DNA of 33,536 nucleotides, from IMG/VR virus record IMGVR_UViG_3300046616_000611, positions 1 through 33,536 of that record. One strand, written 5' to 3'. Positions 1-33,536 of this stretch are shown piece after piece. This DNA comes from a virus. The notes below the pieces were generated by a model, which saw nothing but the letters and a program-made list of their open reading frames with translations, ran no database searches and was not told the DNA's origin. Position numbers and translations under genes: made by a program. How positions within the stretch are numbered: position 1 is the stretch's first letter; each line of letters opens with the position of its first letter.

Positions 1-1266
1 TTGGCGAAAGTAAGCCACCTATTAGATGACATTCAGATCCGACACTGGATCGCCAAAGGGGAACCCGTCGCTAAGTCCGATGGCGATGGCCTGACATTTA
101 CACTCTCTGGCGCGGGCAAAGCAAGCTGGGTTCTGCGCTATCGATATGGTGGCCGCCGCAAGGAACTGACGCTGGGGAATTATCCAGACTTAGGCCTTTC
201 CGCCGCGCGCAAGTTGGCACGCGAACAGCGCGTCAGCATCGACCAGGGCGGCGATCCCGCCACCGCCAAGCAGGAAGCCAAGACTCGAGCCCGCGACGCC
301 TGGCTAATTCGTGACCTGGTCGAAGACTACCGAACAAAGCGCCTCGTTCCTACCGACCTTGCCAGTGGCACTATTCAGTACCGCAACTACGATATTGACC
401 AGGTCATCCTGCCATACCTGAGCGCGCGTGAAGTCAGGAGGGTGACACCGACCGACGTGGTGGACATGCTCACCAAGTGCGGCAGGACATGGGCGATCTG
501 TAAGCGCATTCTGACCTGCACTGTTCAACTTTTTGACCATGCGTGCGGCCTGCAAATCATCCCTTCGAATCCTTGCGCCGGAATCAAGCTGCAGGCGCTC
601 TTCGGCAAGCGCCCAGCAGTGAAAAAGCGCGTGATGCTAACCGAAGCCGAACTTCGCAAACTCCTACCAACCATCGATGTAATTGGCGAGGAAAACGCAC
701 TGGCAACACTCATTCTGCTTGCGACCTGCGTCCGCTCGATCGAACTGATTAAAGCCGAGAAGACTCATCTGAATTTCATCAATCACACGTGGTGGGTTCC
801 AGATGAATCGGTGAAAACGCGCGACGGATTTCTCGTCCCGCTCGTTCCCGAGGTCGAGGCATGGTTCAAGCAACTCTCAGAGCTTTCCGGCGATTCAAAG
901 TGGGTCTTACCAACGCGCGACGGGCGCAGAAATAAGCGTCGCCCAGGGGACAACCACGTAGGCAAGACGACGCTGTGGGCGGCAATTAGACGCGCATTTG
1001 ACGGTGAAAAAATTGATGTGCAGCGATTCACTCCGCACGACACTCGCAGCACGGCCAAGGGCCACATGCGCAATATGGGTATCTCGCGCGAGATCTCGGA
1101 GATCGCCCTTAATCACAAACTCCAAGGCATGGAAGGCATCTATGACGTGCGCCAGGAAATTCCCGAACGCCGCGAAGCTCTAATTAAGTGGGCTCGATTC
1201 CTCATCGCTTGCAAGAATGGTGAGCCCACCCCGACGAACGTCATCCGACTGCGCGAGGCGGCATAA
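1..1266 (+). CDS. int: Tyrosine-recombinase integrase with N-terminal arm-binding domain
   Basis: Site-specific recombinase that would integrate and, with an excisionase, excise the phage. Residues 1-90 resemble the DUF4102 arm-DNA-binding domain of P4/lambda-type integrases (SWVLRYRYGGRRKELTLGNYP). The core-binding domain covers about 100-200 and the catalytic domain about 210-400. The full catalytic set is visible: R245 (CVRS), K272 (VKTR), H346 and R349 (PHDTR), H372 (LNHK) and the nucleophile Y381 (IYD). The 421-aa length is normal for the family. The start is a TTG at the window's first base, so an upstream start cannot be excluded from the window alone. If the molecule is circular, an in-frame TGA (the stop of the excisionase-like gene) sits directly before this TTG and fixes the earliest start. 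No convincing ribosome site is visible. Confidence 0.95.
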   Translation: MAKVSHLLDDIQIRHWIAKGEPVAKSDGDGLTFTLSGAGKASWVLRYRYGGRRKELTLGNYPDLGLSAARKLAREQRVSIDQGGDPATAKQEAKTRARDAWLIRDLVEDYRTKRLVPTDLASGTIQYRNYDIDQVILPYLSAREVRRVTPTDVVDMLTKCGRTWAICKRILTCTVQLFDHACGLQIIPSNPCAGIKLQALFGKRPAVKKRVMLTEAELRKLLPTIDVIGEENALATLILLATCVRSIELIKAEKTHLNFINHTWWVPDESVKTRDGFLVPLVPEVEAWFKQLSELSGDSKWVLPTRDGRRNKRRPGDNHVGKTTLWAAIRRAFDGEKIDVQRFTPHDTRSTAKGHMRNMGISREISEIALNHKLQGMEGIYDVRQEIPERREALIKWARFLIACKNGEPTPTNVIRLREAA

Positions 1267-1565
1267 GCTGACAGGCTATGTACTCACTTCGAGGGCTACC
1301 GCTGGGGTCCAGTTCGTATGGACGAGCGCGGCGTGCATCGCGGCAACGTGACAATTCACTAGAATGGGACCGACACGAATAAGGCATCATCATCGTTCGT
1401 CCGGTCATCTGCCCGCAGTTCATAGGTTGTACAGTGCCGCGTACCTATGTCCGTCGCGAATATATTTCTGAGGCTGATTGGAATCCTAATTCGCTCTCGT
1501 ATGGCCGGCATGCAATGGTGCTAACCCCAAGACAATATTGCTGAGTGCGCCGCAGCTCAGCAAAA
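1267..1565. other. Intergenic stretch downstream of integrase; possible attachment-site region
   Basis: About 300 bases with no supportable gene on either strand. In many temperate phages int is transcribed towards attP, so this is one place where an attachment core could lie; the other is just upstream of int, outside the window. I found no recognisable tRNA 3' end or clear direct repeat here, so no att core is claimed. Confidence 0.3.
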
Positions 1566-1919
1566 ATGGAGACAGTCGTGCTGCTAAATATTCACGAACG
1601 CCGTGTCAGCCTTCACCTGTCACACGTCATTGATGACGCGCTTGACTTGGCTGATGAGTGTGGATGGCGCTACGCCCTCACTTATCTCATCAGCGAAAAC
1701 GTCCCTTCACCGGTTATTCAACGCCTTCTTTTTGGCGGCGGACGCACACGCCCTTCTGAAAGCCATCGGGAAGGGTCTTTGGCCTGGAAGAGTGCCCATG
1801 ACGATGAGATGAAGAGTCTGTTTGATTGGCTTCGCCAGCGGAGGTCGGTTGATGCTTGCGAACGCGACAAAACCACACCTTGCGCTTCTCGCTCAAGTGC
1901 ACCGGTCGAGATCGAGTGA
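1566..1919 (+). CDS. Small hypothetical protein, paralogue of the 3055-3243 product
   Basis: About 117 aa, function unknown. Residues 37-55 (ALTYLISENVPSPVIQRLL) share the pattern ALxYLxxx(N/G)VPxxxIxR(L/I)L with the small protein at 3055-3243: 9 identities in 19 with no gap, so the two are probably diverged copies. Before it lies a helix-like acidic stretch (VIDDALDLADECGW); the C-terminal third is polar and looks poorly constrained. Three starts are possible in one frame: GTG 1545, ATG 1566 and GTG 1578. GGAGA at 1568-1572 is well spaced for GTG 1578, so the mature protein may be four residues shorter than given. It lies in the accessory region between integrase and lysis genes, on the strand opposite the late genes, as expected of a moron expressed on its own. 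Confidence 0.5.
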   Translation: METVVLLNIHERRVSLHLSHVIDDALDLADECGWRYALTYLISENVPSPVIQRLLFGGGRTRPSESHREGSLAWKSAHDDEMKSLFDWLRQRRSVDACERDKTTPCASRSSAPVEIE

Positions 1920-2195
1920 CTCGGCCAGCCGGTAAGACTGGGAGTAAAAAATCCGCCGAAGCGAGCTAAAGTCAATGAACCGACTACTAGTATGCAGCGA
2001 GGACGTTAACCTCGCTCAAATTTCCGACATATATCAAGTAGCAAGCCGCTGCGGAAACACGAAGCCGAGTGTTTCGACATGTGCCTGAAACGTGAACGGC
2101 TTCTCCAGCATGCTGCAACCACGTATCAAATAGCTTGCCGAGTTGCCTGTGCAAGCTTACATTGAATCATCCCAGCTTCCATAAATGGAGGTAGT
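1920..2195. other. Intergenic stretch in the accessory region
   Basis: No gene, terminator or repeat that I can support. The only clear signal is the ribosome site GGAGG at 2187-2191, which belongs to the next gene. A promoter for that gene probably lies here but no good -35/-10 pair stands out. Confidence 0.3.
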
Positions 2196-2396
2196 ATGGC
2201 CATCTGGCAGATTCGCTTTAAAGATAGATTTGGTTCCGGGCGCTCGATTTATTCTGAGCAAGCTTGGAAACCATCTGATGAAGAAGCTTTAGAAGCCATT
2301 CGGAAGAGCTTCAGCGACCGGCCTGGCATCAGCCCAACACAGCTCGGGATAGAACTGCTGGGTATAGATGAGGCTACCCCTGATACTTTTATCTAA
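2196..2396 (+). CDS. Small hypothetical protein (66 aa)
   Basis: Unknown function. The start is well supported: ATG at 2196 follows GGAGG (2187-2191) with a 4-nt spacer, one of the best ribosome sites in the window. The protein opens with MAIWQIRFKDRFGSGRSIYS, then a charged helix-like segment (DEEALEAIRKSF) and an acidic end. It has no signal peptide, membrane segment or cysteine motif. It lies 134 nt before the receiver-like gene and may be co-transcribed with it. I recognise no family. Confidence 0.6.
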   Translation: MAIWQIRFKDRFGSGRSIYSEQAWKPSDEEALEAIRKSFSDRPGISPTQLGIELLGIDEATPDTFI

Positions 2397-2530
2397 ATCT
2401 TTCCCCCTTTTTAGTGCGAGTTTCACTTCGACGCCAGCCGACTGCGCGCGCCCCCATTCGTGCGACAACAACGTTAATTCTCTGGCATAGTTCTTTCTTA
2501 AAAGCCAATACAAAATGGGGTAGTCGGAAA

Positions 2531-2926
2531 ATGGACGCCAAGCAATCGATTCTCATAATTGATGAGAATTCAGAAGGCGCCGCACTGCTCACGTATCTCT
2601 TTCGTGTGCGGGGATGGGACGCCCGTTACTTAGACAATGGGCCTGCTGGATTGCTGCAATCTACGCAAAACGAATTCACGGTCATACTCACGAACGTAGC
2701 GCTCGCCGACACCACTGGGTTTGAGATTGCAGCAAGTGTCCGGGCAGCATACCCGAATGCACGCCCACTACTAGTCGGCGTTGTGAGTCACTGGGACGGC
2801 AACGTTCACGATCAAGCATTGGCGACGGCATTCGATTTTCTCATGTGTAAACCCTTCAAGTTTCTGGATTTGCTTTCTCGCATAGAGGCGGGATTACATT
2901 CCCTGGCCATTGGCGGTAGCAAGTGA
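2531..2926 (+). CDS. Receiver-like (CheY-type) single-domain protein with the phospho-acceptor Asp replaced by Asn
   Basis: A 131-aa protein with the response-regulator receiver fold pattern. It has beta1 ILIIDEN with acidic residues D11 and E12, beta3 VILTNVALADTTGFEI, the beta4 Thr/Ser position (S86) and the conserved Lys in CKP (K107). In the family, beta3 carries the phospho-acceptor Asp directly before the xGLPDxxG loop; here that position is N55 (codon AAC, 2693-2695). No DNA-binding output domain follows. The reading frame is open further upstream, but the family alignment begins at ATG 2531. Such a protein would not be phosphorylated in the usual way and could act as a decoy, anti-adaptor or constitutive partner of host two-component systems; that is inference. 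It is on the plus strand among accessory genes, consistent with expression from the prophage. Confidence 0.75.
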   Translation: MDAKQSILIIDENSEGAALLTYLFRVRGWDARYLDNGPAGLLQSTQNEFTVILTNVALADTTGFEIAASVRAAYPNARPLLVGVVSHWDGNVHDQALATAFDFLMCKPFKFLDLLSRIEAGLHSLAIGGSK

Positions 2927-3054
2927 AGCATCAAATCATTTCGCTGTTTTCGTCCTTCCATATATTCTGATAAATGACATGCTTCAGTCAATTGAGCGCC
3001 GCCTATTGGCGAGTAGGCAGAGACTAGTGACAGTGAAGTTAATGGAGTGCTTGT

Positions 3055-3243
3055 ATGTCACCCGCGCAGAGGTGCCGCAGGCAAAACACGAAGCTTGCTG
3101 AAATTATCGATCTTGGTGTTAGCCTGCAAAATATTTCCGGAAGAAACGAGGCGTTACGTTATCTATGCGCTCAGGGCGTTCCGGTCCATACCATTAGCCG
3201 CATCCTGGACAACACCAACGAAAGAAGACCTCTTCGAATATAG
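3055..3243 (+). CDS. Small hypothetical protein, paralogue of the 1566-1919 product
   Basis: A 62-aa protein of unknown function. Residues 33-51 (ALRYLCAQGVPVHTISRIL) align without gaps to residues 37-55 of the product at 1566-1919. ATG 3055 is preceded by GGAG at 3044-3047 with a 7-nt spacer, so this start is better supported than the alternative overlapping frame from 2910. The end of the gene forms the left arm of a long inverted repeat (3219-3327). Both paralogues flank the receiver-like gene, so the trio may be a functional unit or simply share an origin. Confidence 0.5.
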   Translation: MSPAQRCRRQNTKLAEIIDLGVSLQNISGRNEALRYLCAQGVPVHTISRILDNTNERRPLRI

Positions 3244-3327
3244 GGGTCTCCACTGTTTGCATGATGCTCCAGTTTAGGCCTCGTTCGTTATAGTAGAAAT
3301 TTGCTGTGCGACGAGGTCTTCTTTTCG
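3219..3327 (+). repeat. Long inverted repeat with competing hairpins
   Basis: AAAGAAGACCTC (3221-3232) pairs perfectly with GAGGTCTTCTTT (3313-3324) across about 80 nt. The left arm can instead pair with GGGGTCT about ten bases on (7 bp with one G-U), and CCTCGT (3279-3284) can pair with ACGAGG (3311-3316). These pairings exclude one another, the pattern of an attenuator or a structured small RNA. Function is inferred only. Confidence 0.35.
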
Positions 3328-3572
3328 CCCCGATATCTTCAGGCGACAACCACTGGGGGCATCTTTATTTGTCCCAGCCGCAAAGAACTTTCCCGGCCTG
3401 CCATGCATGAAAATAGCTGCGTTTCCGCAGAAAAACTTTTCTGTTACCAACTATGCTAGACTTCAATCCGGTTCGTATGGCCGCTTTCTCCAATTTGGCT
3501 TTGAGTAGCAGAGGTCTAGGCGTGCTGTTGAGGCAGCACGACCAGGCTTTCTTAATTGCAGGTTGATTAACG
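3244..3572. other. Intergenic leader before the lipoprotein gene
   Basis: About 330 bases without a gene. It contains the right arm of the inverted repeat above and a perfect 7-bp hairpin at 3521-3540 (CGTGCTG, loop of 6, CAGCACG) some 30 nt before the lipoprotein start. The hairpin has no clean T-tract, so it could be a weak terminator or a structured leader. A TATGCT at about 3456 could be a -10 element but has no good -35 partner. Confidence 0.35.
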
Positions 3573-3935
3573 ATGAAAAGACTACTGACGTTGCTGCTTG
3601 TGCTTTTGTCCAGTGCGTGCTCAGATCACTCGCCAGCAGCAATTTCGGGTGAATGGGACTGCGGGAGTCACCGGATCTTCCTGTCAGAACACGGAGGCTA
3701 TACCATCGTCAGCGGTGGTAGCACGTACAAGGGTGCGTTCACCATCGAGCCTTGGAAGGAAGGTACATTCGGCCAGCTGAAACTGGATAAACCGGTCCAT
3801 CCGCTGAGTGAGCATCACCTGATCAAGGCGGCGCCTAATATTGCTGCTGACCTCTATACGTCGATGGGAGGCCTCATTCTGTGGAGCACTTCGGGGGCAC
3901 CATTGCAATGCTTCCATCCCAAGAAGCAGACTTAA
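3573..3935 (+). CDS. Predicted lipoprotein (accessory)
   Basis: A 120-aa exported protein. The N-terminus MKRLLTLLLVLLSSAC is a lipoprotein signal peptide with the lipidated Cys at residue 16, although Ser at -3 is not the favoured lipobox residue. The mature part has a beta-rich look (SGEWDCGSHRIFLSEHGGYTI) with a second Cys near the end. It converges on the endolysin gene: both stop codons share the TTAA at 3932-3935. Its position beside the lysis genes but on the opposite strand suits a lysogenic-conversion gene, for example surface modification or superinfection exclusion. An outer spanin role is less likely because it is not in the lysis transcript. The family is not recognised. Confidence 0.7.
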   Translation: MKRLLTLLLVLLSSACSDHSPAAISGEWDCGSHRIFLSEHGGYTIVSGGSTYKGAFTIEPWKEGTFGQLKLDKPVHPLSEHHLIKAAPNIAADLYTSMGGLILWSTSGAPLQCFHPKKQT

Positions 3936-4492
3936 GCCGACTGTGCAGACGTCTGCACTCCACGATCAAGATACATGACACGTTCAGCGCACCGTCTCGT
4001 CGTAAGCCCAGGCAAGACCACGCCTCCAGCCTTATTCCACAGCAAAAACCTGTCGCCTGCCGTCGCATACTCCCGCCGCGATGTACTGCGGCATATCGAA
4101 CTGAGCCGGAATGCTTTGACGCCGATGTTATAAGCCAAAGACGTACAGGCCGCTTGACGCGTCGACGGTTCACGCAGCAATTGCGGGCATGCGTCCAATA
4201 CGCCTACCAGCACGGCTGCAGCACGACTTGCCAGTCCGGCTTCGGCCTGGTCGACTGTCCACCACATATCCTCGTGTACGCCTTCAGTTTCCCCGTAGCC
4301 GATAGTCCAGGGCGCACCGTCGAGATCCCGGAGCGCCGCCGGGATCTCCGCCCCGCCCTGCATGTAAGGGGCTAAGATGCGTGTCTTTCGCATCACTACA
4401 GCCAGCGGCGATGCAGGATCTGGATAAGCCCGCAGCGACAGGCCCTCACAGAGCCTGATCAATCCGCAGGCAAGCTGCAGCGCTGTACTCAC
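3932..4492 (-). CDS. Phage endolysin, lysozyme of the GH24 (T4-like) family
   Basis: Cleaves peptidoglycan glycan strands at the end of the lytic cycle. The T4-lysozyme catalytic triad is visible: E16 in LCEGLSLRAYPD, D25 nine residues on (same spacing as T4 E11/D20), and T63 in WTIGYG. About 37 residues are inserted between D25 and T63 compared with T4. The C-terminal half (AYNIGVKAF...LLWNKAGGVVLPGLTTRR) is typical of phage GH24 enzymes. There is no N-terminal signal-anchor, so export should depend on the holin. The start is a GTG overlapping the holin stop (GTGA). The last residues, VQTSAQSA, are encoded by the 16-bp palindrome at 3943-3958, which looks like an add-on to the C-terminus. 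Confidence 0.9.
   Translation of the reverse strand: MSTALQLACGLIRLCEGLSLRAYPDPASPLAVVMRKTRILAPYMQGGAEIPAALRDLDGAPWTIGYGETEGVHEDMWWTVDQAEAGLASRAAAVLVGVLDACPQLLREPSTRQAACTSLAYNIGVKAFRLSSICRSTSRREYATAGDRFLLWNKAGGVVLPGLTTRRCAERVMYLDRGVQTSAQSA
3943..3958. repeat. 16-bp palindrome GTGCAGACGTCTGCAC, copy 1
   Basis: Perfect palindrome, last codons of the endolysin gene (reads VQTSA) and 8 bases from the end of the convergent lipoprotein gene. One of six dispersed copies in the window. Confidence 0.95.
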
Positions 4493-4962
4493 GACTTCTT
4501 ATCCAAGACGCGACCGACGAACCAGAACGACAAAATGCCGGTCAGGAGCGCACGGTCCTCTTGGTCATACACCTGCAAGACAGCCTGCCATACGCCGCCT
4601 CCGGCATGCAGCGCGACCGCGAACAGGGCGACCTTAAACAGGCCATACAGCGCGAGCATGTAGTACGTGGTCACCGGACGCACCAGGATGTTCAGCGCAT
4701 CCACCCACCAGACGCCGGTCATTTGCGCCTGGCCAGCCAGCGCCGTTCTCTGCGCATCCAGCAACGCCAGCACCTGAGAGGAGTCCGCAGCCAGCTGGAC
4801 CTCCTCTTTGTGCGCGGCCGCACGGGCCTGGTCAAGCTGCAGCTGGCGGTCCAGCATGGCCAGCTCGTGCGCGTTGTCGGTGCGTTTATTCAGCAGGCCG
4901 AGGAATTCAGGCAACAGGCGCATCAGGCCGCCGCCCAGCATAGTCAAGAGAGACAGAATCAT
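4489..4962 (-). CDS. Putative holin, three-TM GTA/HP1 type
   Basis: A 157-aa membrane protein that probably forms the inner-membrane lesion releasing the endolysin. The central and C-terminal parts resemble the GTA_holin_3TM family: an amphipathic N-terminus, a long charged coiled segment (about residues 25-70), then WWVDALNILVRPVTTYYML and two hydrophobic helices ending in FWFVGRVLDKKS. The frame is open upstream to 5037, but ATG 4962 is chosen because AAAGG precedes it and because it overlaps the upstream gene by 4 nt. It is coupled to endolysin by a 4-nt overlap. Confidence 0.75.
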   Translation of the reverse strand: MILSLLTMLGGGLMRLLPEFLGLLNKRTDNAHELAMLDRQLQLDQARAAAHKEEVQLAADSSQVLALLDAQRTALAGQAQMTGVWWVDALNILVRPVTTYYMLALYGLFKVALFAVALHAGGGVWQAVLQVYDQEDRALLTGILSFWFVGRVLDKKS

Positions 4963-5141
4963 TTGAAACCTTTCATAGAACCGTATGCGGCCACCAGCAC
5001 CAAGCCGGCAATGATGGCCTTCCAGGTGATGGCCCACACGCCCCGACCGATATCCCCGTAAAAGCGCTCGGTCATGCGCTCCTCCATTTTGCTAACGATT
5101 GCCTCCACATCAGCATCGTTCAATTTACGTTCTTCTAGCAT
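4959..5141 (-). CDS. Small single-TM protein of the lysis cassette
   Basis: A 60-aa protein with a charged N-terminal helix (MLEERKLNDADVEAIVSKMEERMTERFY cannot span a membrane) and one C-terminal hydrophobic segment at about residues 36-54. First gene of the lysis cassette, overlapping the 3TM holin by 4 nt. It could be a second holin or an antiholin; topology alone cannot decide. No spanin pair (Rz/Rz1) was recognised nearby. Confidence 0.65.
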   Translation of the reverse strand: MLEERKLNDADVEAIVSKMEERMTERFYGDIGRGVWAITWKAIIAGLVLVAAYGSMKGFK

Positions 5142-5219
5142 CGCTTTCTTTCGAAAAAATGAATCGCCCTAAGGCTTATATGTGGATGAATTACTACCTA
5201 AACCGCTGCAGTTCGATCT

Positions 5220-5268
5220 GGCGCGCACATGACCCGGCCGATGTGACACGACAAGGCCGGCACGCGCC
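5220..5268. repeat. Nested inverted repeat between tail and lysis genes
   Basis: Outer arms GGCGCG (5220-5225) and CGCGCC (5263-5268), inner arms CCGGCC (5234-5239) and GGCCGG (5255-5260). An imperfect direct repeat AAGGCTTA(T/C) lies outside at 5171 and 5272. No T-tract, so not an obvious terminator. Confidence 0.35.
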
Positions 5269-5276
5269 GCAAAGGC

Positions 5277-5687
5277 TTACAGAGCGCTCGCTTCGATGAA
5301 CAGCGTGTCCAGCTCCGCCGAGCTCAACCCGAGCGCCGCCCCAATTGCGACGACCAGCGGGCGCTGACGCATGAATTCCTGGGCATCCTGCCATTCGATC
5401 ATTGCAAGACCTCGCTGAGTCGCGTCAGGAATGGCGTTGATGGCAGGCTCCACAGCATCCAGCAGACCGGCGAGCAGGAGCTTTTGCCGGGCCTGACGGC
5501 GCGTGATCGTGGTCGGCACCGCAGGCGGAGGGTTTTCTGGTGAAACGAACTGCTCACCGTTCCACAAATCGCCGATATTTCCACTGTCCTCCGCTGGCGC
5601 AGTGCGCACGCCTTCCAGTTCATTAACGTTGGTCACCACTGCGAAATTAACCGCGCGGTCGTTCTCGTCCAAAATTGCTACCCGCAT
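5277..5687 (-). CDS. Tail-fibre-associated / fibre assembly-like protein
   Basis: A 136-aa protein immediately downstream of the tail fibre. ATG 5687 overlaps the fibre stop (TGATG) and has AAGGAG seven bases upstream. The C-terminal half (ITRRQARQKLLLAGLLDAV...IEWQDAQEF...LGLSSAELDTLF) is typical of small proteins encoded just after phage tail fibres, often assembly chaperones or fibre tips. The N-terminus (MRVAILDENDRAVNFAVV) is a short beta-rich domain. The role is inferred from family style and position. Confidence 0.7.
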   Translation of the reverse strand: MRVAILDENDRAVNFAVVTNVNELEGVRTAPAEDSGNIGDLWNGEQFVSPENPPPAVPTTITRRQARQKLLLAGLLDAVEPAINAIPDATQRGLAMIEWQDAQEFMRQRPLVVAIGAALGLSSAELDTLFIEASAL

Positions 5688-7759
5688 CAAATCACTCCTT
5701 CCAAATCGAGTTGGCCATCGCCGCCTTTTTTACCAAGCCCACCGCAGCCTCCAGCCGGCTGCTGGCCGTCAATCAGGGCCGCCGCACCACGAATACGCAG
5801 CACTGCCGTGGCGCCCGCTGGCGAACTGCCGCTCGTCGAGCTCATGGTCATCGCGTATGTGCAAGCGGCGTTTGCAGCACCTGAACTGACGCGAGCAGCA
5901 GCGGCGGCCAGCGCAATATTCGGCGTGCTGCCGCTTGCGATCCATCCATTAGGGAGCACGTCACCGATCGTCGTGCCAGCCAGTGTGAAAGTGGCCGATT
6001 CCGTTCCCGCAGTAAGGGAGCTGTGGTCATATGCGCTAAAGGCAAATACGAAGTCACCGGCAGCGACATCAAGGTTTCCGGTGGTAACGCTCCAGCCAGT
6101 TCCAGCGGTGTTATCCGCTCCGCCAGCAATGGCGAAAGACAACGCAACGCCCGCCTGCTTTGGGATGTGATACGACGCAATAATTGAGCCTTCGAAGCCA
6201 GCCTGGTTGTAGCTTTGGCTGGTCGTCTCAGAGCCATCAATAATTCGAGCGAACACCGACACGCGGCGTGTCCCAGAGTTCAGAGCGTAAGAACCGGTGC
6301 CGCCGCTGTAGCTGCCTTGCAGCGCGTAACCGGCTGGTGCCGGCGGCGTGCTGTCGCCCGGGCTGGATGTGGCCATCACAACGAACGACAAGTCGCCATT
6401 CTGTCGCGTCGTATCGAGATTAAACGTTCGCGCCACCAGGTTGGCTAACGCTTGACTCTGCACCTGCCGCAGCAGGAAACCAGACCATCCGCCATCCCCA
6501 CCGAAAATGGAATCGCCGCCCGGCACATTGTCGGAAATCACGGACGAAGTGGAACCACCGGCACCACCATTGATGGCATTGCCGCCTTTACCTGCAGTGG
6601 CCGAGTAGGCACCAACGGAACTATCTCCCCCGCCCGCACCACCGTCCCCCGAGTCGCCGGGCTGTGCCGGTGTACCACCGACGCCGCCCGACGCTCCACC
6701 GCTGCCAGGATTCGAGGTCCCAGCATTGACCGGCCGCCCTTGAAGAGTGCCCGGACCACCAGCGCTAAACGCGCCTCCACCAGCTCCGCCACTAACACTG
6801 CTACCGGGACCGCCGCCATAGATCGTCAAACCACCGAACGTGGAGCTGCCGCCAACCGCTCCCGGAACACCACCTGCACCGCAAACGAATGCCTGCGACA
6901 CACCGAGCGCCGCCGCAGTGAGGAAGAATGGCAGGCATGCACCGCCGGCTCCTGCACCAAGGCCCGCGCTTGCGTAGTTCAGGGGGGTGCTATATCGCCC
7001 GCCACCTGCGCCCCAGATCTTGCCCCGGAATCCTTTGTAACCAGGCGGCAGACTGACGGTGCCGGAAGTCAGCCACGAGCGACGGAAGGCGTTAATGACG
7101 AACGAACGGATGTTGCCAGCACCGTCGCACTGGAAAAAGCGCACTTCACCTGGATACATGATGTAAGAGGTGCGAGCGTCAATCAGGTCGGCGCCTGAGC
7201 GCTGCACCGTAGTATCTCCGCTCCCATTTCGAATGAAGCAGCACCATCCGTCGCCCAAGAGATTTGATGCGCTGAACGTCAATGTGAGGGAGCCCGTGCA
7301 GTCGATCAGGCTACCCGAATGGGAGGCTGCCAATGTAGTGTTGACTGCCAATGCGATGCGGCTCACTGCCATTGGTACTGGCACAAGCACCCAGTTAGCC
7401 GGATCATTCGCAGGGTCTGTCGCGCTCACACCTGCGGTACGGCGCAAATAAGCGCGAAAGTTGACACCACTCTTCGCGGGCTGGCCCTGCGTGTAATTGG
7501 TAAGTGGATTGAACATCAGCGCAGCAGACGCTGTAGACGCAATCGCGGCGGACGATGCGGCGGATACGGCATTCGCCGCTGCCGCCAGTTGAGATGCCGC
7601 TGCCGCAGTGGCATTGGCGTCAGTCTGCAGGCCCGCTGCATTCATCTGCGTGACAGTCGCCGGGAGCTGCTGCATGAACAAAGCCATGATCTCATCGAAT
7701 TCCTCTTGCGGCTGGCTACGCAAAGCGGTCTGGATTGGGGTGATCTGAGTGAAAGTCAT
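5687..7759 (-). CDS. Tail fibre, glycine-rich with an inserted beta-sandwich-like domain
   Basis: A 690-aa receptor-binding candidate at the distal tail. Residues 1-80 form an Ala-rich helical, trimerising-type attachment region. Residues about 110-240 look like a compact beta domain (FRNGSGDTT-type fibre module). Residues about 250-427 are a Gly/Ser-rich polyglycine-type segment. Residues about 428-655 form a separate, non-glycine-rich domain (FNLDTTRQNGDLSFVVMATS ... GTAVLRIRG). The last 20 residues return to glycine-rich sequence (GGCGGLGKKGGDGQ), so the domain seems inserted into the glycine-rich tip. It starts directly after the stop of the upstream gene (TAAATG). Confidence 0.85.
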   Translation of the reverse strand: MTFTQITPIQTALRSQPQEEFDEIMALFMQQLPATVTQMNAAGLQTDANATAAAASQLAAAANAVSAASSAAIASTASAALMFNPLTNYTQGQPAKSGVNFRAYLRRTAGVSATDPANDPANWVLVPVPMAVSRIALAVNTTLAASHSGSLIDCTGSLTLTFSASNLLGDGWCCFIRNGSGDTTVQRSGADLIDARTSYIMYPGEVRFFQCDGAGNIRSFVINAFRRSWLTSGTVSLPPGYKGFRGKIWGAGGGRYSTPLNYASAGLGAGAGGACLPFFLTAAALGVSQAFVCGAGGVPGAVGGSSTFGGLTIYGGGPGSSVSGGAGGGAFSAGGPGTLQGRPVNAGTSNPGSGGASGGVGGTPAQPGDSGDGGAGGGDSSVGAYSATAGKGGNAINGGAGGSTSSVISDNVPGGDSIFGGDGGWSGFLLRQVQSQALANLVARTFNLDTTRQNGDLSFVVMATSSPGDSTPPAPAGYALQGSYSGGTGSYALNSGTRRVSVFARIIDGSETTSQSYNQAGFEGSIIASYHIPKQAGVALSFAIAGGADNTAGTGWSVTTGNLDVAAGDFVFAFSAYDHSSLTAGTESATFTLAGTTIGDVLPNGWIASGSTPNIALAAAAARVSSGAANAACTYAMTMSSTSGSSPAGATAVLRIRGAAALIDGQQPAGGCGGLGKKGGDGQLDLEGVI

Positions 7760-9388
7760 TTATACAGTTCCATCAATTGCGAGAGCCATCTTCGATTCAG
7801 GCTGACTCTGGATAATGTTTTTAAAGCTGGAGTAGCGTCCGAATACAATGGCCGAACCGTAGAGCACCGTGCCGACCCACACCACAGGCTTCTGACGGTA
7901 GTTGGCCAGGGTCTCTTGCACCGTGTCGATGTACTCGTTGTTGATCGCAACATCGACCGACATGCGCTTCGCAAAGTCCCGCAGCACCGTCGTGCTAGTG
8001 CCGTCGAACTCAAACGTGGTGGATGAGTAGTCTTTGATTTCAGTCGAAAGACCGTACTCCGCCAAGCCGACGTCAACAATCGGCCCCAAAGCGAAAACGC
8101 CGCACTTCGCCGTGCTACCGAGCTTCTTGATGACGACCGTGACCAGAGCGCCCCAGTAAGGCGGCAGAAGCACACTGACGCAGTAGCTCTTACGCAGAAT
8201 GCGTTTGAACATCCAGTTGAAGTAGCTGCTTCGAGAGCTTGAGAGCACCTGCGATTGCTTTTCGCGATAGACGATGCCCTCGACTGGGTCTTGCATGACC
8301 ATCGAGACGTCCATTGCATCCAGGCCCGCCAGGAAAATGCCCTGTGCGATGGCGCCCGGCGACAAGACCATGACGATCTGATCCGCATTCTGCGTCTGGG
8401 TGTTGTTGTACTGGTCTAACATCTTCCAGCGGTTCGTCGCGCCACGAGGTATCCATTCGGATTTGTCGGTGAGCGCGTTCCCCACGTTATTCGCACCGAC
8501 CGACTCGTAGAGATCATTGGTTGCGGGATCACGCACGACATCAGCCGCAGCGTATGTCGCCGTGGAACTGTATGCAGGCTCCGTCATCGCAACATTGGAA
8601 TACAACAACCCTGCTCCACTGCCAACGACATCAGCCGCACGCGTCAGCGCCGCGCCAGCAGTCCTCATGGGTGAAGTCGCAACGGCACCTTGCTCCAGCT
8701 GCGGCAGGCCAATACGCAATTGCAAATTCGCAGTCTCTCCAGCCTGAAACGTGACTTGAATGTACTGAAGAATGGATTGCGTAGACACCTGATCGAGTGT
8801 TCTGGAGACTTGGTATCGTTGCCGTGATAGAGGGCCTGAATTTAATCCAACCAGGGCTAACGTGGCGTTTTCAATTGGGACACCTCCCGCGCCCCGACCA
8901 CTCGTAACCAAATTGATAGAGGTTGCTGGCAGTACGCTGCTTGCGCTCACACCTAAAAACGCGCTACCAGCCCAGGTCTGACCGGATGCCGCAGGGTTCT
9001 GAACAGGGCTATCGGTATTGATGAAAAAATTCGTGATCCCTGTAGCAATGCCAGAAAACCCAAAAACAACATAGTCGATATTATTTTCACTCCCAATCTC
9101 TACGACTGATCGGGTAATGCCATTCCAAGAGCCCGTTGCACTCCAGTTCGCTGGCTCCGTCCCTGGAACACCAACCACCGCACCTTGCATCGAATTGTTA
9201 CGATTAACGTTGGTGGATGCCCCCTCGACAAGCGCGATTGGACCCGAAGTCAAATCCTTTGGGTCGTAGGTAATGCGGAATTGGTCAACGGCTGCATTTT
9301 GTAGAAAGCCAGCATCATCAAAATAGGTTCCGATGGTAGGCCGATTGAAGGTAGGATTTTCGAATTTGATCGGATCGATGATGAACAC
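7760..9388 (-). CDS. Tail tip / spike-like protein with lectin-like N-terminal domain
   Basis: A 542-aa structural protein between tape measure and fibre. Residues about 50-250 have the look of concanavalin/carbohydrate-binding modules found on phage spikes (GTEPANWSATGSWNGITRS; FFINTDSPVQNPAASGQ; LPQLEQGAVATSP). Residues about 265-540 (TYAAADVVRDPATNDLYES; GATNRWKMLDQYNNTQTQ) match a kind of phage tail protein with a second carbohydrate-binding-like region. Start is GTG 9388, overlapping the tape-measure TAG by one base. It sits where tail-tip and baseplate-hub genes usually lie, so it may combine hub and adhesion roles; that is inference. Confidence 0.75.
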   Translation of the reverse strand: MFIIDPIKFENPTFNRPTIGTYFDDAGFLQNAAVDQFRITYDPKDLTSGPIALVEGASTNVNRNNSMQGAVVGVPGTEPANWSATGSWNGITRSVVEIGSENNIDYVVFGFSGIATGITNFFINTDSPVQNPAASGQTWAGSAFLGVSASSVLPATSINLVTSGRGAGGVPIENATLALVGLNSGPLSRQRYQVSRTLDQVSTQSILQYIQVTFQAGETANLQLRIGLPQLEQGAVATSPMRTAGAALTRAADVVGSGAGLLYSNVAMTEPAYSSTATYAAADVVRDPATNDLYESVGANNVGNALTDKSEWIPRGATNRWKMLDQYNNTQTQNADQIVMVLSPGAIAQGIFLAGLDAMDVSMVMQDPVEGIVYREKQSQVLSSSRSSYFNWMFKRILRKSYCVSVLLPPYWGALVTVVIKKLGSTAKCGVFALGPIVDVGLAEYGLSTEIKDYSSTTFEFDGTSTTVLRDFAKRMSVDVAINNEYIDTVQETLANYRQKPVVWVGTVLYGSAIVFGRYSSFKNIIQSQPESKMALAIDGTV

Positions 9389-12300
9389 TATTCAGCCCTC
9401 ACCTTCGGCTGCCCCACCACTTCCCACGTATCCTGCAAATCGGCCGTCTGCCGCGTGCTCTTGGCAATCGCGTACAAGTGGCTCTCCATCATCTTGCGCA
9501 AATCGCTGTTCTCCTTTCGCAATTCCTTCAATTCCCTGACGACTTCCTGGCTTCCGCCACCACGCAACAGCGATGCGGTCTGCTGCGCGTTGTAGATCCG
9601 CGAAGGACCCGTGACTTCCAGCTCAGGGCCACGCTCACCAACCAGGCGCAAGCCACCTTCATGATCGCCACCCAAGGCGAAAGCCGGGACCTTGTTCTGG
9701 TACTCGTCGCTGTTCAGCAACCAGCCACGCACCTGGTCAATGCTTGCACCGCCGGAGATCGCGTTCATGTAGAACTGAAGGCCATCCGCATCTGCACCGC
9801 GGCCCAGAATCGAGCCGTAGAGGTTCTGGATCTTGGCCTCGTTGGAGTTCTTGATGCCGTTCACAATCGAAGAGATCGGCAGGCCGTTGGCGGCCTGCTG
9901 CTGCCACCAGGCCAGGCCCTCCGCCTCTGGATTTCTCCCGAGGTAGGTTTGATAAGCCTGCGTAATCGGGCCGGTCGAACCCGCGATAGGGTTTGCTTGC
10001 GCCGCCTGGAGTGCACTGCCAAAGGCTGCCAGCGCTTGTGTCAGGGACAACAACGCCGCGTTATTTCCCTTGAGCAGATCAACCTGCTGCTGGGCGGCGG
10101 CGAGCTGCTCGTCCAGCTTTTTCATTTCGCTTTCGAACTGCAGCTGCGCCTGCTCCTTCTGCGCATTCAACGCATCCAGAGTCTTCTCCTCAACCGACAG
10201 CGCCGAGTCCGTCAAATCTCCCAGTTCAGAGATGTCGTTGGCCGTGGTGTAGTAATCGCGGAGATAGTCGGAATAAGAACCGAATGCATTCGATGCGTCA
10301 CGGCCAATGACCGAGAGCGCGTTGCGTAGACTGTCTGCCTCGGGCAACGGGCCGCCAGCACGGGCGATTGCCAGGGCGGCCTTGATTTCCGCCTGTGCGC
10401 CGCGACGATCCCCCAGCCCTGCCTGCGCTGTAACCAGCTGATCGAGACTGGCATGCAATGCTTGCGACAACGTCTGCAACTTGCCAATGGAGGCCGTTTG
10501 CAGGTCGATACGTTTCTGCAGCGCGCTCATTTCGGCTTCGTGGGCAGCAGCGCGCGCAGCACGCTCACGCGCCACAACGCCTTGCAGCACGTTAAACGCG
10601 TCGTCCACGTTGGCAAGCAAAGCATTCGCGGCATCACGCAGCTTGCCCGCTGCGTCGGCTGCGGCATCCTTGACATCGGTCATCGCCGGATAGACTTGAG
10701 CGAATGCCCCCTGCAACGCCAGCAGCGCCGCGTACTGCCGCGCCCCTGCCTCGGTTGTCGTGTCGATGCCGAGCACCAACGCCTTGAACTGATCGCGCGT
10801 TTTAATGCCCGAATAGCCCATGGCCGCCAGTTGCTCGGTCACGTACTTCTGTACCGGCGCCAGGCGCTCCGCTTCAGTCAGATAGTTCTCGGCGAACCCG
10901 CTGGTTTGCTCCGCAAGCTTGTCGATGCCGCCGGCCAGGTCAATCAGACGCTCACGTGCCGCAATACTCTCCAGCCCTACAGCGCCGAAGCCGCGACCAA
11001 TCGAGGCCATGACCGAATCCAGGTTGGCATAGTCCGCAGCCACACGGGTCAGGGTTTCGAGATAACCCTCACCCACTTTCTGGAACTGGGCCAGCCCAGC
11101 TACACCATGTTGGGCAAGCTGGTCGCCCAGCTTCGAGAACACTGCCTCAAGCTGCTCCTGGATCTCGTCCGGCTTCAGATCTTTCAGCGAGATCTTGCCG
11201 ATATCGACCACGAAGCTATTCAGGTGCGCCGTGAAATCATCGCCGCCAACGCCCAGCAGGTTGGCTGCCTCGGTGACCGTAGAAGCCAACCCGGTGATAA
11301 CCTTGGTGAACTGGTCATTTGCTTCGCCGCTCAGAGCGGTCAGCGTTGTGTTGTACTTATCGCTGTGGAACCAGCCACCGGACGTCTTCGTCTCCGAATA
11401 TTGGCTGCCTTTCAGCCCTCCATCCAAGATGCCGCCGAGCGACGCAGCCTGCGCCGTGATGCCGGCGTCAATGCCCGTCACTTTGCCACCGAAGATGGCG
11501 CCGGCCACCTTGCCGACCAACTTACTGGCTAAGCCGCCCGTGATCTGGTTGATGACCAGTCCAAGCGGACCACCCAGAATCGCCGTACCGAGTGTGCTGT
11601 TGACGAACGCTTCTGCGCCGCCGACCTGCGTCTTGGCAACCGATGCCGATACGCCGCTGCGCACCAGAACATTTCCCAGACCCGCAATGGAGCTTTCGAT
11701 ATTTCGCAGCGAGTGCAGCATGCCAGCGGTATGCGACAGCTCAATGTCCGAGTTCTTCTCGATTACCTCCAGCGACTTGGAAATCGAGTCAGACTTCGCT
11801 TGCGCATCGCCCAGCACCGTTCCTGTGCCAGCCGATTCCTGGCGATCCTTGGCAGTCGTGTCAGCACCACCGCCAATCCCACCAATCGCCACGCCCAGGC
11901 CTGTCACGATCGCTGCCATCGCGGCCATGCGCGCGAACGCCGAATACGGATCTCCTGTACCCTGATTCAGAACGGCCTCAATCCCCTTCGGAATCAGCCG
12001 TGCCAAAGTCATCGCCAGCTCCGCAGCATGGAAGACTTTCGACACTGTCATCAGTGCCTGATAGCCCCGGCTTTGCTCACCGAAGAATCCTGCTGCCGCG
12101 CCGGCCATGTCACCATAGCCGGCCAGGCGATTCTTAGTTTCCTCCTCGTTGAGCTTCGCGATATCTTCGTTGTACTTCTTCTCATCGATCAAGCCGTTGA
12201 GCAGCGCATTGGCAGCGTTGCCCTTTTGCTTGGCAATCTCCGCTTGCTTCTGCCCCATACTGTCGAGCACGGCCGTTACCTTGGAGATGGACTCGCCAGC

Positions 12301-14094
12301 GCTGCCAAATGCCTCCTTCAGGGCCTCGCCGAACGACTGCGCCTTCGCGGGGTCCAGGAACGCATTCAGGTCGTCGAGCGACTTCTGCGCGCCCTGCAGA
12401 TCGTCCACGCGCTGCAGGGCTGCGGCGCTACGCTTCTTCGCCGCAATCAGCTTTTCCAGCTGCGCGATTTCATCCATCGTCAGGCCAGTGGACGCGCGCT
12501 GCGCCAGCTGGTCCTCCAGGCGGGCCAGCTCCAGGGCCTCGATTTGCGCCTTGGTCTTACCGAACGTGGCCGCCAGCGTTTCGTTCTGCTCGGCCTCGTG
12601 CTCCGCCCCTTCCACCAGCCGGCGGTTGGATTCCTCCAGTTCCTTGAACAGTTTCTTGACTTCGTTGTACGCGTCAATCGACTTACGCTCGGTGTCGAGC
12701 TGGCGCAGGCCGGTTTCCAGCCGGCGAGCCTCCACATCGGTCAGATGAATCGTGCCCTCCGCACGGCCACGCGCCAGGCTGGCCAGCTCCTTCTCGCCAT
12801 CGGTCAACGGGCGCTGCAGGACCACCTCGCGCTCGGTCAACGCCAGGCGCTCCTGCAGCGACTTGTTCAACGCCTCGAAATCGCTCTTCGCCGCTTCACC
12901 GCCGTAATTGAGCGGTTTCGGTGCCGGTGCCGGAGCATTTGGCGCGCCACCGTCTTCTGTACGCTTCTTGATGCGCTCCAGAATTGCCTGCTCCAGTTCA
13001 TTCGCAGGCTTATTCCACAGATCCAGATAGCGCTGATTCGCTTCCTCCACAACTTTGTTGCGCTCCGCCGCAGCCTTCCGGATTTCATCCAGCGGATTCT
13101 TGCCATCCAGCGCGTTCTTCGCCATGGCCACTGGCGTTGCGAGTACCGTTGCCGTCGCCGCGAACTTGGCGTCAGCCCACACTGATTCAAAACTACCGCC
13201 CACGGCGCGCAACAGTCGCGGCAGCAGGATGGCGACATCAACCACGCGCGACAGACCTACGGCCAGATCGTCGGCCCACTGGCCTGGCTTACCACCATTG
13301 AGCTCTTGCGACTTATTCAGCGTGTCGCTAAACGCCCCCACCAGGTCATTCATCGCCGGCAGCGCATCGCTAACAATGCTCGTCACCAGCGCGTTGAACT
13401 TCGTGCGCAGGACGCCCAGTTGATCCTGAAACTTCGCAGCGTCTGCCGCCGCCTGCTGGCTCACGCCGTTGAACTTATCGACGCTCTCGGCCACATCGTT
13501 CAGAAACGGCAACAGTTCGGCGCCCGTCTTGCCCAACAAATCGGTCGCCAACGCGGCCTTTGCTGCGCCATCTTCGTAACCACTCAGCGACTTTGCGGCA
13601 TCAACCAGTACCTCGGACGGGTCGCGCAGATGGCCTGCGGTATCGCGAGCAGTCACGCCCAGCGCCTTCAGCGCCTTGCCAACCTTGCTCGACTGGTCAT
13701 CAGCACCGGCCATGCCGCGCGCCAGCTTGGTCAGCGCGCCGTCGATGGCGCCACCGAAATCATGACCGAAGGCCGATGCAACCTGCTGCAGGCGCGACAG
13801 GTTTTCTACCGATGAACCAGTCTTCTGGTTCAGGTCATCCAAAGTGGCAAGGTTATCGATGGAATGACTGACGGTATCCAACGCAGCGCTGAGCGACATG
13901 TATGCGGCAGCAGCGCCGATGGCGCGTTTGGCGATACCGTCGAAGAACTCAGAACCCGCCTTCGACGCTTGGTCGAAATGGCGCTGCGTGCGCTGGGCGA
14001 ATGCCAGCGCGGCCTGATCGGACTTGTCCAGCCCTTGCGTGTACTCGGCATACTCGAGTGCGAGCTTCACCACCAGGGAACCCAGTGCAGACAT
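9388..14094 (-). CDS. Tape measure protein with C-terminal DUF4214 repeats
   Basis: The longest gene, 1568 aa: sets tail length and helps DNA ejection. The N-terminal region is of the phage minor tail/tape measure type (SLVVKLALEYAEYTQGL; LNQKTGSSVENLSRLQQVAS; GKTGAELLPFLND). Long helical, coiled-coil-prone stretches follow, then hydrophobic Ala/Gly segments at about residues 690-770 and 870-950. Residues about 1377-1468 hold two DUF4214-like repeats (YQTYLGRNPEAEGLAWW and YGSILGRGADADGLQFYM). The end has the usual GLRLVGERGPELEVTGPSRI motif and a final coiled coil. It follows the tail assembly chaperones, as in lambda-like and HK97-like phages. Start ATG 14094; only a weak GGTGG ribosome site is seen. 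Confidence 0.95.
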   Translation of the reverse strand: MSALGSLVVKLALEYAEYTQGLDKSDQAALAFAQRTQRHFDQASKAGSEFFDGIAKRAIGAAAAYMSLSAALDTVSHSIDNLATLDDLNQKTGSSVENLSRLQQVASAFGHDFGGAIDGALTKLARGMAGADDQSSKVGKALKALGVTARDTAGHLRDPSEVLVDAAKSLSGYEDGAAKAALATDLLGKTGAELLPFLNDVAESVDKFNGVSQQAAADAAKFQDQLGVLRTKFNALVTSIVSDALPAMNDLVGAFSDTLNKSQELNGGKPGQWADDLAVGLSRVVDVAILLPRLLRAVGGSFESVWADAKFAATATVLATPVAMAKNALDGKNPLDEIRKAAAERNKVVEEANQRYLDLWNKPANELEQAILERIKKRTEDGGAPNAPAPAPKPLNYGGEAAKSDFEALNKSLQERLALTEREVVLQRPLTDGEKELASLARGRAEGTIHLTDVEARRLETGLRQLDTERKSIDAYNEVKKLFKELEESNRRLVEGAEHEAEQNETLAATFGKTKAQIEALELARLEDQLAQRASTGLTMDEIAQLEKLIAAKKRSAAALQRVDDLQGAQKSLDDLNAFLDPAKAQSFGEALKEAFGSAGESISKVTAVLDSMGQKQAEIAKQKGNAANALLNGLIDEKKYNEDIAKLNEEETKNRLAGYGDMAGAAAGFFGEQSRGYQALMTVSKVFHAAELAMTLARLIPKGIEAVLNQGTGDPYSAFARMAAMAAIVTGLGVAIGGIGGGADTTAKDRQESAGTGTVLGDAQAKSDSISKSLEVIEKNSDIELSHTAGMLHSLRNIESSIAGLGNVLVRSGVSASVAKTQVGGAEAFVNSTLGTAILGGPLGLVINQITGGLASKLVGKVAGAIFGGKVTGIDAGITAQAASLGGILDGGLKGSQYSETKTSGGWFHSDKYNTTLTALSGEANDQFTKVITGLASTVTEAANLLGVGGDDFTAHLNSFVVDIGKISLKDLKPDEIQEQLEAVFSKLGDQLAQHGVAGLAQFQKVGEGYLETLTRVAADYANLDSVMASIGRGFGAVGLESIAARERLIDLAGGIDKLAEQTSGFAENYLTEAERLAPVQKYVTEQLAAMGYSGIKTRDQFKALVLGIDTTTEAGARQYAALLALQGAFAQVYPAMTDVKDAAADAAGKLRDAANALLANVDDAFNVLQGVVARERAARAAAHEAEMSALQKRIDLQTASIGKLQTLSQALHASLDQLVTAQAGLGDRRGAQAEIKAALAIARAGGPLPEADSLRNALSVIGRDASNAFGSYSDYLRDYYTTANDISELGDLTDSALSVEEKTLDALNAQKEQAQLQFESEMKKLDEQLAAAQQQVDLLKGNNAALLSLTQALAAFGSALQAAQANPIAGSTGPITQAYQTYLGRNPEAEGLAWWQQQAANGLPISSIVNGIKNSNEAKIQNLYGSILGRGADADGLQFYMNAISGGASIDQVRGWLLNSDEYQNKVPAFALGGDHEGGLRLVGERGPELEVTGPSRIYNAQQTASLLRGGGSQEVVRELKELRKENSDLRKMMESHLYAIAKSTRQTADLQDTWEVVGQPKVRAE

Positions 14095-14135
14095 ACTTCA
14101 CCACCATTCAGAAAAAACCCTCCAGAACAGGAGGG

Positions 14136-14474
14136 TCAGGATTTGCTCTCGTTGAGAAGGGGCAGCGCGGCCCGCTCCATGATGCGAATGCCCTGGAAGA
14201 GATCGGGCCAGCGCACCGGCTCGATCTGCCGCAGGCGCAAAACGGCCTCCAGCGCGAGATAGTTCACGCCCTGATAGGCAACGCCACCCATGCCTGAGAT
14301 GACCTGCCATTGCGTCGCCAGGTCGATAAACACGCAGACAACTTCCCAGTTGTCTTCCCACACGTGGAAGTCGTGATTGACAGGCTGTTGCGGCGCCTCG
14401 GCCTTCGCTACGACATCGGCGGGCGCGCCCAGCATGCGTAGCTGATCCGCAATCTCGGCGGTGAATTTACTCAC
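14136..14474 (-). CDS. Tail assembly chaperone second part (DUF1799-like), made by -1 frameshift
   Basis: A 112-aa frame from GTG 14474, resembling DUF1799 proteins that lie between the chaperone and the tape measure. The frame is open upstream without a stop to the slippery site at 14516-14522, giving LKAAARYWAGERPAVSKFT before the GTG, and this upstream part also looks like protein of the family. The natural product is therefore probably a roughly 234-aa fusion: 108 residues of the 14513-14839 frame plus 126 from this one, the lambda G-GT arrangement. The GTG start may not be used. The conserved core includes ALEAVLRLRQIEPVRWPDLF. Confidence 0.85.
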   Translation of the reverse strand: MSKFTAEIADQLRMLGAPADVVAKAEAPQQPVNHDFHVWEDNWEVVCVFIDLATQWQVISGMGGVAYQGVNYLALEAVLRLRQIEPVRWPDLFQGIRIMERAALPLLNESKS

Positions 14475-14512
14475 CGCCGGTCGCTCACCCGCCCAATACC
14501 GCGCCGCCGCCT

Positions 14513-14839
14513 TTAGTTTTTTTCCTTCGCCTTGTACACGGATTCGTAGAAGGTTTCGACCAGCGCCACTGCCGCCTGCGGGATCGCCAGCAGGGATTCC
14601 TTCACCGCCTCGCTGAACTCGATGGTCTGGTTGTCCTCGTCTTTGATGCCTTCGGCGCCGACCAGCACCTGACGCAGCACTTCCTTGCCAGTCAGCTTGC
14701 GCAGCTCGTCCAGATCGTCACCCAGGACGCGCTTGAATTCCGCCACGAAGTCCGACTTTTCCATCTTGCCGTGCTCGTTGGCGATTTCTACGGTTACTTT
14801 CTTTTTGTAGGTTTGGGACAGTGCGATTTTGAATGCCAT
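14513..14839 (-). CDS. Tail assembly chaperone (lambda G-like)
   Basis: A 108-aa cytoplasmic chaperone that coats or recruits the tape measure during tail assembly. The frame is open to 14983, but ATG 14839 is the start: AAGGA precedes it, and MAFKIALSQTYKKKVTVEI is a natural N-terminus of this family. The last codons, GAA AAA AAC TAA, contain the heptamer A AAA AAC in the correct phase, so a fraction of ribosomes should shift -1 into the DUF1799 frame. It sits between tail tube and tape measure, the canonical place. Confidence 0.9.
   Translation of the reverse strand: MAFKIALSQTYKKKVTVEIANEHGKMEKSDFVAEFKRVLGDDLDELRKLTGKEVLRQVLVGAEGIKDEDNQTIEFSEAVKESLLAIPQAAVALVETFYESVYKAKEKN
14516..14522 (-). 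promoter_or_regulatory. Programmed -1 frameshift site A AAA AAC
   Basis: Canonical slippery heptamer X XXY YYZ in zero-frame phase, directly before the TAA of the chaperone gene. After a -1 slip, translation continues CTA AAG GCG ... into the downstream DUF1799 frame. The purine-rich AAGGCGAAGG just upstream could act as an internal Shine-Dalgarno stimulator. No convincing downstream pseudoknot was found by eye. Confidence 0.85.
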
Positions 14840-14862
14840 GATTTTTTCCTTGAAATGAAAAT

Positions 14863-14880
14863 GGCCCGCAAAGGCGGGCC
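14863..14880 (-). terminator. Hairpin terminator after the tail tube gene
   Basis: On the minus strand GGCCCGC, a 4-nt loop, GCGGGCC, then ATTTTCATTTC. It has the rho-independent form and lies between tail tube and chaperone genes within the late transcript. Confidence 0.7.
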
Positions 14881-14909
14881 GTGTGATGAGGTATGACTGA
14901 GGTGCGCGC

Positions 14910-15842
14910 TTAGCGAACGGTGAGAATGAATTCGTCGTTACCGACGTCGGGCTGCAGCTCCAGCTTCGTGCTGAGCATCGCAATTCCTTCGCTGTCGCTG
15001 AAGGAAGGTTCGAGCAGTTGCACCTTCGGCGCGCTCAGCTCAACGATGTTGCCGGCCACTTTGCCGTGCACAACGCGCAGCTCGCCAAGTGTGCCCTTCT
15101 GAATCGTGGTGAACCAGTCCTTCTCTGCGAGCGAAACCAGCTCCATCACGAACGTGCCGGTCGGCGTACGACCGCTCATGTTCACCGCTTCCTTGTTGAT
15201 GCGGTTCACATACTTGACGTCGCCGGCAATGTCCACGGAGATGCTTTGCACTGCGCCGGCAAAGCCGTGCAGCAACGCCGTCGGCGTGTTTTCCTTGTTC
15301 ACCGCCACCGGATCGCGGAAGCGGGAGTAGTCCACATTGACCGGCAGCGGATCATCTTTCGGCGCCACGAAGAGACCGATGAACTTGAACTTCAGGACCG
15401 GAATACCCTTAGCCGTGATGTCCAGGCTAACCGTGCCTTTCGCATCGGTCATCTTGAACAACGTGCCGTCCAGGTTGTAGTACATGGTCACGAATTCCAG
15501 ACCGTTGGTGACCGGTGCGTACACCACGCTCGTGCCCACGGTGATCGTTTCCGAGAAGGCGCAGGCACGCAGCAACGGACCATAGGCAGGGGCGGCGCCA
15601 GGCGTGCCGGAGCCCGCCAGCTCCACGTCGAAGGAGATCTCGGAGTGCACGGCCACCTGCACGCTGCCGGCGTTGCCGAAATAGGGCCGCAGGTTGTTGC
15701 GCTTCGCAAATTCCGCAGACACGGGCTGCGCCGAAATGTTCATCGCCATCATCGCGTTAGCGGCGCCGGTCGGAACCACGGCCACATTCGCCACTGGCTG
15801 GAGCATCGCCAGCAGGACGACGTTACGGGTTTGCTTACTCAT
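14910..15842 (-). CDS. Major tail tube protein
   Basis: A 310-aa structural protein forming the non-contractile tail tube. The frame is open to 15947, but ATG 15842 (MSKQTRNVVLLAMLQ) is chosen: GGAGG stands nine bases upstream and the product before it is arginine-rich shadow sequence. The beta-rich body (VAVHSEISFDVELAG; VSLDITAKGIPVLKFKF; GLFVAPKDDPLPVNVDYS) is typical of siphophage tube proteins of the phiE125/HK022-like type. It lies between head-completion and tail-chaperone genes and is followed by its own terminator hairpin, which may set its high expression. Confidence 0.85.
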   Translation of the reverse strand: MSKQTRNVVLLAMLQPVANVAVVPTGAANAMMAMNISAQPVSAEFAKRNNLRPYFGNAGSVQVAVHSEISFDVELAGSGTPGAAPAYGPLLRACAFSETITVGTSVVYAPVTNGLEFVTMYYNLDGTLFKMTDAKGTVSLDITAKGIPVLKFKFIGLFVAPKDDPLPVNVDYSRFRDPVAVNKENTPTALLHGFAGAVQSISVDIAGDVKYVNRINKEAVNMSGRTPTGTFVMELVSLAEKDWFTTIQKGTLGELRVVHGKVAGNIVELSAPKVQLLEPSFSDSEGIAMLSTKLELQPDVGNDEFILTVR

Positions 15843-16011
15843 GAACCGCCACCTCCGCCTTGGTTTCAACTTGCTTATCAGCGACGCGGGTACGCGCGCT
15901 GGTAGCAGGGTCGTAGATGTAGCTGCCACCGCGACCGGCGTGCTCATCGCGCAGCGCCGCCGCCGGCAGCGCCGCGCATTCCGCAGGCTGTTTTTCCTTC
16001 GTAACTTTCAT
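15835..16011 (-). CDS. Small hypothetical protein upstream of tail tube
   Basis: 58 aa from ATG 16011, with GGGAG upstream; the stop overlaps the tail tube start by 8 nt, suggesting translational coupling. The sequence SYIYDPATSARTRV resembles short phage proteins with a DPxTGxRTRV-like motif seen next to head-tail genes. A Lys/Glu-rich N-terminus and acidic C-terminus are the only other features. Function unknown. Confidence 0.6.
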   Translation of the reverse strand: MKVTKEKQPAECAALPAAALRDEHAGRGGSYIYDPATSARTRVADKQVETKAEVAVHE

Positions 16012-16030
16012 GGGATCTCCCAAAAGAAAA

Positions 16031-16049
16031 GGCCCGCACGTGGCGGGCC
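16031..16049 (-). terminator. Hairpin terminator inside the late region
   Basis: On the minus strand GGCCCGC, a 5-nt loop, GCGGGCC, then TTTTCTTTT: a textbook rho-independent terminator between the tail completion gene (16068-16415) and the next small gene. Confidence 0.8.
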
Positions 16050-16067
16050 GGTTGTATGTAGGTTTTG

Positions 16068-16415
16068 TTACTGCCGTCGTGTTCGAAGCCGGAAGTTCTG
16101 CACATAGGCATACACGCCCGCCTCTCCCTGGAAATCGGCGTCACCGGAAAACTCGTCTTCCATGAAACCGGGCAAGGCGCTGATCGCCGCCTGTACCTGC
16201 TGCCGTAGCGCGATGATTTCCGCCTTGCTGCGCGCCAGCGTGCTCACGACCAGCTCATGCTGGTCATAGCCACCGCCCGCCACCCAACCCTTTTCAGGGT
16301 TCGTGTCAATCTCGAAAACCAGCGCCGGCCAGGTCGGACGCTCAGGCAGTTCGACCGCATGCGTATTGCTCAGCACGCCACACAGGGCGGCATACACCAG
16401 TTCTTCTACGCTCAT
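16068..16415 (-). CDS. Tail completion / tail terminator-like protein (DUF3168 type)
   Basis: A 115-aa protein in the slot of the tail terminator that caps the tube and joins it to the head. The N-terminus (MSVEELVYAALCGVLSNTHAVELPERPTW cannot be DNA-binding-like) and LVFEIDTNPEKGWVAGGG, LVVSTLARSKAEIIALRQQV fit the DUF3168/gp17-like family. It is coupled to the gp10-like gene by an ATGA overlap and followed by a strong terminator. Confidence 0.75.
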   Translation of the reverse strand: MSVEELVYAALCGVLSNTHAVELPERPTWPALVFEIDTNPEKGWVAGGGYDQHELVVSTLARSKAEIIALRQQVQAAISALPGFMEDEFSGDADFQGEAGVYAYVQNFRLRTRRQ

Positions 16416-16933
16416 TTCTGATTCGCCTTGATGATTGCCTTCTCCAGCCTGATCGCCATCGCCTGCAGCGCGTCATCACGCCGATTCTCCAGCGCCGGGG
16501 CAATGAACGGCGTGGCCTGTACGCGCGAGCGCACACTATCCCGCTTGCGCCGCCCATTACCCGGATAGACGTTGCGGCCCTTCTCCAGGAACCACCAGTA
16601 GAACGGATCGTTGATGTAGACGCTGGTGACCCGGCCGTTCTTACCGACGACCAAGCGCTTTTGCGCGTTCTTTCCCATCGCCCTGCCGTGCCGTACGCCC
16701 AGGTTGTACTGCGTCAGACCATCGGGCGTCCGGTCACGCTTGATCACAATATTGCTGATCAGCGCCCCCGTTAGCCGCAAGCCCTCCGCTTGGGCGATGC
16801 TGCGAGCTTCCTTGCGGACCACGCCACCAGCAGCCGCTACCATGAGACGCGACGTGCGCTGCCGCATGTCGTCTTTGACCTCGCGAAAGGCGCCACGCAA
16901 CTCGCCAAGTCCATCGATCCGTGTTGCCGTCAT
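16412..16933 (-). CDS. HK97 gp10-like head-tail component
   Basis: A 173-aa structural protein of the HK97_gp10 family, likely part of the neck or tail completion. Family features are an N-terminal GLGELRGAFREV, then VVRKEARSIAQAEGLRLTGAL, and the DPFYWWFLEKGR motif near the middle that marks gp10-like proteins. The frame opens at 16960, but ATG 16933 is chosen because it forms an ATGA overlap with the upstream gene and has GAGGG upstream. Confidence 0.85.
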   Translation of the reverse strand: MTATRIDGLGELRGAFREVKDDMRQRTSRLMVAAAGGVVRKEARSIAQAEGLRLTGALISNIVIKRDRTPDGLTQYNLGVRHGRAMGKNAQKRLVVGKNGRVTSVYINDPFYWWFLEKGRNVYPGNGRRKRDSVRSRVQATPFIAPALENRRDDALQAMAIRLEKAIIKANQK

Positions 16934-17265
16934 GGCGCCGCGCCCTCGTCCAGATCGCACGTGAGCAGCATTTCCTGCCGCTGCCCCCGCACATCGTTAA
17001 CGTGCCGGATGTTGTACACCTGGCCGTCGTAGATGATGCGCATGCTGGCCGAAACACTGGCTCGATGCCAGATCAGAAATTCAGACCGCGCCGTAGGCTG
17101 CTCGCCACCGTACTTCGTCACGCGGGCTTCGTCGCCGCTGAAGTGGCGCACACCTGCCCACAACTTGGCGACATCCTCCCAGGAGCGGACATTGCCGCCA
17201 ACGGCATCCTTGCCCTGCGTCAGGCGTTGCAACCGGATACGCCGATCTTTAGCACCAGCACGCAT
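16930..17265 (-). CDS. Head closure / head-tail joining protein (SPP1 gp16-like)
   Basis: A 111-aa beta-barrel protein of the phage head-tail joining family. RDRRIRLQRLTQGKDAVGG-like opening, WEDVAKLWAGVRHFSG, ARSEFLIWHR and MRIIYDGQVYNIRHV are the typical strands. It closes the portal-connector channel and gives the tail its docking surface. Coupled on both sides by overlaps (TAATG upstream, ATGA downstream). Confidence 0.88.
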   Translation of the reverse strand: MRAGAKDRRIRLQRLTQGKDAVGGNVRSWEDVAKLWAGVRHFSGDEARVTKYGGEQPTARSEFLIWHRASVSASMRIIYDGQVYNIRHVNDVRGQRQEMLLTCDLDEGAAP

Positions 17266-17621
17266 TACGCCCCCATACCGATGCGGCGCGGCTGCAGCAG
17301 CGCCTTCGATCCGTTCGGCAACTCCACAACGCTGATGCCGACTACCGAATCCTCGCGGTTCACATACAAGTGACCGAGCATGAGCAGGATTGCTGCCTGC
17401 ACGCTAGCAGTGACCACCATCGGCCGGTCGCCCGCCGTATCCGCCTCTACCGCAGCAGCCATGTCGGCTTCATTGGCAAAGACCTGGCGATTGAGGTAGT
17501 CGCATGCCGCCTCCTCCGCCGTGGCGATGTAGAGCGGCAACAGCAGGCTCTCTGGATCGTCGTCGGGGTCGGTGTCTATCCGCAGGTGTTGGCGCGCCAG
17601 CTCAAGACTGACCAGGCTCAT
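17265..17621 (-). CDS. Head-tail connector (gp6-like DNA packaging protein)
   Basis: A 118-aa, mostly helical protein of the HK97 gp6-like connector family that sits under the portal. SLELARQHLRIDTDPDDDPESLL and LYIATAEEAACDYLNRQVF are the signature; VTASVQAAILLMLGHLYVNRE closes the fold. The frame is open to 17822, but ATG 17621 is the natural family start and the longer N-terminus is arginine-rich shadow. It overlaps the upstream gene by 20 nt. Confidence 0.88.
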   Translation of the reverse strand: MSLVSLELARQHLRIDTDPDDDPESLLLPLYIATAEEAACDYLNRQVFANEADMAAAVEADTAGDRPMVVTASVQAAILLMLGHLYVNREDSVVGISVVELPNGSKALLQPRRIGMGA

Positions 17622-18039
17622 CACCAGCCCCAGCCGCTGCCCCCAGTTGGACGCCGTTTTCCGGCTCCGCGCCAGCCTGATCTTGTGCAGACGCCGCCGG
17701 GGCCGCGCCTTCAGACTGCTGCGTGCCTGTACCAACGGCAGCGCTCGCGTCTGCCTGGTGATCCGCAGGAACCGTTTGGGCACGGTTGCGCGGCGCCGCC
17801 GGTTTCTTCGGATTGCCGACAATCAGCTTTTGTGCAGACGTCTGCACAAATACCTCCGCGCCGCCGTTCGATTGCAATTCGTCGTCAGCAAGTGCAGACG
17901 TCTGCACAACCGAAGCCGGACGCGCAATGCCAAGGCGCACCAGTTCTTCCGCGCGCAGCTTGTCGACGCCGCGTAAGACCGTGCCGCGACGCACCCATAC
18001 CTTGCCGTCACGATGAGGTTTAATGATCTCGATATTCAT
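17602..18039 (-). CDS. Hypothetical head-region protein with low-complexity C-terminus
   Basis: 145 aa from ATG 18039, with GGAG just upstream; the open frame runs on to 18222 but overlaps the capsid gene. Residues 1-40 (MNIEIIKPHRDGKVWVRRG) form a small charged domain; the rest is Ala/Gln/Pro-rich and probably disordered. Two copies of the 16-bp palindrome, exactly 60 bp apart, encode VQTSA twice within the linker. The slot between capsid and connector often holds small decoration or unknown proteins. No function is assigned. Confidence 0.65.
   Translation of the reverse strand: MNIEIIKPHRDGKVWVRRGTVLRGVDKLRAEELVRLGIARPASVVQTSALADDELQSNGGAEVFVQTSAQKLIVGNPKKPAAPRNRAQTVPADHQADASAAVGTGTQQSEGAAPAASAQDQAGAEPENGVQLGAAAGAGDEPGQS
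17832..17847. repeat. 16-bp palindrome GTGCAGACGTCTGCAC, copy 2
   Basis: Perfect copy inside the linker protein gene (reads VQTSA on the minus strand). Its start is exactly 60 bp from copy 3. Confidence 0.95.
17892..17907. repeat. 16-bp palindrome GTGCAGACGTCTGCAC, copy 3
   Basis: Perfect copy in the same gene and frame as copy 2, 60 bp away, so both lie on similar faces of the helix. Confidence 0.95.
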
Positions 18040-18046
18040 GTTGCTC

Positions 18047-18069
18047 CGCGGACGGGCCTGCCGTCCGCG
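18047..18069 (-). promoter_or_regulatory. Strong hairpin in the leader of the 17602-18039 gene
   Basis: Perfect 9-bp stem (CGCGGACGG / CCGTCCGCG) with a 5-nt loop between the capsid stop and the next start. No T-tract follows; the stem abuts the GGAG ribosome site, so it may tune translation, protect the capsid mRNA end or pause RNA polymerase. Confidence 0.5.
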
Positions 18070-18082
18070 CTCCGTGTTGAGA

Positions 18083-19288
18083 TTACTTACGCAGTTCGCC
18101 GGTGACGAACGATTCAGGACGGTACACCGCGAGAGCCATGCGCTCTTCGGCCAGGACGGTGCATGCACCCTTGACGAAGTTCTCGCCGTCTTCAGTCGAA
18201 ACTTGCACCGTGGCCTCTTCACGGTCGAACAACTGGGAACCCAGCGTGAAGGAACCCACCAGGAATTCGTTCTCTGGAATCGCCGTCGTGTCGATCACCG
18301 GCACTCGCCACATCAGCGGCTTGTCGCTGGTGCCCAGGTTGACCCACACATACTGGCCGGTCGAATCCTTCTGCAGCTCGATATCGGCCCAGTCGGTCGG
18401 GTTGAGAACGATGCCGGTTGCACGGAATTGCGCCAGGCGCACCTGCAGGATCGCCTTGCGCAGGATGTCGATCGGCGTATCGGTCACTTTACGGCGCGCC
18501 TCCTGGAACTGCGACGCTTGCGGCAGCAGGCCCAGCAGATTAGTGCCAGTGCCATCGCCGCCCAGAATCTGCTCTTCTTCCTCGTACTTCAGGCCGTACA
18601 CCATGATGCCGTCGATGAAAGTTTGCAGCTGCGGCACGTCCTTCAGGATTTCGCGCGAGGCCGGCAGCCAGTGGCCGATGGTGCGCACGTTGGCCGTCTT
18701 CAGTCCGAACTGCAGGTCGGACTGGGCGCGCTTAGCCAGCTCGGCCACGGTGCCGGCATTGTTGGTGAAGCCAGTCACCTGCACGTATTCCACCGCGTTG
18801 CTTTCGGTGCGGCCTGGCATGATGAGGTCGCGGACGGTCATCTCGCGCTCCGGCAGCGCCAGAATGCCTTCGACACGCTCTGGACGCACGGCAGCGCCAC
18901 CGGAAGCCGGCGTCAGCGAGCTGATCGCCTTCACGCCGATGCTGGCACGGCCACCGCGTGCGCCCTTGCCCTGCAGCGCCTTGAAGTCGTCAGAGTCCGT
19001 GAAGGACTGGCCCAGCGACTTGACTTGCACTTCGTCGCCGCCAGGACGGCGCGCCAGCTTCTGCTCCACGTCCTGCATGCGGGCCATCAGATCGTTGCCC
19101 GACTCGGACAGCTTTTCCAGAGCGGATTTCGTTTCAGTGGACACGGTGCCCAGGTTCTTGATTTCCGCCGATGCCTTTTCGCACCAGCCCTTGATTTCAG
19201 CGTCGCGCTGCTTCAGGGAGTCAGCCAGGCCTTTCAGCTCCAGCTTGTCGTCTTGGCGCTCACCGGCATTCTTGTGTTCGATGTACAT
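18083..19288 (-). CDS. Major capsid protein, HK97 fold
   Basis: A 401-aa capsid precursor. Residues about 1-95 are a charged helical region (coiled-coil delta/scaffold domain) probably removed by the adjacent protease; the body begins near the ASIGVKAISSLTPASGG segment. HK97-type landmarks are visible: REMTVRDLIMPGRTESNAVEYVQV, WLPASREILKDVPQLQTFI, the LGGDGTGTNLLGLL loop and a C-terminal ERMALAVYRPESFV. ATG 19288 has AAGGA nine bases upstream. It follows the protease with a 9-nt gap. Confidence 0.95.
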   Translation of the reverse strand: MYIEHKNAGERQDDKLELKGLADSLKQRDAEIKGWCEKASAEIKNLGTVSTETKSALEKLSESGNDLMARMQDVEQKLARRPGGDEVQVKSLGQSFTDSDDFKALQGKGARGGRASIGVKAISSLTPASGGAAVRPERVEGILALPEREMTVRDLIMPGRTESNAVEYVQVTGFTNNAGTVAELAKRAQSDLQFGLKTANVRTIGHWLPASREILKDVPQLQTFIDGIMVYGLKYEEEEQILGGDGTGTNLLGLLPQASQFQEARRKVTDTPIDILRKAILQVRLAQFRATGIVLNPTDWADIELQKDSTGQYVWVNLGTSDKPLMWRVPVIDTTAIPENEFLVGSFTLGSQLFDREEATVQVSTEDGENFVKGACTVLAEERMALAVYRPESFVTGELRK

Positions 19289-19297
19289 CGTGATTCC

Positions 19298-19987
19298 TTA
19301 AAAAGAGAGGGAAGAAAGAGAGAAACTGCTGGCCTGCGCGACCAGCGCGGACAGCTCTTGTGCATTGGCGCCGGCGGGCGCTTGCAGAAGGTGTTTCAGG
19401 CCATGCTCCGCAATGGATGAGGCCTGATAGCGGGTGAAACCGTTGTGCAACAGGAGGCTCTTGAATTCCTCCTCATTGGGCAGCGTGCCGTGCGCGAGAC
19501 TGGATTTAACCGCCTCGATGCGCGCCTCATCGTTGGCCGGCGTGGTGACGATGCTGATCTCCACCAGCTCTAGCTCCTTGAGCGTGCGCACACGGGTGGC
19601 CTCGTTGTAGCTGTCGTCGATCACGTAGTAGCCGATGGACAGGCCCGTGATGGACTTGGACTTCATGCCGCGATACGCCAGGCGCGCATACTCGGAGTCG
19701 TCCAACCACAGCTCGCCGTCGCCGATCAGGCCGTGCGCGTCTTCCTTCAGGTTCGTCCACGATCCAATCGGCTCGCCCTGGCGGTGTTGCCACAGGATCG
19801 GCAAAGAACGACCTTTCGCCACCAGCTCGGCCAGCGACTTTTTAAACGCCCCCGGCGCTACCACCTCGCGGTAGCTATCCACCACACCGAAGACCGAGCC
19901 GTAGCCCGTGAAAATACCGCCTTCTGCAACGGACTTCACGTCCAGATCGAAGGCCCGCACCTTGTAATTTCCGCTCTTACGATTCAC
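19298..19987 (-). CDS. HK97 family prohead protease
   Basis: A 229-aa serine protease that trims the capsid precursor during head maturation. The catalytic His is H68 in ILWQHRQGEPIGSW and the nucleophile is S117 in ITGLSIGYYV; the following LVEISIVTTPAN is the conserved strand of the family. The C-terminal 70 residues are a helical and Ser/Ala-rich tail. Start is GTG 19987 with AGGAGA five bases upstream, overlapping the portal gene by 11 nt. Confidence 0.95.
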   Translation of the reverse strand: MNRKSGNYKVRAFDLDVKSVAEGGIFTGYGSVFGVVDSYREVVAPGAFKKSLAELVAKGRSLPILWQHRQGEPIGSWTNLKEDAHGLIGDGELWLDDSEYARLAYRGMKSKSITGLSIGYYVIDDSYNEATRVRTLKELELVEISIVTTPANDEARIEAVKSSLAHGTLPNEEEFKSLLLHNGFTRYQASSIAEHGLKHLLQAPAGANAQELSALVAQASSFSLSSLSF

Positions 19988-21266
19988 TGTTTTCTCCTAT
20001 GGCTGGCAGCTCCAGCCAGTTCAAAATTGCGTCCTTCGCGGCTTTGGCGGCCGACATCGCCTTGCCCAGCAGCCGCAGCGGCACGAGATTGCTTTGCACG
20101 GTCAGCTCATCGCCTCCTTCCAGCGGCGGCCTGTTCTCCAATTCGCGGATCTCGTTACGCGTGAGCCAGCCGTTCTGAGCACCGGATGCATACAGCGCTG
20201 CCCGGCCCGCAGAGTCGGCGCGCAGGAGACCTTCCAGGCTGAACTCGGCAAAGTAGCGGCGTCGCTCGACCGGCGACAGCAGGCTGCGGGCAATACCCTG
20301 TTCGATGCGGGTGAGGTACGGCCGCAGCGCAAACGTCAGGAAGGCCTGCATTTGCTGCTCCAGCGCGGTTGGGTAGTTCGAGGATTTTTCCGTGTGGCCG
20401 ATCATGAAGGGCGGCGTGCGGAACCAACGGCAGATTTCTGCAACGTTGAAGAAGCGCGACTCCAGCATCTGCGCGTCCTGCGGACTGAGAGACAACGGCA
20501 TGTACTTCATGCCAGCCTCCAGCACCATGATCTTGCCGGTGTTCGCCACCCCCGAGAGCTGATCTGCAATAGAGTCGCGAATATCCTGACGCTGATCTTT
20601 CTTCAGGAGCTGTTCGGTGCTCAGCGCGCCGCCCGCTCGCATGCCGTTGGCGAATAACTTGCCGCTCGCTTCGTCCGCGGCCATCGCCATGCCAATCGTG
20701 TTGCGTGCATAGGCAATGGGCGAAAGACCGATCAGACCGTCGATACCGAAGCCCTTGAGGTGGAAGATATCGGTTTCGCGGTAGTTGAACGTGCCTTTCG
20801 AGGTCTTGTACACGTAGAGGGGATCGCCCAGTTCATCGAGCTTGACCGTCATCCATTCCGGGTTCAACGGATCAAGGCTGACGATGCGTCCGCCAGAATA
20901 TGTCTTCAGGGCGTACGCATTGCCCCACAAGCAAAGCTGCGCAACCACAGCCTCCCAGAACTCGACCGCGCTCATATTGGCGTTGGGTGCGCTATGCACC
21001 AGGTCATACAGCCAATGGTTGCGCGCGACAACTCTGCGCCCCTTCGCGTCCCGCTCATAGACCTGCAGCGGCAGTGTCGCTATCGTCTCGGAGATGAGAC
21101 GAACGCACGCCCATACCGTGGCGATCTGGAGTGCCGCCTGGACGTTGACGGCCTTGCCAGAGTGTGAGCCGCCGCCTGCACGACCGGACAGAATGCGCAC
21201 CGTGCCGCCCAGCGATTTAATCAACCATCGCTGCGCGCGGCGCGTGGCCAAAGAAAGAATACTCAT
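19977..21266 (-). CDS. Portal protein, HK97 family
   Basis: A 429-aa protein forming the dodecameric DNA gate at the head vertex. Family signatures are IATVWACVRLISETIATLPLQVYE near residue 50, WEAVVAQLCLWGNAYAL, DIFHLKGFG, GLSPIAYARNTIG, and the C-terminal FRTPPFMIGHTEKSSNYPT followed by ALRPYLTRIEQGI. The length is normal. ATG 21266 overlaps the terL stop (ATGA). Confidence 0.96.
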   Translation of the reverse strand: MSILSLATRRAQRWLIKSLGGTVRILSGRAGGGSHSGKAVNVQAALQIATVWACVRLISETIATLPLQVYERDAKGRRVVARNHWLYDLVHSAPNANMSAVEFWEAVVAQLCLWGNAYALKTYSGGRIVSLDPLNPEWMTVKLDELGDPLYVYKTSKGTFNYRETDIFHLKGFGIDGLIGLSPIAYARNTIGMAMAADEASGKLFANGMRAGGALSTEQLLKKDQRQDIRDSIADQLSGVANTGKIMVLEAGMKYMPLSLSPQDAQMLESRFFNVAEICRWFRTPPFMIGHTEKSSNYPTALEQQMQAFLTFALRPYLTRIEQGIARSLLSPVERRRYFAEFSLEGLLRADSAGRAALYASGAQNGWLTRNEIRELENRPPLEGGDELTVQSNLVPLRLLGKAMSAAKAAKDAILNWLELPAIGENSES

Positions 21267-23113
21267 ACGATCACCGGGTTAGAAATGAAGTCATCGAAGT
21301 TGCCTTCGTCGCTTTCGGCCACAGCACGGCTCAGCGCCATGACGGTCGCGACAACGCAGTCGATTCGCCCGTTGGCGTTCGACTTCTTTTTGTCGGGCCT
21401 GAAATTGCCGTTCGTATCGAACAGCAGGGCCGTGTTGCTTGCACACCAGCGCAACACAGGATTGCCGCCGTGCTGGAAACGCTTGCTGTAGACCAGCTCT
21501 TCCAGCTTCTTGCTGCCGGGGTACATGCCGCCCGTGTTCTGCGGCACCTCGACCAACGGCACGCCCTTGTCCAGCAGCTCGTTCGCCAGCTGCAGCGCGT
21601 TCCAGCGGTCGAAACCAATCTCAACCACATCAAAGTCACGCACCGCCTGCAGGATCTGCTCCCGCACCGGCCCGTAATCGGTGACGTTGCCTTCGGTCGC
21701 CACCAGCCAGCCGCGCTTCACCCAGCCCTCGTAAGGCGCTGCGTCGTCGGCGGACTGCATGTCAACCTTCTCTTGCGGACACCACGTCCACACCAGCACG
21801 TACCACTCGCCCTCTTCCTCATCCGGCGGAAACACCAGGGAGAACGAGGTCAGGTCGCGCGTTGATCCCAAGTCCAGTCCGCCGTAGCAGCGCCGCCCCT
21901 TCAGCACGCCGGGATCGAACTTGCGTTTGCCGTGGTCCCACACGGCCATGTCGAACCAGCCATCGGCACTGTTGCACCAGATGTTCAGATCCTTGGTGAA
22001 GAAATTGACGCGGGCGCCGGGCATCGCTGCGGCCTTTCGGGCCTGGGCGCGCATGTACTCGACGGTCTTCGATAGTCCCAGGCCGGGGTTGGCCTTGATC
22101 CAGTTACGCTCGTCGAACGGATCGTCATCCTTGTCCAGCGTGTAGACGTAGCCGAAGAAGCTGTCATCCTTGCGCCACCCCTCCAGCACCGAGATCAGAT
22201 AGTCGCGCTGCTCCGTGCAAATGCCATCGAGAATGAAACCAGCCGTCGTGATCGCGGACAGCAAGGGCTGCTCACGTGCACCCAGCGCCGACTCCATGAC
22301 GTCCCATACATCGCGGTGCTTCTGGGCGTGCAGCTCATCGAACAGGATGGCCGAAGGATTCAGGCCGTCCAGGTTCTCCGCGTTGGCCGGCAGCGGCAAG
22401 AACACCGAGTTGTCGTCCAGCTCGATCTTCTCGTGGTTCATGCCCGCGTAGATCTTGAACGAACGCGCCACGCCTGGTGAGCGTTTCGCCCAGCGCTTGA
22501 TGTTGTCGAACGCAGGCTTGAAAACTGTCATTGCCTGGTTGCGCGTGGTCGCTACCGCGTAAACCTCGGCGCCAGCCTCGCCATCCATCGAGAACAGGTA
22601 AGCGCCCTGCGGCCCCTTCCATGTGCTCTTGCCGTTCTTGCGCGCGACTTCTTCATACGCACGGCTGAAGCGCCGCTTGCCGTCGCTCGCGCGGCGCCAT
22701 CCATACAGCACTGCTGTCCAGAACTGCTGCCACGGGTCCAGCATGATCGGCTTGCCCGCCAGCGGCCCCTTGATGTGCACGAAGAAGCGCTGGATGTAGT
22801 CGATGACGTGCAGGCCATGCTCTGGCGAGAAGTACAGGCCACGATAGGCGCCGTCCACCAGATCCTGATAGTGCCGCTGCACGGCCAGGTACACATACCG
22901 GCCAACCGTGATCTCGCCGCGCAGCACCGGCAGACCGTAGACTTCGTCCCACTCATGCAGGACTTCCGGTATCAGTGACTGGAGCTTTTTCGCGGAGAGT
23001 TTATGCCGTGATTTACGAGGCTTGCGAACAGATCGTCCTGCTGCCCCTGCGGCCCCGTGTCCTTGCGCACGCGCGCCAGGGACGGAATTGTTAAGCACGC
23101 TTTCGGCAGCCAT
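21263..23113 (-). CDS. terL: Terminase large subunit
   Basis: A 616-aa packaging motor of the Terminase_1/HK97-like type. The ATPase has the Walker A-like ARKNGKST (157-164) and Walker B ILFDE (256-260). The nuclease domain has its first Asp in GGLDLGST (D414), and a later Asp-containing RIDCVVATVMAL helix. The first 45 residues are basic and lie upstream of where most homologues begin. ATG 23113 has GGAG eight bases upstream, and no canonical start exists in frame after residue 6 until well into the conserved fold. It therefore overlaps terS by 142 nt. Confidence 0.95.
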   Translation of the reverse strand: MAAESVLNNSVPGARAQGHGAAGAAGRSVRKPRKSRHKLSAKKLQSLIPEVLHEWDEVYGLPVLRGEITVGRYVYLAVQRHYQDLVDGAYRGLYFSPEHGLHVIDYIQRFFVHIKGPLAGKPIMLDPWQQFWTAVLYGWRRASDGKRRFSRAYEEVARKNGKSTWKGPQGAYLFSMDGEAGAEVYAVATTRNQAMTVFKPAFDNIKRWAKRSPGVARSFKIYAGMNHEKIELDDNSVFLPLPANAENLDGLNPSAILFDELHAQKHRDVWDVMESALGAREQPLLSAITTAGFILDGICTEQRDYLISVLEGWRKDDSFFGYVYTLDKDDDPFDERNWIKANPGLGLSKTVEYMRAQARKAAAMPGARVNFFTKDLNIWCNSADGWFDMAVWDHGKRKFDPGVLKGRRCYGGLDLGSTRDLTSFSLVFPPDEEEGEWYVLVWTWCPQEKVDMQSADDAAPYEGWVKRGWLVATEGNVTDYGPVREQILQAVRDFDVVEIGFDRWNALQLANELLDKGVPLVEVPQNTGGMYPGSKKLEELVYSKRFQHGGNPVLRWCASNTALLFDTNGNFRPDKKKSNANGRIDCVVATVMALSRAVAESDEGNFDDFISNPVIV

Positions 23114-23454
23114 TGACCCAACTCCATTTTCAGCCGCTTTTCGTCATCGGCCCAGGGCGTCGGCGTCGCCCAACCTGTTTTGGAAATCTGCACTCGGCCC
23201 TGCGCTTCGCACTGCTCGCGGGCCGCCATCCAGTCAATGAAGGTTCGGACGATCACAGCGATGGGCATGCCCGCCGTCATGTGCTCGATTCCGGCAGCGC
23301 GGAGCGAATCGCAGATGTAGTCGTAGACTTCGCGCTCCGCGTCGCTCAACCCAATTGCAGGTGGCGGATCGGGCGAAGTGACTTGACCCGCGCTGGTCAC
23401 GGCGGTGCCACCGACCACCGGCGGCGCCGTGCCGAATTGATTTTTCAGATCCAT
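22972..23454 (-). CDS. terS: Terminase small subunit, P27 family
   Basis: A 160-aa DNA-recognition subunit that brings TerL to the packaging site. GLSDAEREVYDYICDSLRAAGI, VRTFIDWMAAREQ and ADDEKRLKMELGQWLPKACL fit the P27/Terminase_4 family; LTIPSLARVR is the usual late motif. The C-terminal 45 residues are encoded in the region shared with the start of terL in another frame. Start ATG 23454 has only a weak GGA ribosome site. Confidence 0.88.
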   Translation of the reverse strand: MDLKNQFGTAPPVVGGTAVTSAGQVTSPDPPPAIGLSDAEREVYDYICDSLRAAGIEHMTAGMPIAVIVRTFIDWMAAREQCEAQGRVQISKTGWATPTPWADDEKRLKMELGQWLPKACLTIPSLARVRKDTGPQGQQDDLFASLVNHGINSPRKSSSH

Positions 23455-23526
23455 GTTCGATATCCAGCCGCGCGCTGGCGGCAGTCAGTGGAGTGAATCG
23501 AGATGAGCTTGGCCTGATGGCTCAAA

Positions 23527-23537
23527 CCCCAGGGGGG
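23527..23537. other. Candidate cos region between the small gene and terS
   Basis: The non-coding gap 23455-23564 contains CCCCAGGGGGG next to T- and A-runs. G/C blocks of this type upstream of terS, with an HNH gene nearby, are a usual place for cohesive-end sites in HK97-like phages. The overhang cannot be read from sequence. Confidence 0.25.
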
Positions 23538-23564
23538 TAGTTTTTGTGCTGCGAAAAAATACGC

Positions 23565-23780
23565 CTAAGCTGACGGTTTCCGTTGTGCTGGCCTGAACGT
23601 TTTACCCGCCCCACCCCTTCGGCCACGCCCCAGGCCGGCCATGATCCAAGCTGCCCGGAGCGACTGCCACACGCCGAGATGAGTACGGAAGGCGCTGAAA
23701 CTATTGGTGAAACGTTGGCGCCAGGGGCGCAGGTGTACCCGCACTTCGATGGACCGCTCCAACTCAAACTCTTCGCACAT
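23565..23780 (-). CDS. Small basic hypothetical protein
   Basis: A 71-aa protein starting four bases after the HNH stop (TAAATCATG), with GGGGAAAG as a likely ribosome site. It is Arg-rich with RTHLGVWQSLRAAWIMAGLG in the middle and a basic tail. Similar short proteins occur between HNH and terminase genes in related phages, from memory. No function can be given. A longer overlapping frame (23522-23869) is rejected because it runs into HNH. Confidence 0.55.
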   Translation of the reverse strand: MCEEFELERSIEVRVHLRPWRQRFTNSFSAFRTHLGVWQSLRAAWIMAGLGRGRRGGAGKTFRPAQRKPSA

Positions 23781-23783
23781 GAT

Positions 23784-24134
23784 TTACTTTCCCCATCGCC
23801 CGCGCCGCTTCTCGCGCTCGCTCTTCTCGCCATGGCAACGCTCGCAAAGTGCCTGCTCATTCGTCTCATCGTCCGGACCGCCTTCAGCCAAGGGGATGAT
23901 GTGATCGCGCTGCGTGGCCTCAGTCACACGGCCCTGCCTCTTGCACTCAACGCACAAAGGCTCACGCGCAAACAGCGCGGAGCGCATGGCCTGCAGCCTG
24001 CGGCCGGTGATCCTCTTCGTTGGCGTGACCTTCGTCCATGCGGTGCGTGGATGCTTCGGACAGCGGCCACTGCCATCGCGCACCAATACGCGACAGGCAG
24101 TGAAGCTGCACGGCCTTGGAGCAGATACAGGCAT
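23784..24134 (-). CDS. HNH endonuclease
   Basis: A 116-aa nuclease. The HNH motif is QRDHIIPLAEGG (DH at 77-78), NEQALCERCH (His 101), with zinc-binding pairs C61/C64 and C97/C100. An extra N-terminal Cys group (CSFTAC, C25) may bind a second metal. HNH proteins next to terminase in HK97-like phages are needed with TerL for cos cleavage; that role is likely here. The frame opens at 24209, but ATG 24134 is right: GGAGG stands five bases upstream. The longer reading would translate through the palindrome at 24152. Confidence 0.92.
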   Translation of the reverse strand: MPVSAPRPCSFTACRVLVRDGSGRCPKHPRTAWTKVTPTKRITGRRLQAMRSALFAREPLCVECKRQGRVTEATQRDHIIPLAEGGPDDETNEQALCERCHGEKSEREKRRGRWGK

Positions 24135-24151
24135 CGCAACCTCCAGCACTT

Positions 24152-24167
24152 GTGCAGACGTCTGCAC
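24152..24167. repeat. 16-bp palindrome GTGCAGACGTCTGCAC, copy 4
   Basis: Perfect copy and the only non-coding one, 18 bases before the HNH start codon and just outside its ribosome site, well placed to act as an operator for the late genes. Confidence 0.95.
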
Positions 24168-24333
24168 TGAATAAAAAACGCCCAGGCAAGCCCAGGCAAA
24201 TGACGACATGCTTCCTTGTATCCCCCGCTATCGAGCAGATCGAGACAAGATCACCACCTTTCGTCGTTGAAGATTCGGTGCGCTTAACGTTCTCGCCCAA
24301 CGCCGCCATGCTATGCAATGGCCGAAAGAAAAA

Positions 24334-24361
24334 GCCCAGCGTGGCAAACACCAGGCTGGGC
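24334..24361 (-). terminator. Second of two tandem terminators before the late genes
   Basis: Minus-strand GCCCAGC, 14-nt loop that can pair further, GCTGGGC, then TTTTTCTTT. Confidence 0.8.
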
Positions 24362-24375
24362 GCGGAAATGAAAAA

Positions 24376-24393
24376 GCCCGCTCAATGGCGGGC
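24376..24393 (-). terminator. First of two tandem terminators before the late genes
   Basis: Minus-strand GCCCGC, 6-nt loop, GCGGGC, then TTTTTC. Lies 50 bases after the Q-like stop. Confidence 0.8.
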
Positions 24394-24443
24394 CTTCTAC
24401 TTGTTGCGCTTTAGACGAACACGCGCCTCCACTGAGGAGACGC

Positions 24444-25007
24444 CTATTCGGCTAAAGGCACGGGACACCCCGGCAAACAAGTTGTAGATCGAATGGTAGC
24501 GGCGTCGCCCAGCTTCGACAAGATACTTTGCAAATTTTTTTCGGCCTTCGCGATCAGCAGCGGTACGTGAGGCCCGCGTACACCGCGCAGGAATCGGCGA
24601 ATCTGGCACGGCGACCAGCGCTGCACATACAACGCCTTGAGTGCCTGGCGCTCGTTGTAATCGCCCAACATGCGCCACGCCGCCTCGACCAGCCAACCAT
24701 CCAGCACGTCCGCCGACACCAGCGGACTCAACGGCTTGATCTTCTCATCAGCGGCTTCGCTGGCCGTCGCAGCTTCAGACACGCGCAGAGCCACATACGC
24801 CTTCGCCCAACCCGCGCAGTATTGAGAAGTCCCACCAGCGCCCACGTGGCCGCTCACTACCTTGCGCCAGTTCTCCATACGCCCCAGGAACTCAACCTGC
24901 CCCCGCACCGCCGGCTTGCGCGACTGAATGCGTTGCGTGACCACAGGACGCTCTGTGCCTACCTGCTCAACAAAAACTGCACCTTCCACTTCCAGTACTG
25001 CACCCAT
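24444..25007 (-). CDS. Putative late regulator, antiterminator Q-like
   Basis: 187 aa. The central and C-terminal parts (VLDGWLVEAAWRMLGDYNERQAL, then ALYVQRWSPCQIRRFLRG and a final helix) have the layout of sigma region 4/HTH-like proteins that occupy the Q position in lambdoid phages of Burkholderiales. ENWRKVVSGHVG...SQYCAGWAK earlier is also typical. Position supports the role: it is the last early gene, directly before two strong tandem terminators and the late genes, which a Q protein would have to read through. ATG 25007 is preferred over a TTG at 25028. Assignment is from pattern and context only. Confidence 0.6.
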   Translation of the reverse strand: MGAVLEVEGAVFVEQVGTERPVVTQRIQSRKPAVRGQVEFLGRMENWRKVVSGHVGAGGTSQYCAGWAKAYVALRVSEAATASEAADEKIKPLSPLVSADVLDGWLVEAAWRMLGDYNERQALKALYVQRWSPCQIRRFLRGVRGPHVPLLIAKAEKNLQSILSKLGDAATIRSTTCLPGCPVPLAE

Positions 25008-25048
25008 TCGCTTTTCCTTTTCGCCCAATTACTTTCCCTGTCCCGCCT

Positions 25049-25750
25049 TTACAGACCCAGGGCCTGCTCTGCCATCTTCAGCGCAGCGAACGTCACCGGT
25101 TCGCCACGCTCATGCTTCGCCAGCACTTCCCGAGCCCAATCGGTCTGCTGACCTACAACGCTTAGAGGCACCCGCTTGATGCGCAGCTGCGCCAGCAACT
25201 CCCTCGCACGTTCTGGCGGCATCTGCGTTTTACCCGGCGCCGGCAGCGCGACCGCCTTAACTGGCACAGGCGGCAAGTCCAGATCTTCCGCATACTCGCT
25301 CAGAGCGGCCACCCAGCGCGGCCTCAACACCTCGTAACCCTGATGCATCATGGCGAACGAACCGATCTTCACCCAAGCCCAGTAGATCGCCGGATGCGAC
25401 CACACATCAGGCTCACCCGCTTTGCCCAAGTCGCGCCTGGAACCCTGCTCCAGCGCCTCATGGAATGCGGTCACAGGATCGAGGTTCGGCCTGCACAACT
25501 TGATGAATTCGGGCAGAGTTGGCGGCCAGTCGCGGGAGTCCAACATGCGATAGCCGGTTGCCAGCTCAGCTCTGGACAGCGCCCCTAGCCGCTCGGCCCA
25601 ATACTGCTTCATCTCGACCAGATTCACGCCATTCCACAGGTCCGCGAATCTGGAGCCATAGGCCCAGGACATCCGCTTGAACAACGACTCAACCCAGCTG
25701 ATGGGAAGCGGCGCGTGGGGTGATATCGATGATGTTGTCGTCTCGATCAT
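25049..25750 (-). CDS. Replication protein P-like (helicase loader)
   Basis: A 233-aa protein resembling lambda P-type proteins that recruit the host DnaB helicase to the phage origin. Matching parts are WVESLFKRMSWAYGSRFADLW, YWAERLGALSRAELATGYRML and RDWPPTLPEFIKLCRP (the WPPxxxEFxxLC signature), then a Trp-rich helical region and a basic C-terminus. It overlaps the O-like gene by 62 nt; ATG 25750 has GAGAGG upstream. It does not itself show Walker motifs. Confidence 0.8.
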   Translation of the reverse strand: MIETTTSSISPHAPLPISWVESLFKRMSWAYGSRFADLWNGVNLVEMKQYWAERLGALSRAELATGYRMLDSRDWPPTLPEFIKLCRPNLDPVTAFHEALEQGSRRDLGKAGEPDVWSHPAIYWAWVKIGSFAMMHQGYEVLRPRWVAALSEYAEDLDLPPVPVKAVALPAPGKTQMPPERARELLAQLRIKRVPLSVVGQQTDWAREVLAKHERGEPVTFAALKMAEQALGL

Positions 25751-26753
25751 TTGGACCCTCTCCTGTCAATCCTGCGATGGTTGCGGCTCGCGCCGCAGTG
25801 AAACCTGCCGTGTGCCCCGACTTCTGCGTACGTGCCCCCGCGACGTTCATCGCAGCAGCTTCCCGCGACCAACGTGCAAGGATGCTCACGACATAACCCA
25901 GGTTCAGCTGGTCCCCCTTGGTGCGCTTGCCTTCTTCGCAGGCAGCAGCAACAGTCGCTACCGTGACGCCCTGGCCTGCCATTTCGAGCAATCGCGGGTC
26001 CGCTGGCTGCGTACGCACACCATGCCGACGAAACTCGACGCTGAGGGCGACCGCCCCGCGCGCAGGGTCTTCGATTAGTGTTGGCTGTATTACGGGGTTT
26101 ACATGGTTCTTATTTTGGTTCTGGTTCTGGTTCTGGTTGGATTCAGCGTTTGCCAACCGCGATTGAACCCCGGTTGCATCACGGTTGCCCCCCGGTTCAA
26201 TCGCGGTTGCATCGCGGTTGCATCCCGGTTCAACCGTGGTTGCAAACGATTCGCCCCCGGCTACGTGACCGAAGTCCAGGCCGGACTGCGGCGGATTCTT
26301 CAGACTCACGAGGAGTTCCGACAGCGCAAGGCTTTCGGGGATATCGCCATACTGCTGGACGAAGCCAACCAGTCGGCGCTCAGCACTCGTTATATCGCCC
26401 GTGGCGATGTCTTCGCGGATGCGGCGCTCTTCCGCCATCCACGCCTTTTTGCGCCCGCCGGCATTTGCATTGCGCTGGTTGTCCTTGTACGCCTGAATCT
26501 CCGCAGCGCAGGCCTCATTGAACCAACCTTCGTCTGTCAGCACGAAGAAGTCAGCGAGCACCTGATCCGCCGCCTCAATTTCCTCAGGCGTCACAATCAG
26601 CAGGAGTCGATACAGCCGACGCTTGTCCGCGAGCAGCGGTTGCTCTTTCTCGAAATAGAGGTCGCGCATATCGCGATAGATACCACGCTCCATGCGCGTG
26701 AGATGGCGCGTGGCGCTGTTGAAGTCGCCAATGTGGTGTGGGTAGTAATTCAT
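25689..26753 (-). CDS. Replication protein O-like with DUF1376 domain
   Basis: A 354-aa probable origin-binding protein. Residues 1-95 are the DUF1376 (YdaU-like) domain: MNYYPHHIGDFNSATRHLTR, YRDMRDLYFEKEQPLLAD. A linker at 174-198 contains an 11-residue repeat (EPGCNRDATAI / EPGGNRDATGV), followed by an Asn-Gln run (206-216). The C-terminal part has VEFRRHGVRTQPADPRLLEMAGQ-type sequence common to these proteins. The repeat-coding DNA forms an iteron-like array (26154-26248), as in lambda O where the origin lies inside the gene. Starts five bases after the upstream stop. Confidence 0.82.
   Translation of the reverse strand: MNYYPHHIGDFNSATRHLTRMERGIYRDMRDLYFEKEQPLLADKRRLYRLLLIVTPEEIEAADQVLADFFVLTDEGWFNEACAAEIQAYKDNQRNANAGGRKKAWMAEERRIREDIATGDITSAERRLVGFVQQYGDIPESLALSELLVSLKNPPQSGLDFGHVAGGESFATTVEPGCNRDATAIEPGGNRDATGVQSRLANAESNQNQNQNQNKNHVNPVIQPTLIEDPARGAVALSVEFRRHGVRTQPADPRLLEMAGQGVTVATVAAACEEGKRTKGDQLNLGYVVSILARWSREAAAMNVAGARTQKSGHTAGFTAARAATIAGLTGEGPNDRDDNIIDITPRAASHQLG
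26154..26248. repeat. Iteron-like array inside the O-like gene (candidate replication origin)
   Basis: Seven GGTT units start at 26172, 26183, 26194, 26205, 26216, 26227 and 26238, spaced exactly 11 bp, with GGTTGCATC(G/C)C as the commonest form. CAACCGCGATTGAACC (26154-26169) is the exact reverse complement of 26194-26209. A run of GGTTCT hexamers and a less GC-rich stretch lie beside it at 26060-26140. Confidence 0.65.
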
Positions 26754-26758
26754 TCAGG

Positions 26759-27166
26759 TTATCGGTCAGAACGGTAAGGAATGCGCTCACCGCCCACGAG
26801 GGACGGATGATCGCGATAATCAAGTGCGCCGGATCGGTACACGATTACGCCCCGGCTGCTCCTTTGGCGCGGACTGAAGGCGGGCACAGTACGAGGCGGG
26901 ACAATTGGCGCTGGCTCAACGTATTTGCCAGTAGCTTTTCGGCCCAGCGCATCGAAGCCTTCGCGCGTGATCACATAGCCTACGCTTTGATTCACTAGCC
27001 CGTCTGCAAGCAGTACGGAAGCCACATTTATGTGGAATTTTTCGGACGTAACGTCGTGACCGAAAGCGTCCTGCCAAGCCGCCGCAGTGGCGGCTCCCCC
27101 GATCTTATGCAGCGTCAGCAGACCTGCGAACGCGAGCGTGCTGCTGGATAGCTTTGCTGACGACAT
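26759..27166 (-). CDS. Hypothetical early protein
   Basis: 135 aa from ATG 27166, which overlaps the CII-like stop (TGATG) and has GGTGGAG upstream. The N-terminal 75 residues (LAFAGLLTLHKIGGAATAAAW ... GLVNQSVGYVITREGFDALG) look like a small winged-helix domain, a guess from the helix-helix-strand pattern. The C-terminus is Pro/Arg-rich with SRGVIVYRSGALDYRDHPS. It lies between CII-like and O-like in the early leftward operon. Family not recognised. Confidence 0.65.
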   Translation of the reverse strand: MSSAKLSSSTLAFAGLLTLHKIGGAATAAAWQDAFGHDVTSEKFHINVASVLLADGLVNQSVGYVITREGFDALGRKATGKYVEPAPIVPPRTVPAFSPRQRSSRGVIVYRSGALDYRDHPSLVGGERIPYRSDR

Positions 27167-27630
27167 CACTCCACCGCCTTCCGATGAGTCGGCCCTGCCA
27201 TTTCATCCAGCCGCGCAGCGAGCTGCTGCATCGCCTGGTTGGTGCGATAGATCGCCGACCGAACGCGCTCCACCTCATGGCGATCTACGCGGCCGTCTGC
27301 CAACGTACGGCTAACTTCCGCGCCTACGTCCCCGCTGCCAGCCCAAACAAGCATCCCCAACTCGATTACGGCCTGCTCCGAGGCTACAGCTTCAGCATCC
27401 AGGCGGATACACACATGACCATGGTTCGCAGCCAAGGCGTGAAGCAAGCGCATGTCGCCGGTCAACCCAATCACACGGTCGGCATCCTCAAGGGTCGGCT
27501 TGTTGGTTAATGAATTGACGTTAGCTTTGTTGCGCAGGATTGCGGCGGACATTCCCATACGCGGCGCCAGTGCTTCACAGCCACCTGGGACGCTGTGCAC
27601 GGTTTGATAAAAGGCATCTCGAACGTTCAT
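27166..27630 (-). CDS. CII-like regulatory protein (Phage_CP76 type)
   Basis: 154 aa. The N-terminal half (NVRDAFYQTVHSVPGGCEAL, MSAAILRNKANVN, LTLEDADRVIGLTGD-like sequence, LLHALAANHG) matches the CII/CP76 family, which activates lysogenic promoters. The rest is a helical region that may serve oligomerisation. The frame opens at 27678, but ATG 27630 is the family start. It is second in the early leftward operon, right after cro. An operator-like imperfect match (27634-27650, 14 of 17) lies directly upstream. Confidence 0.82.
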   Translation of the reverse strand: MNVRDAFYQTVHSVPGGCEALAPRMGMSAAILRNKANVNSLTNKPTLEDADRVIGLTGDMRLLHALAANHGHVCIRLDAEAVASEQAVIELGMLVWAGSGDVGAEVSRTLADGRVDRHEVERVRSAIYRTNQAMQQLAARLDEMAGPTHRKAVE

Positions 27631-27717
27631 GCGTTGACCTAAAAGTAAAATGATGTAAATAACAATTGATTGGGGCAAACTACTTCCAAACTCGTTTTAA
27701 CTACTTTTGCTTGGAAA

Positions 27718-28062
27718 TCAATGGTCGTCACTGCCTTCAAATTTGCCCACGACAACAGCACGACCGGGGACCGTATCGAACACTTGGGCAGGGGACGCAG
27801 GTTGCCTGCCGCCACTGCGTCGCAGCTCTCCCCCCAAGTCCGTACTCCGCCTCAAGTTGGTGGGGGGCATCCAGATATCAGGTCTAAGCTCATGAAGAGT
27901 TAACTTCGGCTCCGCTGCGGCCAGGGCTTTGCACAACTTAGGCCCAGGGCGGCGATGTGAGCCGCCGATCAGGTAGAGGTAGCCCACAGATGAGCCTACG
28001 GCGCTTGCAAGGCGTTCGCGCTCAGCTGGGGTGGCTTGTCTAAGGAAGGTTTTCATGTCCAT
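27718..28062 (-). CDS. Cro-like repressor
   Basis: About 114 aa with an N-terminal helix-turn-helix of the Cro/YdaS kind: KTFLRQATPAERERLASAVGSSVGYLYLIGGSHRRPGPKLCKALAAA. The last 45 residues are Arg/Gly/Pro-rich and probably flexible. Divergent from the CI-like gene across the operator cluster. Starts at ATG 28062 or 28056 (a TTG at 28068 also opens the frame). The deduced promoter puts the transcript start near 28062, so the mRNA may be leaderless. Confidence 0.85.
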   Translation of the reverse strand: MDMKTFLRQATPAERERLASAVGSSVGYLYLIGGSHRRPGPKLCKALAAAEPKLTLHELRPDIWMPPTNLRRSTDLGGELRRSGGRQPASPAQVFDTVPGRAVVVGKFEGSDDH

Positions 28063-28068
28063 GGGCAA

Positions 28069-28097
28069 ACTTTACCTAAAAGATAAACAAGCCGCAA
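28069..28097 (-). promoter_or_regulatory. PR-like early leftward promoter
   Basis: Minus-strand -35 TTGCGG (28092-28097), 17-bp spacer, -10 TAAAGT (28069-28074). The same boxes and spacing recur at 29919-29947. An operator lies between and over the boxes, so repressor binding would block polymerase. Confidence 0.75.
28071..28087 (-). promoter_or_regulatory. Repressor operator, site 1
   Basis: Reads TTTATCTTTTAGGTAAA on the minus strand; TTTA/TAAA half-sites around 9 bp. Lies inside the PR-like promoter. Confidence 0.7.
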
Positions 28098-28103
28098 GGT
28101 TCA

Positions 28104-28120
28104 TTTATCTTTTTGGTCAT
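28104..28120 (+). promoter_or_regulatory. Repressor operator, site 2
   Basis: Reads TTTATCTTTTTGGTCAT, the weakest of the three; starts 33 bp from site 1. Confidence 0.6.
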
Positions 28121-28136
28121 TTATCTTTTGGCTAAA
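28120..28136 (+). promoter_or_regulatory. Repressor operator, site 3
   Basis: Reads TTTATCTTTTGGCTAAA, 15 of 17 identical to site 1. Abuts site 2 and lies directly before the cI-like gene, where it could control that gene's own promoter. Confidence 0.65.
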
Positions 28137-28155
28137 AACATTGATCATTCCTCGC

Positions 28156-28902
28156 ATGACCCCAATGAAGAGAGAAGACGTACGCCGCGAGAACGCTCGC
28201 AGACTCGCGACTGATGCCGGCGGGCTGACTGAGTTCGCTCGTAAAACAGGCATGGAAAATTCTCAAGTTAGTCAGATCATTGGGAAAAATCCGACCAAGA
28301 ATATTGGCAACCTCATCGCCTCGCGAATCGAGCAGGCCTTCGATCAGGCGGAAGGCTCACTCGACATTCCTTGCCAAGCCCAGGAAAACGCCCAGCAAGG
28401 TTCCCTCGGCGGAGAAAATGCCGTAAATGCCGCCTCCTTTCCTGGCGCTCGCCCTGTATCTGTGGAAGACGAAAACTCGCCACACCATCATCAAATACCG
28501 AAAGTGACACTTAGACTCCAAGCAGGTGTAACCGGGATCGAGACCGAACCCGATTTACGCGACGGTGGTACGTTGGGGATTTCGCGAACGTGGATCGAAC
28601 GCAAGGGATTCAACCCCGAAAATCTGATCGCCATACAAGTGCGCGGAGAGAGTATGGAACCCACTTTCTACGAGGACGATACCGTTGTTATCAATCTCGC
28701 TGACAAAAAGCCAGTAGACAATGGTGTCTATGCGATCAATTACGAAGGAGAGGCCGTGGTGAAACGACTTTCTCGTGACGCAGGTCAATGGTGGCTTATG
28801 TCGGATAATTCGGATCAGAGAAAGTACTTCAGGCGCGCGTGCCAAGGAAATCGATGCATCATTATCGGACGTGTAGTTCGCCGGGAAGGCGATAACTTTT
28901 GA
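28156..28902 (+). CDS. CI-like repressor with LexA-type (S24) autocleavage domain
   Basis: Maintains lysogeny by binding the operators at 28.1 and 29.9 kb. N-terminal HTH: ENARRLATDAGGLTEFARKTG, MENSQVSQIIGKNPTKNIG. C-terminal S24 peptidase with catalytic Ser in VRGESMEPTFYEDD and Lys in GEAVVKRL (S166 and K203 from ATG 28156), and a possible Ala-Gly cleavage bond in LRLQAGVTG (about A123-G124). With all three elements present the repressor is likely inducible by the host SOS response. Starts TTG 28141, ATG 28156 and ATG 28165 share one frame; none has a clear ribosome site, as in lambda cI expressed from its own promoter. Confidence 0.92.
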   Translation: MTPMKREDVRRENARRLATDAGGLTEFARKTGMENSQVSQIIGKNPTKNIGNLIASRIEQAFDQAEGSLDIPCQAQENAQQGSLGGENAVNAASFPGARPVSVEDENSPHHHQIPKVTLRLQAGVTGIETEPDLRDGGTLGISRTWIERKGFNPENLIAIQVRGESMEPTFYEDDTVVINLADKKPVDNGVYAINYEGEAVVKRLSRDAGQWWLMSDNSDQRKYFRRACQGNRCIIIGRVVRREGDNF

Positions 28903-29008
28903 ACTGCGCTAGCTAAGACTTGGATCGATGCTACTGTCAGTTGAGTCTGACCATTCGATGCAATGAAAGCAGTGCGTCAAATGAGTACTTTTTGAAGGGC
29001 CATCCCAT

Positions 29009-29527
29009 ATGATTAAAGTATTTAAACTTCTAGCCTTCTTCGCGACACTTACATTTCAATCATTCGCTCTAGCCCAATCACTATGGGGTGGGACCGAATA
29101 CGGTATGTCACCCTCTCAAGTAAGGGCGCAGTACCCCAAGTCCGAGTTCTCTGAGACGCCTGGTGCGCTACATGGTGGGGCAAAAGGGCTACTGATGTTA
29201 CCCGGAATTGAAATTGTGAACAAAAAGTTCACGGCCATTTTCTACTTTAAAGACGAAAAGCTTGAGCAAGTCGTGCTGTCTTGCGAGAAGCAACCGAATT
29301 TCGATTCTGCCTTCCTAGTTTTTGTGGCTCTCGCAAATGCTCTCCGGTCCAAATACGGCCAGGAAATATCTAAAGATGTACGGCGAGATTTGCTTAACCA
29401 GGCCAATGCAGTTTGGCTATCTGGGAAAACTAACATTAGTATGATTGCAACGGGCGTTGCGGATAACGCCGCAGTATTGAATGTTAATTACCAAGTGCGC
29501 ATTTCTAAAGACGCAGACAAGCTATAA
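29009..29527 (+). CDS. Secreted/periplasmic accessory protein
   Basis: 172 aa with a clear Sec signal peptide (MIKVFKLLAFFATLTFQSFA, cleavage likely after ALA near residue 22). The mature part opens SLWGGTEYGMSPSQVRAQYP, a pattern common in exported bacterial proteins that start with a short G-M-S-P-x-E/Q-V helix; one Cys, no membrane segment. It lies next to the repressor on the same strand, the usual place of genes expressed in the lysogen such as superinfection-exclusion or fitness morons. GAAGGG precedes the ATG. Base composition is more AT-rich than the structural genes. Function unknown. Confidence 0.75.
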   Translation: MIKVFKLLAFFATLTFQSFALAQSLWGGTEYGMSPSQVRAQYPKSEFSETPGALHGGAKGLLMLPGIEIVNKKFTAIFYFKDEKLEQVVLSCEKQPNFDSAFLVFVALANALRSKYGQEISKDVRRDLLNQANAVWLSGKTNISMIATGVADNAAVLNVNYQVRISKDADKL

Positions 29528-29584
29528 GCCAGCGTTAGCGAAAAAGTCGGAAATTAAACGATAGAGATACGACGTAATTGATGA

Positions 29585-29608
29585 GGCCAAAGTTCTGGAA
29601 CTTTGGCC
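29585..29608. terminator. Perfect hairpin downstream of the secreted-protein gene
   Basis: GGCCAAAGTTC and GAACTTTGGCC separated by two bases, followed on the plus strand by AAGATTTT. The T-tract is poor but position (58 bases after the stop) suits a terminator. Confidence 0.5.
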
Positions 29609-29667
29609 AAGATTTTCGCCTTTGGAGCGCATGCCGCCCTCCGCCCGCCGCCTGACGTGTACATCCC

Positions 29668-29880
29668 ATGAGACCTACTCACGGCGCATGCACACGAAGC
29701 ACGCTCAAGCGATATCGCACTTCCCGACCACAACTACCGTGGGTGCGCCGTCACGTCATGATCTCGCACGAAGGGCAACCGTGGCTTCGTCGTCTTATCC
29801 TCACCGACCAAAAGATAGAAGTCGAAGGCCAGGGGGAAATTGTTGTTATTATGAAACGACTTACCGAAAGAAGCAGCTAA
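29668..29880 (+). CDS. Doubtful small ORF, possibly a gene remnant
   Basis: A 70-aa frame whose second half (ISHEGQPWLRRLILTDQKIE, then EGQGEIVVIMKRL) looks like a genuine small basic protein. The first half is irregular and there is no good ribosome site. The coding part might start at ATG 29757. The sequence could be the end of a decayed gene. An overlapping frame (29622-29894) is less protein-like. Confidence 0.3.
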   Translation: MRPTHGACTRSTLKRYRTSRPQLPWVRRHVMISHEGQPWLRRLILTDQKIEVEGQGEIVVIMKRLTERSS

Positions 29881-29895
29881 AGTCCTCACTTTAAT

Positions 29896-29912
29896 TTAAT
29901 CTTTTTGATAAA
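29896..29912 (+). promoter_or_regulatory. Repressor operator, site 4
   Basis: Reads TTAATCTTTTTGATAAA, 14 of 17 identical to site 1. Its start is 33 bp before site 5, the same spacing as sites 1 and 2. Confidence 0.55.
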
Positions 29913-29918
29913 TATACG

Positions 29919-29947
29919 TTGCGGTAAATTTATCTTTTGAGTAAAGT
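29919..29947 (+). promoter_or_regulatory. PL-like early rightward promoter
   Basis: -35 TTGCGG (29919-29924), 17-bp spacer, -10 TAAAGT (29942-29947), identical boxes and spacing to the PR-like promoter. Expected start near 29954; drives the 29969-33536 operon. Confidence 0.75.
29929..29945 (+). promoter_or_regulatory. Repressor operator, site 5
   Basis: Reads TTTATCTTTTGAGTAAA, 15 of 17 identical to site 1 and in the same position relative to the promoter boxes. Confidence 0.7.
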
Positions 29948-29979
29948 TGCTCCATCGAAGCTACTACGATGGAGCAACT
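29945..29979. repeat. Perfect 13-bp inverted repeat at the start of the rightward operon
   Basis: AGTTGCTCCATCG (29945-29957), 9-bp gap, CGATGGAGCAACT (29967-29979). The right arm contains ATG 29969 and the GGAG before GTG 29981. Because the deduced transcript starts near 29954, most of the left arm would not be in the RNA, so a DNA operator for a second regulator is the better reading. Confidence 0.65.
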
Positions 29980-30388
29980 AGTGATCGTCTTACCACTTAC
30001 TTCAGTCAAATTTACAGTTGTTGCACCTGCGACTCTGATAGAGCAACTCATCAAAGGTGCCTTTGCTCCTTCGCTGAACCAACCAGAACGTAGTCAAGAG
30101 TACATCGACGGGACGCGCGCCGCATTACTCCAAAACCTAGTTGGTAAGCCGCTCGCGTGCAAATACAAACTTGGCACAGCAGCAGCCGATGCTTTTTTCG
30201 CTGGCGTTGATGAAGGCCGCGCTATTCATGCCAAGTACATCTCATCTCAAAGCGCCGCTGCACTGAACGTAGATCCATATGCAGGGCTCAAAGGTCACGA
30301 CTACATCAAGGCCCGCAATCTCGCACCGCCGGTTCAAAGGCGAGTGCAAACGTCTGCACACACTCAACTTAATGAGAGTCAGGCATGA
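29969..30388 (+). CDS. First gene of the rightward early operon, hypothetical
   Basis: 139 aa, unknown. Mixed alpha/beta look (LTSVKFTVVAPATLIEQLI; DGTRAALLQNLVGKPLACKYK; FFAGVDEGRAIHAKYIS). The C-terminal VQTSAHTQLNESQA is encoded by a one-mismatch copy of the palindrome, again as a C-terminal add-on. ATG 29969 is given; GTG 29981, with GGAG at 29971-29974, is an equally good start. As first gene under the PL-like promoter it occupies the place of lambda N, but it is not arginine-rich as N proteins are. Confidence 0.7.
   Translation: MEQLVIVLPLTSVKFTVVAPATLIEQLIKGAFAPSLNQPERSQEYIDGTRAALLQNLVGKPLACKYKLGTAAADAFFAGVDEGRAIHAKYISSQSAAALNVDPYAGLKGHDYIKARNLAPPVQRRVQTSAHTQLNESQA
30344..30359. repeat. 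Palindrome copy 5, one mismatch (GTGCAAACGTCTGCAC)
   Basis: Differs from the others by G to A at position 6. Lies in the last codons of the 29969-30388 gene. Confidence 0.85.
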
Positions 30389-30900
30389 GCGCACCAGCGA
30401 TCTCCCCACTCGACCTTCACGCTGCGGGCAAAGAACTTTGCGAGGCCGCCAACAACGCTCTGGAGTTGCTCGAACTGTCCGGCCATTCTGCGGCGCAAGG
30501 CGACACAGCAGATGACCTGCGCACTGCTGTCGGGAACTTTGAACAAGCCTTGAGCAACTTCATCGTCACGGTACGCACCACAGCTAGTGCAACGCATTAC
30601 CGGACTGCAGCGGCCAGCAGTTTCGATGCCTTCATGAAAGCATGTGAGCAGCACTGCGATATGCCCTGCGGTATCAGTGTGGCCCCGGCTCCTATCACGC
30701 CTGCGCCGGCCCTGACGGATCGCTCCGCCCTGGAACAGGCACGACTGCAACTGCGCACCAGCATGCCGCTGGACGACATGCTCAAAGTTCCGGCACTGGC
30801 CGCCACGCTGAACGCCGTCGTCGCCACTCAGAAGAAGCCCCGCCGCCAGCGCATTCAGCGCTTCGATTGGCGCAAGGCCCAAGCAAACGACCACGATTAA
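30385..30900 (+). CDS. Hypothetical early protein
   Basis: 171 aa, coupled to the upstream gene by an ATGA overlap. Helix-rich throughout: ELCEAANNALELLELSGHSA, DDLRTAVGNFEQALSNFIV, SFDAFMKACEQHC; then a Pro/Ala linker (APAPITPAPALTDRS) and a basic C-terminus (KKPRRQRIQRFDWRK) that could bind nucleic acid. Three Cys cluster around residues 87-95. I recognise no family. Confidence 0.7.
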   Translation: MSAPAISPLDLHAAGKELCEAANNALELLELSGHSAAQGDTADDLRTAVGNFEQALSNFIVTVRTTASATHYRTAAASSFDAFMKACEQHCDMPCGISVAPAPITPAPALTDRSALEQARLQLRTSMPLDDMLKVPALAATLNAVVATQKKPRRQRIQRFDWRKAQANDHD

Positions 30901-30916
30901 CAACCACCCCAAAATC

Positions 30917-32758
30917 ATGTCGAAACTCGTAACCCTTCCAGAGCCAATTGTGCCGATGCCAGAGGATCGCACGATCATCGTTGACGAACTGGTCATCGAA
31001 GGCTATCAGAACCAACCACTCTACGAAATCCGCATCTCGGACGACAACCGCAAATGGTTCAGCATGGAGACGCTCACGGAACTTGCAGGCAGCATGCAGT
31101 CCGTCGGCGTCCTGCAGCCGATCCTGGTGCGCCCGGTGGCAATGACCACCTTGCGCCCGCAGCGCTTTGAAGTCGTCGCCGGCGAACGTCGCTTCCGCGC
31201 TGCGATCATCGCCCAGCTGCCCGCCGTTCCGCTGATCGTGAAGTGGCTTAGCGACGAACAGGCCGCGGAGATTCGCCTGCTGGAGAACATCCAGCGCGAA
31301 GATCCACACCCACTGGAGGAGGCGGACGGCTTCCAGCAACTCATGCTGACCTTCGGCTACGACGTCAAGAAGCTGATGGACATTACGAAGAAGAGCGAAG
31401 CGTACGTCTACGCCAGCCTTAAACTGTGCGCGCTCACGCCCAAGGCACGCGAGCTGTTCATGCAGGACAAGGAAGCGCTGCCAGCCTCAACCGCCTTGTT
31501 GATAGCGCGCATCCCCGTCCCTGAACTGCAGAACCGCGCACTGGCCGAGATTTTGTCACCAGGCAGCAGTGACGGTCCGATGTCCTTCCGCGCAGCCAAG
31601 AGCTGGATTCAGGGCCGTTATATGCTGAACCTGAAGAAGGCAACGTTCCCGATCAAGGATGCCAAGCTGTTGGCCGGCGCCGGGAGCTGCAACGCCTGCC
31701 CGAAACGTGCAGGGAATCAGCCACAAGTATTCATTGGCGTGAGTGCAGACGTCTGCACTGACCCGGACTGCTTTGCGGAGAAGACCAGCGCTCACAAGGC
31801 CAACGATGAGAAGCGTCAAGCATCTACAGAAGCGCAGGCTCGCAAAGCCGGCATTCCGATTCATGAGGGCGCTATGGCCCTGGCACACTACAACAAGATT
31901 TATGTAGCATCCGGCGATGTTGTTTGCGACGGTACTGCACTCTACACTTTCGCCCGAGTGAGCCCGCACACCAAGATGGAAGGCAACGTTGCGACCTACC
32001 TTCGCGCCGACGACATGCCAACGCCTGTTAGCTACATCAAGGAAGAGAAAGGCCTGATGGCCTTGTATAGCCGCATCGAAGTACAGGCAGCACTGGAAGC
32101 CGCCGACGCATGCCTGGTCGCATCGGCAAGCGCTTCGTTAGAGACCGCAGACGTCGAGCAAACCACGGACGCGACGCCTGAAGCAGCAGACAACTGTGAA
32201 ACCGAGCATGCGGGCAACCCGCTCGTGCCACCACCCCCGAGCCGCGCAGACCGTGCCAAAGCAGAGACCGCCCGCCGCGTGGAGCACTACCGCATTATCC
32301 GCGCTCGTGCCTCGCAACACGGCACACCTCTTCAGCTCCTGCGCGAAATTGCCAAGCTGATGGTGCGCGACTCAGATAACAGCTACACGCTACCTGACGA
32401 CCTCATCCCCGACGTCTATTCCTTCAGTACCTTCAGCGACGATGGCGTTTGCCAGTTCATCGACCACGCGTCAATGACCGATGTGCATCTGATCCTGATG
32501 GACCTGACCATTTCCCAGCAACTCAGCGCAGGACTCTACGAAGACTTCGGCCACGAGGAGAACTTGGCTGAGAATGCGCTCCGCGCCATGGACGCCGCCA
32601 TGCCCGACGCACCGGCGGCACAGACACCACGCAAGACGATCACCCTGGAGAACAAGCCGGCCACCAAAGTCACAACTAACCACGCCGGCCCTCTTATCAC
32701 GACTAAGAAAACGCGAGTAGTGCCAGAAGCCGCATGGCCTTTCCCGACCCAACGCTAA
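30917..32758 (+). CDS. ParB-like (PRTRC-type) DNA-binding protein with zinc ribbon
   Basis: 613 aa. Residues 25-140 form a ParB/Spo0J N-terminal domain with intact nucleotide motifs: GERRFRAA (89-96) and ENIQRED (123-129), the CTP-binding boxes of ParB proteins. A KorB-type HTH follows (TFGYDVKKLMDITKKSEAYV, about 144-163). A zinc-ribbon-like set is C258, C261, C280, C285, in the order CxxC ... CTDPDCF, as in ParB proteins of PRTRC plasmid systems. Residues 300-600 are an unassigned helical region with a Pro/Ala linker near 435-450. No ParA ATPase is encoded in the window. The codons of S276-T281 form palindrome copy 6. It could act in early gene control, replication or segregation. Confidence 0.85.
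   Translation: MSKLVTLPEPIVPMPEDRTIIVDELVIEGYQNQPLYEIRISDDNRKWFSMETLTELAGSMQSVGVLQPILVRPVAMTTLRPQRFEVVAGERRFRAAIIAQLPAVPLIVKWLSDEQAAEIRLLENIQREDPHPLEEADGFQQLMLTFGYDVKKLMDITKKSEAYVYASLKLCALTPKARELFMQDKEALPASTALLIARIPVPELQNRALAEILSPGSSDGPMSFRAAKSWIQGRYMLNLKKATFPIKDAKLLAGAGSCNACPKRAGNQPQVFIGVSADVCTDPDCFAEKTSAHKANDEKRQASTEAQARKAGIPIHEGAMALAHYNKIYVASGDVVCDGTALYTFARVSPHTKMEGNVATYLRADDMPTPVSYIKEEKGLMALYSRIEVQAALEAADACLVASASASLETADVEQTTDATPEAADNCETEHAGNPLVPPPPSRADRAKAETARRVEHYRIIRARASQHGTPLQLLREIAKLMVRDSDNSYTLPDDLIPDVYSFSTFSDDGVCQFIDHASMTDVHLILMDLTISQQLSAGLYEDFGHEENLAENALRAMDAAMPDAPAAQTPRKTITLENKPATKVTTNHAGPLITTKKTRVVPEAAWPFPTQR
31743..31758. repeat. 16-bp palindrome GTGCAGACGTCTGCAC, copy 6
   Basis: Perfect copy inside the ParB-like gene, in a different reading frame from the other coding copies (reads ADVCT), covering the third zinc-ribbon Cys. 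Confidence 0.95.
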
Positions 32759-32768
32759 CCGAGCGCAT

Positions 32769-32849
32769 ATGGATCGCACTCTCGACCTGTCGATGCTCGC
32801 CATCATCACCATCTCCAGCTGCGCGCTGGTGATGGTGATAACCGGATAA
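32769..32849 (+). CDS. Possible 26-aa single-pass membrane peptide
   Basis: ATG 32769 opens ten bases after the ParB-like stop and encodes MDRTLDLSMLAIITISSCAL followed by VMVITG, a hydrophobic helix of about 18 residues with a charged N-terminus. It is too short for ordinary ORF calling. The ribosome site is weak. The same DNA forms a strong stem-loop (32805-32839), so the reading may be a by-product of an RNA or DNA structure. Confidence 0.35.
   Translation: MDRTLDLSMLAIITISSCALVMVITG
32805..32839 (+). promoter_or_regulatory. Strong stem-loop between ParB-like gene and next gene
   Basis: ATCACCATCTCCAGC, loop of 5, GCTGGTGATGGTGAT: 15-bp stem with a single mismatch. No T-tract follows, so processing, mRNA stability or a protein-binding element is more likely than termination. 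Confidence 0.6.
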
Positions 32850-32873
32850 ACCATACTCACTAACCACAAAAAC

Positions 32874-33314
32874 ATGAACGCATTTAACAACCACAACAAC
32901 GTGACCGCGCCACCGCCTACAGCTTTTCGCAAGACAGTAATTACCGCCCTGGTCGCCGAATTGCAGCAGGCCGGCACCGTCATCGAAATCCTTTACGCGG
33001 CGATGAGCCTGTCGCAACAAATTCACGCCATGCTAGCGGCCCAGGATCGCGGACTAAACGCGGAGCACTTGACGCGGAACCGAGTCAGCGAATCCATTGT
33101 CGCGACCGCGCAACTGCACCTGCATTCCGAGGCAGTACTGGACGCTTACAGCGCCGATTTGGTTGAACGCCTGTCGTGTGTCGCCGGCCAGCACACTATC
33201 AAAGCGCCGGACATCGACATCGAGGCCGCCGAGCACATTAAGGAGCTGGCGAAAGAAATTAAGCGCTTGACGGAACTCCAGCGCACCGCAACATCACAAC
33301 ACTTGGCTGCATGA
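32874..33314 (+). CDS. Hypothetical early protein
   Basis: 146 aa, almost entirely helical: FRKTVITALVAELQQAGTVI, ILYAAMSLSQQIHAMLAAQD, LVERLSCVAGQHTIKAPDID, HIKELAKEIKRLTELQRT. The N-terminal 15 residues are Asn/Pro-rich and flexible. It lies between ParB-like and the excisionase-like gene with a short gap each side. No motif suggests a function. Confidence 0.7.
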   Translation: MNAFNNHNNVTAPPPTAFRKTVITALVAELQQAGTVIEILYAAMSLSQQIHAMLAAQDRGLNAEHLTRNRVSESIVATAQLHLHSEAVLDAYSADLVERLSCVAGQHTIKAPDIDIEAAEHIKELAKEIKRLTELQRTATSQHLAA

Positions 33315-33338
33315 GCTGCAGTACACGAAGAGGATCTG

Positions 33339-33536
33339 ATGAACATCACACCAACTACCTACCGCATCAACATCGCCATGGCCAAGCTGGGCGTCTCCCG
33401 CAGCACGCTCTATCGCCTCGTCGATCGTGGTCACCTGGAGTTGATCAAGATCAGTGCACGTGCCAGCGGCATCACCGCAACCAGTTTTGCCGCCTACATC
33501 GAGCAACAGCAAGCAGCAGCTCGCGCTTCCGCATGA
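33339..33536 (+). CDS. Excisionase-like HTH protein (AlpA/HTH_17 type)
   Basis: 65 aa. RINIAMAKLGVSRSTLYRLV followed by DRGHLELIKISARASGITAT is a winged helix-turn-helix of the excisionase/AlpA kind, which bends attachment-site DNA and directs the integrase towards excision. ATG 33339 follows AGAGGA with a 4-nt spacer. Its TGA is the last codon of the window, and on a circle the integrase TTG would be the very next base. This is the xis-int order seen at the end of lambda's PL operon. Confidence 0.82.
   Translation: MNITPTTYRINIAMAKLGVSRSTLYRLVDRGHLELIKISARASGITATSFAAYIEQQQAAARASA

Follow-up and report, generated by a model that had tools for sequence, protein, structure and literature searches.

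A candidate bipartite replication origin within the linker-coding region of a phage DUF1376 initiator gene

The window, meaning the whole stretch of DNA that was analysed, is the 33.5-kb (33,536 nucleotides) IMG/VR virus record IMGVR_UViG_3300046616_000611, which contains a phage replication and immunity region. The genes and features referred to below are as follows.

25689..26753, minus strand: initiator-type gene of the DUF1376 family, 354 aa, with the arrays inside it, assigned through PF07120 and PHROG primosomal protein families
25049..25750, minus strand: next gene, a P-like helicase loader (phrog_109, E=6.3e-14)
26403..26753, minus strand: N-terminal DUF1376 domain (residues 1-117), proposed to read the 11-bp units (AlphaFold2, Foldseek, unit covariation)
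26073..26258, minus strand: stretch encoding the disordered linker (residues 166-227, pLDDT below 50 for the most part; AlphaFold2)
26154..26241, minus strand: 11-bp iteron array of 8 units, seven of them intact (AACCGSGATGC-like) and the eighth AATCGCGGTTG
26154..26169, no strand assigned: left arm of a perfect 16-bp inverted repeat, two inverted units, CAACCGCGATTGAACC
26194..26209, no strand assigned: right arm of the same repeat, GGTTCAATCGCGGTTG
26115..26138, minus strand: 6-bp AACCAG array of four units (a GGTTCT run on the plus strand)
26094..26114, minus strand: short A-rich stretch (tail) behind the hexamer array, containing two further AACC
30917..32758, plus strand: ParB-like protein of 613 residues (ParB_N and HTH_ParB)

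The preliminary description had called the gene that contains the arrays O-like. This holds by position and partners, as the P-like loader gene adjoins it, an arrangement of the ori-lambda type, and a CII-like gene, a Cro/CI-like regulator and an S24 repressor lie upstream (Pfam, PHROG). It does not hold by sequence. The sole Pfam match is PF07120 (DUF1376; E=1.8e-28, residues 2-86), with 99.2 bits against a curated cut-off of 30.1, which places the protein in the DUF1376/YdaU family, and its PHROG matches are 'primosomal protein' families with no O-like family among them; homology to lambda O was therefore rejected. AlphaFold2 predicts a helical N-domain with a short two-strand hairpin, winged-helix-like in form (pLDDT about 95 in the full model, mean 87 for residues 1-110 modelled alone), and a confidently predicted helical C-domain at residues 229-304, and both arrays fall within the coding region of the disordered linker. 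A PDB fold search with the protein gave no significant match. Foldseek matches of the N-domain were weak and mostly to winged-helix proteins, none with E<=0.001; the best was ORC2 (E=0.1), and the DnaD N-domain and an initiator were also listed.

Seven GGTT-headed units at exact 11-bp spacing had been reported previously, and they are indeed found on the plus strand, starting at 26172, 26183, 26194, 26205, 26216, 26227 and 26238. On the coding (minus) strand these units read AACC, falling in frames 2, 1, 0, 2, 1, 0 and 2, and an eighth unit, AATCGCGGTTG (26154-26164 in plus-strand numbering), is in phase with one change. Read along the coding strand, units 1-4 are AACCACGGTTG, AACCGGGATGC, AACCGCGATGC and AACCGCGATTG, units 5-8 are AACCGGGGGGC, AACCGTGATGC, AACCGGGGTTC and AATCGCGGTTG, and a 15-bp gap then leads to AACCAG AACCAG AACCAG AACCAA. 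Direct repeats inside the initiator's own coding sequence are a feature of ori-lambda-type origins. The array is the strongest 11-bp, 22-bp and 33-bp periodicity of the whole record, with a best 11-bp self-match of 41/55 at 26163, compared with 25 at the next best place and a maximum of 32 over 100 first-order random genomes. The flanking 16-bp inverted repeat of the preliminary description was likewise confirmed as perfect. As the 11-bp units are quasi-palindromic (AACCGCGRTT) and inverted repeats of a comparable kind are present in homologues, we regard it as a result of unit symmetry and not as a separate element.

The hexamer run noted earlier is also present, with GGTTCT at 26117, 26123 and 26129 followed by GGTTGG at 26135, and is the strongest 6-bp periodicity in the record. 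The lower GC content attributed to this neighbourhood was retained as a local property, since homologues are AT-enriched in the array and for about 10-20 bp after it, and was dropped as a description of any wider region; a wide AT-rich unwinding region as in classical origins is absent. No DnaA boxes were found in the window, and GC skew is uninformative there as an origin mark because it tracks the coding strand.

Selection on the DNA was assessed against a null of shuffles that permute synonymous codons while keeping the protein and its codon usage (20,000 shuffles for the window gene). In the window gene, AACC pairs at a distance (lag) of 11 numbered 6 compared with 0.94 expected (p=5e-5), and at the same lag there were 23 tetramer recurrences compared with 4.1 (p=3e-4). 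The window hexamer run on its own was not beyond chance under this null (14 recurrences compared with 11.4, p=0.30), and its significance comes only from family-level data. For these data, 56 dereplicated DUF1376 homologues were chosen without reference to any DNA pattern. AACC-AACC distances in these genes exceeded the null at lag 7 (76 compared with 17), at lag 11 (46 compared with 8.7) and at lag 6 (143 compared with 88), the last of which may be enriched in the sample because one of the six retrieval peptides was NQNQNQNQ, the null being conditional on the protein. When any core was allowed, z reached 10.7, 15.5, 19.8 and 17.3 at lags 6, 7, 11 and 22, and lags other than 6, 7, 11 and their multiples stayed at or below about 4. 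As this excess stands over a null that holds the protein fixed, the repeats are selected at the DNA level and are not a by-product of the protein.

The same comparison bears on the explanation that selection acts on the protein, with an 11-residue or NQ-rich linker peptide being what matters. The host protein does contain an 11-residue repeat and an NQNQNQNQ stretch, and NQ stretches recur in homologues, but protein-keeping synonymous shuffling removes most of the signal, and homologues with wholly different linker peptides (EPGCNRDATA, VREGCAQDAS, VEQPLNECA) keep the 11-bp period. We consider selection on the peptide highly improbable.

A comparison with homologues had been proposed to determine if the period is conserved while the sequence changes, and this is what was observed in DUF1376 homologues, in the DUF6291 family and in two lactococcal initiator genes described below. 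Among DUF1376 lineages, the lag-11 unit is AACCGCGATGC in the window and in homologues L003 and L004, ACAGTGCGCGA in L009, L013 and L050, TGCGCGCAGG in L010 and L011, TTGAACAGCCG or TTCAACAGGTG in L019, L022, L036 and L046, and AACCCANNNNN in L049, L054 and L079, with an individually significant 11-bp array in only 31/56 genes. AACCA is the core that recurs at lags 6 and 7, with AACC in 34 and 28 genes, respectively, and an AACCA-headed 6- or 7-bp array occurs in 50/56 genes. The orientation of this array on the coding strand is always AACC (GGTT in 0/56 DUF1376 genes), its composition is strand-asymmetric (A.54, C.33, G.11, T.02), and the fifth base of the 7-bp units, left free by the search pattern, is A in 98% of 489 units. 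Of the 38 DUF1376 genes with both arrays, 36 have the 6/7-bp array after the 11-bp array. On these sequence comparisons, the GGTTCT run of the window appears as a second, more conserved element in its own right. A G-quadruplex of the GGTT strand is not favoured, as the AA and the following A of AACCA are as conserved as the CC. Neither the C-domain nor the N-domain clearly predicts whether the array is of the 6- or the 7-bp type, and loader type was rejected as the reader of the AACCA array, as P-like and DnaC-like loaders both adjoin either array type. Three DUF1376 genes (L066, L068, L072) carry AACC at 354, 365 and 376 and then GGTT at 385 and 396 (also 407 in L068); both stretches are spaced at 11 bp, an arrangement that is inverted and not simply tandem.

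Five AACC at 7 bp were also looked for in 2.9 million viral contigs (IMG/VR); among the matches listed, 106/123 lie in DUF1376 genes on the same strand, and the AACCNNN arrays in DUF1376 genes were never antisense. Five AACC at 11 bp were found mostly in same-strand open reading frames of 200-300 residues; 31 of 80 such proteins match DUF6291 and 6 match DUF1376, and DnaD-like loaders and O-like initiators are among their PHROG matches, part of which may stem from shared linker composition. When AAGC was scanned at 11 bp as a control tetramer, the arrays again lay mostly in same-strand open reading frames and in the same kind of gene (51/79 DUF6291), so the letters of the 11-bp core are not fixed; with DUF1376 units varying as well, AACC was rejected as a single essential 11-bp core. 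The view that period 11 is strictly unique was softened, as 10-bp AACC arrays occur in similar-looking open reading frames, beside many simple repeats. For DUF6291, 45 genes were retrieved with an N-terminal peptide only; lag 11 reached z=29 (AAGC as the core in 36 genes and AACC in 12), lag 6 reached z=11.6 (AATG as the core in 32 genes), and the 6-bp array lies downstream of the 11-bp array in 45/45.

These data also bear on neutral tandem duplication or slippage in an unconstrained linker, by which the repeats would be mutational debris without a DNA function. Disordered linkers tolerate repeats, and array lengths do vary among homologues. However, slippage should favour units of 3n, and the excess is at lags 7 and 11 with lag 9 weak (z of 4.1 in one family and -3.6 in the other); in addition, units inside an array differ while their spacing is exact, the same periods and order recur in two initiator families, and the AACCNNN arrays are mainly in DUF1376 genes in the single orientation described above. 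Neutral slippage is thus very unlikely in our assessment.

Unit similarity between phages goes with the identity of the N-domain (Mantel rho 0.44, p=0.0005, 26 genes) and not with that of the C-domain (rho 0.05, p=0.26, 26 genes), a comparison in which the mosaic C-domains limit the range and physical linkage may contribute. This covariation suggests that the N-domain reads the 11-bp units.

Known origins were compared using the same method, and the positive controls were recovered with lags 20 and 23 in lambda O and lag 20 in P22 gene 18. Inside O, the iterons of ori-lambda come first and a strand-asymmetric, AT-rich stretch follows them (PMC6022878, PMC5043065). The window resembles ori-lambda and the lambdoid origins, P22 gene 18 among them, in having iterons with dyad-like units in the linker of the initiator gene, a strand-asymmetric element downstream along transcription and a CII gene upstream; the P-like loader gene is next in the window and in lambda, where P22 has a DnaB-like helicase gene instead. 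The differences lie in the units: lambda has four iterons of 18 bp at intervals of 20-24 bp and an AT-rich region of 39 bp, whereas the window has an array of eight units of 11 bp and AACCAG repeats of 6 bp, with high AT over about 10-20 bp only. Lambda-type 18-bp dyad iterons at 20-24 bp do not occur in the window, where the period is 11, and there is no Pfam or PHROG match between lambda O and the window DUF1376 protein. The best reading is of a probable origin on the ori-lambda plan but with units of its own.

The closest parallels in unit spacing are lactococcal P335 genes, Tuc2009 rep2009 and r1t orf11, which like the window gene have exact 11-bp AACC units inside an initiator gene and a short-period A/G-rich stretch after them. 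Tuc2009 rep contains AACC x4 at exactly 11 bp (p=0.002), and its database record states 'contains origin of replication'; Tuc2009 Rep is reported to bind direct repeats that lie within its own gene and act as ori (PMC8965321). The r1t orf11 gene, a Rep2009 homologue according to the same paper (PMC8965321), contains GGAACC x4 at 11 bp. Tuc2009 differs from the window in its initiator, annotated as DnaD-like, in having four units and in a 5-bp AGGAT-type second array. This purine-rich AGGAT/AGGTT array follows the 11-bp AACC units (L650:3939-4010; lag 5 z=6.5) and makes 5 a third short period, next to 6 and 7. The accepted in-gene origin of TP901-1 rep showed no 11-bp array by the same method. 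Rac ydaU shares with the window a DUF1376 initiator, in a cassette of ydaU and a putative ATP-binding ydaV; it is without an AACC array, and its linker has a lag-11 and lag-12 excess. The Rac origin oriJ is reported to be active (PMC3945230). In E. coli K-12 ydaU (L327:3620-4477), oriJ may be located in the linker, which contains repeats of the TGTTCAAACA type as well as GATAMA hexamers.

A regulatory or partition site, such as an operator, an RNA element or a centromere for the ParB-like protein, was weighed against an origin. The ParB-like gene at 30917-32758 and the transcript of the inverted repeat, which folds better than shuffles (z -3.0), speak for such a site. Against it, the arrays go with initiator genes in different phages, a dispersed 16-bp palindrome is another candidate ParB site, and the array region gave no match in an Rfam search and no promoter-like site. 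We hold a regulatory or partition role to be very improbable.

The arrays are, with good probability, a bipartite replication origin embedded in the linker-coding region of the DUF1376 initiator gene, with origin activity, binding, melting and loading inferred. As proposed, about eight 11-bp iterons, one per helical turn, would lie along one face of the duplex, and copies of the initiator would probably bind them through the winged-helix-like N-terminal DUF1376 domain to form a nucleoprotein complex. The 6-bp AACCAG array and its A-rich tail, directly downstream along transcription, would be where the duplex probably opens; one opened strand could be captured here by the initiator or by an initiator-loader complex, and the P-like loader would then bring DnaB, which would be loaded there. 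As neither 11 nor 7 is a multiple of 3 and the protein requires no more than a flexible linker, the DNA keeps its spacing and a repetitive peptide is the price paid. Origins embedded in initiator genes are already known, and the one proposed in the window is most likely a variant of these and not a new kind. We did not find the family-wide bipartite rule or the invariant AACCA array described in open-access papers.

The second array can be set beside bacterial DnaA-trio/DUE elements, in which 3-nt repeats are read by DnaA. Both are short-period, strand-specific arrays beside double-strand initiator sites, with 6/7-bp AACCA units beside phage initiator sites in place of the 3-nt units, and the likeness is one of analogy only. 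More tentatively, and with our own judgement leaning slightly against it, the 6/7-bp AACCA array could be an origin element of its own kind, specific to one strand and a phage parallel to the DnaA-trio idea, that DUF1376 initiators keep whatever their C-terminal domain or loader, while the 11-bp units change with the N-domain. If so, the low-complexity linkers that are widespread in phage initiators (NQNQ, NQEPITK, NVND, KDKD) would be the protein shadow of DNA arrays. The bipartite origin reading would assign a likely role at the DNA level to what is annotated as a low-complexity linker of the protein, and it would supply a sequence-only rule for finding origins in many phages and prophages with poorly described initiators (DUF1376, DUF6291, DnaD-like). 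It also poses a recognition problem, in which the 11-bp units diverge with the N-domain beside a constant AACCA array, and the natural variants make both origin-initiator specificity and the opening element of O-like systems testable.

Finally, a perfect 16-bp palindrome, GTGCAGACGTCTGCAC, occurs five times in the record (3943-3958, 17832-17847, 17892-17907, 24152-24167 and 31743-31758) and once more at 30345-30358 with one mismatch in its 14-bp core; record-wide, the core has 6 matches with up to 2 mismatches compared with 0.23 expected. Its size and form recall parS, and a ParB-like protein is encoded in the record. The phage is apparently an integrating one, with an integrase-like open reading frame at 1-1266, and a ParB-like protein is unusual for a non-plasmid prophage.
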